From Metellina segmentata (Eukaryota > Arthropoda > Arachnida > Araneae > Tetragnathidae), in assembly GCA_947359465.1 (NCBI GenBank), contig OX375873.1, positions 133,936,899 through 134,000,898 on the forward strand: DNA of 64,000 nucleotides. The letters run 5' to 3'. Below, piece by piece: positions 1-64,000 of this stretch. How positions within the stretch are numbered: position 1 is the first letter of the stretch; every line of letters starts with the position of its first letter. The position numbers and the translations under genes are program-made. The notes beneath the pieces are model-generated. The model saw only the letters and a list, made by a program, of their open reading frames with translations, searched no databases and had not been told where the DNA came from.

Positions 1-174
1 TCTGATGATTCCAGAACTAGAAGAAACATCCAGAAGATAAATATAGCGTCTGTAGATAAACGATGTCCGTATCTGTCACGACCCTCAAAGCGAGTGCGTA
101 GATGCATTGAGCGCTGGAAAGATGTCCACAATAGGTCGAAATTCTACGCTGCTGGGGAGAGCTCTGGAACAGTG
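1..174 (+). CDS. Possible 3' end of an unidentified ORF
   Basis: Frame 1 is open from the first base to a TAA at 172-174, giving 58 residues rich in Arg/Lys and Ser, with a CIERW motif near the middle. The start lies outside the window. An AATAAA-type signal follows at about 257-262, which would suit a terminal exon. I do not recognise the protein; it could be the last exon of a neighbouring gene, a retroposon end, or chance. 58 open codons in AT-rich DNA is suggestive but not proof. Confidence 0.25.
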
Positions 175-262
175 TAACTTCGGATTGCGTGGAGTGAGGA
201 CTACGTAAGTGGTGTCATACGAAAGCTACCGAACTTTGCTCCATTCACAAGCCTTTAACCAA

Positions 263-1578
263 TAAAATTATCCTTTCATATTAATATCATAATGTAATCG
301 TTAATATGTAAAATGTTGAATATTCACAAGAAATAATTGTTCTAATTTCCTAAGTCTGTTTCATACAATCCAATACACCGGTATATTTATTTTAGTTGGT
401 AATCCATCTATAAATAGTAAGACTATTGTCTTTATAAAATGTTTATTGGTGTATTTATAATAATATGCAAATTTCATTACATTTTTAAAAAACAGATAGG
501 GCTGAACAAACAGATACGTGAGAAAACTTGAATACTTTTCATTTTTTACTTTCCAATTACATTTGCATGAGACGGATTGGGAAAAGATTGAGCACTCCTG
601 AATTGTACACGAGTTTATGAATCTGTGAATCCTGGTATAGAATTCATAAAGATTCATGTTAATTAATTTTTGCAATTTATTCTCAGTGTTAGCATTTCTT
701 TTCTTTCAAACTCGAATAAGTTTAAAACTCTAAAATCTGGGCAAACGAAAAGACATTCGAAAATTACAAACTCCTTTAACTCTAAAGTGCACAACAAATA
801 AAAAGAAAGGAGCTTTTTAATTTGAACAAATACAAATTTTCCCATTTACTTCTATCAACCAATTATTTCGAACGCATCCAAGTGATTGACTGGAATATAT
901 CCTGAGACTGATTAAAAAATCAAGAAGTTTCCAACACAAAAAAGAGTAATAAATTATCGTTTGTGAGAAAACTTCTCAGGAATTCAGAATATTTCAGTCT
1001 TATTAGTAATCCAAAGGGGATAGCAGTAGTGGTAAATTGGAACTTCCCACTTGATGCTTCTTGAATCCAAATTCTTGACATTTGTGGGTCGTTTTGTTAT
1101 TTGTTTCAAACAGGTGGGCCGTTAGCGTAGGATAAAAAAAGGTGGAAAGGCAGGGTTTTAAAAAAATAATTAAAAATGAAGAGGAAAAGGAAAATGCAAT
1201 GAGATATATCGTTTATTTTGAATATTGGCTTAAAAAAGTTTGTGCCAGCACGTCCGAAAAACTGAAGAATGTATTAATTGAATTCCATTACAATAAGAAA
1301 TAAAATATGTCTGCAAATACGCTTTTTATTCTTTTTCTATTTTAAATTATGTCTTTAGTCAGAAAATATAGTTAACATTTATTATTTACGGATTTCTTCG
1401 TATTACTATAATTTTATAGGAAACCAACTCGAGTGGGCGTTTCCATGAAAACATAACCCTCATCTCATAAATTGAGAAGCTCAGAAAAATAAAGTAGAAA
1501 CGAGTTTTCTTTTCATATTTAAAAATTTACACTCAAATTTTGTTTTTATTGTTTGTAAAATTTTTGTATTTCTATATA
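263..1578. other. AT-rich intergenic DNA, nothing recognised
   Basis: Open frames here are short, rich in Phe/Leu/Lys and resemble no family. No repeat shared with the rest of the window was seen. Confidence 0.5.
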
Positions 1579-2290
1579 CGAGGGAGTATCAATAAGTACA
1601 GCACATAATGTAAAAAAAATAATAATAAAAGCAATTAATGACAATAGGAAACAGCTATGAAAGCATTACCCATTTATTATTTTTCCACATAATTTCCATG
1701 CATGTTGAGGCATTTTTCCCAACGATCGATCAGTTTGAAAATCACGGTCTCATAGAACTCCGTCGGCTGCGAGAAGAGCCACCTTCGCACGGCCCGTTTA
1801 AGTGCCGTCGTCAGAGTCAAACTTCTAACCGTCAAGGAACTTCTTTATGGGTCCAAACAGATGGAAATCGGAGGGTGCCAGGTCCAGGCTGTATGGACGG
1901 TGCTCCAAAACTTCCCAAACGATACCCTGCACTTTTGCACGAACTAGGCGAGACACATGCGGACGAGCGATGTCGTGCAGCAGTCGAATGTGCTGATTTG
2001 TCGCACTGCGCTTTGGACCCATAAAGAAGTTCCTTGACGGTAAGAAGTTTGACGCTGACGACGGCACTCAAATGGGCCGTGCGAAGGTGGCTCTTCTCGC
2101 AGCCGACGGAGTTCTATGAGACCGTGATTTTCAAACTGATCGATCGTTGGGAAAAATGCCTCAACATGCATGGAAATTATGTGGAAAAGTAATAAATGGG
2201 TAATACTTTCATATCTGTTTCCTATTGTCATTAGTTACTTTAAATTATTATTTTTTTACATTATGTGCGTGACTTATTGATACTCCCTCG
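1579..2290. mobile_element. Palindromic mariner-like element (foldback derivative)
   Basis: The two ends are inverted copies beginning CGAGGGAGTATCAATAAGT, each next to TA (1577-1578 and 2291-2292), the mariner target site. The inverted arms are about 270 bp each (about 1579-1852 and 2018-2290), far longer than the roughly 30-bp ends of normal mariners. The arms contain the 3' end of the transposase gene in opposite orientations. The centre (1853-2017) holds part of the transposase catalytic core on the minus strand. The 5' half of an ordinary mariner is absent. Inference: a deletion derivative in which the 3' end was duplicated in mirror image. Confidence 0.85.
1590..2067 (-). pseudogene. 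Mariner transposase 3' fragment
   Basis: Read on the minus strand from 2067, the frame contains LLHDIARPHVSRL followed by WEVLEHRPYSLDLAPSDFHL, the second and third catalytic-Asp blocks of mariner (DD34D) transposases. It continues into a typical C-terminus, with stops. The N-terminal helix-turn-helix region and the first Asp are missing, so the protein cannot be active. The same C-terminal piece is mirrored on the + strand in the right arm. Confidence 0.8.
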
Positions 2291-2444
2291 TAGTTTGTTA
2301 ACTTTTATTTGAAAAAGTAAAAAATAAACTTTCACATTTTCTTTTAGTCTTCTGCTATTCTTAAGATTAAGTTACCAAAAAATCATGCTAAATGAATATT
2401 ATAATTATGGAAAATTGGAAGTTTGAAAATCACAGGTAAAGAAG

Positions 2445-2578
2445 CCGCAGTAGTTAGGGAAGCAAAGTAGACAGGTTGCAAGTTTGAAACTCTATCCAAC
2501 TAAGGATCGTTGCGTGCGTGGAGGCTGGCTTAAAGTTAAATCTGTCGTGTTCTCAAATGTCCTTATGTTTACGTGATG
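2445..2578 (+). repeat. SINE-1 (head A), 5' part, split by another SINE
   Basis: SINE-1 in this window has a tRNA-like head A (GTAGCCCGGTTGGAAGAGTA..., then a box-B-like GAGTTCGAA). Its body contains TTAAATCTGTCGTGGCCTCA, CGTGGTGTGGAAGTTTGG, CGTCATCTGACCGTGG, GGATTGATCCCGGACCGTC and GCGACGTTAATTAACTACC. Here the head and first third of the body are present and break off after the TCCTTATGTTTACGTG segment. The body resumes at about 2893. Confidence 0.7.
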
Positions 2579-2888
2579 AGGATGGTAAGGTAACTTTAAT
2601 TAACGTCGTACTAGAGCAACACAACGTGCTATTGATGACGGTCCGGGATCAATCCCCTAAGGAAAAAATTTGAGGACAACACCACGTAATGTTGAACCAC
2701 GGTAAGATGACGAGGCGACACCGAAACTGGCACCACACTCCCCAAACCTCCACACCAACCCAACGCGAGGACTTTCGACCACAACAGATTTAGGGTGCAC
2801 CAGCTGCCACCAGCCATACGCTTACAAATATCCATGCACTGACCCGGAATCGAACCAGGAACCTTCCGATTCGGAGGTTAACACCTTA
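2579..2888 (-). repeat. SINE-2 (head B) inserted in SINE-1
   Basis: SINE-2 has a different tRNA-like head (B: TAGTGGTTAAGGTGTTAGCC as box A, GATTCGAATCC as box B), a short linker GCATGGATGTTTGTAA, then the same body as SINE-1. The tail is ATTACC repeats. This copy is inverted: the tail lies near 2580-2600 and the head near 2830-2888. It interrupts the + strand SINE-1 at its middle. Confidence 0.8.
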
Positions 2889-2892
2889 ACTG

Positions 2893-3065
2893 ATATGATG
2901 TGAAAGTTTGGAGAGTGTGGTGCCATTTCCGGCGTTGACCTCGCCATCTGACCGTCGTTCAAAATGAAGTGTCGCCCTGTGGTCTTTCCCTTCGGTATTA
3001 ATCCCGGACCGTCTCCAATACCCCATTGTATTGCTCCTGTGCCTTTTTATCAACTACCCACCTAC
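2893..3065 (+). repeat. SINE-1 body, continuation after the nested SINE
   Basis: The text picks up at GTGTGAAAGTTTGGAGAG, exactly where the 2445-2578 piece stopped, and runs to the CAACTACCCACCTACC tail. This shows one element split in two. Confidence 0.75.
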
Positions 3066-3599
3066 CTTTTCTCATAAAAAAAAGGGAAAAGGAAATGAAG
3101 GAATCAACCAACTAAACTCATCAAAAACTGCGGTTAAAATTATGAAACAGTCGAAAATCCATTTCCAGTAATGAACAAAGAACGTCCTGAACTTTCCACT
3201 GCACCCCTAAAAACACTTCCGACACGCATACCTTAGTAACCGACGGATTTTCCCCACAAGGGTCAAAAGGTCTTTCTTTCTCCCAAAACGTAAAAAAAAA
3301 ATTACGCCGCGGTTTGGCTGGTCCTCAAGTCAATCCCTCAAGACGGGAAGAGGAAAGAAGCGAAGTACAAAAATAAAGATTGGCTGTTATTCCAATAGCA
3401 GTTAATAACAGTGTTGTTGGAAATTAACAGTTGGTAATTGACATTGAAAATGTCATCACCAGATGGGAAAAGAGTAACTATTTAAAACCCCAAACTTACT
3501 AGCAATACAATACAAATATACATTACAAAGGATGCTATTTAAATACAAAGTGAAAATTCATGAAATCTGTAAATGACTTGAAATTTATTTGAATAGTTG
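3066..3599. other. AT-rich DNA, nothing recognised
   Basis: No gene or shared repeat is visible apart from short poly-A and poly-T runs. Confidence 0.4.
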
Positions 3600-3775
3600 A
3601 TTTCAATTGACTGCTTGTGAGAACGATTCCTCCCTGGTGTACTTCTCTCTTCTGTGTCAAATTATCCTTGTGTGTGTGTATGTCCTTTAATTTGCGTTGT
3701 CTATCTTGGGTTTGTTGCAGCATGATTAAATATGGCCCCTTGCGCCTTAAAAACCTAATTTACCAACCTCTCAAT
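3600..3775 (+). repeat. SINE-3 (head C family) copy
   Basis: SINE-3 has a head with CTGTGAGTTGTAGGCGGC and AGTTCGATTCCTCCCTGG (box-B-like). Its body reads CTCTTCTGTGTCAGTAAA, GTGTGTATGTCCATTAC, and it ends ATGGCCCTTGCGCCATAAAA followed by CCAAC repeats. This copy begins inside the head (GAACGATTCCTCCCTGG) and ends GCCTTAAAAACCTAATTTACC. Confidence 0.7.
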
Positions 3776-3840
3776 TGAAATCAACCGCTAACATCGATTC
3801 CTGGCAGTTAATAATAACTGTTTAACTTATTTTCTAAACT

Positions 3841-3912
3841 AGGGGGATCCGCCCCCTGCTCGCCAACCCCTAGGGATTGCTACGCAATTTTATTTGGTTT
3901 GCTTCGCGAACC
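3841..3912. repeat. Three consecutive tight hairpins
   Basis: Within 72 bases there are three stem-loops: AGGGGG/CCCCCT with a 5-base loop (3841-3857), ATTGC/GCAAT with loop TAC (3876-3888), and GGTTTGC/GCGAACC with loop TTC (3896-3912). They are GC-rich in an AT-rich setting. This looks like the end of a repetitive element, but I cannot name the family. Confidence 0.5.
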
Positions 3913-4545
3913 AACACTCCTCAGTGTGAGAATCGAGCGAAAACAATCGAGTTTTCAATCCTCCGACATCGAAACTATCTTAATAATTCGCATATTTCTG
4001 ATTGGACTTTCCGGTTATGACGTCATAGCAAGTTTCACCAACGTCGTTTCATGTTTAACTCTGCGATGAACAATTTGTACCTTATTGCAAAATTATACTT
4101 TTCATCGCATCGAATTTAGTTATGAACCAATTTTTAAAATAATTACACAATAAGAAAAAGCGCATTCTAAGCTTTGACGTGGTACTTTCAAATTTTAAAA
4201 CTAAATGTATTAAGCTATCGATAAGTTTTAGTTTTGTATCGGAAATTACGATCTAAAAAATACGAAATTTGTAAGACCAACTTTTTATCGCATCGAATTT
4301 ATTTATTAACCCATTTCAAAAATAATTTTACTGTAAGAAATAAGTAGTACACTCAAAGGTTTCCGGTGATGTCTTCAGATTTAAAAACTAATAGTAATAA
4401 GCTATAGATATGACTGTTTTAACAAAAAATGTAACGAAAAAATTAAAGTCGCACTGTGTAACGTAATACTTAAAAAGTCTTAGTCACGAGTGAGTTTAGC
4501 ATTGTATCTGGAGTGCATGAAAAAAAGTACCATCTGATCATTTCA
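3913..4545. other. AT-rich DNA, possible internal repeat
   Basis: Two related segments (ACTTTTCATCGCATCGAATTTA near 4088 and ACTTTTTATCGCATCGAATTTA near 4279, about 190 bp apart) are followed by similar text, suggesting an old tandem duplication. No gene is seen. Confidence 0.4.
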
Positions 4546-4749
4546 CCCTCCAAGTGGGTACGACAAGATGCTTTGTCCATCAAAGTCTGATCAATTTTGC
4601 TATTTCGTCAATTTTTTGAGGATGACGAGATCAAGGTCTGGTCAAGTTTCTTCCAATGACGAGAGACGACGAGATCTTGATGAACGAGATCTCTCGTTCT
4701 GCAAGTACTAATCAGCCGAGATAACTCATCAAGAAAACCACCAGGAGGG
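4546..4749. mobile_element. piggyBac-like MITE with 43-bp repeat core
   Basis: The element starts CCCTCCAAGTGG and ends CCACCAGGAGGG, followed by TTAA at 4750-4753 (the left flank is mutated to TTCA). Inside are degenerate GACGAGAT...CGTC palindromes joined by ATCAAGATCTGGTCA-like text. The TTAA target and CCC...GGG ends are the marks of piggyBac-type elements. No transposase is present, so it is non-autonomous. It lies about 0.8 kb upstream of the MMP start codon. Confidence 0.65.
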
Positions 4750-4960
4750 TTAACTTTTTATGAACAGATTTTAACGAGCGGAACGGTCGGTAATGGAGTT
4801 GCTCCCCCCCCCTATTTATAAAATTTAAAAGTTTCAAAATTCCTTTTATAAATTGTGAGAAACGCTTGATTTTCATATGCGGAGAATGTACACAATGTTT
4901 AGAAAATTTTCCTTTCCCAAGAAGGGAAAAAAGTTTTTTTAACCCTTTTCCCTTCTTTAA

Positions 4961-5141
4961 ACCTATAAGTGGTTTCGACGAGATATCTCGTCCATCAAGG
5001 TATGATTAGTGTGTCAGAAAGAATGGGATATCTCGTCCATAAAGGTGTGATCAGTTTAGAAAAAACGAAATGTCTCCACCATCAAGGTATGATAAGTTTC
5101 AGAAAGGACCAGATACCTAGTCAGGACAACCAGCAGGAGGG
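4961..5141. mobile_element. piggyBac-like MITE
   Basis: TTAA at 4957-4960 and 5142-5145 flanks a unit that begins ACCTATAAGTGGTTTCGACG and ends AACCAGCAGGAGGG. It has three decayed 43-bp-type repeats with ATATCTCGTCCATAAAGG. It is the second copy directly upstream of the MMP gene. Confidence 0.65.
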
Positions 5142-5284
5142 TTAAAAACCAGCTCCTTCCAAAACTAACTCTCCATACTGTATGCTTCTGTTAACTAAAC
5201 TGTTGAAAAAAAGCAGTCGACAAAAACTGTTGTCGCAAAACAATTTGCCCATCTCCAAAAACACACAAAAGAAGGATAAAAAAA

Positions 5285-5569
5285 AGAGCACAACCCTATG
5301 TTGTTGCGGCGCGCAGAGGAAACCCCTCTCCCCCTCCCCAACCCACCTCTCTAATTCACAACCAATCCACAGACGACTTCTCCTTCCTCCACCCCTCGTC
5401 TCTGGAGACCCACGTCGAGCGCGGCATATCCATCTCACTTCCAAACTCTAACTCCCGCCGCAAGGGCTCGCGTGTCTTTTTTGCCGTTCTTTCCGCCACC
5501 GCTTTCTTGTACAACCCTGCCGCGAGAGAGCGGCGAATGGCGGCCGCCCCTTAGGGCGGCTCCCGGACG
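5285..5569 (+). promoter_or_regulatory. GC-rich leader / probable promoter-5'UTR of the MMP gene
   Basis: The composition changes abruptly to GC- and CpG-rich (for example CGGCGCGCAG, CCCGCCGCAAGGGCTCGCG, GCGAATGGCGGCCGCCCC), directly preceding the first coding exon. No TATA box is evident. The transcription start cannot be located from sequence alone. The small open frames on both strands here have no recognisable domains and look like composition effects. Confidence 0.45.
5537..5554 (+). promoter_or_regulatory. Upstream ORF of 5 codons in the MMP leader
   Basis: ATG GCG GCC GCC CCT TAG ends 15 bases before the main ATG, in a different frame. If it is in the mature leader it could lower initiation at the main start. 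Confidence 0.4.
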
Positions 5570-5695
5570 ATGATCGAGGCGCCGGGGCTGCACCGGAAGG
5601 CGAGGATCGTGGCGCGGATATGGGGGTTGCTGGGGGTCGTGGTGTGGGTCCTCAGCGCCCCGCCGCCATCGTCGTCTGCGGCGACCGGAGGGACG
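5570..5695 (+). CDS. Mmp2: Matrix metalloproteinase, exon 1 (signal peptide)
   Basis: This exon encodes residues 1-42. A basic stretch (H8, R9, K10, R12, R16) precedes a hydrophobic core at about 17-30 (IWGLLGVVVWVLSA), then a Pro/Ser/Ala-rich segment: a classical signal peptide sending the protease into the secretory pathway. The exon ends at ACG|GTGAGT, in phase 0, matching the phase-0 acceptor of exon 2 28.3 kb away. Codons are strongly GC-ending, like the other two exons and unlike the surrounding DNA. This ATG was chosen because no in-frame ATG lies upstream in the GC-rich leader. The link to exon 2 is inferred from phase, strand, composition and the absence of any other signal-peptide exon. 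Confidence 0.7.
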
Positions 5696-5839
5696 GTGAG
5701 TGTGATTTTACCTTTTACAGTGTTTGACACGATTCGGGAAGGGGGGTTTTCTCTGCTCTCAGCGTGCGCCGAAGACCTAGTAACCTGTTTTCGCGTCGGC
5801 AGGACCTTGTCGTATTGTTGGCGCTTGGGAAAATGATTC

Positions 5840-6740
5840 ATCTGTCTCGCGAAGTAAACAAAAGAAAAATACCAACTAGAAAATGTCGCGATGGGGCGAA
5901 CTACGAAGAATTATCGAGGGAAGAACGTACCAACCCCAGTTGCTTCATACGTATACCTTTAAAGTTATAAAAATCGCTTCAAGAAAGAATCGCCCTTGTT
6001 ATATCTTTATCCGTGGTCGAAAGGTTAATACTTAACCATCCCTTTTGGGGATGGGACTGGCCTGTATCAAATTAGTGATGGGCGAAACAAGAGGGCCCCT
6101 TTGTAAAGGCAGGGATGTTTTCATGTTATAAACTTTTTCTCCATAGCTATGTATCTTTTCTGAGTTTTGCTTATAAGCTAATTGAGAACTTTTAAAATTC
6201 GAATGCCCTTAAAAAATAACAAAATGCCCTGCTATTTGAAAGGGAAATCCACTTACTATTTTCCATCCACTCGACGCGAGAATATTTCTCACAATTCAGT
6301 TATAATTTCACTCCAAAGGTATCTGATGACAAGATATTGATTTGACACAATAAAAGTTTGTAGATAAATTTCAGATGTTTAATTAGTGCGCACAAGTTAC
6401 ACGAACTAAGTCATAAGCCAAGTAGCTAATCAATTGAAAAGCTAGTTAATTGAGACACAATATAACATTAAAAACTTGGAATTAAAAATAGCGCATCCAG
6501 GGGGTAAGACGTCCGGACCTGAATGGAGGTTTGGGGGAGTGGAATGTATGGTAAAACGGCAAGCACAGTGCATGAAATAGTAAACTCAGCGTAGCAATTT
6601 TGGAGGTTTGAACCCCATGCTTCTTCGAGGGAGGAGTGGGATGACATTGAATTAATAATGAGCCTGACATATAGGGAAATGAATAGTGAATACAAGGAAT
6701 AATTAAAAGAAAAGTGTTTCGGGATTTGGTCACATATATA
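5840..6740. other. Intronic DNA, nothing recognised
   Basis: Open frames around 6468-6733 have no recognisable domain. No repeat shared with the rest of the window was seen. Confidence 0.4.
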
Positions 6741-7656
6741 CTACTGTGATCAAAACGTATTCCCGAATGCTGTCGTTAAACACAAAAGGTATAAATTTAT
6801 TGATCAAAATTTATTACATCTCCTTAAAAGTAACTCCTCCGACTTCAATGTACTTCTGCCAACGTTTTTTCCAATCCTCAAAACATGCCTTAAAGTCGTT
6901 TTTGTGAAACCCCTTCAGAGTTCGCATCGAACCTGCTTTTATTGCATCAATGGACTCAAAACGGTGCCCACGAAGATGGAGAGTTTCATCCGTGGAAATG
7001 GGAAAAAGTCACACTGTTTCATATCAGGTGAATATGGAGCTTGTGCAGCCGTATTTGTTGAACACTTTGTAAAATATCACGAATAATAATGACATTGTGA
7101 GAAGACACATTATTGTGATGAAAAAACCCATGAATCATCTCGACACAATTCATGTAGTTTTCGACGAATGAAATGAGAACTTGTAAATAATATCTTTTAT
7201 TGTTAAACGACGATCCCTATTTATCAATTCTATGACCTGATTGACATGTTGATCATTTGTCCAAGTGGATGGTCTTCCAGATCGCGAATCATCTACGACG
7301 GATTCTCTACCTGCTTTAAACTTTTTATACCAATCAAATACTGTTGTTTTTGAGCAACAGTAGGCTGTAAAAGCTTTTTGCAACATTTCAAATGTGTTTG
7401 TAGCAGAAATTCTATTGCGGAAACCAAATTCAATGCATGTTCTTTGCTTAATCACATTCGACATTTTGGAAAATAAACGAAGTGAAAATTCTTCTCTGTT
7501 AAAAACAAATTTATTTTCAGACTATGAAATTAAATGAATCCCTGATTGTTGCCACATGTTTATATGGGTCGTAAAAATATTTGATAAAAGTTTGCAAATG
7601 ATATCTACTATATGCATTTTAAAGGAAGCATTCCGGATACTTTTTGATCACAGTGG
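6741..7656 (-). mobile_element. Internally deleted mariner-like element, copy 1
   Basis: Terminal inverted repeats of about 30 bp (CTACTGTGATCAAAACGTAT... and its complement ending TTTTTGATCACAGTGG) are bounded by TA at 6739-6740 and 7657-7658. The 916-bp length is short of the usual 1.3 kb. Copy 2 at 63005-63952 has the same ends and the same coding sequence, so both belong to one family. Confidence 0.9.
6790..7464 (-). pseudogene. Mariner transposase, internally deleted and broken
   Basis: From ATG at 7464 the frame encodes about 100 residues of the DNA-binding half: RTCIEFGFRNRISATNTFEM, VFDWYKKFKAGRESV, DDSRSGRPSTWT, RRLTIKDI (the HTH typical of mariner transposases). Downstream on the same strand, but in other frames, are FFHHNNVSSH (the second Asp position of DD34D, here Asn) and a C-terminus FEDWKKRWQKYIEVGGVTFK. 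The middle with the first catalytic Asp is deleted. The element cannot encode active enzyme. Confidence 0.85.
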
Positions 7657-7659
7657 TAT

Positions 7660-8820
7660 GTACGGAATTCGAGAGAGACGATCATTTCGTCTTAAAACAA
7701 GTGTTCGTAATGTCACAGATAACCGACTTAGACAGGTGCCACCCACGTCAGAGGTCGAAGTTCATGGATGATTGCAGACAGAAGTGTGCTTTGTACTGAG
7801 ATTTCCAACAAAAATATCTTGTAGTGTTTGTTTAAAAGTATAAATTTTTTAACTCCATCTCTTCTACTCGTAACAACACACTATAAAATTCGGGGGTAAA
7901 GATAACACGCAATTTTTCTTTGGAACTTTTCGGTTATGCGAGCTTGTTTTCATTTTAGAACCTTGTTATGTCGTATAAGTTCGTATCTTTAGCAGTTTAC
8001 AGTTTTCTAGTTTCTGATCGTTTGTATTTTTAATTTCACCTTTTTGTTGGGTATCAGAATTCTGGTAGTTATTCTCATGTTTTTATGTTGCTGCTATATC
8101 CTGGTAATAGTAAAGTTCTTGTGGAAAGGCAAATAAATTCGTTTGGAAAGATTTAATGTAATATTTTTCAATTGGTTAAAACTTTCGAAGACATAAATGC
8201 GAATATTTATAAGTTCCTTTGCATTTTTTTTGTAAACAGAAGGTAAAAAAAGCGTTTTTAAAATTACGGAACATTCTTATTTCACCAAAAAAAATGTCAA
8301 TACCATTACTTCTGCTATTATAATTCTCGTTCACCCAGTAGCTCAACGAAAAGGCTTGCGAACCATGAATAAAAAATTACGAATGGCAAAATTGACCCCT
8401 GTGGTCAATTAACCGACGCTTCCCTAACAGTGACTCACGCTGTCCTGTCAATCTCGTGAACTCATACTGCGGAAGAGCGAAGAGTGAATGGACCTACATA
8501 ACACATCCGGATTTAAAAGATGGAAATGGTGAAGAAGGCGCATACTAGACATTCTTCTATTCTAAAAGAGCATGATATATATTTTTGATGGACTTTCTTC
8601 ACCTGTTGGTGGAGTGATATTTACATGACGCATTTCAAACCGGCGATGTTAAAATTTAAAACTCCTTTTAAAAAATGGGTTAAAAATTGTATTGCTTATT
8701 TGGAAAAAAAATTCTACTGAAAATAATTTGGGTTAAAGACTTTGAAGAAGCAAGAAACATGTTGATTCTAAAAATGTCGCTAAACCTAAAAAAAGATCTT
8801 AGACATACATTCACTCACAG
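7660..8820. other. Intronic DNA, nothing recognised
   Basis: AT-rich; no open frame with a recognisable domain. Confidence 0.4.
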
Positions 8821-8824
8821 CTAA

Positions 8825-8925
8825 GTCAGATGGTTGTTTTGGAGTTTTATGGTGCAAGGGCCAAATTGTGTAGTCAAGTTGCACTGCACCAAACACAAAT
8901 AAGACAACGTCATGTCAAAAATATC
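8825..8925 (-). repeat. SINE-3 3' end
   Basis: The minus strand reads TTTGGCCCTTGCACCATAAAA then CTCCAAAAC, the SINE-3 terminus, preceded by a decayed body. Confidence 0.5.
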
Positions 8926-9115
8926 GTGAATGGGGGAAAGAGGGGATTGGTAAATAGGATAGCGGAATGAAAGAAAAGATAGCTTGAATATACTGAGAGT
9001 ACGATCCCTGAGTTTACTAACAACAGTAAAATCCGTATGAAAAGAAAAGATCACTAGAGCACCTCGAATCTTTAAAGGCCGAACACGCTCAAAAGAGATG
9101 TTCTCTGAGGGCAAG
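8926..9115 (-). repeat. Repeat shared with 48600-48815 (probable LINE fragment)
   Basis: On the + strand, text such as GATCACTAGAGCACCTCGAA and GAGATGTTCTCTGAGGGC aligns with ATCACTAGAGTACCTCAGGT and AAGATGTTCCCCCGAGGGC near 48740-48805. The other copy continues into a reverse-transcriptase C-terminal fragment, so this is probably a 5'-truncated or decayed piece of the same LINE. Confidence 0.45.
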
Positions 9116-9119
9116 GGAA

Positions 9120-10440
9120 GTCAGAATTTGTGATTGTTCTAAAAGGGTAGTCATGATGGGAATTATCAAACTAAGTTTAGGTTATTATTGTTGAAGCTTG
9201 TTTTAGTGTGTGATTAGTTAGGCTGATTAAAATTGATAGCATTTATCATAAAAACTGCTGCAATTTTTACAAATTGTATTTAATTAATCAAGCGACAATC
9301 TTAAAGCGGCTTTAAGGTTTTGCTTCCAATTTAGATTAATTTTTATATTTAGGTTTTCTAAGCTTTTAATTTCAATAAGATTTTGAAGTATTTCCTTATT
9401 TTTGAGGGTGCAGCGGGTACCTAAACTCACTGAAATCTGAAATGGATACAGCTGGGGATAAATACTTTATCTCAGATATAAAATCGCAGGAAATAAAAGG
9501 TTTTTTTTAAGCAATTGCGTACATAATTCTATCGTAGTTTATAAATTGCTTATGACTAATTTATATTCAGAATAAAGCAAGAGAAAGTAAGCTCTTATCT
9601 TTTATTCGAGAGTAGCATTATGCAATAAATTTCTGAACACATCGAAGAAAATTTTGAAATTGGATGATCATGCTTAAATTGTGATTAGTAGAAAACCCCC
9701 AGCTTATGTCGTTTCGTTCTACAATTAAATATTTTTTAAACAAAAGTGCCGTCTGAACTATGGATCAATTAATTTTCTCATGGGAGGATAGCATCAACAT
9801 AGAAACCTATGCATCAAAAATACTGATTGCTGTAGATAAGTTGATGGATTTCTAAGCACCACAACCGGGTAAATCACCTGCTGCTAGGGTGGAGTGAAAG
9901 TAGAGGAGGGAGCAAAGTTCAGCGAACCCCAAGAACCCAAGGAGATGGGTTTGACAGCTTTTTGTGGTATATGAACAACACATATCTTCAAGATAATGGA
10001 CTTGTCTGCACGAGTCAATCAAATAGAGGCCCACCTGAATATTCCTTGTGTCAATTCGACGGTTATAAAAGAACTCTTGTCACACAAAATAATTGGTAGA
10101 AAACATCATCAAATGAAATGTCCCACATGAAATGAAGACACATATTTTCATGTATTTCTTGAACAGGTTTCCTTTTATGTCCTTAGAGTAAGATGCATTC
10201 GGGATTCCTATTTGGATGTTCTATTCAGCTTTAGACGTTTATAGTCCGAAATGTAAAGCTGAAGAAATGGGCGCTTGTTGGCGTGTCAGCAATTTGTGGT
10301 AGAATCTTTTCGGAATAGATTATTTTATGTTGCTTTGATTTAAAAAAGTACAAGTTCCCGAGTATTTCATAAAAAATTCGATCATGACACTCGTTTCTAA
10401 GTTAATGTAGCTTTATGAATCAATGCATAAGTATTTTGTG
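9120..10440. other. Intronic DNA, nothing recognised
   Basis: AT-rich; no gene or named repeat. A small frame at 9852-10034 shows no domain. Confidence 0.4.
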
Positions 10441-10469
10441 AGAGAAGTCCTGACACTCTAAAATATATA

Positions 10470-11000
10470 ACTTCAATACTTCATACTTAATATTTAACTT
10501 ATTACTTAGACTTATTGCTTAGTATTTAACTTATTACTTAGACTTATTGCTTAGTATTTAATTTATTACTTAAACTTATTGCATAAACTTATTGTTTAAA
10601 CTTAATACGTAAACGTATTGCTTAATATTTAACTTATTACTTAGACTTATTGCTTAGTATTTAATTTATTACTTAAACTTATTGCATAAACTTATTGTTT
10701 AAACTTAATACGTAAACGTATTGCTTAATATTTAACTTATTACTTAAACTTATCGCTTAAACTTATTGTTTAAACTTAATACTTAATGCTTAAATTAATC
10801 TTAGTACTTAAATTAATATTAATACCCCTTAAATTAATCTTAATACTTAAATTAATCTTAATAATTAACTTAATACTGTACACTTATACTAATACTTAAT
10901 ACTTAAATTAATCTTAAAACTTAAATTAATCTTAAAACTTAAATTAATCTTAAAACCTTAAATTAATCTTAATACTTATACTATTACTTAATTCCTTATA
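10470..11000. repeat. Low-complexity ACTTA/TTAAT repeat with 102-bp duplication
   Basis: About 500 bp consist of variants of ACTTATTGCTTA, ATTTAACTTATTACTT and TTAAATTAATCTTAATA. A 102-bp block is duplicated (ATTGCATAAACTTATTG at 10579 and 10681). This is a higher-order repeat grown from a short degenerate motif. Confidence 0.8.
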
Positions 11001-12890
11001 ATTTAATATACTTAAAGAATATTATAATATTTCTTTAAAACTTCTAGTAAAATGACATTGAAATATTAAAATGTTAGTTTCTCGATTTAGTTAATTTGTT
11101 TATAAAGTTGAATTTAATAGTGGAGCTTGATGGACCTCTTACTCTATGAACCATTGATGTGTTTAACTTTAATTTGTATGTTCCTTAATTCACATACGGA
11201 CGGATTTCAATCACGGATTACAATTTTTTATAAGTCCACCATTTTGGTGAATTAATTACGAATTTACTGTTGGAGTTTTTGAACTAGTTTTAGAATATAT
11301 GAGAATCACAATATGTATTAACTGTGGATAAGTTTTTATTTAATGTTCTCGGTTTTATTTGGACACTTTTCTTTTACTTTTGAGATTTAAATAACAAAAT
11401 GACAAGATAATCAGTATCTCAAATATTCAAGATCCATATAAAATTTCATTTTAGATGTTTTTAACATCTAACAGAACTAACAATTTCAATGAATGGATTC
11501 GTATAAAAACTTTTTTTTTAATCTGCAATTCTCTTTGTTCTTTGCTTTATCAGACAAACGCATTTAGAATATAAAGATACTTGCTTCAAAAAAATATTTT
11601 TTTTTACTAAAAAGGATTTTTTTTTTGCATTGCTCACATTATTTCTAGTCTTTTATTACTTCAAAGATATCATACTTTCACTGAAGCAGCCAGCTAGCTT
11701 TACACACAACAATCTGGTTGCTCTACTCCCCAAACTTGGGAGTGTTCAGGTATTTGTGAACTACATTTTTTATAAGATCTTCGTTCAGTGTTCAAGCTTT
11801 CTTAACGAAACATTTATATTTGTATATCTATTCTTATTCACACCAATTTTCGTATTTCAATTGAAAATGAATGAAAGAATGGGTCTATTGTGAATAAACG
11901 AGTTTCGAACAATACTACATTGACTATAAGTGGTTCAGTTTTAACTCATTTCATTTGGTTGTCGGGGTATAAATTTGCATAATTGATATTTGCTTCGAGG
12001 TTAGATGCTCAAGTTTAGTTCTGTCCTTGCTGAGTTTCCGTAAACCTGTTTTGGACAAGCATTGAAAATGCATCAAAACATTAATCTTTTGAATTCTGTA
12101 CCAATTGTCTGGTTTATTTGAAATTTAAGATTATCTGTTCCATAACGTGCCAATTTTCCTTGAATGGTCTTATCATATTTAAGAAGCCACAATGACGGAA
12201 GAGCGTCACTATCTTGTTTATTCAAATACATGGAAACGGATGTAAAACAAATTTTCTTGGAACTTATTCTTTTCATTGACTTCTTAAGAATGCAATTGGC
12301 ACATTCAATATTTAGCGAGTGATTTTTTTTAAACCTGCCTAACGAGATTCTAAGAACTGATAGACGAAAACGCAGTAAATAACTCGAATGGAGTAGTAAA
12401 TTGATGAATTCCGTAAATTCAAGAGACAATGCGATGGGGGAAAATGGTGGTTCTGGAACACTGTTTTGCTCGAGAGAGCGGAAAGATCATCCAGATGGGA
12501 TGACGGATATAGTCTTGGTTTCTGAGAATGGCGTTTCCTAGGAGATACATCCGGGCCGCCTTGCTTATAACGACGAAGCAAAATGGCGCAGTGTAAACAG
12601 AACCTTAAGTTGAAACAGAAGATTATTTTGAAAAGAGTCATGGAAAATCATCTAGGAAGCAATGATGGATTTTTCCTTTGCTGTCACAGAGCTTTGCTAC
12701 TGACTTTCAAACTTGAGATTCGATTTTATAAAGTTATTTTGAGCATCTCTAGCTCTTTCAAGTTATTTTCAAAGTTATGCGTAACTATCTCGTCTCCGAA
12801 CAATTTTTTATTCATTTTACTGAAAAATTACCTCGTTTCCGAGGCCTCAAGTCTTAGATAGTTTTCTACATTTACTATAGATTAGCACCA
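11001..12890. other. Intronic DNA, nothing recognised
   Basis: The longest open frames (for example 118 codons on the minus strand at 12073-12429) have no family resemblance, composition shift or splice context. Treated as chance. Confidence 0.4.
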
Positions 12891-13268
12891 CCCCGGAAGC
12901 AGAAAGTGTGCTTAAAACTGCGACGAACGTCGCAGAACAATGTTTCCTTAATTTTATCAATATTTTAGCTAATTTTTTTCAATCATAAGTTACGATGTTC
13001 TACAGTGCAAAACGCGCTCCTTGCCGCAATTTTTTTCTTTTCTAGCTCACTACACCGCCGTATTATCACAACCCAAATTAACGCAAACACTTTATAAATA
13101 ACACATCTTCTATGTCAATGACAAAATATTTAACTTTAAAAGTGATCGACAGAATTTCAAATTCTGAAAGTATGCCTTTGTTTCGAATAAAACAGGTTAA
13201 TTAATTTTGATGTTTTATTACAAACATGTAATACATATTTAGCCGATAATTGTGTTTTGCGTCTGTTT
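12891..13268. repeat. Dispersed repeat R1, shared with 52821-53223
   Basis: Starts CCCCGGAAGCAGAAAGTG, then a short palindrome ACGAACGTCGC. It contains CAGTGCAAAACGCGCTCCTT and TAACACATCTTCTATGTCAA, and ends AGCCGATAATTGTGTTTTGC. The second copy is in the same orientation and is similar throughout. Neither a transposase nor a tRNA head is visible; the family is unknown. Confidence 0.8.
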
Positions 13269-13411
13269 TTGATTTGACTGCAGTTTTCAAAATTCTGACA
13301 AAATGCCTGCATAACAATTGCAATTGCTTAAAGTTGTGTTGCAGAACACTGAATATAATTCTGCACCTGGGAGTACCACTAATGACCAACGGCATAAGTC
13401 GTCGCTCTTAA

Positions 13412-13623
13412 CCCTCCTGGTGGTTGTCTCGACGAGGCATCTTGTTATTAGCAAAACTGACCAGATCTTGATGGACGAGATATCTTGTAATTTGAAAAAA
13501 ACTGTCCAGATCTTGATCTCTTTATCCAAAAATTGGCAATATCTTGATGAAGAGATATCTCGTCATAGGCGAAAATGGTCAGATCTTGATGGATGATATA
13601 TCACGTCGAAACCACTTGAAGGG
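13412..13623. mobile_element. piggyBac-like MITE, well-bounded copy
   Basis: TTAA sits at 13408-13411 and 13624-13627. The left end is CCCTCCTGGTGGTTGTCTCG, the right end GAAACCACTTGAAGGG. The interior has four 43-bp-type units with AGATCTTGAT and GACGAGATATCTCGT. There is no coding capacity. This is the best-preserved pair of ends in the window. Confidence 0.75.
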
Positions 13624-13904
13624 TTAAGAAACTCGAAAGCTTGAAGCGCTTGGTTGCGAATTCAAATCTCTTATGAGACGTGGACTACAAACAGTTCAAA
13701 AATTCCAAATTTCTAGGGGCCCCATTTAACCCATGGGTTTGGGTATCATGGTATCGGTGGGTACTAGAAAGGCCTACTTCTACTTAATCTATAATCTAAG
13801 AATCTATAATCTTTCTTCTAGATTCTTTAATAATGGGATGGTCTTTGATGGCCAATATAAGTTTATATATTGGGCAGGCCTACCGGTGATCTACTGTGTG
13901 GCCT

Positions 13905-13956
13905 ACTGAGATCAGATCTTGATGAACGATATAACTCGGCGAAACCACTTTGAGGG
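13905..13956. repeat. piggyBac-like MITE, 3' fragment
   Basis: It reads AGATCTTGATGAACGATATA then GAAACCACTTTGAGGG, followed by TTAA at 13957-13960. The left end is lost. Confidence 0.55.
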
Positions 13957-13960
13957 TTAA

Positions 13961-15490
13961 GATAGGTTTAGCAGGGTAACAACTGAGCAGGGCCCCACAA
14001 GGGAGCCTTTCTCAGTAGGGACCTATTAAAAGAATTCATAAGTCTTTCTTATAAATTCTTTAAGAATGTGATAATACTTAATTAGTAGAGTGCTGGAAGC
14101 CAATATCAGAATATACAGAATAAGCAAGTCGGTGTATACATAACGTAAGCGACGAAACGTGGTTGAAAGTGGAGAGAGAAAACCTCCCAAGTTCCGAGAA
14201 TGAGGGGAATTCAGCAGTGAAAAGGGATGAAATTCACATTACAACACTTGAAAAGTCGTTTTTTCTCTCTCTACTCCCCAAATAGCCGTTGGTTGCATAC
14301 TTCAATAACATACACGGAGAGAACTCGTCAAGTACTTCACTTCCCTGTAAGTTACGGTAATATCTGATCTGCACTTGAAAGTAAAAAAATGACAATAACA
14401 AAATCTAAGTAAAAAGAAACGTAAGGAATAAAAAAGCTTGAGATCGAGTGGGGGAAAGGTCAAGAAGGAAAAAATTGAATGAAGTGTATAATTTCTTTTC
14501 CAATTCGAATCCATCCCAGGCTCTCTTAATGCTTAGGAAGCGCTTAATTAACTTAAGACAACTATCCAACAAGTGGTTCATTTCATTACATATTACCATT
14601 AGTTTTTTGGCCTGATGGGAGAATTCATAAGTAACTTCACTTCACCTGAAATTTCTTATTCAAATGCCTTACCTTTGGGAGTACTATTCAATTTAAGGAT
14701 TTATAGAATTATAACTTGCTCTTAAAGCTGATGCCCGACTAGTTGCGCCTAAAAATATTTGACAAAAAACTCATAGAATTCTTGTTTGTCTTTCAGGCTG
14801 TTGTAAATAACGTGGATTTAATTTCAAAGAACAATCATAAAGTTTCAAATTCACATTTCCGTTTCTGCATATCGAATTAATAGGAAATGCTTTCAATGAG
14901 TTTCTAGATATTCAATTCTACTTATGTCATCCCATATAAAAGAACAATATCTGCCCCATTTAGGAAACAATCATTGACATATACATATCAATATCATCGA
15001 TCAATTACAAAAATCAATTTGGAAATCGCCCTATCCATGTAAAATTTAAGAATCACATATGGCGTTTGGATTTCGAAGTGTGATGGGCCGAAATTTAGAT
15101 TCCAATTTATTAAAAATCTATTCTCCTGAAGGGCTCTATATATTGGATACTTCAGGAATTTTAGTGCATTTCGTGTTCACATGCTTTATTATTCTGTATG
15201 TACAAAGTCTTTTTTTAACTGTATAATCGTGAGCAAACTTCGTGTTTTTTTTTCTAAATTTCTTAATGTGCAAAACAAAGTTGAAGGTTCATTTCGTACT
15301 ACTCGTCAGTGTATTCAATGTATTTAACCTTTTGAAGTGAAGTGGTTTTAACGCGAAACCCCGCTTTAAAAATTCCCTAAGGCTATTTGTATAATAGTTT
15401 TTCGGGTAACTACACGACTGGTGCACATTAATACCACCATATATTGAACAATAGGTGTCGCAAGTATCGACCAAAATTTTTTCAAATACA
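13961..15490. other. Intronic DNA, nothing recognised
   Basis: No gene or shared repeat seen. Confidence 0.4.
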
Positions 15491-15493
15491 ATA

Positions 15494-15646
15494 ACTTCCT
15501 GGTGGTTGTCTCGACGATGTATCGCGCCATGAGAAAAACTGACCAGATCTTGATCTCGACATCAAGAAATAAGCGATATCTTCATGACGACATATCTCGC
15601 CATGTCAAAATTGATCAAAACTTGATGAACGACGAACCACTTGGAG
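15494..15646. repeat. piggyBac-like MITE, decayed
   Basis: Left end TTCCTGGTGGTTGTCTCGAC, interior ACCAGATCTTGATCTCGACA, right end GAACCACTTGGAGAAA. Both TTAA sites are mutated. Confidence 0.5.
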
Positions 15647-15649
15647 AAA

Positions 15650-16930
15650 AACGGCTAATCGTATAGAAATTTCAGCCGGAACTACACCAAGTTGATTGAA
15701 TAGAAGAGTGCTTGAAAGGACTAAACGTTTCAAATCGAAAGGTTAAGAGTATGCGCTATGCTAATGAACGGAAGACGTTACTCTTGAAGGAAAGTGTGAA
15801 TGAGAGTTACTAATAGGGGCTGGGTGGGAAAGAGTAGAATTCCGGAGTGGTCATAAACCGTTTTCCGGCAGGAAGAGATAGTACTAGTAGACGTACTATT
15901 ACCCATATCAGTGCATTCGAGGAGGTAAAAAAAGTTTCCGCCATCGATATCCAGCTGGGTAGGAAACGGTTATGTGCAATAAAGGCACTATAAACAAACA
16001 GTAGCGTAAAATCTTCTGTTTTGTAACGTAACTTGAGATATTTTTGTGATTAGCTGCGTCAACAAACAATTTTTATTTCTAGATTGAGTCAATCACGAAG
16101 GATGAAGAGATCTGTTTCCGAGATTATTTGAATGGTACTGTAAATGGAGCATTGAACTCCCATCAAACAAAAATAAATGTCTTAATGTCCGGAGCGGAAG
16201 CCGGTATTAAAGGCAGTGTAACTTTGTTGTGGAAAACACCAAAAAAGACAAGAAAGATTTCTACAACAAACGATTCCTAAATAAATGTGGCGTTTCCGAT
16301 ACCTAATAATATCATCAAATATGAAACACTTCCGATGCTTGAGGAATTTCCACGATCAGCCACAATTAAATAGTTTTGAGAGTAGGATAGAATGTGGTCA
16401 AAGAAGTTTAATCTAGCAAAATTTACAATTGCATTGTCTACTCCCCCTGGCATATTAAAAAACTGTGTTATAATCTTTATTCAAAGTTGATACTTTCTGT
16501 TCATGTGGGACCAACCACTTTATTCACCATTGGATCGGGAAAGTTTCAAAGACCTAAAAATCAATATAACTTACGAGAGACATCAAAGGGATAAATTAAT
16601 TCTTCAATTATCTTTAGGAATGATAGTTGGAATCTCAGAATATATAGGACCTTATTTTATTTATTAGACAACAAATTGTCTATCATTTTCGGTTATTGTC
16701 AAGTTCAGGGCTTCCCAGTGTTACACGTTCAGTAGTATGATTGTCAGGATGTTAAACAGTAAACCAACAATTTTGAGTTTAGTTGACCAGCAAGAAACTT
16801 CAAATTCTGCTGTTATGTAGACACAGTTTGCTGAGAAGATTCTGAGAATCTGAGAAAATATACCATAAGTTCAATTATGAATTAAAATTCGTTACTATAT
16901 ACATTTTATATTTGCATATCTTTTCGAAAT
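15650..16930. other. Intronic DNA, nothing recognised
   Basis: No gene or shared repeat seen. Confidence 0.4.
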
Positions 16931-16931
16931 A

Positions 16932-17465
16932 CAGTAAAACCCCGATTATTCGAGCCCCAATTATCCGAGATTACGCTTTAACCGAGCTATCAAATATTTC
17001 TAGGAATTTTTTTGGTCCTACATTTTCCATTTTTAAAACTACCAAAAAAATTCTGAATTTGATCTCATAAACACTCAGGAAAACGAAATCCAACAACACT
17101 ACCCCCTTTACTTTTCATTGTATCACGCACTAAAAGCTATCGAAAATGCTATTGAATATACAGAACAAGAAGAAACGACACCAGCAATCCTGTTAACCTG
17201 AACAAAATGTCGAAACATTTTGATGTAGAAAAACGCCAAAGTAACGTAAAACAAAAAACAATTGAGGACTTTTTTTTAAGTAAGAACTCTAATTATCGTA
17301 ACAATATAATTTGCATGTTGTGTATCTGTATAACTTTTGAATTTGTTAAAATATGCATTTAAACCTACACGATTTATTTTATTTACAATTTTCGCTTCAA
17401 CCGAGTTTTCCGGTTATCCGTGTTAGTCTTGGTTCACATTAACTCGGATAATCGGGACTCTACTG
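16932..17465 (+). mobile_element. pogo/Tigger-like element, internally deleted
   Basis: The ends are CAGTAAAACCCCGATTATTC and the complement of a 3' end TAATCGGGACTCTACTG, with TA on both sides (16930-16931, 17466-17467). The ACCCCGATTATCCGAG-type terminus and TA target are typical of pogo/Tigger elements of the Tc1/mariner superfamily. Subterminal repeats (TTAACCGAGCTATC, CAACCGAGTTTTCC) are also mirrored. Only a C-terminal scrap of coding sequence remains. Confidence 0.85.
17207..17356 (+). pseudogene. pogo transposase C-terminal remnant with PIP-box-like motif
   Basis: The frame starting MSKHFDVEKRQSNV continues KQKTIEDFFLSK. QKTIEDFF fits the PCNA-interacting consensus Qxx(I/L/M)xx(F/Y)(F/Y). 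Pogo-type transposases are known to carry such a motif near the C-terminus. The HTH and DDE domains are deleted. Confidence 0.55.
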
Positions 17466-17624
17466 TATATGTAAAAAATAAACACATTCTTAAAATATAA
17501 CTAGTATTTTGATTAACTGTGATTATGATTATGAAATTAACTGTGTTAATTTTTATAGTAAATACACATTGTTTCTAATTTTTTCATGAAAAAACACATG
17601 CACATTGCCTATTTTAATATGAAT

Positions 17625-17925
17625 TGGGATTAACAACCGGAGGATTGTGAGTTCGAAATTCAGTTCAACCAAAGATTGACATGCACACGGGGTGAAGTGC
17701 ACGTTAAATCTGTCGTGGCTTCTAATGTCTGCACGTTGGCGTGTTGTGGAAGTTCGGAGAGTGGGATTTCAGCTGAGATGTCGCTCTGATCGTGGCACCT
17801 GATCGCACCTGATCGTGGATGACGAAATGTTGTCCTCGAATCTTTCCCTTCGGGATTGATCCCGGACCATCACCAATAGCCCGTTGTGTTGCACCAGTGG
17901 GACGTTAATTCACAACTTACCTAAA
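17625..17925 (+). repeat. SINE-1 copy
   Basis: Begins in head A at TAACAACCGGAGGATTGTGAG and runs to GGGACGTTAATTCACAACTT. It has a short internal duplication (CACCTGATCG twice near 17800). Confidence 0.8.
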
Positions 17926-18684
17926 AAAATAATAAATTGTAAATTTTTTTATAATTTATTAATTATTAATAAAGTAATTAATAAAATAATTGTTTGAATA
18001 AAATTTAATTTCATGATTGATCCTTTCATTTCTTGTATCTTTCAATAATAACGACTATATGAGATACAATTAATGGAAATTGGATCAAAAATGTCAGACG
18101 AACGCAATCGAAAACATCCTGTGAACCAATAGTCTAATTTATTGCATAGGATAAGACAGTTTTTTAATGTTTTTAATTTAATTTGTTTTCTTGTTGGAAA
18201 GCATAAAGTTTCAAAATCACTTCCCAGCTTTCTGTCCATGAGGTCATTCAGTGGCTGGAAATAGCAACCCCGCCTGAATTAAATTCTTCTTTCCCAGGAC
18301 TTCCAGTTCGGGTTTAATTTTACAAGGTTAATTTGCCTGTAATGTGACCAAGTAACTAAATGTACTACAACGACACTTTAGAAGCTGTCAGCATGAGTCC
18401 GTTGATGAGACGCTCATTAGAATAAGGTGGCGTGAGAAAGAAGGTTGATCCGATGAAATTGTCCCTCGGCTTCTTTGATCCAATGAATGTCATTTTATGT
18501 AGCCTCTTTAGTCTGTTCTCAGAAACTTTATGTATTTACCTGCACACCATTGCCATCCTGTCAAATTCTTTCTGGGCCGACACTTCTAATACTAAATTGG
18601 AAACGAAAATATGATAGAAATTCTATGTGTCTTATAACAACTCGGATGTCTTATTATTTTTTCACTGTAAGATTCTCTGGGGTC
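17926..18684. other. Intronic DNA, nothing recognised
   Basis: No gene or shared repeat seen. Confidence 0.4.
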
Positions 18685-18890
18685 GCTTTGACTCATAGTG
18701 TCGCCCACATCTCTCGCAATATGTGAGTTGTAGGCAACGGAGTTTCGATTCCTCCCTGGATGTATTTTTTATCTGTGTCAGAAAAACTTCACGTTTGTAT
18801 GTATGTCCATTACTTGTTTCTGTCCTATTTTTGTTCGCCTCATCTTGGCAAAATATGGCCCTTGAGTCATAAAACCTAACCAAACCAACT
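18685..18890 (+). repeat. SINE-3 copy, near full length
   Basis: Head C (GTGAGTTGTAGGCAACGGAG, TTTCGATTCCTCCCTGG), the body with GTATGTATGTCCATTAC, and the end ATGGCCCTTGAGTCATAAAA are all present. Confidence 0.75.
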
Positions 18891-18904
18891 AAGATTATCT
18901 TTGG

Positions 18905-19052
18905 TCAGAAACTCAGCTCAGGTGATGACCTCGTCATCTGACCGTGGTTCAAAATTACACGGCGTTGTCCTTGGTTCTTCCCCTTTGGGATTGATCCCGG
19001 ACCGTCGCCAATTGTGTTGCTCGAGTGCGACGTTAATTGACTACCTACCTGG
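18905..19052 (+). repeat. SINE-1/2 body, 5'-truncated
   Basis: Starts at CAGCTCAGGTGATGACCTCG and ends CGACGTTAATTGACTACC. The head is missing, as expected of 5' truncation in LINE-driven retroposition. Confidence 0.75.
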
Positions 19053-19173
19053 CTAAAAACTTCTAATTTTGAATAGGGTTGTTGCGAATTATTATCGCTA
19101 TTTTTCAATAGTTCTGGGCAAGGGATATAATTTGTTTTTCCTACTCAGATTTTTATTCCCTCTTGGAGAGAGG

Positions 19174-19482
19174 GAATAAAATCCGTACTAGAGGAACACG
19201 AAGGGCTATTGACAACGGTCCGGAATCAATCTCGTAAGGGAAAGATCCGAGGCAAACATCACGTAATTTTGAACCTCGGTCAGATGACGAGGCTGAGCTG
19301 GCACCCCACTCTCCTAACTTACACACCAACCCAACGTGAGGACTTTCAGCCACGACAGACTTAAGGTGCACCAACCGCCTCTACACCTTATGCTTACAAG
19401 TAGCAATGCACTTACCCGTATTCGAACCAGGAACTTTCCTATCTAGAAAGTAACACCTTCCACCAGACCAGTGGTCAGCTGG
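19174..19482 (-). repeat. SINE-2 (head B) full copy
   Basis: The minus strand runs from head B (GCTGACCACTGGTCTGG..., GGTTCGAATACGGG) through the linker and complete body to the CGTACTAG tail. Confidence 0.85.
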
Positions 19483-19574
19483 AGAACTAGAAAAGTTTTT
19501 AGATAATTAAATCGAATCATTTTACTCAAATCACCGACTGTTCCTTCATCCCATCCTCTCCAAAAATATAATCA

Positions 19575-19659
19575 TTTTACTAAAGACAAGATAATTCGTC
19601 CTTAGTAATATTGATCAGGTTTTGGATGAGATAACTCGTTGAAACACTAGGAGGGTATT
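19575..19659. repeat. piggyBac-like MITE fragment
   Basis: ATAATTCGTCC, ATTGATCAGGTTTTGGATGA and AACACTAGGAGGG are recognisable; the left end and TTAA sites are lost. Confidence 0.4.
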
Positions 19660-21310
19660 ATTCCTCAGATTAAAATGCATTCGGAACAACCACTCTGGTG
19701 TCTATGCTGATTCGTTAGAAGTGCATTGGACGAGAATTCGTAGGTGGGCGACACAAATGCAGTTTGTGTTCGAAGACTCCACTGCAGCCCCCAAACTGTA
19801 GGCGCCACAAGCCCCATGACGCAGAGTTGTGGTCTTTATTAGAGGAAATGCATCCCTGACAGCCAGACGGTACAGAATCCGGGAGGGGCCCTTTCCTGCT
19901 GCTCGAGGAAAAAGAGATGCCACGCGACTGGGAAAGATAAAGAAAAGCAATAGCAATAATTACTCAAGAAGATAGAAAGCAGGCTGTGGTTATTCGGAGT
20001 GAAGTGGTTTTTGTGGGACGATCATTACCAGAGCATTTGGATGCCTGAAGCTGAACAATAAATACACCTTCTTTGTTCCATTAATTATTGACTTCTAAAG
20101 TAAAAGGGACAGTCATTTCAGCATTAAGAATACAAATCATAATGTGTCCGTGTAACTAATGATTACCTTGCCAACAACTCCCTGCTGGAGGTAATACTTT
20201 TAAAAATATTCAGAGCTTCTGGAACGATCTCGCGAAATAGGTGATTTATTTTTATAACTTGGTAAGCTATAATTGTGTTCAAGAAATTTATGGATTGTTA
20301 ATGTGATAAATTATTCATTATCTGAATATTTATTTTTTCCAACTGGATCGTCGTCTTAATCAGTTTAAACTATAATTTGGTGCCTCATTAGTGATTCTAT
20401 TGCACTAACATCTTCAATCTAAATGGACCTTCAATTCAAGAAACATTCGCTTTATTTAGAAACCGGATAACGAAAATTCGTGTACATCAGTTAAGAAACT
20501 GGTATTTGAAGAAAAAAATTGAAACAAGAAAATTATATATTATCTATAGAAGTAGAAATAGACAAACCATCCCATATGAAAAACTTTGCCTTCAAATGAA
20601 ACAACAATTTAACAAAATGATTTCTACAAAATGTGAGCAAGTTCGTTAATGATGAATGGCATTTTTTTTAAATCGACAATGCTGAACTTCCTTTAACATT
20701 TTAACCTTGACAAGACTTCCCAAAGGTACTATTGATTATTCAACTACTAAGATCACAGTGAAGGGCATTATGAATAAATGTGCTCCTTACGGCATTCTTA
20801 AAGAACACATATAGTTATCAAATGGCGCCACGAACAAGGAAATTGTTGTTCTGTCGCGTCCTTTACAAGGATGTAGTTTCGTAGTCACCAGAGGGTGTGG
20901 GGGTGGAGAAGCAATTACCTCCTTTTGACATAAAAAGGCACAGTGAAATTATATCTAGTTTCATGTCTGATGAATTCAATAAGCATCGACTCGGGTTTCT
21001 TTCACTTAGGAGTTTCCGTTGTACCCCTTGTCACCCATTGAATCTACCTTTCAGAAAAGTTGGAATGTAGCTTTGGTAAAGTGGTTATTATGAAGTTCAT
21101 ACGGGGGTTTCTAAATTCGTCTCATTGAGAATTGTTAAATGTCGAAGTTCTGCCTGCAAAGTGAAAACAAAACTTAATGAATGAATATTAAATTGTTCGT
21201 AAACAAGTATTGAAATATAAGTTCTGCACCGCTATTGACATATTATGATTCGTTGAAATGGAGTTTGACATGAGAACAAATGCTTTAGATACCATTCATA
21301 CTCGTGCTTC
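19660..21310. other. Intronic DNA, nothing recognised
   Basis: No gene or shared repeat seen. Confidence 0.4.
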
Positions 21311-21314
21311 CCTT

Positions 21315-21432
21315 TAGAATTTAAGGAACATAATTTGAGCCTTACGAAAAGAACTTCTCTTCAGTACTTAAGGAACATAATTAATTTGAGCCTTACAAAA
21401 AGAAATTCCCTTCAGAATTTAAGGTACTTAAA
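21315..21432 (+). repeat. Short tandem repeat, about 47-51 bp unit
   Basis: CTTTAGAATTTAAGGAACAT and AATTTGAGCCTTAC...AAAGAA recur at 21321, 21368 and 21419, the last unit incomplete. Confidence 0.7.
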
Positions 21433-22112
21433 AATTCCTCAGATAACTTTGCATGTTTTGTCACAATTCAGATTATTTTCTATCCAATCTCACTACATGA
21501 CACTTTTTAATCATTTGCAGGTGAGTTAAATAGACTAAACTCAACTTGATTAGGACGAAATCTTTTTAATTCATTTGATTTATAGCTCATATCTGTATAA
21601 AATAAGTCTGCACATTTTTATTCGTCTCAGTGGTTTTCAACGTGATTGGGGTGTATCCATTTCAGTGTAGCTTCTGATTTATATTTAGGTTATGTACTAT
21701 TTATTCGTCTCTGTAGCGTTCTATTTGATCGCATTGTGATCCTTTCATTCCTTGTTGTAATCTATACATGTTGTAATCTATACTTCCACTACATGTTATT
21801 ACTTGGTATAAGTACGAAGCCTATCAGCCTGTGAGACTTCAGGCCCTCATGGACCAGCTCAGGATGGCATATAAGCTGACTTGAGGGACAGCTCAGAAAC
21901 GGGAGATGAGTTCAGGCAAGGCTGCATTCAAAGCACACAGAGAAATGTTTGCAAACCAATTCGATCTGTCTTGTATTCAAGTGTCTACTTCGAAGTCCAC
22001 AGAGATGAGTCTGATCTTTAATGCTGTCCACTTTACCCATAGAGGCACCACGGACTGACTACAGGCATACCAAATACTAATTAAATGCGAACGACTAAAG
22101 TACGAACAAATT
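21433..22112. other. Intronic DNA, nothing recognised
   Basis: No gene or shared repeat seen. Confidence 0.4.
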
Positions 22113-22358
22113 AGGTAGATAGTTAATTAACGTAACGTGCTAATGGCAAGTTTCCAGGACCAATCCCGAAGGGAAATATACGAGGTCACCTCGTAAATTC
22201 AAACCACTGTCAGATGACGAGGTCAACACCTGAGCTGGCACCCTACTCTCCACGCCAGCGTGAGGACATTTTAGGCCACGACATATTTCTAGCCTCCGCG
22301 TACACGACTAGCACTCTTTGGTTGCTAATCCGTCACTACAAACTGAGCTAGCGCTCCA
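22113..22358 (-). repeat. SINE-1 copy
   Basis: The minus strand begins in head A (GAGCGCTAGCTCAGTTTGTA, GGATTAGCAACCAAAG) and ends TTAATTAACTATCTAC. Confidence 0.75.
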
Positions 22359-22359
22359 T

Positions 22360-23185
22360 AATAGGGTCATACACTTTATAGAAGAAGAATGTGAATGGGC
22401 TGCCAGTGAGAAAAAAATATCGTTGGCCAGAGGCATGGCACACTGAAGTCTGTTTTTAATGAAAGACATTTATCACTTCCCAAAACAACAATATCTACCC
22501 CTTCAGCCATTTATGTACTCTTATCTGATCACCCAGACGGGTTATCGGTAGGGTTGGGCCATTCATTTACGAGAAGGAAGACCCTCAAATTCATAGCGAG
22601 AATATAAATTTATCGGAAAGACAGAGTGAGTGAGCATGCGCAGTGGTCCGGGCGCCGTCCTTTCCCACATCGATCGTCCGTTGTCAAGGCAACAGGACGG
22701 ACGCCGACTCCTTCTGACACCAGAGATGGGAGTGCGTGGTCGTAGGCAAAGGAAAACAAATAAATGGTCGCTCTCGCTGTTGAATAATAAAGACAGATCA
22801 GATGAACGGTTTCTGTCTCCGGCAATCACTCTGATGTGCTAGTGGGATAAACAAGCCGCACATTGGAAAAAACTAATGGGCCTGACGAGCAATAGATTAA
22901 TTCATCAACAGTCGCACTGTGCTTTTCCCCCGTTGCAACTAATATTCGAATGACTCGTCCGTTTCGAAAAGCGCGGTTCCATGAATGACAGTGCGACAGG
23001 AAGAATGAGTTGATTGCTAGGGAAAGAATCTTCACGGATGAAGACCTGTCTTTTTTCATGAATGAATCGTCCACACAAAATATATTTCAGTAACACATTT
23101 GGGCGCAACTAGTCTATCACTGAACCTTGCGCTATAAAACCATAACAAGCCAACTGTCCACCCAACAAAAATTCAGCTTCTAAGG
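22360..23185. other. Intronic DNA, mildly GC-richer segment
   Basis: 22620-22760 is GC-richer than its surroundings with small open frames on both strands, but no domain is visible. It may be an unrecognised repeat. Confidence 0.35.
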
Positions 23186-23189
23186 GGCA

Positions 23190-23470
23190 GTGGGGCTTCT
23201 AAAAACTCACGGCTTGTTGAAAGCACTTCAACTCAACCAAATATCGTCTTGTATGTGGGGGCTGGAGCACGTTTAATTTATCGTGTCCTCAAATGCCTTC
23301 ACGTTGACGTGGTGTGGAAGTTAGGAGAGTGGGGTGCCAGCTCAGGTGTTGACTTCGTGGTTCAAAATGACGAAGTGTTGTCCTCGGATCTTTCCCTTAG
23401 GGATGGTTCCGGACCGTCACCAATAATCCATTACTCCCGCTTCAGTGCGACGTTAATTCAAATACCTAAA
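23190..23470 (+). repeat. SINE-1 copy
   Basis: Decayed head A, then TATGTGGGGGCTGGAGCACG through to GTGCGACGTTAATTCAAATACC. A short deletion removes the CATCTGACC block. Confidence 0.75.
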
Positions 23471-23559
23471 TCACTCCTAGACATGAAATAAGATAATATT
23501 TATTTAAATTAGTTTTCCTAGAACAATGAGTTACCTTTTCATCTAATGTCCGGTCAATT

Positions 23560-23692
23560 GCGTCGTCATCTGACCGTGGTTCAAAATTACGCGGTCCTCG
23601 GATCTTTCCCTTGGGAGATTGATCCCGGACCGTCGTTAATAGCTCGGTTTGTTGCTCTAGTACGACGTAAATTACCAATTACCGGCCAATTG
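23560..23692 (+). repeat. SINE-2-type body, 5'-truncated
   Basis: Starts GCGTCGTCATCTGACCGTGG and ends TACGACGTAAATTACCAATTACC. The ATTACC tail marks the SINE-2 subfamily. Confidence 0.75.
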
Positions 23693-23699
23693 TGAATAT

Positions 23700-24240
23700 T
23701 TTCATTAGAGCACTCGCAACGAGGGCGAATTTATGAACAGCTTTGCACTATTCTGGTACACCTTGATTCACTCATACACCTCACATTCCTAATATTGGTT
23801 TACCTACCCTTACCCATATTAAGGCGAGGCTTTGCTTATTTAGTTCAAAAGTAATAAGATCGAAGTAATAATACCGAGTCTTACTTTATTAAATCCAACA
23901 GTAAATGGATCACGAAAATTTTTACTGTTAGTTGTATCAATAGTATTTAGGTCACAAATATCATCAGGACCCTTGTTATGTTGGTCAGAAAAACTGGGTC
24001 AAAAAAATATCTTGCTCTGTTAGTTATTTTCATTGAAAATAATATCTTCATCGAAGGCATTAAGATGATTCTCATTTGTATGACGATGAAATAAAATCTC
24101 AACCATTAAACCAAGCAGCACCGATGATGGTACCTAAGAAAGAACCCTGACATATTTAACATCGTTATTCCCCGCGTACGGAAAAGTTTTTTTATCACCT
24201 CAAGACCCTACCATGACCTTTCCAGAACAAATCTTGATGT
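23700..24240. other. Intronic DNA, nothing recognised
   Basis: No gene or shared repeat seen. Confidence 0.4.
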
Positions 24241-24247
24241 TTATCAA

Positions 24248-24332
24248 AGTGGTAGATAGGTAATTGAATTAATTGAAAGCAACGAGCTATTGCCAATGGT
24301 CCGGGATCAATCACTGAAGGAAAGATACTATA
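24248..24332 (-). repeat. SINE-1 3' end
   Basis: GGTAGATAGGTAATTGAATT then ATGGTCCGGGATCAATCACT is the complement of the SINE body end. Confidence 0.65.
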
Positions 24333-24334
24333 TA

Positions 24335-25590
24335 TCCAAGGAAGCTCTAGCTTAAAAATACAATTTTGTACAAAGAATAAATGCAAAAAAAAATATCAGA
24401 AATACTAAATGACTATTCCCGTGTCACACCCGCAAATGTCCTGAACGACTGTAACAATTATTTCCAACGCCCTATCCACGTACTCCTTCGTGTATGTGCC
24501 ACAACGTTCTGGGGTGCTAAAATAATTTAACAATGAACGTTAAAGATGGCGATTAAAGTTTCTCTTACCATATATTACAAATACTGAACCGGTGTGAAGG
24601 GTCATAGGTTCATGATGGTTTCGTAGTGTGTGTGTTTTATACCATTTGAATCTCTTTAGAAATATGTGTCTGAAATTAAGCTCAAGGATCGTGTTCAGCC
24701 ATTTGTAGTGTATTTAATTTAAAAAATAATGTCGTGTAAAGTCTTAACCTTTACTATTATTAATGATTGTAGTGTTTTACTGTTTATTGTGACTTCTGTG
24801 TGCTATACCTTATTATCTTATTACCCTAAATAACACTAAATGTTTTAATAAACGAATTTTTTAACCCTCGCCACGAGATTTACGAGTAATGTGGTATTGC
24901 TTTTGCCTCGCAATACACACATAAAGACTAAATACCCACATCTATAGATTGAAAGAATCTTAGAAAATATGGTATTGGTCAAAACTGATTACAAGTCATA
25001 AAGGGAGGGCTGCAGGTTTCAGAACGGATATATGATGTGAAACCCTCAGAGGATTACTATAATAGCAGGAGCAACAATATATAAATGGGTGTTGACGGAT
25101 GTGCAAGATAAAAATGTTAGAAACCATGCATTGAAGTAACTTTTAGCTTAAAAAATTTATAAGTAGCATCTCCTTTGGCATTTAGTTGGTATAATCGTTT
25201 CATACGCATCGCTTAGAAATGCGAAGTTATGCAATTACATTCTCTTTTCGCCTCACGACGTAATTTGTTAAACATCTCACTCTCTGCCATTCCTACGCGG
25301 AAACGCGACTGGTTTTTGCAACGGGAAGGATCTCTTACTCCACGATTCAGGGCTGATCTTCAACCGGAATATCAATCCGTTTGCGTAGGTTCGAGCTCAT
25401 TTTAGCTGAAAGCTATACTCTTGAGCAACAATCGGTGGAAGAGAAGTTTGACGTCAAAGAATGAAATTGAGTTTTGTTTACAACACGCCAGGGCTCGTAA
25501 TTTCTAGGAAATAATGTGTTGGGTCACATTAATTAATGAAATTGATTTCTTTTCTTTCGAATTGTTCTGTAAAATATGCCAGACTAGGTT
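24335..25590. other. Intronic DNA, nothing recognised
   Basis: No gene or shared repeat seen. Confidence 0.4.
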
Positions 25591-25595
25591 GTTAA

Positions 25596-25755
25596 CCCCC
25601 TTGGTGGTTGTATCGACGAGGTATCTCGTCATTAGAAAAATACTGATCAGATCTTGATAGCCAATAAATCTCATCATTAGAAAAAAGGTCTTAACCTGGT
25701 CTTCATCCAATCATCGACAATACCTTGATGACCAGATATTTCGTCATATTTTACC
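25596..25755. repeat. piggyBac-like MITE, truncated by SINE-3
   Basis: TTAA at 25592-25595, left end CCCCCTTGGTGGTTGTATCG, interior GATCAGATCTTGATAG and CAGATATTTCGTCATA. The right end is replaced by the tandem SINE that starts at about 25757. Confidence 0.6.
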
Positions 25756-25756
25756 T

Positions 25757-26268
25757 CTTCGTGAGAAGCCTGCAAGCTGTAGGCGTCGTAAGTTCGATTC
25801 CTTTAACTATCATGTGTGTATGTTTCTTCTGTTTTAGTAAAATTTTCCTTGACCCAAACTTAAAATTACACGATGTAGTCCTCATATTTTCCCTTATAGA
25901 CTGATTCAGGACCATGAGATGCCTGTAAGCTGTAGGCGGCATAAGTTCGATTCCTTTAACTATCATATATGCATGTTTCTTCTGTTTTGGTAAAACTTTC
26001 CTTGATCAAAACTTAAAATTACATGATGTAGTCCTCATATTTTCCCTTACGGACTTATCCAGGACCGTGAGAAGTCCGCAAGCTGTAGGTGGCGTAAGTT
26101 CGAATCTCTATCATGGGTTTAACTTCTGTTTTAGTAAAACTTTCTTTTACTAAAACTTAAAATTTCATGATGTAGTTCTCCTATTTTCCTTTATGGACTT
26201 ATCCAGCACTGTCGTTAGCAACTATTTTACTCCAGTGCTACGTTAGTACAACTACCAACCGTATATTT
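25757..26268 (+). repeat. SINE-3 head joined to SINE-1 body, tripled in tandem
   Basis: Three units with an exact 153-bp period (GTGAGAAG/ATGAGATG/GTGAGAAG at 25761, 25914 and 26067). Each unit has head C (CAAGCTGTAGGCG, AAGTTCGATTCC) followed by the late body of SINE-1 (CTTAAAATTACACGATGTAG, TTTTCCCTTA, AGGACCGTGAG). The last unit continues to the SINE-1 end (CCAGTGCTACGTTAGTACAA). It is therefore both chimeric and tandem. Confidence 0.8.
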
Positions 26269-26389
26269 GAAGGAAACAACATTGCTTGATCGAATCTAGC
26301 CCATCGCTGTAAAAAATCCAATACAACCTCCGAAAAGGACTTCGTGATCCTCCACAATGCATTCTTTAAGAATTTAACCAGACCATTAA

Positions 26390-26588
26390 CTCTCCTGGTG
26401 GTTGTCTCGACTAGGTATCTTGTCACTAGCAAAACTGACCCGATCTTGATACTCGAGATATCTCGTCCTAGAAAAAGAAACTAGCCATATCTTTATCGTC
26501 ATCATCAAAATACCGTCACTATCCTGATGATATGGGACACATCTTTACTGACTGGATTTCTCGTCGAAGGAGGTTCTCACTTGGAGGT
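26390..26588. mobile_element. piggyBac-like MITE
   Basis: TTAA at 26386-26389 and 26589-26592. Left end CTCTCCTGGTGGTTGTCTCG, right end GTTCTCACTTGGAGGT. The interior has four decayed 43-bp-type units. Confidence 0.65.
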
Positions 26589-26754
26589 TTAACAGCTGTA
26601 CCCATCACTGTCATGGAACTTTAAATTAAATAAAATTTACAGAATTGGAATTTAGATTAAATGCGTTATGTCAAACACTTTGCATTTGAAATCGTTATTT
26701 ACTGTAAAGATAATTTAATCATGAAAAATAATTTTTACGACCTCCGCATGTCAG

Positions 26755-26880
26755 TGGATTTGCCCTCTGAGCCATCAGCCTGTGAGGTGAAAGTGCCGCA
26801 GGAGTAATCTCAATGAAATCCTCTCTTCCATATCAGTAAAACCTTCCTTGTGTGGGTATGTCCATTTACTATATGGAAGA
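26755..26880 (+). repeat. SINE-3 partial copy
   Basis: GCCCTCTGAGCCATCAGCCT, GTGAGGTGAAAGTGCCGC and TTGTGTGGGTATGTCCATTTAC match head C and the early body. Confidence 0.6.
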
Positions 26881-26905
26881 ACCAATTAAACTATGCTAGC
26901 ATTCA

Positions 26906-27092
26906 GGTTTGATTCCTGCAAATACCCTGGAGATATACACCTCTTTTCTGATACAATAAAATATTCCGTTGTATATTGTCTTTCGACACTTGATAAGATT
27001 GGTTTGATTCCTGCAAATGCCCTGGAGATGTGTACACATCTTTACTGATACAATAAAATATTCCGTTGTATATTGTCTTTCGACACTTCAAT
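26906..27092 (+). repeat. 95-bp tandem duplication
   Basis: GGTTTGATTCCTGCAAAT... to ...GTCTTTCGACACTT occurs at 26906 and again at 27001 with few differences. The first bases resemble a SINE head box B. Confidence 0.8.
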
Positions 27093-29910
27093 AAAAGCAG
27101 TTCTTTTAGTTAAAAAAATATTCAATTCGAAATATATATGTATACTTATTCAATCAAAATTTTTACCTACATTGATTATATTGAATCCTATAAATGATCA
27201 TTTTGTAAAAATAACAGACAAATTTTGACTGACGGGAACGTAAGTTCGTTTCTATCCCACCGTCTTTTCCCACAGCTAATTTACAAATTCTAAAACTGAA
27301 AATACTCGCATATTGCCGATTATAGTTCGATGTAATTTTACTAACAGTTATCTAAATCTTTCTATTAAAATTATGACTCATTTCAAGTTAAGAATCAATT
27401 TCGATAGTCAGGTTTTTATTATTTCAACCCTTCTAATGGATAAATTCTAGTTGTCATTGCGTAACTTACGTGATCCGAAATTGGACTGCGCGGCACCGCC
27501 CTTTTCACAATATCCGCCCCTTGATAACAAATACGAGGGCCTCATTTGAACTTCTGGAAGCTGTCTTTGCACAGTTGCTTTGTCTCATTTTACGTTAGCG
27601 TTTATTGGAGTACCTTTTCTTGGCTGTTTTCTTTTTTGGTTTTTCCTGTTTAACGTTGTGTCCCATTTTCGATCCGGAAAAATGTTTTATGAATGAAAGC
27701 AGGAATATCGAAAGAAAAAAACAACATTATTTTTCGTTCACTCTATGAAAGGGTGCGTATGGCGCGATATTAAGCTTAAGGCCTTGTTGTTTAAAAAATG
27801 ATTTCTGATGTAGAGATTGCTTTGAAATCATCTTGTGTTCTCTATTATTGGTGAAACTTAAGCAGATACGAGTCAAGTCATGATGTTTTGACGTGAAATA
27901 AAACTAAATAAACTAAATGGTTATTGAATAAAGTTGACACAATGCGACTATTCAGTAAATATAGAGCAGTTGGATACACTTGTCAAACTGTTCTCAAAAT
28001 AAAACTCTATAGTTAATAAAACTTAAATTCGAAATTTGTGAAAAATCTGTCCTTTTCCAAAACTGATTGGAAACAATTTTTTAAAATTTTATGAAATAAA
28101 TCTATGTAACATCTATTATTTTTATACGTTATATGCATCTCGTTAGGTATTCATACGACATCTACTTCTACGGATATGACATCTCTCAATTCAGTCATAG
28201 TAGTAGATTTTTCTAATCACAGTTTTTGTACGAATATATAACTCCCCATAATAAAACTCTGAACTATCGCTTCTCAATACGATTTGTCGCCTAGACATGA
28301 CATTCATTGCATTCTGTCCCAATTACCATTCTTTTTAATTTCTATTTTGATTTTTTTTAAACATTTTTGGAAGCACATAAAATTTAAAGAAAAGTAGTTA
28401 AAAGAAATATGCACATATTCATTGCAATCTGCTTAACAGTAAACGTCATTCAGCGAAATTCCTAGAGTGTTTCATTTGCATGTAAAGAATATAGTTCATA
28501 TGACATATTCTTTAAATGAGCTGAATTTAGTGCATTGGGAATCAAAATTTAATGCGATTGGAACATTTTACACTTTAAATATTTCTTAATTAAAAAATTT
28601 ACTGATAGAACGTTGTGTCAATATCGTTTTTCCCTTGTGTAGTTATATGCTGTTGAAGACAATCGAGTAACTTTTGTGTCTTCATGAAAAATGCTGTCCT
28701 TCAATAATTTCTCCGTCGAAGTCGTACATCAGCTTTGAATTTGTGTATGTTTATGTATCTGAATTTGGCACACAAGTCCAATTACCACTAACTCATCAAA
28801 CAATTTATCATAAATATTTTTAGAGAACGTTTGCAAGTATGAGTGCAATAAATGTCATTAGCTAGAACTGTGTCATTGTTCTAAGTAGTGTGACTGGACT
28901 GGTTGTTTTGATTGCTCGGAATCCTTTACTTTCTCTGCAATGCAAAGGAAGAGAAAGAATAACGAGGAGACTCGATCCGAAGGCGCTGCCAAGAAATACT
29001 TGAAGAAACTTACGTGTGTTGCCATTTACACCAACCACAATGACTAAGTGAAAAAGTTCATGGTACCTTAAAATAAAACCATTAAAATTTAGAAGAAGAA
29101 AAACCGCTGGTGTATCTTTCAAAGGGTGTGGAGAACGGCTCAGTAACGGAAGTGGTACCAAATGACGTCATTGCGAATTTCCGAACACTTTCGCTATTGA
29201 AGGTTGATGGCATTTTGACCTCCATTGTTCTTTCAGAGCAATGAGTTCGCGACAAGCTTTCGCAAACGATGGGTGGAAGAAGCAAAAAAAGATTATAAAT
29301 CTTTGACAAAAGCTATGGTTCATGCTACGACGAAATTGGAAACGATGTATAAAAGCGTGGGTTTCACAAGGAGGGTTTTGTGATTCCCTTTTCTTGGCCA
29401 TTTTTTTACGTTGACAAGAGGTGGAATAAGGCCTTTTGTTAAACTCCAGGAATGAAGGTTTCAAATTTTCTCACGGTTGTGGAACATGCAATAAGAAGGA
29501 AGAATTTACAGATCCAACTAGTAATGGGTTACATCGCGGTTTGCTCGACTTAACACACATTAGTCATTAAGTTACATTCAAATTCTTTTTTTTTTATGAT
29601 TAAGTATGTGGGGATAATAAAATACGTGCTTAATCAAAATGAAAATGCTTGACAAATTTGAGTAGAATAAAATATACATGACGAATATATCTGGCATTAA
29701 CCATAATCAAGAAAGAATGATTTCCTGCCATTTGGAATAGTATAATTTTTTTGGTATACATTTTCAACCACATCAGATTCTTCTTAAATACGAGGGCAAA
29801 TTGAAAATTTTATTTCAGAAAAGCAAAAGGGGATAAATTCTATATTCGAACTTTGAAAGGATCAAAAAAGCAACAATCAAATGACATTCTTTAGAATAGT
29901 GGGGACGCGC
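27093..29910. other. Intronic DNA, nothing recognised
   Basis: AT-rich throughout. Minus-strand frames at 28862-29464 (75-99 codons) overlap each other in different frames and have no recognisable domain. Half of a mariner-like terminus (TACGAGGGC) appears at about 27532 and 29791 without a partner. Confidence 0.4.
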
Positions 29911-30202
29911 TAGCCCGGTTGGAATAGCGGATTAGCAACAGAAGAGTTGTGAGTTTGAAACTAGATTCAACCAAAGACTGTCGTGTACGTTTGGGTTGGT
30001 GCACGTTTTATCTGGGGTAAGCTTAAATGTCCTTACGTTTGGTTGGTGTAGAAGTTTAGAGAGTGGAGTGCTAGCTCAGGTGTGACCTTGTCATCTGACC
30101 TTGGTGCAAAATTACGAGTTATTGTCCTCGCAAATTTTCCTTCGGGATTGATCCCGGATCGTCTCTTATAGATCCAGTGCGACGTTAATTTAACTGCCAT
30201 CC
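29911..30202 (+). repeat. SINE-1 full copy
   Basis: Head A (CTAGCCCGGTTGGAATAGCG, GTGAGTTTGAAAC) to AGTGCGACGTTAATTTAACT; complete but diverged. Confidence 0.85.
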
Positions 30203-33200
30203 TTTAGAAAATGTCAAATTTGATCAATGTATGCATTATATCAGGAACTCTATAGTAATATTTTGAAAAAAGATACTATTCGAAGGTTTCCCAGTCTAAA
30301 TTATTGTATTCAACGTATTTACCTCTACCACGTTCGCATTCTTCTTTAAGTGTAGTGTGGAGCCCAAAAAGTTGATAACTTATTTTATGATCTTGTAGGG
30401 TGGCCATTAAGCCAAAGATTGTCCAGCAATTTGAAAACATTACGGTATTCACAAGTCATCTGGCAATAGCCTTCAGGAAATGGGGCGCATTCTAGTTATA
30501 TAAAGACAAACTTTTTTATTTCGTTCGGCGAAAGGAGAAGGATCAATTTTTTTATTTTTCGGAGTAGTGTACGCGCGGGTGGATAAGAAACAACGTCAAA
30601 GTCGTAAAAAAAATCACGAGAGACAGAATTATTTGGGACATATCCAAATGGTTCTTTCGAGAGGATATGATTAAGAGAAAACATGAAAATTTCCAAAAAA
30701 AATAGCGCTTTGCGAATTTTTTTCTGTTTTGTTTGTACGGAAGTGTCTTGTTTCTGATGCTTTTATTTAGGAAGGAATAGATTTTGACATTCGCGACAGA
30801 TTGTTAAAAATAATTATCTAATCATAAGAGCTTAGTAAAGGAAGCAAAACAAAGGTATTTAAGCTTTATAATAAAAACAAGGAATCTTCTTTTTGGGTTG
30901 AGCAATTTTTTTTTTTTTTATGTTTTCAAAATGTAAATTATGAATTACATATCTCATTGGACAATTCATATATTAAAAATATTCAAGTTCGCTTTTCTTA
31001 TATACTTTTTGAGAAAATTCATATTTCCAAAATTATTTTTTATCCATCCCAATAAATATTGCACCTATTTAATTTATTATATTTTCATCAAGATGTATTT
31101 TAGAACATAGAAGGCAATAGGAAAGCTTGAAGTTGTATAATTTTCAACAGAGAAGACTTGGAATATAATGATTTAGGCCTAAAGGCTACTTTTAGTTCCG
31201 AGTTGTTGCTTATTTTCAAGCCCCATACGCTTTTCTTAATATCGTCAAAATATATTATACATAAATTGTGATCCGTTTCTACGAGCATAATTATAATATC
31301 ATGTGTGTGTATAGACCGGATTCTAAAAATCAATAAAAACTAACCAGGCTACCGCGGCCCTAATGTAGGAAAATCTACTGCTGGACATTTTTATTTGAAA
31401 TTGGAGTCATACTGCGCCTTTGGGCGCCCTTATATTTTCAGACCATGTGTGATTTCATTCCCAGTATATAACTCAAGGAACAATACAGCCTTACGAAGTT
31501 CTCCTCTTAAAATGCTTCCTCGTCGAATTTTACCGAAAACAAGAGCCCAATTATCACTTGGGGCAAATCACTCTGGCAGTTAAATCTCTACAACAAATAA
31601 CATGGAAGTAATTCGTGTTTAATATGGGTGTGATTAATTGGATTGTCTCATTCTCATATCTGAGTGTTGAAAGAATATAAGAATTTTAAAATGGTTTGGA
31701 AAGAGGGTGGCTTATTTATTGTTAATGAATGGTTTGGAGAATAAATGGCGTCGGAGCTTTCAAGACCGATAATTTCCCAAACTTTATCTACATCTAAATA
31801 ATACTTAATTATTGCTTGAATTGACGATCCCAAATAGTTCTTTGCTATTTCAACTAATATGAAATCCGCCACTAACATTTGGAGCTCGTTGAATTGAGAA
31901 ATTTTTCTGAACATTATTTAGTGCATAGAAATGTGTTTCGTGCGTTGCTTTACTTGAAGGATTTCTCACTAGCTTGTATGCGGTTTGAAAAGATTTCTTA
32001 CACAGGTGTTAAAGTCACAAAACAGGGACGTTTCCTTATCCTGATTAGGTTTCACGTGCGTTTATTGGATAAGTTTGGATTCTGATTAAGGCATTTAGTG
32101 GAACTGATTCTTCATTTGTATGACTACCATCAGTGCATTTCAATCTAAAGTGTCACTTTGGGACATGGTTTTTATATTTTTACATTACGTTCATGTCGGA
32201 ACTCGTATTGATGTTTCAATTTATGTTAATTTTAATATTTATTGTACGGTGCAACTTTTCCCGCGCAGTTCTTATTTCATCTTTATCGGATTCGGAATTC
32301 TGATTAGGAAGAACGAAAAAGTTTGTTGTCAGAACAGCTTGGAGTTTTAGAGCAGTCGGTGTCTTGAAAATATGCTGTTTAATAAACGTCTTATTTGGTT
32401 TTATAGTTTTGAAATTCCATTGTAGCTTCTACATGCGCTGTTTCGGAATTCCACCCACTTTAGAAATCGGTTTGGACACTTGGATCCTTACGTAGTATCA
32501 ACGGCGGACTGCTCATTTTTTAAATGGGACCCGAAGAGGCAGTTTTCAAGAACAGGACTCAAGAAAAATTACAGAACTCACGACGTGCACATGCCATGAA
32601 AACATGAGGTTTTAATTGTTTGCTCAGTTCTGCCCTCAAGTTCCATTCATCAGTACATAATTAGTATTGTGTTGTTTGGTCGCTTTAGGATCATTTTTAC
32701 TACACGAGACTATTTGGACTAGAATTTTGCATGTTTGGGTAGGCATAATTACAAATGCAAGCACAATCTTAATCATGGTTCATTGGGACAGCGCTGTCGA
32801 CTCGCTACCTCATTCAAGAGCACTTACTGGCCTCTGGACTGGATAAGGACACATAGGTTTCGAATGACATCCCGAGTACTGTTTGTCTTTAAGAAATTAA
32901 CGCATTCTTCGAATGCAAGGAGGACATGGACTAGAAATGTGATTCGTGCTGTTAATAATTCGCTCACGTAATTGATACTTTGTTGCATTTACTGTCTGTC
33001 TGCCGCGAGAAATATTCTCGTCGCTAAGTCTAGGGCGCGGCATTCACTATAACTCGTCCACGTGAAGTATTGCCTACTATTGATGACGTCATGTAGTTTC
33101 GCTTCACTCAGACAGAAGGCTTTCTCTTCTAGGAGGCATTGCTATACACGAGCCGATTATAAACGTTTTAACTCTGTTTAAGGTCGTAATTTTGTCGGAC

Positions 33201-33335
33201 GAATGCTAGTGTTGGAGAGAGATAGTTGACCCGAACCTAGCTTTTGGTTGGCCATTAATGCTCTCCAAGTTGCTGTCTTGTTGTTAATGCAAACCATTGA
33301 CATTGGCTTGGCGACAAAAGGGCTGCGGAAATCCT
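30203..33335. other. Intronic DNA, nothing recognised
   Basis: No domain-bearing frame or shared repeat was found. 32720-33140 is slightly less AT-rich. Confidence 0.4.
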
Positions 33336-33337
33336 GT

Positions 33338-33605
33338 TGGAAGAGTAGTGAACTAGCATCCTGAGTGTTGTAAGTTCGAATTCAACCAAAGCTCTTCAGG
33401 TAGAAAAAGTGCTGTTTCGCGTACAATCTGTTGTGGCCTCAACTGTCCTAACGTTGGCGTGGTGTGGAAGTTTGGAGTGTGGGGTGTGACCTCTTCATCT
33501 GATCATGGTTCAAAATTACGTGGTGTTATCATCTAATCTTTCCTTTCGGGAGTGGATCCCAGACCGTAGCCAATAGCCCGTAGTGTTGCTCTAGTATATC
33601 TTATA
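33338..33605 (+). repeat. SINE-1 copy
   Basis: Head A remnant (TGGAAGAGTAGTGAACTAGC, TAAGTTCGAATTC) through to GTGTTGCTCTAGTATATC. Confidence 0.8.
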
Positions 33606-33627
33606 GAAAACGAGGTATAGTTGGAAT

Positions 33628-33892
33628 TAACGTCGCACTAAAGCAACACAACGGCTATTGGTGGCGGTCCATAATCAATCCGGAAGGGAAAGATATCCGA
33701 GGATAACATCTGAGCAAGCACCCCACTCACCAAACTTTCACATCACACCAACGTGAAGACATTTGACGCCACAATAGATTCAGCGTGTACCAGCCCCGAC
33801 ATACACGGCGGTCTTTGGATGGATCCAGTTTCGAACTCGCAACCCTCCGGTAGATAATCCGCTAGTCTTACAACCAGGCTACAGCGGGTCTG
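33628..33892 (-). repeat. SINE-1 copy, inverted relative to its neighbour
   Basis: The complement runs from CCCGCTGTAGCCTGGTTGTA and GAGTTCGAAACTG to CGCACTAAAG at the tail. With the + copy at 33338-33605 it forms a head-out inverted pair only about 20 bp apart, 140 bp before exon 2. Confidence 0.8.
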
Positions 33893-34028
33893 ATAATGAG
33901 ATAAAAAAATTAAATAAAAATTCTATAATAACGAACAGTTGCAGACGTAGTGGCGAGAGCAGTTTTGATGTTCGATAACCAGCGTCAAGATTGTTTGCAA
34001 GCAATAACTCTGTTTCTCCTTTTCGCAG

Positions 34029-34330
34029 AGAGGCGGCAGCCGTGACCTTGTGCAGCACTGGGAGTCGGTGCAGTCGTACCTGAACCAGTACGGGTACCTG
34101 ACTCCGTCACCGGATGGAGCGGACAACCTGCGGACGGAGGACAAGCTTCGAGAGGCCATCCGCAGGATGCAGCGGTTCGGCGGCGTCCCACCCACCGGCA
34201 TAGTGGACTCCAGCACCCTCACCCTGCTGACGCGGAAGAGATGCGGCATGCCCGACCTCTCGACCGGCGAGAGGGTCCGACGCTACGCCGTCCAGGGACA
34301 GAAGTGGGAGTACAAGAACCTCACGTGGAG
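34029..34330 (+). CDS. Mmp2: Matrix metalloproteinase, exon 2 (propeptide)
   Basis: Residues 43-142 plus two bases of codon 143. Residues about 50-108 form the peptidoglycan-binding-like fold of MMP propeptides (YLNQYGYL, LREAIRRMQRFGGVPPTG, DSSTLTLL). The cysteine switch is RKRCGMPD, with Cys114 as the residue that ligates the catalytic zinc in the latent enzyme; Lys-Arg replaces the usual Pro-Arg before Cys and Met replaces Val, both tolerated in the family. R124-V-R-R127 is a furin-type site, so activation in the secretory pathway is expected, as in membrane-type and insect Mmp2 proteins. YAVQGQKWEYKNLTW opens the catalytic domain. Acceptor TTTCGCAG and donor GGAG|GTAAGA are clean, phases 0 and 2. 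Assignment to Mmp2 rather than another paralogue is inference. Confidence 0.93.
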
Positions 34331-34411
34331 GTAAGAGGAACACGCTGTACTATTGCCATTGTTTTGATGAAAACTGATTATTTACTCAATTGAAGTGTTG
34401 ACAAGGTAATG

Positions 34412-34712
34412 GTAATTTTTAATTAACGTCACACTAGAGCAACACAACGAAGTTCCGGGATCAATCCCTTAAGAGGAAGACCCGAGGACAACACCGAGTA
34501 ATTTTGAACCGCGGTCAGATGAAAAGGAAACACCTTAACTAACACTCCACTCTCCAAACTTCCACACCACGCCAACGTGGACATTTGAGGCCATGACGGA
34601 TTTAATGTGCACCAGCTCCTCTTTGTACACAACGGTCTTTGGCTGCATTCGAACACGCAATCCTCCGGTTGCTAGTCCATTACTCTTCCAACCGGATTGC
34701 CGCAGCCCTTTT
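34412..34712 (-). repeat. SINE-1 full copy with SINE-2-like tail
   Basis: The complement starts at head A (GGCTGCGGCAATCCGGTTGG, GATTGCGTGTTCGAATG) and ends with the TTACCATTACC-type tail near 34410. It starts 82 bp from the exon 2 donor. Confidence 0.8.
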
Positions 34713-34769
34713 GTTCCCAATGTCAAATGCTGATGGTTACCAACAAGTCGGCAACTTTGCGAGCATTGA

Positions 34770-34942
34770 TGGCCATCCAAAAGCTAGGATCGGGACAGTT
34801 GTCTTATCAACATTTATGACCACGACATATTTGGCGTGCACCAGGCCCCCTTTGCACACGACAGTCTTTGGTTGGATTTGAAATCGAAACCCTCCGGTGG
34901 AAAATCCGTTACTCTTCTAGCCAGGGGTTTGTTGCAGGGATT
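34770..34942 (-). repeat. SINE-1 head and early body
   Basis: The complement contains CTAGAAGAGTAACGGATTTT, GGAGGGTTTCGATTTC, AAAGGGGGCCTGGTGCACG and ATATGTCGTGGTCATAAATG. The rest of the body is lost. Confidence 0.7.
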
Positions 34943-34944
34943 GT

Positions 34945-35305
34945 CTCCAAAACCATTTGTCTCTGAATCACACTTATAATGTGAAGAAAAGTGTACAAAT
35001 TATGTATGAGTGAAAAATAACTTCATGGACAGATGTTAAGATAAAACACCAAGTGATTTGGAAATAAGGGTCTTTCAGGGAGCTCGAATCCTGTAGTCAA
35101 ATATTAAAATATATTAAAATTCAGCAATTCTGTATACATTGAATCTGGTATACTCTCATGAATATGTAATGTAGCCTGTTTTGTATCATATTGTAATTCG
35201 AAAATTATTATTTAAATGATCAATTATTTCAAGATTACAAATTCTATAGCAACATTTTATTGTACTGTGCATATTACATATTAGTTTACCCTTTACTTTC
35301 GTGAG
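34945..35305. other. Intronic DNA, nothing recognised
   Basis: AT-rich; no gene or repeat. Confidence 0.4.
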
Positions 35306-35307
35306 GC

Positions 35308-35665
35308 CGTGGTAGTCCGGTTGGAAAAATAACGGATTAGCAACCGGAGGGTTTCGAGTTCGAACCTGACCGTTAACTCAGCTTAAAAGCTCAACTTTAA
35401 TAATTATAAGAATAGAAGACCGTCGTGTACAAAGGGGGTTCGTGCACGTTAAATCCGCCGTGACCTTATATGTCCTCATTTTGGGGTGGGGTATAATTGG
35501 GGAGAGTGGGGTGCCAGCTCAGGCGTGACCTCGTCATCTGACCGTGATTCAAAATTGCGTGGTGTTCTCCTCGGATCTTTCCCACCGGGTTTGATCCCAG
35601 TCCGTCACCAATAGCCTGTTGTGTGTGATGCTACAATGCGACGTTAATTAAATATCTACCTACCT
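35308..35665 (+). repeat. SINE-1 full copy
   Basis: A well-preserved head A (GCCGTGGTAGTCCGGTTGG, GAGTTCGAACC) and the whole body to GCGACGTTAATTAAATATCT. About 45 bp of unrelated text splits the head from the GACCGTCGTGTACAAAGGGG block. Confidence 0.85.
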
Positions 35666-35689
35666 GTTCTCTTTCGTGGGTCATCAGTG

Positions 35690-36022
35690 GTTCGATGGGT
35701 TTGGGCACTACCTTAGCAACTTGTGAGTTGTAGGCCGTGCAGATTCGATTCCTTCCAGGGTGTATTCCTCTCTCCAATGTCAGTAAAATACTTTCATTTT
35801 GTGTGTATGTCCATTACTTCACATTGTCTGTCTGGAGCATTGTTAAACACGGCCCTTGCGCCATAAAACCCAACAAGCCTGGTGTATTTCTCTCTTCCGT
35901 GTCAGTAAATCTTTCATTGTGTGTATGTCTATTGTGATGATATTGTCCTGATATTGTATGTCTTGTGACTGGCGCAACATGGCCAAACAGGGCCCTTGCG
36001 CCATAAAACCCCAATAAAGCAA
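35690..36022 (+). repeat. SINE-3 copy with duplicated 3' half
   Basis: Head C (TTGTGAGTTGTAGGCCGTGC, AGATTCGATTCC) is followed by two successive body-plus-end units, each finishing GGCCCTTGCGCCATAAAACC (about 35851-35870 and 35992-36011). Confidence 0.8.
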
Positions 36023-36054
36023 ACAAACCCTACCCGAGTCAATATTAGACTCAG

Positions 36055-36290
36055 CTCCCGCTCTAATCGTGCGTGAAGGCGCTGCTTGAGGCGACCGGAG
36101 CAACACGTCTTGTTCGGCGTATCTGTTTCGGAAACAGATACCGGGGTATCGTTATCAATGTCGTGTTAACGGCTCTGCTCCTTTAAAGAGGCCTCGAGTC
36201 GTGTCGCCCTCGCTTTGCAGCAGCTCGATCGGTTGTTCTTTTCGAGGTGGGGGAAAAGAACGCTCTCTCTCTGTACTCATCACTCTGATG
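36055..36290. other. GC-richer non-repeat island in intron 2
   Basis: This 235-bp segment is markedly richer in G+C and CpG than its surroundings. It is not a SINE and has no open frame of note. It holds a 10-bp inverted repeat around a single base (TATCTGTTTC/GAAACAGATA, 36120-36140). It could be a regulatory element or an unknown repeat. Confidence 0.35.
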
Positions 36291-36326
36291 AAAACGAACC
36301 TTAAACACTAATTCCATCATACTTAT

Positions 36327-36868
36327 GCCGACCAACCAGTCTGGTGGTTAAGGTGTTAATTTCTAGATAGGAAGGTTCCTGGCTCGAATCCTGCTCAGGG
36401 CATGGATGTTTGTAAGCGTATGGTGTAGAGGCAGCAGGTGCACCTTAAATCAGTCGCGGTCGAAACTCCTCACGTTGTTTGGTGTGGAAGTTTGGAGAGT
36501 GGGGTGCCAGATTCAGGTGTTGCCTCGTCATCCGACCGTGGTCTGTGGTGGCCGAAACTCATCACGTTGTTTGGTGTGGAAGTTTGGAGAGTGGGGTGCC
36601 AGATTCAGGTGTTGCCTCGTCATCCGACCTTGGTCTGTGGTGGCCGAAACTCCTCACGTTGCTTGGTGTTTGAGTTTGGAGAGTGGGGCGCCAGATTCAG
36701 GTGTTGCCTCGTTATCCGACCGTGGTCTGTGATGGCCGAAACTCCTCACGTTGCTTGGTGTGTGAGTTTGGAGAGTGGGGTGCCATATCAGGTGTTGCCT
36801 CGTCATCTGACCATGGTTTAACGTGGTGTTTTCCTCGGATCTTTCCCTTAAGGGATTGCTCCCGATAT
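36327..36868 (+). repeat. SINE-2 copy with 92-bp internal tandem array
   Basis: Head B (GCCGACCAACCAGTCTGG, TGGTTAAGGTGTTAATTTC, GGCTCGAATCCTG) leads to a body in which a 92-bp segment recurs four times (starts 36481, 36573, 36665, 36757). The segment carries GTGGAAGTTTGGAGAGTGGG, CAGGTGTTGCCTCGTCATC and GGCCGAAACTC. Because 92 is not a multiple of 3, the same peptide pattern appears in all three frames; this is not a protein-coding repeat. Confidence 0.9.
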
Positions 36869-37234
36869 ATAAACATAGATGTCAATGCTTTCTAAAATTT
36901 TTATCTCAGTTCTAATGGTCGTTGAAGTTAAATCCGAAGTGATTTAAAGAGCTAAGAAGATATAGTACATTATGTAAAACTTGGAAAAATGTGAAATTTA
37001 TGTGAAAATGGTGTTTTAAGGGGATACAGTACCTAAAAATCACTCAAAGTATCGAAATTTTTTTTATTGCTTTAAATTAGAGCTACAATTTTTCTAAATA
37101 AGTGTGCAAAATTTTAAACTCGTAACTGCATTACTTAAAAAGTTATAGACACTTTTCTGATCCAAGACACAATAAAAATTACGCGCTTCGAAGTAGGTGT
37201 GCGACCTTCCGAGACGAAATTTTTAGGTTTTAAT

Positions 37235-37430
37235 TCAAAGTGTGTTGGCAAGAATATAACGAAGATTCCTGGTGCTTTTACCAAGCTGCATTGGCTCTTG
37301 GTATAACTCTTAGTTCGCATATGAAGCATATTAAACAAATCTATATCAACGAATCGCATTTTGCAAAAATACTGTCAATTTACCAAAGGCTTGCTTCAAC
37401 TGAACTGTTACAACGTTCTGTAAGGTGTAC
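37235..37430 (+). pseudogene. Mutator-like transposase fragment, part before the insertion
   Basis: The frame contains WQEYNEDSWCFYQAALALG, SSHMKHIKQIYIN and KILSIYQRLASTELLQRSV. It resembles the C-terminal region of the Mutator-like transposase-domain proteins common in arthropod genomes; this is from memory of the family, not a search. The N-terminal part and catalytic core are absent. Confidence 0.5.
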
Positions 37431-40335
37431 CACTAGGGTGGTCACAAGGTATATGGGGGAAAAAAAATTTCCGCCCAATCTTCCATGGCACCCCCCTAAA
37501 ATGTGCCAATAGGCTAGAAACTGTGATTGGCAAAGTTTCAGCTCATCCTGATAATATTAACCCGTGCCTCATTGAGGTTAAAGTTAAGAAAACCAGCGAT
37601 TTTTAGCAAAAAATAGTAGTTTTTACGCTTTAAAATCGAAACTATTCGTCCTAGAAACCTGGTTCTTGTCTAATTTCATAGGAAATTTTACTGACTTGAA
37701 GTTTGATATCATCCACTTTTTTTGCTAAAACTGATAGAATGGTATTTAGCATTTTTCAGGTAAGGTCATAGTGGATATCCTCAAAAGTGAATTTTTATGC
37801 AAAGCCCCTAAAAACATTACAATATTCAATTACATCTGCTTTCCAGATTTTGCTTTTGTATTTTTCATTTTGTACATTAAAAAGGCTTTTGTTAGAGGTA
37901 TTTTTAAAAATAAATCCAACAACATTCAAATTCAAAATGAAGGAATTATGGGTAAAGAAGAGGAAGCAAGGAGTAAAAATTACATCAAATAGTGTTCAAA
38001 TGTATTTTATTAATTATATAATTTAATTATACATCATTATATTATTATTATTTAACTATACAAATTAAGCGGTAATTACAAATTAAGGTGGTACTGTCTT
38101 AGATATTGTAGCTTTTGAAGAGTTCGAAAAAATTTGTCTACGTTCAGATACTACTTGTAAATGGAACTGCTCTTGTTCTTCGTCTTTCGTCAAAGAGGAA
38201 TTAAAGTCTTACATTAATTTTACTCCTATCTCAAAAGCATCATTAACAACCCTTAAACCGTTTACTATTTTTTTAGCTTTTAAATAATGTTGATTTTTAC
38301 ACCATACATCGGGATCGGAATTTAAAAAATCTGTATCGATTTCAAATCTCTTAAAATAATTTAGAATTCAAGCAGAAACAAAATAATTAACTTCTTTGTC
38401 CAATAATTGAACAACTTTTGGGAGATTGAGTTTTGGTTTTACATCCCTATCATCACAATCATCTTCATCATTTTCTACTTCGGACCTTAATTTTTCAACC
38501 TTGCTTGTTTTGACATTTTTTTCCAAAGTATCATCGAAAAATAAAAATGCAACTTGCTCCGAGTTCAGATACTACAGATGGTTTATTATTTTAGACAGGG
38601 CCTTGTCTACAACCTCTTTATCAATTTTCCTGTATCTAACTAAAGATTTTAGTAATTGTAGGTCTAGGTTGGGGGCCAAAGTGGGTTTGTGGGCATTGAA
38701 CCATGCTTTTACATAAATATTGACTGTAAATAAACAAATGTATGCATTACCTTTTCTCTCTAAATCAGTTAACGAAAATTGATCCCTGAAAACATGTATT
38801 TTAAGAGAATAAATGGCAATTGCCATCCATCTAGCGTGATGAATAGCACCAGGTACTCTAAAAGTAATGTGTTTTTGAGGAAGACGCCCTAATTGAATTA
38901 AGCAAAGTTGGATGAATTCTTTATAATCATCAATAGGCTGTCGGTTTTTTAATTGTTCAAAAATAAAACTTGAAATTTGGTCTGGATAGCTTATTTTATT
39001 TCTAATATTTTCATCTTCTATACCTGTTTGTATTTCTTCTTGTCTAGCTTAGACCACCGAGTCTGGAATTTTCGAAAAATATTTGGCTGAGGACCAGTGG
39101 CTGCCCATTTTGCAATTAAAATCGGCTTTGTAAGCAACTTTTAAAACATGGTGGCGACATGCTAAATTCAGAAAGTTTTTCTCTAATAACTGCCCTAGCA
39201 AAACGCAGGTTCCCCTAAGGCGACCAGTATTTACTGCCGATGTATCAAAACACAATGTCTGGATTTTCCCAACTGCCCCACCCCCCACACACACACTGCT
39301 CAACTGCTGATGATACAGCTTTTGCTTGAATTATCCTCGTACTATTTTCAAGGATTTGTACACCTATCAACTGTTCTTCATCGCCACATGTAATCAAAAT
39401 CGCTATCCGCTTCACATTTTCTTCACTCAACAAATCTCGAAGCAATTTCCCATCCCACTGCACAACAGCTCCCTCTAAATCGGAATTTCTAAATCTATTT
39501 TTGATGAGATCAGTAGCGGAGTTGTATGACACTTCTACCTAGAATTAAATTCTGTGGGTCATGACCTAATGCCTGAAAAATGCTAAATAACACTCACAAG
39601 TTGTATCTGAAGTACTTTAACAAGTTGTATCTGAATGTAGGCACATTTTTCAAGACTCTTTAAAAGCTACAATATCTAAGGCATTACCACCTTAATTTGT
39701 AATTACCATCTAATTTGTATTTTTGAATAATAATATTGTAATGATGTATAATTCAACAATATAATTAGTAAATACATTTGAACACTATATGTTGTCATTT
39801 TTACTCCTTGCTTCCTCTTCTTTACCCCTAATTCCTTCATTTTGAATTTGAATGTGTTGTCGGATTTATTTTTGAAAATACCTCTAATAAAAGCCTTTTT
39901 AATGTACAAAATGAAAAATACAAAAGCAAAATCTGGAAAGCAGATGTAATTAAATATCGTAATGTTTTTAGGGGCTTTGCATAAAAATTCACTTTTGAGG
40001 ATATCCACTACGATCTTACCTGAAAGATGCTAAATACCATTCTATCAGTTTTAGCAAAAAAAGTGGATGATATCAAACTTCAAGTCAGTAAAATTTCCTA
40101 TGAAATTAGACAAGAACCAGGTCTCTAGGACGAATAGTTTCGATTTTAAAGCGTAAAAACTACGATTTTTTGCTAAAAATCGTTGTTTTTCTTAACTTTA
40201 ACCTCAATGAGGCACGGGTTAATATTATCAGAATGAGCTAAAACTTTGCCAATCACATTTTCTAGCCCATTGGAAACTTTTAGGGGGGTGCCCCGGTAGA
40301 AATTCGAAAATTGATTTTTTGTGACCACCCTAGTG
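37431..40335 (-). mobile_element. CACTA-like element with ~740-bp inverted arms
   Basis: The ends are CACTAGGGTGGTCAC and its complement, flanked by TAC on both sides (37428-37430, 40336-40338). A CACTA start with a 3-bp duplication is the pattern of CACTA/EnSpm elements. The shared motif could also be read as TGTACCA duplicated around CTAGGG ends. Inverted arms run about 37431-38170 and 39600-40335 with few differences. The middle carries a broken minus-strand transposase-like gene whose last codons lie in the left arm. Superfamily placement is tentative. Confidence 0.65.
38083..39532 (-). pseudogene. Broken transposase-like gene inside the CACTA-like element
   Basis: Read downward from 39532: SYNSATDLIKNRFRNSDLEG, VQWDGKLL, then LCFDTSAVNTGRLRGTCVLL, LACRHHVLKV, then PGAIHHARWMAIAIYSLKI, LTDLERKGNAYICLFTVNIY, LAPNLDLQLLKSLVRYRKI. 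It ends at TAA 38083-38085. CFDT...NTG followed by CRHH recalls the second catalytic Asp and the C/D(2)H signature of RNase H-like transposases; many insect genomes encode similar uncharacterised proteins. Lesions: a frameshift in the G-run near 39285, and in-frame stops near 39050, 38573, 38367 and 38213. The N-terminus is missing. Confidence 0.6.
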
Positions 40336-40338
40336 TAC

Positions 40339-40605
40339 CACACAAAACTCTAATGTAAGCATGCACAGTGCTATTTGGAGTAATTGCTCAAAGCAAAGTT
40401 GTGCATCACTGCAACGTGTTACGATTGCTGTTTGTGATGCCATCACAGAATTCAATGTGGATACTCTAAAAGATATAGAAGGTTTTCAAAAAGAAAACAA
40501 TCTTTCATTTAGTGTGCATTCTAAACATCTTGCTATCTATAAGGACTATTGTAGAATATAGTTATAAGAAATAGAAAGAAGACCAGCAGTTTATTTAGCA
40601 GCTCA
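40339..40605 (+). pseudogene. Mutator-like transposase fragment, part after the insertion
   Basis: It resumes the frame with QNSNVSMHSAIWSNCSKQSC, ASLQRVTIAVCDAITEFNVD. The N-x-SMHS-x-IW motif and the following A-V-x-x-A-x-x-x-FN are typical of the C-terminal end of Mutator-like proteins. A stop at about 40559 breaks it; related text continues to EIERRPAVYLAAQKKIKTAR. Confidence 0.55.
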
Positions 40606-40659
40606 GAAAAAAATTAAAACTGCACGGCTGCGAAGACAAAACATTCGACTAAAAAAAGA

Positions 40660-41480
40660 ATGAATTTTGAATTAATCTGGCTACTTTTAAATGTACACAC
40701 TGTTAAATGCATTTTCAATTATATTTTTAATTTGTGTAAAGTTATTATGAACTGGATACTAAAAAAATTAACATTCAAAACTGGAAAATTATGTATTGAT
40801 GAATTTTTGAGTTCGCGTCGAAAACGAAATGTTTTTAAACTTCAACAAAATAACTTATCCTTACGGGTTATATTTTAGTTAAAAAGATTTAAATTTAAGT
40901 GAAAAATACTTTGAATTGCTTTAATTGGTATGGAAATCAACATATTAAGTCCAAATAGCTCTGAGTTTTGAAAAGTAATTTTTTATACGGGATTTAAAAG
41001 TTTAAAAGCATTTTTCTCAGCTTTGGTTTTTTTTTGGTACTATAAAAGGTATTCAAAATACTAAGGCTTTTTATGTATCACAGAAAAGGTTTCCAAACTT
41101 TTTACACTTATTTTTATATATCTTTAGAATAAAACTGTGTATGGATTTACATCTAAGTGCTATATATATATTTTTTTAAATAGTTAAATCTAAACATTTT
41201 CATTTTTCGGTGGTTTTTGTATCATTTTAGCTTTAAAAAATTGTATAAAATTAACTATGTTTTTGATTTAAAAATCCATACACAGTTTTATTAAGTATAT
41301 TTAAAATAAAGTTGAGAAAAAATTTGAAGCAAAAAAATGAAAATTGAAAGAGTAGTAGCATTTTTAAAAAATTCCAAAAAATTTGTAAAAATTGATTTAA
41401 AAAAAAAATTGCTCATTTGAAAATATTTTTCTTCTAAAATCAACTTATTGCTTACAAAACAATAAAAAAACAACAATATT
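40660..41480. other. AT-rich 3' part of the Mutator-like element
   Basis: Composition is extremely AT-rich. Frames seen here (up to 72 codons) look like low-complexity noise. Confidence 0.4.
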
Positions 41481-41539
41481 TTAATTCTAATATAAAAATT
41501 GAAGAAAATTTTAAAAATGGTAATGCGTCCCCTTAAAGG

Positions 41540-42185
41540 TATACAGGATACCTTAAAGAAACTGCCTAGTTTGAGAATGATGATTTCATCTTTGGAAATT
41601 CATATTAACCATGCCAGTTGGAGCCAGACTCGAGTAGGCTGTCTTCACTCTGAAATTCGAGTCAATCGTCAATCTCCAAAAGTGTCGAAGTGTCGTTTGA
41701 TGGTAGCTGTACCTCAGAATTACTCTTTTGCAAAATTGCGACTTGCATCACCATTTCCAAAATGAGAACTTCACTATATACGAATTACCCAATACTGTGG
41801 CGGAAACTACAATTTAGAAATAATATTTCAGCAACCTCACTGTATTGTGTTTCAAAGCAAAAAATTGGAAGCATTTAGTGCCTGATAAACTCTTCCGGAT
41901 TTCTCGGATGTCTTCCGGAAAACCGGTCCCGGTCTTCTGAACGGAATAATTGTCTTCCAAATTTTCCTTTTCAACCTGAGGAATATTCAATTGAAGGGGG
42001 GAGGGGGGCAAATTCGGCATTTGATGGCACGCCATGGTAATCGACAATGGATTGTATATCATAAAATATAAAGGAATCCGATTGTCGATTAAAAAAAATT
42101 GCTTTGGGCTAGTCGACTTGGAAATAGGGATTTCACGCATATTGTGAAAGAGTTTCAATTATGATAAAGGTATCTCTAATATAGT
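41540..42185. other. Intronic DNA, nothing recognised
   Basis: Minus-strand frame 41814-42158 (114 codons) has no recognisable domain. Confidence 0.4.
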
Positions 42186-42186
42186 T

Positions 42187-42612
42187 AGGTCACGGTAGCC
42201 CAGTTGGAAGAGTAACAGATTAGCAACTGTGGGATTGCGATTTTGAAACCAGCTCCAAACAAATACCGTCATGTACGCTGTGGCTAGTGCACATTAAATC
42301 TGTCGTGGCCTTAATATCCTCAAAATATCTTTAATATCCTTAATATTATACTTATCTATATCACCTTATCTATATCACCTATATTCTATATCACATCCTT
42401 ATATCCTTAATATATTAAGCCTTAAATATCCTCACGTTGGCGTGGTGTGGAAGTTTCGAGACGTTATGCTGGCTGAAGTGTTGACCTCGTCATCTGATCG
42501 TTGTTTAAAGTGATGAGGTGTTGTCTTCGGATCTTTCCTTTTGGGATGGACATCTGACTATCGGCCTTTTGCCTTTGTGTTGCTCCAGTGCGATGTTAAT
42601 TAACTACCTACT
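42187..42612 (+). repeat. SINE-1 copy with internal microsatellite
   Basis: Head A (CACGGTAGCCCAGTTGGAAG) and body are interrupted at about 42312-42430 by runs of ATATCCTTA / TATATCACCT repeats, after which CCTCACGTTGGCGTGGTG resumes. Confidence 0.8.
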
Positions 42613-42614
42613 TC

Positions 42615-43398
42615 TATCATAATTATTTATTGTGTTCCGCCTTAAGCTACGGCATTGAATTTCATGCTACTAAAATCTTTCTGGTTTTTTCTTAAAGATA
42701 GGAAAATTGTATAAATATTTAAAAATGCTTACTGAACTGAAAGTTATTGTCCGTATTGATAATTACTTAAAAGCACAAGTGTAAACGTTTTGGTTTGAAA
42801 AATTTCAAGAATAGGTGAAGAGAAATGTTTCCCTCAACATGAGCTAAGGTATGTGTACCATCTGTTGCGACAAGGGAGTGGGTATTTTGGGAAATTCCAG
42901 TAACGCGGATTTTGCTTTAAAGAGACAGACCACATCCAAAAAGCCCTCGCGGCTTCTGTGACAGATAGAAGAGCTGTTCAAGAGGATCCTGTCGCGCATA
43001 AATTTCAATTTAGGCTAAAGTAGGCAGGAATTCTTTAGGTGCCTTGAAGATTTCTTTCTGAAGTCTGAGAGGTGTTAGGATAGAAAATACGTGCTTATAG
43101 ATTACGTATTTTCTGTTTCGATTGACAGAATATATCAGGCTATTTTTCTGAAACTTTTGGGCTTGAGATGTTTTTCAGACGATACAGGTTTGCGTTTTCG
43201 TCTCAAATAGTTTTGCCTGGCACTAAAATTTATCCTATTTGCTTTATTTGACCAACTAGTGGTCCAACATTTTATCCATTAAAGCAGTGGTCAAATAAGT
43301 AGTATAAGAAGTATTAATTCATTTTCTCTTTTTTATTTTAATCACATTATGGAATATTCATTTTTCTACAAAAATGAATGCCTATACATTTTGAGGGG
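42615..43398. other. Intronic DNA, nothing recognised
   Basis: No gene or shared repeat seen. Confidence 0.4.
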
Positions 43399-43401
43399 AC
43401 A

Positions 43402-43840
43402 TGGAAGCCAAGTTGAAAGGTTAGCGGATTAGCAACCGTTGCGAGTTAAAAACGCGATCCAACCAAAAACCGTCGGGGATGCTGGCGTACGTTAAATCTG
43501 TCGTGATCTCAGATGTCCTCACGTTGGCATTGATGTGAAAGTTTGGAGAGTGGAGTGCCAGATCAGGTGTGACCTAGTCATATGACCGTGGTTCAGGGTA
43601 ATTTTCAATTAACGTCGAACTAGAGCAACACAACGGGCTATTGACGACGGTCCGGGATCAATCCCCGAAGGAAAAGATCCGAAGACAATACCACGTAATT
43701 TTGAACCACGGTCAGATGACGAGACCGTGGTTCAAAATTACTTGGTGTTGTCCTCGGATTTTTCTCTTCAGGGTTTGATCCCAGACCGTCGCAAATAACC
43801 TGTTGTGTTGCTCCAGTGCGAGGTTATTCAACTACTGTCT
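43402..43840 (+). repeat. SINE-1 split by an inverted SINE fragment
   Basis: A + strand SINE-1 runs 43402-43592 and resumes at about 43724 (CCGTGGTTCAAAATTAC) to 43838. Between (about 43596-43724) lies the complement of a SINE 3' end starting GGTAATTTTCAATTAACG and ending CCACGGTCAGATGACGAG. The junction makes a hairpin-like inversion of the same 20-bp block. Confidence 0.8.
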
Positions 43841-44618
43841 CTCACAAAGTTTAGTATTCTGTAGATAGTCACCACAAATAAATTACAACTATTCAGAGTC
43901 ATCCGTCAAAAATAAATTTCAACCGTCTCGCTAAAATCAACTAAACACGCAAAAGACTTTGTCCTACGTGTAGTCTAAGCCCTTATCCATCAGCGGTGTG
44001 TTTCGCATCCATCTATCACGAAAAAAGCTGGGTCTCTCGCAACATTTTTTTGACTCACACCACACTCCAAAGACTGATGGTTCGTGAGTTAGGTTTTATG
44101 GAACAAGGACTTAATTCACATTACTTGAAACACATCAAACACGTTCCTATCTGCATCCTGTAGGTGACCAAAGCGCGACGTTTGAGTTCAAGAACACCAA
44201 TTAACGCACTAAAAGGGAAAAGGGAACTCCATTTCTTGTTAAGTCGTAAGGCGTTAAGCCGTTATCTCTGAATAACCCCATGCGTTTGTGTGTTCCTTTT
44301 TTCGCCGGAAGGGGTCTATTTTTAGATCCACGGAGAAGAGAGTTCTGGAGTTCATTTGAATAAACCTTCTTTCCTTTCTGCGTTGTTCCCTTGTGTGACT
44401 GGGGCGACACAGCGGCCACGACACAATAAATTGGAGGAGGACATTACGAACGATATTGCATGAAGAAGATCGTATAAATTTTAATCAACCATCGTTTTAT
44501 AGGCAGTAATAAACTTCTTTGCTTGAGAACGCATCCGGTTGTACTTACTACCGTCGAACAATGACTCACCCTCGACAAAGGGAAGATTTCGAGGACGAAT
44601 CACGGAGAGGACATTGTG
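43841..44618. other. Intronic DNA, nothing recognised
   Basis: A decayed SINE-3-like end (TTAGGTTTTATGGAACAAGG, complement) is possible at about 44090. No gene seen. Confidence 0.35.
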
Positions 44619-44622
44619 TTAA

Positions 44623-44875
44623 TCCAAGTGGTTTCGATGAGATATCTCGTCCATCAAGATCTGAACAATTTTGTTACGATGAGATATCAAATCATCAAGA
44701 TATTGCCAATTTTTTTAATGATGACTAGATCAAGATCTGGGCAATTTTATTCTAAGAACGGGATATATCGTCCAAGATTTGTTATGATTTTTCTAATGAC
44801 GAGATATCTCGTCTATCAAGAGCTGGTCAGTTTTGTTAATGACGAGACACGTCATCTAGACGACCACCAGGAGTG
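44623..44875. mobile_element. piggyBac-like MITE
   Basis: TTAA at 44619-44622 and 44876-44879. Left end TCCAAGTGGTTTCGATGAGA, right end AGACGACCACCAGGAGTG. Five 43-bp-type units contain GAGATATCTCGTCCATCAAG, GAGATATCAAATCATCAAGA and similar. Confidence 0.7.
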
Positions 44876-44879
44876 TTAA

Positions 44880-45575
44880 AATACAACAAACCTTTCTATT
44901 GTAGAGCATATAAAGGTGTGTAATGTAAATAACTGCTTTAACTTTATCATTCAGCTTTAAATAGTGTATTTCTCAAGATTGTAACGAACTCAACTCCATC
45001 ATTGAATACCGACCCTATAAATGGTTTGTGGCAAAAATATCTCGCAACGGGTATAAGTTGACTAAAGAGGTATATATAGACGAAAAATACTTTATTTTAT
45101 TGAAAGAAAAAAACTTCTTTTTCCATCCTGCCTACAAATCGCTTCATAATAAACGAATATGCATTTGTTTAGAAAGCTAACACTTGTCTTAATCCAAGGG
45201 GGGATACTTTACCAAAAAACTCGCAAACTTTACTATTACTTGATGCTTTCTGTCTTGCATTCAATATCGTTCCCTCTCTCTTCTAGCAGCAATTTGGATC
45301 GCCTTTCAAGTTATTCAAGCATTTGAAATGCTTCAATACCAGAAGAGTCGTTCAAGTCGGCCATTTTGTTTGTTGCCACGGTCTGTTTCAGTTGCTTGAT
45401 AGTATTGCGTATGCGTTAACCCTTACTCGAGAGTTAATCCACCGATTTCGGAGGATTAAAATGTAACACCGAAACGGCGGTTTAAACCACGGATCAGGCA
45501 TTGTGAATACGGTTTTTTAGACAACCCTGGGATTATCGTTGATCCGCGAGTTAACTCGGACTCGTGAATACGGCT
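44880..45575. other. Intronic DNA with possible short repeat
   Basis: GTGAATACGG occurs twice (about 45502 and 45566) near GTTAACTCGGACT/GAGTTAATCC-type mirrored text at 45420-45570, which may be a small inverted-repeat element of unknown type. No gene. Confidence 0.3.
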
Positions 45576-45845
45576 GTAAATCTGTCATGTCATGACCTCA
45601 AGTGTCCTTAAGTTGGCGTGATGTGGAAGTTTGGAGTGTGGGGTGTCTGCTCAGGTGTGACCTCTTCATTTGACCCTAGTTCAAAATTACATTGTGATTC
45701 TCTAATACGTCCTCTGATCTTTCCCTTCGGGATTGATCCCGAACATTTGTAACCAATAACATTTGTTATAATTAATAATTTGCAATGATTTGCAATAATT
45801 GCCAATAACATTTGTGTTGCTCCAATGCGATATTAATTAACTACC
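45576..45845 (+). repeat. SINE-1 body copy
   Basis: Starts GTAAATCTGTCATGTCATGA and ends CAATGCGATATTAATTAACT, with an extra AT-rich stretch (TTTGCAATAATTGCC) in the last part. Confidence 0.75.
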
Positions 45846-45849
45846 TTCC

Positions 45850-46685
45850 TGTCTTGTATTTGTCAGTTATGACCGTTGCTCCATAAAACCCAAACAGTCG
45901 ATATCTTTATTAACATTTTCCTATCATATTAAAAGATATCGAGAAAATGGAAACGTGCTTCTGAATGCATTTCCTATTGGTTAACTGGAAATGAAACCCT
46001 CCTCTTGTTACGGTTTGTTTGTTAACACTGAAAATCCCTCTTACAGGTTTACTCTAGGGAGATCTACTACTTCTTCCATACAGTGAAAATTAAAACAAAT
46101 TAAGAACTTTTAATTCGTTAAAAAATCATCGCAGTTAGCACACAGAATTAAAAAAAACCAGTGAAATTTTCATTAAAATAATTACAAATAACCAAAAATA
46201 ATAATAAATTAACTGGAAAAGAAATAATTTCACTTAAATTTTATATAAATTTTAAGATATCGTGTGCGTTGAAAAAATTTTCGGGCTGTACATTTTGGGA
46301 ATCAATCTCCCACTGCATCCATGTAATATCACGATCTGAATCGAGCGATTTGTTCAATCTGATAAGTTCTGGAAAAAGATATCACTGAGTCATCAAGTTC
46401 ACTAACAGGAATAAAGCGCCTTCGAAGCCACTAATGACCATTCTTTCTAGTTTTTTCGAAGTTTGTGGAAAAGATGTGTTGAGCAGCTGCGGATAAGCTG
46501 GGTGTGTCGCTAGAGTTTGATGTCGTTGGCTAGACGCACTGTTAAAACAAACCCTTGGATTGAGTCTCGTTAATGCAATCCACCTTGCCTTAAAAGAATT
46601 TTTAAATTCAGCCTATATTTTAAGAACTAGGAGTGAAGTGAAATAGCAAACCACGAATCAGCAACGAGGCAGTTACGCATTCAAC
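45850..46685. other. Intronic DNA, nothing recognised
   Basis: A SINE-3-like terminus (CCGTTGCTCCATAAAACCC) sits at 45873-45892; otherwise nothing. Confidence 0.35.
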
Positions 46686-46689
46686 ATAT

Positions 46690-46825
46690 GCACAAATCAT
46701 TTTAAGAATTGATGCAACGATAAAAAGGTTGGTTGCATGGGTCTTGTGACACAAAGGCCAACCACACAAGAGACAAATAATGTCAAATAATGGACATACA
46801 CCAGGACAGTTTTCCTGACTTAGAA
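46690..46825 (-). repeat. SINE-3 decayed copy
   Basis: The complement reads CCTGGTGTATGTCCATTATT, GACATTATTTGTCTC and GGCCTTTGTGTCACAAGACC, matching the SINE-3 body and end loosely. Confidence 0.4.
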
Positions 46826-46829
46826 GAAT

Positions 46830-47470
46830 GCAATCCACCCAGAGGAAGGAAGCAACAATGAAAAGAAAGTATTTCGAATAAATTTCAGAGGTTTTTCGGC
46901 ATTTCTAGTAATTTGTATAGTAGATAAGTTTCTGAATTTACGTCTCACTGGGAGAGCCACAGTTGCCAATCTGCAATTCTACCAACTGGATATCGCGACT
47001 CCCGTAATTTGTCAGGAAAACCTTATGTTTGGGCATTCGAAATTTGCACAAACATACAATATTCGCTTCTCTTTATTTACTCTCCTTTACTCGTGGATCT
47101 AAAAGAAAGGTTAAAAGACTTACTTGTATAATAAATACTGGAAGGATGAGTTAAAATCAAGCAGGTGGTTCTTGTCAACACTCTAAATCTAATTGCATGA
47201 TATGGATATGATCGAAATAACATTAATATAGTTCTTAACATACGATAAAAAAAATAGGTATAATCACGAACTAAATATCAGTCCTTCTTCAAGCGTTCTA
47301 TTAAGCTGCAACAATAGAGTTATTAAAATCAATATATTTTACAGATAAAGAACTGCTTTATAAAAAACAAAATCAGCTTTTCAATTGAATTTCACTGTCC
47401 AGGATCAATCTTGCACATCCTACTTGAAAGTCTCTCGCACATTCCAAAAGTTTTTCAGACCCTTTTATTT
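46830..47470. other. Intronic DNA, nothing recognised
   Basis: No gene or shared repeat seen. Confidence 0.4.
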
Positions 47471-47472
47471 AA

Positions 47473-47909
47473 CCCTAAAAGTAGTTTCAAAGAGATATCT
47501 CGTTCATCAAGATCTGATCAATTTTGCTAATGACGAGCTATCGCGTTTCCAAGATATTCCCGACTTTTTGAAGAAGACAAGATCGAGATCTGGTCTGTTT
47601 CCTTCTAATGACGAGATGTCTCATTTACCAAGATCTGATCAGTGTTTTAATGACATGACATCTCATCCATCAAGATCTGCTCAGTTTTCTACTAATGACG
47701 ATATTCCTCGTTTATAGAGATCTGGTCAGTATTCTTCTAATGAAGAAGTATCTCGTCCATCGAGATCTGGTCAGTTTTTTACTAATGACGAGATGCCTCG
47801 TTTATAGAGATCTGGTCAGTATTCTTCTAATGTAAAAGTATCTCGTCCATCAAGATCTAGTTAGTTTTTCTAATCTCGAGATTCTTCGTCGAGACAGCCA
47901 CCAGGAAAG
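47473..47909. mobile_element. piggyBac-like MITE, longest single copy
   Basis: TTAA at 47469-47472 and 47910-47913. The ends are CCCTAAAAGTAGTTTC and GAGACAGCCACCAGGAAAG. About ten 43-44-bp units are visible (AATGACGAGATGTCTC, CCATCAAGATCTG, TCAGTTTTC...). The 437-bp length against about 200 bp in other copies shows growth or shrinkage of the repeat core. Confidence 0.75.
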
Positions 47910-47913
47910 TTAA

Positions 47914-48430
47914 CTACTCTATGACAACGACCCAGATCTTAACAACGACCGTTTAAACTCAATTAATGAGCTGTCTGAGTGAGGGATCATAAAGTGATAA
48001 AACCATCATTATAAAGATATAATGCATCAGAAGGTCAAGCTCTGACGTAGCGACCGGTTTTCACTTAATCGTCGCTCCTTAAGACCAATTAAATTCGAAT
48101 ATTTGAAAGATGGAGTAGTCAGCGAGTTTTGCCGTAGCGAGAGTTTTTGAGCGGGTGCGCTCTAACTCCAAAATGACTTGATTGCTGAATAGCTGTACGT
48201 TGTTGGAGGTGGGGCGAGCAAGGAAGTAGGATCCAATCCGGTGGTCTGGTGGAATCACATAACGAAAGAGCTTTAAACTTGTGCCAGGATGTTAAAATGC
48301 AAGGAAATCAGAAAAATGGGCGAAGTTTGAATGGCCGCACACATAAAAAGTGAGCAACTTATATAAGAATTACGTACGAACGTAAAGTTACAGTTAAAAA
48401 TTTATTTGGTGTTTAAGGGGTTAAGTATCG
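47914..48430. other. Intronic DNA, nothing recognised
   Basis: No gene or shared repeat seen. Confidence 0.4.
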
Positions 48431-48433
48431 GGT

Positions 48434-48815
48434 TTATGATGGCTCTGGGCCTTTTACAATTTCTCCGACGAAAGACATATCTGGGGATTTTTGAAGGGTT
48501 TCAAGTGATCGAATATGGGTTTTAGCTGCATATCCCCACGCATGACTGGCAAAGCGGATTACTGGTCTAAGCATGGTAAAGATAGAGTTTATCACTCTGT
48601 TGTAATTTTTTACCGCAAGAAGGGGAAATGAGCTATTGGGGAATAAAAGAATAGAATTAAAGCAGAAAAGGATGACTTGGGTATTCTGGGATTCCGACAG
48701 CAAGGTTTGCAAAAGCCGGTAATCCCCATGGGAAAGGAAAATATCACTAGAGTACCTCAGGTTCAAGGAGCCTGTACACACCTGAATAAGATGTTCCCCC
48801 GAGGGCTTTTGACAT
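48434..48815 (-). pseudogene. LINE reverse-transcriptase C-terminal fragment
   Basis: The minus-strand frame contains YNRVINSIFTMLRPVIRFAS, HAWGYAAKTHIRSLETLQKS. The pattern RPVxxxAxxxWGxAAxxHIxxLxxxQ is the thumb region that follows the YxDD core in Jockey/CR1-type LINE reverse transcriptases. No YADD core, endonuclease or intact frame is present. The upstream 200 bp are shared with 8926-9115. It is a dead 5'-truncated copy. Confidence 0.65.
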
Positions 48816-48899
48816 TTTAGAAACACCCTTAGACTTGGAAGGTAGCCACCTCCATTGGTTCGCCTAAAACAGAAACCAAACAAGCAAAAAGACAACACA

Positions 48900-49588
48900 T
48901 CGCATCAAATCCCACCTCTTCTGTGAGTCGTCGTAGCGATAGTAAAAAAATATCCCAAATCCGCCTAGCGCGCTTATTTATGTTTTGTTTTCCTTGCTAA
49001 CTGCACACGGACGTGACCGGGGTCCCCTTTTCATTCACAAATCTTCTCACCCGCGCGTTGGCATCGGGACTCCTTATCGTCCGCTGGGGAGAGAGGTTCA
49101 ACGCGCTCTCTGGACGCAAGCGTTGACTCATCTGCGGAGCGCAAGGACGACAGCTGTGACTCAAAGAGAACTCCGTCTGTGTGTGTGTGTATTCTAACGA
49201 GCCAGACGTTATTACAGGAAAAAGATAATCGCGCTTCACGAGTGTCGAGGCCATCCGTTATGGTGTGCCTGGCGGGATGTAAAGAACTCACAAATATCGC
49301 GTGTGGACGAACTAAACCCGTTCATTGTCTCGTGCGCCTTGGGCCCCTTATTAAATGGACACGAGGAACTATTAAAACAATCGTGGATGCGTGAGGGAGT
49401 TTGTTCATGTTGAACACCTGTCATGTTTCGTTGGTGGTCGTTTGGTTAGGTTCTATACTGCCAGGGCCATCTTTGACCAAATGCCGCCAAATTGGTATAC
49501 TGGTGAAAACGCTTGTCTACCACCCAGTATGTCGGGGGGGGGTTTGAATCCCTCTTTGAGTAAATATTGAAAGAGAAACTGGTCTAAG
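48900..49588. other. GC-richer intronic segment
   Basis: 49010-49360 is GC- and CpG-richer than its surroundings, with overlapping open frames on both strands but no domain. A (GT)n run lies at 49177-49189. It could be a regulatory island or an unrecognised repeat. Confidence 0.35.
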
Positions 49589-49596
49589 CCTGTGAT

Positions 49597-50091
49597 TAGG
49601 GTTGCCGAATTTCTCTGAGACAATTCCGCGACATAATGCGCAAAACTGAAGTGTTGATACTGTCACTTTAAGTGCAAAAGGTCGTATGTCTAAAAGCTGC
49701 ATTTTTCAGGAAAGCAACAAGAAACGAGTTTTTTCTTTATGATTTGATTCTATTAAAAAATACTTTGGGTATGGATCAGCTGAAGACAAGAGATTTTGCC
49801 ACCAGACGGAAATCAAAAAATGCCACATACAGCAATAATAAAAGAAAAAAATAGAATTTTTAACATACGATCTTTTGCACTTAGAGTGACGATGTATAGT
49901 ATTGGCTTGGGATAGTAGGGGGAACTGACGTTTCATGGACACGAAGTCTTGTGCGATAGAAAGAATTATTTTGGAGTGTAGGTGATATGGGTCGATAGCT
50001 TTCTCTGAAATTCCGGAACAGTTTAACAATTAACCCGGATTCTGGACAGCAACTTCAATTCCAAGACAATCCGCGACGGTTGGCAACCTTA
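49597..50091. mobile_element. hAT-type MITE with 8-bp target duplication
   Basis: Ends TAGGGTTGCC and its near-complement GGCAACCTTA are flanked by CCTGTGAT at 49589-49596 and again at 50092-50099. Inside, TGTCACTTTAAGTGCAAAAG (49661) is mirrored by CTTTTGCACTTAGAGTGACG (about 49871), so subterminal arms pair as well. No transposase. An exact 8-bp duplication with TAGGG-type ends is diagnostic of hAT. Confidence 0.85.
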
Positions 50092-50099
50092 CCTGTGAT

Positions 50100-50940
50100 A
50101 AAAGTTTACGAACAAAAAACATCGATCATTTACAAGTCTTACATCGAAGTTTCTCTAAAAAGGGATAAAACTTCGTATCTTTATAAGATGAAAGGTTACA
50201 ACCATTACAAAATGAGTTCATGTCACGCACAATTGGCATTTTCTTTTAATTTCTACTAGTCTTACACATAGGTGGAGCTTTCACCAGATCGTTAGCTAAG
50301 GCGTATTCTCTTTTTTTACAAGCTGTGAAAGTTCATTATGTCTATTTTAAAACGATTAATAGGAACTCTTGGAAGTTGATGACAGGGCTGGACTAACGTC
50401 TGCCACCAGTAAGCTGATCTAAAAGCTGCTGCCACTTATTCTCTTTGTAACAGACTGAGAACAATTTACTACGAGTAAACAGATCGTCACAGCGATCAAG
50501 GGAAGTTCCACTTTTAAGCCTTCCTAATGAATTAAATTGTTTTGCTCTAGTACGAGGTTGATTAAAATTACTTTACCTAATGAATTAAAAACGTAGAAAT
50601 GAAAATGGCGAAATTAAGAGTTAATTCAAGACATACATTTGAATCTACTTTATTGTGAATCGTGAATTAAATATGGGCCTTCTTTCCGTCAGCCTCTTTC
50701 ATGGATTCCCAACAATTCAAAATCTGTAGATTTGAAAACTTTCGAAATTCCCCGTAGATGGAACATGATTGAAGCATCGTCGTGCTTGTCAATTCCATGT
50801 TTGGTCTTTATGGTTGTGATTTGTGTTGCAGAGACAAAAGCATATCATAGCCAATCGATTGATGGATCCTATCATTGTGTAGTTAGGTATCACAGCATAC
50901 GGATACTTCGCAGCATGCGAGTCGGTGGGACGAGGATGTC
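50100..50940. other. Intronic DNA, nothing recognised
   Basis: A 38-bp scrap of SINE-2 tail (TTGCTCTAGTACGAGGTTGA) lies at about 50539-50577; otherwise nothing. Confidence 0.4.
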
Positions 50941-50944
50941 GTAA

Positions 50945-51078
50945 GTAAGTAATGGTCATACACACGCAAAAAACGTTTTACCGACATTGAAGAGAAGAAT
51001 TTACCCAGGGTGAAGTTGAACCTGCGCCGCCTACAACTCAAAGGTTGCTAGCGCATTGGTCGTCTGAAAGAGTTGGCA
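50945..51078 (-). repeat. SINE-3 partial copy
   Basis: The complement has GACCAATGCGCTAGCAACCT, TTGAGTTGTAGGCGGCGCAG, CCTGGGTAAATTCTTCTCTT and GTGTGTATGACCATTACTT. Confidence 0.6.
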
Positions 51079-51299
51079 ATACAGATCTTCTCAGCAAACC
51101 ATAAATTATAAAAAAAAATATGTTTTTTGTTTTGTCGTTAAGTGTGCCAATGTGACAAGCATGAATGTATATTTTCAAGCATCCCCTGTCGAGATGGGAT
51201 GATTACGGAAACATATAGTTTGGGTTATTGCATATGTAGTCACTTGAATGTAAATCCTCGTGTTGTGTCTGAAAGTGTCTCTTTTTTGTCCGTCCGCAG

Positions 51300-51586
51300 C
51301 ATCAAGTACTGGCCTTACAGCATGTCGAAGCACCTGGCCCGAGCCGAGTTGATGAGGGCCTTCAAGGCGTGGAGCGACGTGTCCCAGCTCAACTTCAACG
51401 AGGTGAATTCCCTGAGCGCGGACATCGTGGTGTCGTTCGAGCGGGGCAAGCACGGGGACGGTTACGCGTTCGACGGCAAGGGGGTGGTCCTGGCCCATGC
51501 GTTCTTCCCCGGGGAAGGCATCGGGGGCGACGCACACTTCGACGCTGAAGAACCCTGGGTGGCCCGGGAGTCGCCTGGAATTGACG
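51300..51586 (+). CDS. Mmp2: Matrix metalloproteinase, exon 3 (first half of catalytic domain)
   Basis: Residues 143-238. After IKYWPYSMSKHLARAELMRA and FKAWSDVSQLNF comes HGDGYAFDG, LAHAFFPGEGIGGDAHFD and EEPW. By family alignment His194, Asp196, His209 and His222 bind the structural zinc, and Asp201, Asp224 and Glu227 bind structural calcium; all are present. PGEGxGGDAHFD is the form seen in insect Mmp2 and membrane-type MMPs. The acceptor TTTTTTGTCCGTCCGCAG and donor GACG|GTAAGC give phases 2 and 1. The next exon, which must carry the HExxHxxGxxH zinc helix and Met-turn, does not appear before 64000. Without it no activity can be claimed from this window, but nothing suggests a broken gene. 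Confidence 0.93.
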
Positions 51587-51648
51587 GTAAGCGAACCTTT
51601 TCTATTGACACACGACATTTTACTTAAAAAAAGGGTATTTTATGTTAA

Positions 51649-52080
51649 CCCTACAAGTGGTTTCGGCGTGATATCTCGTCCATCAAGATCTTACCTACAC
51701 TCGAGGTCCTCCCCAGCACTTATTGCAAATCTGATATACTCCAAGACGGGGTGACAAGGAGGGGTGTGTACTTCCCTTTAAGAAGAAAGAAGAAGAATCA
51801 AGATCTTACTAATTTTGCTAATCATAAGATAACTATGCAGTCAAAGTCCTTCATAGTGGCTGGATCGGCATTAACGAAACTGACCAGATCTTGATGGAAG
51901 AGACATCACGTCGTTAGTGAAAAAAAAAATGACCAGATCAGGACCTTGCCGATTTCTTACCACGACAAATCTTGATCTCGTTGTCATATGAAATCGGCAA
52001 TGTTCTTATGACGAGATAGTGTCTCACCATCAGCAAAATTGGTCAAATCTCAATAAGCGAGCTGTCGCGTCGAATCCACT
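51649..52080. mobile_element. piggyBac-like MITE with a retroposon inside
   Basis: TTAA at 51645-51648 then CCCTACAAGTGGTTTCGGCG. After several units it ends GAATCCACTCGGAGGG, followed by TTAA at 52087-52090 (right end at about 52086). A 102-bp insertion at 51695-51796 interrupts the first unit. Both ends begin with the AAGTGGTTTCG-type sequence, so this is an inverted-end copy rather than left/right-different as elsewhere. Confidence 0.55.
51695..51796 (+). mobile_element. Short retroposon with 13-bp target duplication
   Basis: ATCAAGATCTTAC occurs at 51682-51694 and 51797-51809, flanking 102 bp that ends in an A-rich AAGAAGAAAGAAGAAGA tail. The duplication length and A-rich 3' end suggest target-primed reverse transcription. 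The inserted text matches nothing else in the window. Confidence 0.6.
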
Positions 52081-52086
52081 CGGAGG

Positions 52087-52402
52087 GTTAAGATTTTGTC
52101 GATATTTTATGATGGCGAGATCGTGAACTGGTCAGTTTTGCCAATGACGAGATATCTCGTCCATCAATATTTCGTTGGTTTTGCTAATGACGAGATATCT
52201 CGTCCATCAAGATCTGGTTGGTTTTGCCTATGACGAGATATCTCGTCCATGCAGATCTGGTCAGTTTTTCTTTTGACGAGGTATAACGTCCGTCAAGATC
52301 TGGTCAGTTTTGCTAATGACGAGATATCTCGTCCATCAAGATCTGGTTGGTTTTGCTAATGACAAGTTATTCTCCATCGAGACAACCAGCAGGAGGGTGA
52401 AA
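52087..52402 (+). repeat. 43-bp minisatellite of piggyBac-like MITE origin
   Basis: Six units start at 52146, 52189, 52232, 52275, 52318 and 52361, an exact 43-bp period. Each is GACGAGATATCTCGTC (16-bp perfect palindrome), then CATCAAGATCTGGT and YRGTTTTGCTAAT, with few changes. The array ends CGAGACAACCAGCAGGAGGG at about 52397, the usual MITE terminus, followed by TGAA instead of TTAA. Confidence 0.85.
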
Positions 52403-52820
52403 CTCAGTTCAATCTAAAGCTAGTAACAAACAAATTTTCCACTAGAGATAACCAAAATATGACTGATCAAACAAAGTTATGAGGTGCAACCATTGAAGAA
52501 TTCTGGTAGGATCAATTAGTACCCTTGAGAGAACAACTTGTAATACAACCAACTATTTTTCAAAGAGACACTACCTACAAAAACCTTTGAAGAACATGTT
52601 AACATTTAAATCGATTACTTTAATTGAAACAAGTACTATTAATAATTGAAAGAGGTCATTGAAGTGTCTTCTGCAGTAAAATAATAGTAAAGGAAATAAA
52701 AATTATAGGCATACCGATGGCTTACATATATTTCTTGATGAATATAGAAAATCTTCTCTGCTCGGCGGCTCATCGATTACATGACTTTTTTCATAAAACC
52801 GGTAGTCTAATAACTTGAAA
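52403..52820. other. Intronic DNA, nothing recognised
   Basis: No gene or shared repeat seen. Confidence 0.4.
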
Positions 52821-53223
52821 CCCCGGAAGCAGAAAGTGCTTAAAACTACGACGTACGTCGCAGAACAAAGTCTTTGCAGAACAATTTTCGCTTAATTTTA
52901 TCAAAATTTTGCCCTAATTTTATCAAAATTTTGGCCGTTTTTTTTAATCATAAGTTACGTTCTACAGTGCAAAGCGCGCTCCTTGCCACACCTTTTGTTA
53001 TTTTCAGCTACGGAACAACCTCCCTACACCGCCCAAATGACCACAAACACTTTATAAATAACACATCTTCTATGTCAATGACACAATACTTCAAAAGTGA
53101 TCGACAGAATTGCAAATTCTGAAAGTATGCCTTGGTTTTAAATAAAGTAAGAGTGAATTAATTTTGATGTTTTATTTTAAACATGAAAACATATTTAGCC
53201 GATAATTGTGTTTTACGTCTGTT
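52821..53223. repeat. Dispersed repeat R1, second copy
   Basis: Same text and orientation as 12891-13268, with a small internal duplication (CAGAACAA... and TTTTATCAAAATTTT twice) that accounts for the extra length. Confidence 0.8.
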
Positions 53224-53303
53224 ACGAAGTTCTAAAATCCTGTTATTTTTTCGTGTGAAAGCACATAACATCCACACTCTCCTATTCAATGTTGTATGAT
53301 AAA

Positions 53304-54237
53304 TAGGGCAACTTTTTGTAACAAATGCAACTTTTTTTCACACGTTCTACGCTGTATGTAAAGTACTAAAAACAAAATGGATTGTAATGTAAGTGAGGTA
53401 TAACCGCAACATAAATGCAACTTTCTACATAAATGCAACTTTCTACATAAATGCAACTTTCTACATAAATGCAACTTTCTACATAAATGCAACGTTTTGC
53501 ATAGTTGCAACTTTTTACAATTTAACTTAAAATTAATTAATATGAAATTACCATTTCATTTTTTGCCCTCTGAATCAACCCTTCTATCACGTGTCTGATC
53601 TTGCGGACGCCGAAATATTGCGGATCAAACAAGAAGTTCATGGAAAGAAGGCATTCGTTCTAACAGACGAAAATTAAATAAATAGCAAGAAGTACTTTAA
53701 CACATTGTTTGGCACTCATGATAATCCAGAGCAAACTTGCATTATCGACTGCAGAGTTTGCGAGGTGAGTTTCGATCATCAATATGTTGTTTCCTTGTAG
53801 ATGACATTTTAATATATCTGAATGTTGAGCGAAAGGATTTTGCGCTTCTGATATCCGATACAGTATATTATACGACTGCGGCTGCAATCACACTCAAGGT
53901 GCTTCATCCGTGATTGCTCCAAGTTACTTAAGTGGTACACTTGTTTCACAACTGCAGAAAAAGCCCAATGCAACAATATCAGAAAACATCAGTCTCTATT
54001 GAGTGCAGGTTTTCAATGCTAAAGAAATTACTGACCAAGGATATGCCATTCAACGACATCAACGTTCTGTATTTAATGATGTACAATTAAATTTTGAATT
54101 ATTTCTTTTTTTTACTAATATTTTATTTTAGATTTTAGTGTATCAAAAATAAATGCAACTTTATTTTCATAAATGTAACTTTAGGGAATGATAAGTGAAA
54201 CTTTTCCCATTTTTGCTGCAACAAAAAAGTTGCCCTA
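53304..54237 (+). mobile_element. hAT element, decayed, with exact 8-bp duplication
   Basis: Ends TAGGGCAACTTTTTGT and ACAAAAAAGTTGCCCTA are inverted repeats, flanked by ATGATAAA at 53296-53303 and 54238-54245. An 18-bp tandem (ATAAATGCAACTTTCTAC) built from the terminal sequence occupies about 53410-53490, and similar scattered copies occur near 54150-54185. A hAT C-terminal remnant lies near the right end. Confidence 0.9.
53990..54090 (+). pseudogene. hAT transposase C-terminal (dimerisation) remnant
   Basis: A + strand frame reads VSIECRFSMLKKLLTKDMPF, NDINVLYLMMYN and stops. The pattern SxExxFSxLKxLLTKDxxF...N(V/I) is typical of the hAT dimerisation domain. The upstream coding sequence to about 53570 is riddled with stops. 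Confidence 0.6.
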
Positions 54238-54245
54238 ATGATAAA

Positions 54246-54730
54246 TTAATAAAATAATCCGTTTCTTTACGCACGACGTACGAGTGGGTTCGAAGATAGG
54301 CTAATTGCCAACTGCGGCGTAGATAATTTGGGAATTAGTCTCCCCAACACGGGCCATACCAACACAAAGTCTCCCAATCCTTCAGACTTTTAAGAGCATG
54401 CTAAGTGCTTGGCACTTACCACTGGCAGAAGGATTCAACTGATACTTAAAAGAGATAAAAGTGTCGTCAACACCTATCTGTCTTGAGTTAGCATGATGGG
54501 TTGGAGACGGAGATCACGTCCGAATTTTTTTAGTTCTCCTAACTGTTCATTAAACTCGGACCATGTGGAAGAGGATGAACTCCAGTTATCTTGTAAATGT
54601 TGGCAATTATATTAAGATAGAGTCATATGTGTATATAAATACGTTCAAAAGTTTCGGGTCACTGAACGTAGAATCTTATTCCGTTGGTTTTTCCTACAGC
54701 TTACTGTCCAGTGTTTTTTTTAAAGTATTT
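54246..54730. other. Intronic DNA, nothing recognised
   Basis: No gene or shared repeat seen. Confidence 0.4.
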
Positions 54731-54732
54731 TT

Positions 54733-54785
54733 TTACTTTTTTGCTAATCCGCTTCTTTACCAACTGAGCTACCGTGGCGCTTGCT
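54733..54785 (-). repeat. SINE-1 head A fragment, close to a tRNA 5' half
   Basis: The complement reads GCGCCACGGTAGCTCAGTTG then GTAAAGAAGCGGATTAGCAA. GTAGCTCAGTTGGTA is a canonical tRNA D-arm/box A, so this fragment preserves the ancestral form of head A better than the full copies. Confidence 0.6.
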
Positions 54786-54789
54786 TGGC

Positions 54790-55430
54790 CTTGGAGATAT
54801 ATCTATGACTGTGAACAAGAAATCAGTTTTTGGTAGGTGACACCAGAATTGGCAAAAATCGACTGCTTTTCAGGAAAACACTTAAATTATAATTTAAGGA
54901 ATACCTTGTACCTATGGAGCATTCTTATTGCATCGTTTATTGCCATTTGAAAATTAACGAATATTTTCTATGCTTCCGGCACTTACCGATACATTTTCCC
55001 AACTTTATGACAGTTACCTTTTTTTCTCTCCCTCGTTGTTGTCTTCTGATTGGCCCAGCTTGACTAAATATGACCCTCGCGACATAAAACCCCAAAGCAG
55101 CCAACCAACCCAAATTTATGAGCGTTGCTCTCCATTGATTCTAGTAATCCTCTTACGCTTGGAGGAAATTTTTACTGAATTTCCCTTTGGTAAATTCGGA
55201 AGGGATCGCATTTCAACTTTAAAGATCAAGATGAATGCAGGCAAGGAAGAATACAGAAAGACGAAAAGCAGTTCTCTTTCACCTTTGCGTGATGATACTG
55301 ACGAAGAAAGAGAAATGCCTCTAATTGATTCCCTCACCCTGTGTTTATAAATAATAAAATCTCGTCCAGTCTATTACAAAGCCTTTTCCAATCCCATCAG
55401 CCAACAGAAAGAACTCTCTGTCAGCCTGAG
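54790..55430. other. Intronic DNA; SINE-3 end at 55040-55105
   Basis: GTTGTCTTCTGATTGGCCCA then ATGACCCTCGCGACATAAAA and CCAACCAACC is a SINE-3 3' end. The open frame over 54970-55350 (126 codons) crosses it and has no recognisable domain. Confidence 0.45.
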
Positions 55431-55434
55431 GACC

Positions 55435-55712
55435 GCCCGCTTGGAGGAGTTGCGAATTAGGTTGCGAGTTCAAAACTCGATCCAACCATATGGGAGCTAG
55501 TACACGTTCAATTTGTCGTGATATCTTAAATGCTCTCTCATTAAAGTGGTGTGGAAGTTTGAAAATGGGTATGACAACTCATATGTTGACCTCGTCATCT
55601 GACCGGGGTTCAAAATGAGAGGTTTTGTCTTCGAACCCTTGAGGGATTGATCCCGGACCTTCGTGAATAGCGTTGAGTTGCTCCAGTGTGATACTAATTC
55701 AACTACTTAACG
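55435..55712 (+). repeat. SINE-1 copy
   Basis: Head A remnant (GGTTGCGAGTTCAAAACTCG) through to CAGTGTGATACTAATTCAAC. Confidence 0.75.
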
Positions 55713-55714
55713 AC

Positions 55715-56695
55715 AGCTCAGAAGGTAGACCTGTTTTTCTTTTGGAACTCGTTCTTTCTAAGCTTCCTTAGGCATCATCTGGCCAGTCGGGCATTATTTA
55801 TATAATCCGAATAGTTAAAAGTGCAAGAAAGGTCTATCTCCCATGCTTTTAAATAGAACTGAAAATACATCCATACTGTACACAATAGTTATATTGTTTA
55901 GCATATTAAATTGCTTTATTTGTTGAAAAGCCTTTCATGAAGTGAAATGAGTACGTTATCTTTATAGAATTCATAGTATTAATAATCGGTTTCGTTACAG
56001 AGGGTAGTTTGACTCGATTCAATTCAACGCTAGATTAACTGTACGTTCTGAAGAAAGCGATGCTACAAAGAAGCATTGAGCGCTCGGAAAGGTTAAGGAC
56101 GGAGGACTTCTGAGGCCTTGGATTAATGGCCCAACTTAACTGGTTCTACCCAAGCAGAGGCCCAAAACAAAGCTGCGAGGTTAATGTGAGAGGCGGAAAC
56201 CAAACATCTGTTCGCTCCTCAACCGTGTCGCTTTGTAATCCTCAGTTGAAAAGAAGTGAAAGTATCTGTGGTAAAAAAAAAAAATCTGCCCTATGAGAGT
56301 TGCAACTGCATCAGATGCTTCAAAAGCTTTATTTGCGAGTCCAAAAAGCATAGTTGAGAGACATCTTTCTCTAGGTGGTTTGGTATTAATAGGCGTACTT
56401 ACCGAAGGACTTGAGACCCTCTCCCAGACGGTATAAACAGCACAAATTATCATTTCCTAATTCATTGATTGCTTTTTCAAAAATCATGCACAAAGGCGTT
56501 TCGATATTTTCTCCTTGCTATCAAATAGCTTCTGTTAGCCTATTTACAAAGTGCTCTCTTTTATATTTACTGGGGTTAGATGTAATATTTGAAAATGAAT
56601 ATTGTTTTTAAAAGGTTGATACCTTTCCCCTTCCATGCATTATTCGTTCCATAGTAGTCACTTTAAACTTTTGACTAAGGCTATAGATGTTTTTT
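55715..56695. other. Intronic DNA, nothing recognised
   Basis: No gene or shared repeat seen. Confidence 0.4.
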
Positions 56696-56699
56696 TTTA

Positions 56700-56943
56700 T
56701 TTCCAATGGCAAGGCAGTACAATTGCGAAGACAAATACAGAATACAGAGTTGACCGAGGTCATTTTAGCCTTATACAAGGCCAGAAGTGATGGTCACTTG
56801 TGAAGGGGCACCCAGTGGGTGGACCATCATTGTCCCTAACAAAGGACAGCACAATTTTACATCCATGCCCTAATTCCGGATTCGAACCAGGAACCTTCCG
56901 ATCCAGAGTCCAATACCTTGACCACTAGACCGGTTGGTCGGCT
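56700..56943 (-). repeat. SINE-4: head B with a different body
   Basis: The complement starts GCCGACCAACCGGTCTAGTG, GGTTCCTGGTTCGAATCC (head B) and the CATGGATGTAAAATTG linker. It then runs into a body unlike SINE-1/2: TGCTGTCCTTTGTTAGGGAC, GGTCCACCCACTGGGTGCCC, CACTTCTGGCCTTGTATAAG. The same head thus serves two bodies. Confidence 0.75.
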
Positions 56944-56964
56944 AGGTTATAGATGTAACGAGAA

Positions 56965-57330
56965 CGATTCTTTTTTGGGGCGATTCTTAAAGCTTTCAAG
57001 GTACAACTGATGTACTGGCCGTATTCTAAATTCTTTCTTGGCACGATTTTTATATCTTTCGAGGTATAACTGCTGTAATGGCGGTAATCTAAATTATTTC
57101 TTGGCGCGATTCTTATAACTTTCGAGGTACAACTGATTTACTGGCCGTTATCTAAATTATTTCTTGGCGCGATCATGGTACAACTGTTGTACCGGCCGTA
57201 GTCTAAAGATTAAAACAGGTCTTCAGATGACACTCCACTAAAACTAGTCTCTAGATAACATACTCTAAGACTAGTCTCTAGATAACATAATCTAAGACTA
57301 GTCACTAACACACTCTCAAACTACTTCAAA
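56965..57330. repeat. Two adjacent minisatellites (63 bp and 27 bp)
   Basis: GTACAACTGATGTACTGGCC-type units start at 57001, 57064, 57127 and 57178 (63, 63, 51 bp). Directly after, ACTAGTCTCTAGATAACATA repeats at 57243, 57270 and 57297 (27 bp). Confidence 0.8.
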
Positions 57331-57519
57331 GAATTTTAAAAACACCCCTTAGCAAAGAACTTTCAATAAAATAAAGCCCCCTCCAGATTTATATTGTAGG
57401 TGTGCCCCAGATGGTATTTATAGTAGTTTAGAACAGATAATATAGATACTCCTGCTTTGGTGTCAAATCATGTGGCATCTTTTGTCCTATGAGACTGGAG
57501 GTAGGTATTTATTTTAACA

Positions 57520-57672
57520 TGCACTGGTGCAATATCACGGTCTATTGGCGACTATTTGAGGTGAAACCCGAAGGGAAAGATCCGTAAGTAATTTTGAACC
57601 ACGGCTAGATGACGAAGTCACACCGGAGTTGGTATCCCGCTCTCCAAATTGTCACACCACGCCAACGTGGAT
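57520..57672 (-). repeat. SINE-1 partial copy
   Basis: The complement of GTGCAATATCACGG..., ATTTTGAACCACGGCTAGAT and CACACCACGCCAACGTGG; head missing. Confidence 0.7.
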
Positions 57673-57718
57673 AGGAATTACTTGCTTGTAAAAATAAAAA
57701 ACATGATTTCCTCTTTTC

Positions 57719-58414
57719 AACGGGACACATTACCCTAAAATTGATCAAAATTTATTTACTATCATTTATTAATTTTACAACTTTAAAGAATATGCGCGCA
57801 AAGCTTTATAGGTGTGGCTGCATTATTTAGCGAGGTATTCAAAATTTTCCATCCAATCTAAGGACTGAAACCGAAAGCATTAAAACAGTGCTTTTTCTCG
57901 ACCTTTTATTTTTCATGACTTCAGTGCGTTTATAATGTGCTAAGGCTTTTATTGTAATTCATGCAGAGATTTGAAACTTTTTTTCTGTTGTTTATCATGA
58001 TATATTTGATAACTTTGTGCATGGAATAAGGATTTAAAAAGTTTATTTTTTCAAAAATTGCTGAAATCATGACTGTTTTTCTGTTGTTTTTCACAGTATT
58101 TGTTACAAAAATAGCTGTAAAAAAATAAATAGCTGTAGTATATGAAATCCCATGCACAAAATTGTGAGGAACACTTCATAGAAGGTAAATACAAACAAAT
58201 ATTTGGAAAAAATTAAAATTAGCAAATGGAGTAGAAATTTGAAAATCTTGAAATATTTTTTATAAAAATGGAATTATTTAAATATGGGGAAGGAAAATAT
58301 AATTTTTTTTCTTTTGTAATGTACATTTAATGTGTATTTGAATAAAGTACACTAAAATATTTTACTGTGAATATGAAAACAAAAAAAAATGTTCAAAGGG
58401 TACCGGGTCCCCTT
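57719..58414. mobile_element. Non-autonomous relative of the Mutator-like element
   Basis: The left end CGGGACACATTACCCTAAAA and right end GGTACCGGGTCCCCTT match the termini at 37015/41537. Internal text (GCGCAAAGCTTTAT, GGCTGCATTATTTAGCGAG) is similar to TGTGCAAAATTTTAAACTC, AACTGCATTACTTAAAAAG near 37110. No coding sequence. A target duplication could not be read. Confidence 0.55.
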
Positions 58415-58477
58415 AAAACTAACCAATTATTTTATTTCTTTTAAAACTGCTAGGGTAGAATAGAACGGTTCCATTAA

Positions 58478-58572
58478 CCTCCTGGTGGTTTGTCTCGATG
58501 TGTTAACTTGTTACCAAAATTAACCAAATCTTGAATGACGAAAGATCTTCTTAAAACCACTTGGGGGGGGGT
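58478..58572. mobile_element. piggyBac-like MITE, minimal copy
   Basis: TTAA at 58474-58477 and 58573-58576. Left end CCTCCTGGTGGTTTGTCTCG, right end AAAACCACTTGGGGGGGGG. At 95 bp only about one internal unit remains. Confidence 0.6.
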
Positions 58573-58579
58573 TTAAATC

Positions 58580-59288
58580 CAATGAAATTACCGTCATTTT
58601 GACCCCACAATTTTCCAGATTACATGATATTTTTTGTAATGTCGAACTCTATTGCAACTTTGTATGCATACGAGTATACGTATTTGGCACATTCTGAATA
58701 GATATCTACCATTATGCCTAAAAAATATAAGAGTCTTATACTTTTAATAGATACTTTAACCGTATATCACGATACTTCAACTTTAAAGCTCTGTTATAAG
58801 ATAAATATTTTCGATTTGGAAAATAGTTGTTTACCGAACACAATATGGTTGACAGCCTAGAGGAAGTACAAAATTAGGGTAAGTTAGGACAACTTTTTAT
58901 GTGCCCAGGATTTTGTGACCATAACTAGTAGTAACGGGATCCTCAGACTACTTTCGACTGCCGGGAGGAAACGAATGCGCATTATCTGATTGGTCCGCGA
59001 GACATAGTAGTAGACTTTTGCGATTTCACCATTTTATCGCCTCTGTATAGAAATACACATTCACACATTATACCTCCATAAATTGTTAAATCGCCAAACG
59101 AGGCGATGAAATGGCAAATCCGAAAACCAATTCAGTTTTTCATATAGCAGTCACGTGACTACCACACGACATGTCGGTCTCACTATTTCAGTAACAATGC
59201 TCTGTCTACTTACATTTCATATCTATAGAAACATGAATTTAATGCCAATGATGGAATCTTTCCACATTCCAATAAACTCCTAAACTGT
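58580..59288. other. Intronic DNA, nothing recognised
   Basis: No gene or shared repeat seen. Confidence 0.4.
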
Positions 59289-59293
59289 TTATC

Positions 59294-59475
59294 GTTGGGT
59301 TGGTGTGGAAGTTTGGAGAGTGGGGTGCCAGCTCAGGTGTTGCTTCGTCATCTGACCGTGGTTCAAAATTACGAGGTGTTGTCCTCGAATCTTTCCCTTA
59401 AGGGACTGATCCCGGACCGTCGTCAATAGCCCGTTGTGTTGCTCTAGTACGACGTTAACTAAAATTACCATTACC
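59294..59475 (+). repeat. SINE-2 body, 5'-truncated
   Basis: Starts GTTGGGTTGGTGTGGAAGTT and ends CGACGTTAACTAAAATTACC with ATTACC tail. It is nearly identical to 60935-61100, so recently active. Confidence 0.85.
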
Positions 59476-59479
59476 TAAA

Positions 59480-59990
59480 CTGTTTATAAGACTGAATTGA
59501 TATTCGAGTTAGCTCACGGTTTACAAGTCAATGTCCGGTATGCTATGTGAAGGAGATACTTTTTCAGTGTTTAGAATAGAGATAGCACACATAACTGAGG
59601 AAGACAACAAAAGGATGACAAGGGAAGACCTGTCTCATCTATCTCAGACATTCGCGGCTATTCATTCTCGGCTTCTCCATCGTCTATTCCACAACTTTCT
59701 AAAAATATATCCCTCTCCGTAATTTTGACACAGGGGATGCTTCAGCAAGCAATTTAGTATTGTTTCTAGGTTCTGACATATAACTGAAATATCCCCTATT
59801 TTTCATTTATAAATAACACCTCCCTTGGCTCACGAAGTTTCTGTTTGCCTAGAAAACGTGTTTCACTGTGAGTAGATAAACCGAGCGTTCCATGGGTAGA
59901 TAAAGGCACGTCATTTCTTTGATACGTCCATAATTAGTTAAACCAAACTATGAAAATGTATAATGTGGAGCAATGACTGTTTAAGGTATT
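59480..59990. other. Intronic DNA, nothing recognised
   Basis: No gene or shared repeat seen. Confidence 0.4.
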
Positions 59991-59992
59991 TG

Positions 59993-60290
59993 GTAGGTAT
60001 TTTAGTTATCATCTCACTGGAACAACATGATGGGCTATTGGCGATTGTCCGGGTAAGATCAGAAGAAAACATCACATACTTTTGAACCACATTAAAATGA
60101 CGAGGTCACACCTGAGCTGGAACCCCACTCTCCAAACTTAAACACCACACCAGCGTGCGAACAATTGAGGCCACGACAGATTTAACCTGCACCAGACGCC
60201 ATTGTACACGACGGTCTTTAGTTTGATTCCAACTTGCATCCCTTTGGTTGCTATTCCGTTACTCTTACAATGTGGCTACCGCGGCCCCAA
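59993..60290 (-). repeat. SINE-1 full copy
   Basis: The complement runs from GGGGCCGCGGTAGCCACATT (head A) to the tail near 60000. The GATTGATC...CCCTTCGGG block is partly deleted. Confidence 0.8.
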
Positions 60291-60600
60291 ATCAAATTAT
60301 GAAAATGTTTAATTTAGAGGAATGACTGTTTAAAACTTCAGAGTGTACGAATCACCATGAAACAATGATTTAACAAAGAATAACCTTGAAATGGATGTCT
60401 GGAATCGAATGAAGCTAATACAGAGTTCAAATTTCAAATAAGTCCACAAGAAAATCATTTTAAATTCAGATCATTCGGGAACCGGTCATAGCAGTATTTA
60501 GAGTATTTTCAGACAAAGAATCAACTTCAGTTTGCAACAAATCAGATAAATAATAGAAAATATTGTTGAAAATAACAAATAAAAATTATTATACCCCAAG
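60291..60600. other. Intronic DNA, nothing recognised
   Basis: No gene or shared repeat seen. Confidence 0.4.
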
Positions 60601-60607
60601 TTTAAAA

Positions 60608-60770
60608 TGACAAAGCAGCTCAGGTGTTGCTTCATCATCTGACCGTGGGTCGAAATTACGTGGTGTTGTCCTTAGATATTTCCCTTAGGGGATTGATCCC
60701 GGACCGTCGTTGATAGCCCGTTAGATTGCTCTAGTACGACGTAAATTTAAATTACCTTACCTTACCTTAA
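60608..60770 (+). repeat. SINE-2 body, 5'-truncated
   Basis: CAGCTCAGGTGTTGCTTCAT through to CTCTAGTACGACGTAAATTT, with tail TTACCTTACCTTA. Confidence 0.85.
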
Positions 60771-60776
60771 ATGACA

Positions 60777-61256
60777 GCCGACCAACCGGTATAGTGGTTA
60801 AGGTGTTAGCCTCTACATCGGAAGGTTCCTGATTCGAATCCGGGTCCGGGCATGGATGTTTGTAAACGTATGGTGTAGAGGCGGCTGGTGCACCTTAAAT
60901 CTGTCGTGGCCGAAAGTCCTCACGTGGGTTGGCGTGGAAGTTTTGGAGAGTGGGGTGCCAGCTCAGGTGTTGCTTCGTCATCTGACCGTGGTTCAAAATT
61001 ACGAGGTGTCGTCCTCGGATCTTTCCCTTAAGGGACTGATCCCGGACCGTCGTCAATAGCCCGTTGTGTTGCTCTAGTACGACGTTAACTAAAATTACCA
61101 ATTACCAATTACCCGGACCGTCTTCAATAGCCCGTTGTGTTGCTCTAGTACGACGTTAACTAAAATTACCAATTACCAATTACCCGGACCGTCTTCAATA
61201 GCCCGTTGTGTTGCTCTAGTACGACGTTAACTAAAATTACCAATTACCTACCTTAA
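60777..61256 (+). repeat. SINE-2 full copy with tripled 3' end
   Basis: The cleanest SINE-2: head B with box A TAGTGGTTAAGGTGTTAGCC and box B TGATTCGAATCCGGG, linker and full body. Its last 71 bp (CCCGGACCGTC... to ...ATTACCAATTA) recur at 61041, 61112 and 61183. Confidence 0.9.
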
Positions 61257-61296
61257 ATGACAAAGCAAGTTTATGCGATTCAGACCAGAATGATGA

Positions 61297-61386
61297 GGTA
61301 GGTAGTTAATTATCGTTGGCACTGGAGCTATACAAAGGGTTATCGGTGACGGTCCGGGATCAATCCCGAAGGCAAAAATCCGTGGT
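61297..61386 (-). repeat. SINE-1 3' end
   Basis: GTAGGTAGTTAATTATCGTT and GACGGTCCGGGATCAATCCC are the complement of the SINE-1 end. Confidence 0.75.
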
Positions 61387-61566
61387 AATGGTAATTTTAG
61401 TTAACGTCGTACTAGAGCAACAAAACGGGCTATTGACGACGGTCCGGGATCAGTCCCTTAAGGGAAAGATCCGAGGACAACACCTCGTAATTTGAACCAC
61501 GGTCAGATGACGAAGCAACACCTGAGCTGGCACCCCACTCTCCAAACTTCCACGCCAACCCAACTA
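61387..61566 (-). repeat. SINE-2 body, 5'-truncated
   Basis: Begins with the tail GGTAATGGTAATTTTAGTTAA and ends CTTCCACGCCAACCCAAC. It lies back to back with the SINE-1 end. Confidence 0.85.
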
Positions 61567-61726
61567 AAAATCCGTGAACAACGCCTTTGAAAATCACCCC
61601 CAAAATAAAGAACTTGCAGTACAAATGTCGCCTCTCAAGTTTGTGATTTTCTGAGTGAGCCCTAATTATATCTCGTCCGCTGTGGCGGATTGCATCATGA
61701 CTCACTCGCGTATTTACTGGACCGAG

Positions 61727-62087
61727 GTATAAAACCCGGTTGGAAAATTGACGGTAATGGTAATGGTAATTTTAGTTAACGTCGTACTAGAGCAACACAA
61801 CGGGCTATTGACGACTGTCCGGAATCATGGAAAATTGACGGATTAGCAACCGGTAGGTAGCTAGTTGAAATCCAACCAAAGACCCTCATGTACAAAGGGG
61901 ATGGTGTATATTAAATCTTTCGTGACCTCAAATCTCTTCATATTGACATGATGTGGAAGTTTTGAGAGGGGGATGCCGGCTTGGGTCGTCATCTGGTTCA
62001 AAATTACGTTGTGCCGTGCTCGGACCTTTTCCTTTGGGATTGATCCCAGACCGTAGTCAATAGTCCGTGGTGTTTCTCCAATGCGTA
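61727..62087 (+). repeat. SINE-1 full copy, interrupted at 61754-61827
   Basis: Head A begins AAACCCGGTTGGAAAATTGACG, is interrupted, and resumes TGGAAAATTGACGGATTAGC to TGTTTCTCCAATGCG. The upstream AGGTATAA may include the start of the head. Confidence 0.8.
61754..61827 (-). mobile_element. SINE-2 3' end inserted with 13-bp target duplication
   Basis: A 74-bp inverted SINE-2 tail (GTAATGGTAATGGTAATTTT ... GACTGTCCGGAATCA) lies between two copies of TGGAAAATTGACG (61741-61753, 61828-61840). This fixes the insertion boundaries exactly and shows the ATTACC repeat is the true 3' terminus. Confidence 0.9.
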
Positions 62088-62089
62088 TT

Positions 62090-63004
62090 TATTAGAAAAA
62101 TGCTCCAAGATTTCAGATTTTCGAGGTCTTTCCCCAGGAAACAATGGGAACTATTTTTTTCATTTCAGCCCCTGTCTCCAAACATCTCTGCGTGTTGGAG
62201 TTCCTTGATGTGTACAGGGTTAAAAAGTAAACAAAACAGTCTTTTAGAACCCAAACAAAAAAAGCACACGCGTATCTCTCTCCACGGTACACCAGTCCCC
62301 ATGGGGATCCGCGTCCACACATTCACCTTGCGACGCTGTCATGCACGCTCACCACGCGCGTTCCTCCACGCAGGGCCTCAGACACTACGCGTCCCCCTTC
62401 AATTTTCCCCGTCTCCAAACGAATATGAGAGTAAAAGCAATAGCAAAAAGGAGAAGGGAAAAAATGTAAAGGAAACACACAACCGCAGACAAGATAAACG
62501 CTGTTTATAAAAAGCTCCTTGGCTGTCGCAAAAGCTGAAGCGATGACGGCAGTAGCTAGACACTGAACAGGCGATTTCGTCTTGTTCAAGAGAAAACGCA
62601 GAGCATGTGTTCGCTCGGATGAGGAGGCAGTAAGACTGGGGGGTCGGAGTTCTGTTTCCGAAGAGGGTGCATGACAGGTTCACGCATTGTATCTTGGTGT
62701 TTATTGATTTTGCGTGGAGTAAGTCGAAGCTCATTTTTGTTAGATGTGGCTTCGACGATTTATTTGGTTTATTTTTCTATAAAATATAATGAACTGCTGT
62801 GGATATCAAAGACGAGAATTGTTTTTAACTCATGGTAATGTGACAAAAGTTTAATCCACTCAGCTCCAGTCCTCAATGATGGGCTCTTAATGGGTTCAAT
62901 GATGGGCTCTTCATGAAATCAAATATACATTTCACAAGTGCATAATGTTTCTTGCACAAATGTACACTTTTCGCTTTCTTTGTACCCACTATAGACGTGA
63001 CATA
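62090..63004. other. Intronic DNA, partly GC-richer
   Basis: 62270-62420 is GC-richer, with overlapping frames on both strands (up to 147 codons) that show no domain. Considered noncoding. Confidence 0.4.
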
Positions 63005-63952
63005 CTACTGTGATAATAAAGTATCCGGAATGCTTCTTTTAAATTACGTATATAGTAGATAGATGTCGTCTGAAAAATTTTATCAAATATTTTTATGACT
63101 TATATAAGCATGTGTGGCAAGAATCAGGGATTTATTTAATTTTATCGTTTGAAAATAAATTTGTTTTTACTAAGGGAAAAATTTTCACTCCGTTGATTTT
63201 CCAAAATGTCGAATTGAGCAAAAGAACATGCATTAAATTTTGTTTCCGCAATAGAATTTCTGCTACAAACACATTTGAAATGTTGCAAAAAGCTTTTCCA
63301 GACGACTTTTTAACAAAAACGACAGTATTTGATTGGTATGAAAAGTTTAAAGAAGATAAAGAATCCGTCGTAGATGATTCGCGATCTGGTGGACTATCTA
63401 CTTAGACTAATGATCGACATGTCAATCAGGTAAGAGAATTGGTGCTTAATAATCGTCGTTTAACAATAAGAGATATTGTTGAACAAGTTCCTATATCATT
63501 TGGTTCCTGTCAAGCAATTTTGAAAGATCATTTAAGTTAGCGATGCGTCGCTTCTCGAGCTGTTCCAAAAACTTTGATTTTGTTCCAAAAGCAACAACGT
63601 GTTGTAGTGTCCCGAGAGCTGCTTTCTTCGTAATTTTGAATGCTTTCTCCGTAATTTTGCTGCGTATTCACCTGACATGATACCTTGTGACTATTTCTTA
63701 TTTCCACTGGTGAAACTAACTGTTCGTTGTCACCTTTTTGAGTACATTGATGCAATAACAGAAAATTCGATACGAACCCTGAAGGAGTTTCACAAAAACT
63801 TTAAAGCATGATTTGAGGACTGGAATAAAACGACGGCAGAAAAGCATTAAAGTCGGATGAGATTACTTTGAAGGAGATGTAATAAGTTTTTACCAATAAA
63901 TTGATTCCTTTTGTTTTATGACAGCATTTCAGGTACTTTTTTATCACTGTAG
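63005..63952 (+). mobile_element. Internally deleted mariner-like element, copy 2
   Basis: Ends CTACTGTGATAATAAAGTAT and its complement (ACTTTTTTATCACTGTAG), with TA at 63003-63004 and 63953-63954. Length 948 bp. Same family as 6741-7656, opposite orientation. Confidence 0.9.
63206..63875 (+). pseudogene. Mariner transposase, internally deleted and broken
   Basis: The ATG at 63206 is out of frame with the rest, because of a net 4-base loss just after it relative to copy 1. The HTH half follows (RTCIKFCFRNRISATNTFEM, VFDWYEKFKEDKESVVDDSR), a stop after GGLST, then RRLTIRDIVEQ and later YSPDMIPCDYFLFP (third catalytic Asp block). The C-terminus is FEDWNKTTAEKH. The region with the first two catalytic Asp residues is largely deleted. 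Confidence 0.85.
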
Positions 63953-64000
63953 TATAACTATAATAAGCATTGCTAATGAGAGGAGCTTCAAAAATGTGAC

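Follow-up and report, generated by a model that had tools for sequence, protein, structure and literature searches.

An abundant piggyBac-type MITE of the spider Metellina segmentata with an internally repeated unit resembling a transposase-binding module

Introduction

MITEs with internal tandem repeats, and the growth of such repeats into satellites, are documented for two Xenopus systems, Xmix/Xstir and miDNA4, in the passages of the sources cited here (PMC12628747, PMC9659126). Xmix/Xstir is a T2-type Kolobok MITE that shares with the element described below the TTAA target, a tandemly amplified internal segment, and composites of MITE and array. In contrast, its tips read AGGRR, its superfamily is Kolobok, and the cited passages describe no link between the repeat and transposase binding (PMC6004289, PMC12628747). 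miDNA4 resembles our element in being a MITE whose satellite motif occurs either singly or in arrays that differ in copy number, but it is a Tc1/mariner MITE and its motif is thought to have been captured (PMC9659126, PMC12628747). Parallels exist also among Drosophila foldback elements: Galileo carries tandem repeats inside its ends with additional transposase-binding sites, and in Tetris the TIR-220 grows into satellite arrays and extra binding sites are discussed, whereas Tetris differs from our element by its foldback structure, long TIRs and 220-bp repeats (cited passages of PMC4079207). Tandem-repeat MITEs are known, but usually not the reason for repeating a given interior stretch. A clam reportedly provides a further case of a tandem-repeat MITE and satellite.

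The ends of piggyBac transposons are described at the level of binding sites. The left end (LE) of T. ni piggyBac is contacted by the transposase core at bp 7-16 and, at the palindrome of bp 17-33, by a dimer of C-terminal zinc-finger domains (CRD); an added CRD site on LE approximately doubles integration (PMC7351741). Like the MITE end, it has a palindrome near bp 25 behind its tip motif, and in both elements the two ends are asymmetric. In piggyBat, the ends of which are also asymmetric, 44-bp binding modules are repeated on one end: the transposase binds LE 1-44, 45-88 and 89-132 separately, LE44 takes one dimer and LE88 two, and a third inner module lowers transposition about 6-fold (PMC11707139). 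Unlike the MITE, both transposons are autonomous with one to three modules (PMC11707139, PMC7351741). As far as the cited passages go, their palindromes are unrelated in sequence to each other, and the MITE dyad was not matched to either of them. CMITE of Acropora corals is like our element in its TTAA target, CC[C/T]T tips, tiny size, a GACGA-N6-TCGTC motif within a conserved interior, tandem arrays of whole elements, and piggyBac transposons within its own genome. It differs in its tip sequences, its homogeneous size of ~100 bp and its estimated ~1,600 copies, and the cited passages describe no internal unit array (PMC2872659).

Here we analyse a MITE family in a 64-kb stretch of the M. segmentata genome (the whole stretch is called the window). 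Judged against the systems above, what seems new is a piggyBac-type MITE whose body consists largely of amplified copies of an apparent binding module. Our literature search found no published report of such an element, and a report elsewhere is possible; the motif strings of the element were absent from the searched literature, and the coral palindrome string matched PMC2872659 alone. Because the repeat unit is close to a piggyBac module in size and dyad position, array growth driven by binding sites is directly testable here. The family also bears on the question of module number, given that T. ni piggyBac gains activity from an added site while piggyBat is repressed by a third module: with 1 to ~35 modules in each of perhaps tens of thousands of copies, the genome constitutes a natural titration of site number.

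Results and Discussion

Copies in the window

The window contained 13 insertions of a short, non-coding, TTAA-edged element, one of them nested inside another (Table 1). The original prediction had listed ten loci with sizes from 95 to 437 bp; all ten were confirmed, and the size range was right. The total of 13 was reached by adding two fragments, with left ends at 13956 and 19655, and by resolving 51649-52400 into an outer element and a second one nested in it. Several traits of a MITE were present: a length of 95-437 bp (the interrupted outer copy aside), inverted CCCTCC tips and a high copy number. No ORF of 120 aa was found inside the element copies of the window.

Table 1. Copies and fragments of the MITE in the window.
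Feature	Position	Strand	Flanks and remarks
MITE copy E4546, LE to RE	4546..4749	+	Right TTAA intact, left flank TTCA
MITE copy E4961	4961..5141	+	TTAA on both sides; 4 dyads; spacers alike inside the copy
MITE copy E13412	13412..13623	-	TTAA on both sides; cleanest core, LE-P1-P2-S2-P3-P4-RE
LE fragment	13910..13956	-	With TTAA; absent from the original prediction
MITE copy E15494	15494..15648	-	Degraded tips; RE flank AATA; first dyad behind LE lost
Degraded copy	19533..19655	-	LE at 19655; absent from the original prediction
MITE copy	25596..25748	-	RE with TTAA; LE lost; a 153-bp tandem array starts alongside
MITE copy E26390	26390..26588	-	RE with TTAA; LE side TTTAA after a small change
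MITE copy E44623	44623..44875	+	TTAA on both sides; 5 dyads; first three left tip bases missing
MITE copy E47473	47473..47909	+	TTAA on both sides; ~9 dyads; 45-bp units in a 90-bp higher-order repeat
Outer copy of nested pair	51649..52397	+	LE with TTAA; RE flank TTCA; array 52128-52382
Inner nested copy	51845..52087	-	Within the ~60-bp spacer S2 of the outer copy; site T(T/C)AA
Shortest copy, 95 bp	58478..58572	-	RE with TTAA; 2 degenerate dyads

The nested pair was initially open to a second reading, namely an element with two left ends at 51649-52087. This was rejected, as the structure is a reversed inner copy nested in the outer one; the LE of the inner copy is clear and its right end (RE) is so degraded that it is recognisable by alignment alone, and the low boundary given in Table 1 was inferred in this way.

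Two further observations concern the surroundings of this pair. At 51682-51809 the outer copy carries, between the two copies of a 13-bp direct repeat (ATCAAGATCTTAC), an insertion of ~102 bp that has an AAG-rich tail and resembles a truncated retroelement. A coding piece of a matrixin (MMP) at 51142-51627 adjoins the pair, which probably lies within an intron of a matrixin gene.

Element architecture

The repeat unit is ~43 bp long and centred on the dyad GACGAGATATCTCGTC; the usual step is 43 bp, with 45 bp in part of E47473. The left end reads CCCTCCAAGTGGTTTC, and the right end, read inwards, CCCTCCTGGTGGTTGTCTC. Both tips have CCCTCCNNGTGGTT in common and differ at the two N positions and at a few bases before the first dyad. 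The predicted ends CCCTCC(TG/AA)GTGGTT were real as tips, but TG and AA are not variants of one end: because each of the nine complete window copies carries one LE and one RE, they represent two distinct kinds of end.

In the common orientation, the core is ordered TTAA-LE-P1-~27 bp-P2-~60 bp-P3-~27 bp-P4-RE-TTAA, where P1 to P4 are mostly degenerate versions of the dyad, and to this core extra units are added. These lie between P3 and P4 in E44623, in E47473 and in the outer copy of the nested pair (52128-52382). A body made of 43-bp units, as the original prediction had it, was borne out with respect to the units, but the body is not a uniform array, and most units are degenerate. The 47 parsed dyads (up to 6 mismatches allowed; candidates starting with TTATAG and two other strings were excluded by hand) kept 72-91% of the consensus per position. 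At the same limit, a dyad was found directly behind the LE tip in 8/9 complete window copies and directly behind the RE tip in 8/9, the single-unit copy included. The LE dyad spans bp 17-32 with its axis at bp 24.5; the RE dyad starts at bp 20 and has its axis at bp 27.5.

Abundance

Within the window the dyad matched at 14 places with up to 2 mismatches, 6 of them exact, against a mean of 0.00 in shuffled sequence (0/100 shuffles reached 14), and the end motif matched at 13 places with up to 1 mismatch (shuffle mean 0.07). Across the genome (1.665 Gb, 173 contigs) the dyad occurred at 77,020 places with up to 1 mismatch, compared to 14 for the reversed control; since it is self-complementary, the same count is obtained on each strand. 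The exact 22-mer of LE was present at 1,084 places (531 + 553 on the two strands) and at none in the control (0 + 0).

The window is rich in the family. In profile searches the MITE covered 4.2% of window bases, compared to 0.8% in 20 spread 10-kb samples from contigs C1-C10, which were picked by hand at round coordinates and are not a random draw. These samples yielded 7 islands in 4/20 stretches, with 16/20 lacking any. Scaling from the 7 islands in 200 kb of hand-picked samples gives a rough copy number of ~58,000 genome-wide. The GC content was 37% in the window and 30-40% in the samples.

Sequence decay of CpG sites through methylation was considered and rejected, the CpG observed/expected ratio of the window being 0.95 (no depletion).

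The element was also sought outside the spider. One exact match to the 16-bp dyad in viral contigs (L001) came without the 43-bp unit and was taken as chance. Exact-match scans of the viral contigs detected no 29-bp stretch of the unit, no 18-mer composed of TTAA and the RE tip, and no 21-mer of the unit; the 21-mer had no exact match in prokaryote contigs, and no phage matched a 761-bp region.

Target site and paralogous empty site

Ends lying off TTAA in most genomic copies would speak against insertion at this target. Exact TTAA preceded the exact 22-mer LE at 638/1,084 places genome-wide (325 + 313; 59%), while TTAA makes up 1.1% of window positions, a result that favours the original prediction. 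As the family is old, LE copies with a mutated TTAA are expected.

Ends were further located by end sequence alone, at limits of 6 mismatches of 22 (LE) and 7 of 25 (RE). Eighteen ends were identified in the window, of which 13 had exact TTAA outside and 15 at least 3/4 of its bases. At the next 4-mer outward, the corresponding counts were 1 and 2. Loci from elsewhere in this genome (L009 and L015 were omitted for their overlap with L008 and L014) gave 21 ends; 9 of them had exact TTAA and 15 at least 3/4 bases, compared to 0 and 1 in the control 4-mer. Reversed sequence gave 0 chance ends at these limits for the window and 2 for the other loci. Looser limits of 8 (LE) and 9 (RE) mismatches were kept out of the counts because they gave 17 chance matches in reversed sequence.

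The nested insertion provides a paralogous empty site, which shows a duplication of 4 bp and is a check of the kind that the original prediction had proposed. When the outer flanks were rejoined at a single TCAA/TTAA, the resulting sequence could be aligned across the junction to E13412, E44623 and E47473, interrupted by nothing more than small gaps. The 4-bp copies at the insertion read TCAA and TTAA, and the counterpart in E13412 and E44623 reads TCAA; consequently, either the outer copy had come to read TTAA there by one change, or the insertion used TCAA, which is not the canonical target.

Superfamily and the search for a transposase

A TTAA target together with CC[C/T]T tips is the hallmark of piggyBac elements in the cited passages of PMC2872659, and the consensus tips of our element, CCCT, agree with this motif. 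The target, the tips and the paralogous empty site support the assignment as a piggyBac-type MITE, in keeping with the original prediction. A Kolobok MITE of the T2 type would likewise account for the TTAA target and for internal tandem repeats, and the Kolobok MITE Xmix did grow Xstir repeats, but Kolobok tips read RR, and AGGRR in T2 MITEs (cited passages of PMC6004289). The RR (AG) terminal motif is absent from our element, the tips of which read CCCT, and we consider a Kolobok origin highly improbable.

The genome is well supplied with piggyBac transposases. A first look gave 3,832 candidates; 116 of these were scored (PF13843), all of them above the Pfam cut-off and many with open frames of 550-640 aa. 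A full-length piggyBac element sharing the MITE ends, as the original prediction led one to expect, was not found among the transposases checked. None of 21 scored transposases (C1, C2, and C3 to 110.9 Mb) was situated within 180 kb of an exact LE among the matches listed, in a comparison that used exact LE matches, beyond C2:56.6 Mb only those with TTAA, and would miss mutated ends. Five upstream flanks of transposases were examined as well. A tip was recognisable in L041 alone, and it differed from the MITE tip; the flanks of L038, L039, L040 and L042 had no recognisable tip, and L038 and L039 represent one family. Given the age of the family, its partner may no longer be alive, may have acquired mutations in its ends, or may be one of the candidates left unscored.

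The 43-bp unit as a predicted transposase-binding module

The piggyBac element at L041 (bp 347 onward, G000:C2:105939294), from the spider's own genome, begins with TTAA and CC, and behind this tip a 20-bp dyad (GTGGCCGATATTTCGGCCAC) occupies bp 15-34. The axis of this dyad is at bp 24.5 with 9/10 pairs, which is the same axis as in the LE dyad of the MITE. An 18-bp core of the dyad recurs 45 bp inwards with 17/18 bases identical (counted from the letters); the second copy by itself falls below 8/10 pairs, and L041 is known here from one end. In the coral CMITE, a 60-mer contains GACGA-N6-TCGTC, with half-sites and spacing as in the MITE dyad. The motif arose in 5/200,000 shuffles of this 60-mer, and in 29 with spacings of 4-8, in a post hoc test with mononucleotide shuffles. 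Beyond the motif, no alignment of the ~60-75-bp internal region of CMITE to the MITE was apparent by eye.

Since the geometry of T. ni piggyBac, L041 and piggyBat agrees with that of the MITE, as does the coral motif, we read the 43-bp unit as one predicted piggyBac transposase-binding module, the likeliest of the readings considered. The original suggestion that the dyad could be a binding site for the transposase is to this extent strengthened by geometry in other piggyBac elements, but binding itself is inferred by analogy. By our own arithmetic 43 bp is approximately four helical turns, and all modules would then face one side of the helix.

An alternative is that the same piggyBac-type MITE carries its dyad repeats as neutral passengers, or as the site of a host factor, and that they have grown by slippage or unequal exchange. 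The pattern of substitution is compatible with it. Dyad symmetry was not maintained, with 8 pairs changed on both sides compared to 12.7 expected if the two sides were independent. Dyad and spacer were about equally conserved (0.869 and 0.862) when 11 units with a length of exactly 43 bp were compared. With its symmetry not preserved and its conservation on a par with that of the spacer, the dyad gives no sign of selection after insertion. Slippage would also yield likeness within copies and the higher-order repeats described below. Two points speak against a purely neutral or host-factor origin. The terminal dyads occupy the position at which piggyBac transposases bind, and the unit differs in length by no more than 1-2 bp from both the piggyBat module and the repeat spacing in L041. 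On balance we find this alternative unlikely.

Growth of the arrays

Units were more alike within copies (identity 0.759) than between copies (0.693; permutation p = 0.0004), in a comparison of 23 units whose spacers measured 22-31 bp; the units came from 9 copies, with E4546 and the two fragments left out. The likeness stemmed from E4961, E47473 and the outer copy, and was almost absent from E13412 and E44623. Two copies contained higher-order repeats, of 90 bp and 129 bp. Likeness within copies and higher-order repeats together make it appear that units were duplicated inside individual copies.

Larger arrays were encountered elsewhere in the genome. Locus L037 holds an apparent single element with ~35 dyads (30 + 5), in which LE adjoins TTAA and RE, judged by eye, is degraded; by reading of the sequence, its extra units separate LE from the long spacer. 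At G000:C1:98577266-98578037, five exact LEs follow one another in the same direction at steps of 184, 190, 184 and 192 bp, 3/5 of them with exact TTAA. Judging by this spacing, they are a probable tandem array of whole elements, comparable to those of the coral MITEs.

The array of L037 is itself split by a 3.5-kb element (~2020-5510), the long inverted ends of which start with TAGGGTGG and TAGAGTGG; an 8-bp repeat, TTGACCAT, was seen by eye.

The direction of these events might in principle be reversed, the MITE having captured a pre-existing 43-bp tandem repeat with the terminal dyads as part of the capture. Capture is the explanation given for Xenopus miDNA4 (cited passages of PMC12628747), and among 13 distinct dyad-seeded loci, 8 had an end at the limits used and 5 showed dyad clusters lacking one (L002, L003, L005, L008 and L014). 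On visual inspection, degraded tips are present in L002, L005 and L008, and L003 and L014 show none that are clear. Yet these clusters have 3-5 dyads each, like degraded MITEs, and no long array free of transposon ends appeared in the stretches read, the longest one (~35 units, L037) keeping its LE with TTAA. The regular presence of a dyad directly behind both tips, even in the single-unit copy, also argues against capture, which we regard as improbable.

A route from transposon to satellite DNA, as originally proposed, is made plausible by the likeness within copies, the ~35-unit copy and the row of five LEs, but a long array free of ends was not among the stretches read. The MITE repeat accordingly suggests a plausible way in which a transposon can turn into satellite DNA.

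Proposed course of module amplification

The explanation that we favour, and believe to be fairly probable, is that of an old, abundant piggyBac-type MITE moved in trans, with the 43-bp unit as a putative binding module that was amplified within copies. A piggyBac transposase supplied in trans would cut and join the MITE at TTAA. In each 43-bp unit, the dyad would be gripped by a dimer of C-terminal zinc-finger domains and the adjoining motif by the transposase core. Extra modules would be gained by local duplication inside single copies, and the element would spread carrying them. Such gains might be favoured as more sites improve synapsis of the ends, or else arrays may slip and neutral variants may be lucky. 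If module number grew without check, copies would come to hold tens of units and would in this way approach satellite DNA.

A more specific proposal, which we advance tentatively as a possibility, is that the array is a natural multimer of the binding module, selected for synapsis or for soaking up transposase, and later a satellite seed. If true, the transposon's own enzyme-docking code would be the satellite monomer. Many modules may or may not confer an advantage, because a third module lowers piggyBat activity ~6-fold.

Other repeats in the window

Several unrelated features were recorded in the window. At 37431-40335, a degraded ORF (38572-39048) for an uncharacterised protein that is seen in many arthropods and a leech lies between 735-bp inverted repeats, which are 90% alike. 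A hAT-like element is suggested here by the tips (CTAGGGTGGTCAC) together with a 7-bp flank repeat. Another family of dispersed repeats recurs very often in the window (at 59288-61827 and numerous further positions) and forms local tandem arrays of 71-bp (61041-61248) and 92-bp (36461-36817) units. Two degraded mariner copies with a Mos1-type HTH lie at 7150-7661 and 63000-63500 and are 85% alike over 505 bp. A 282-bp inverted repeat, 95% alike, is located at 1577-2292.
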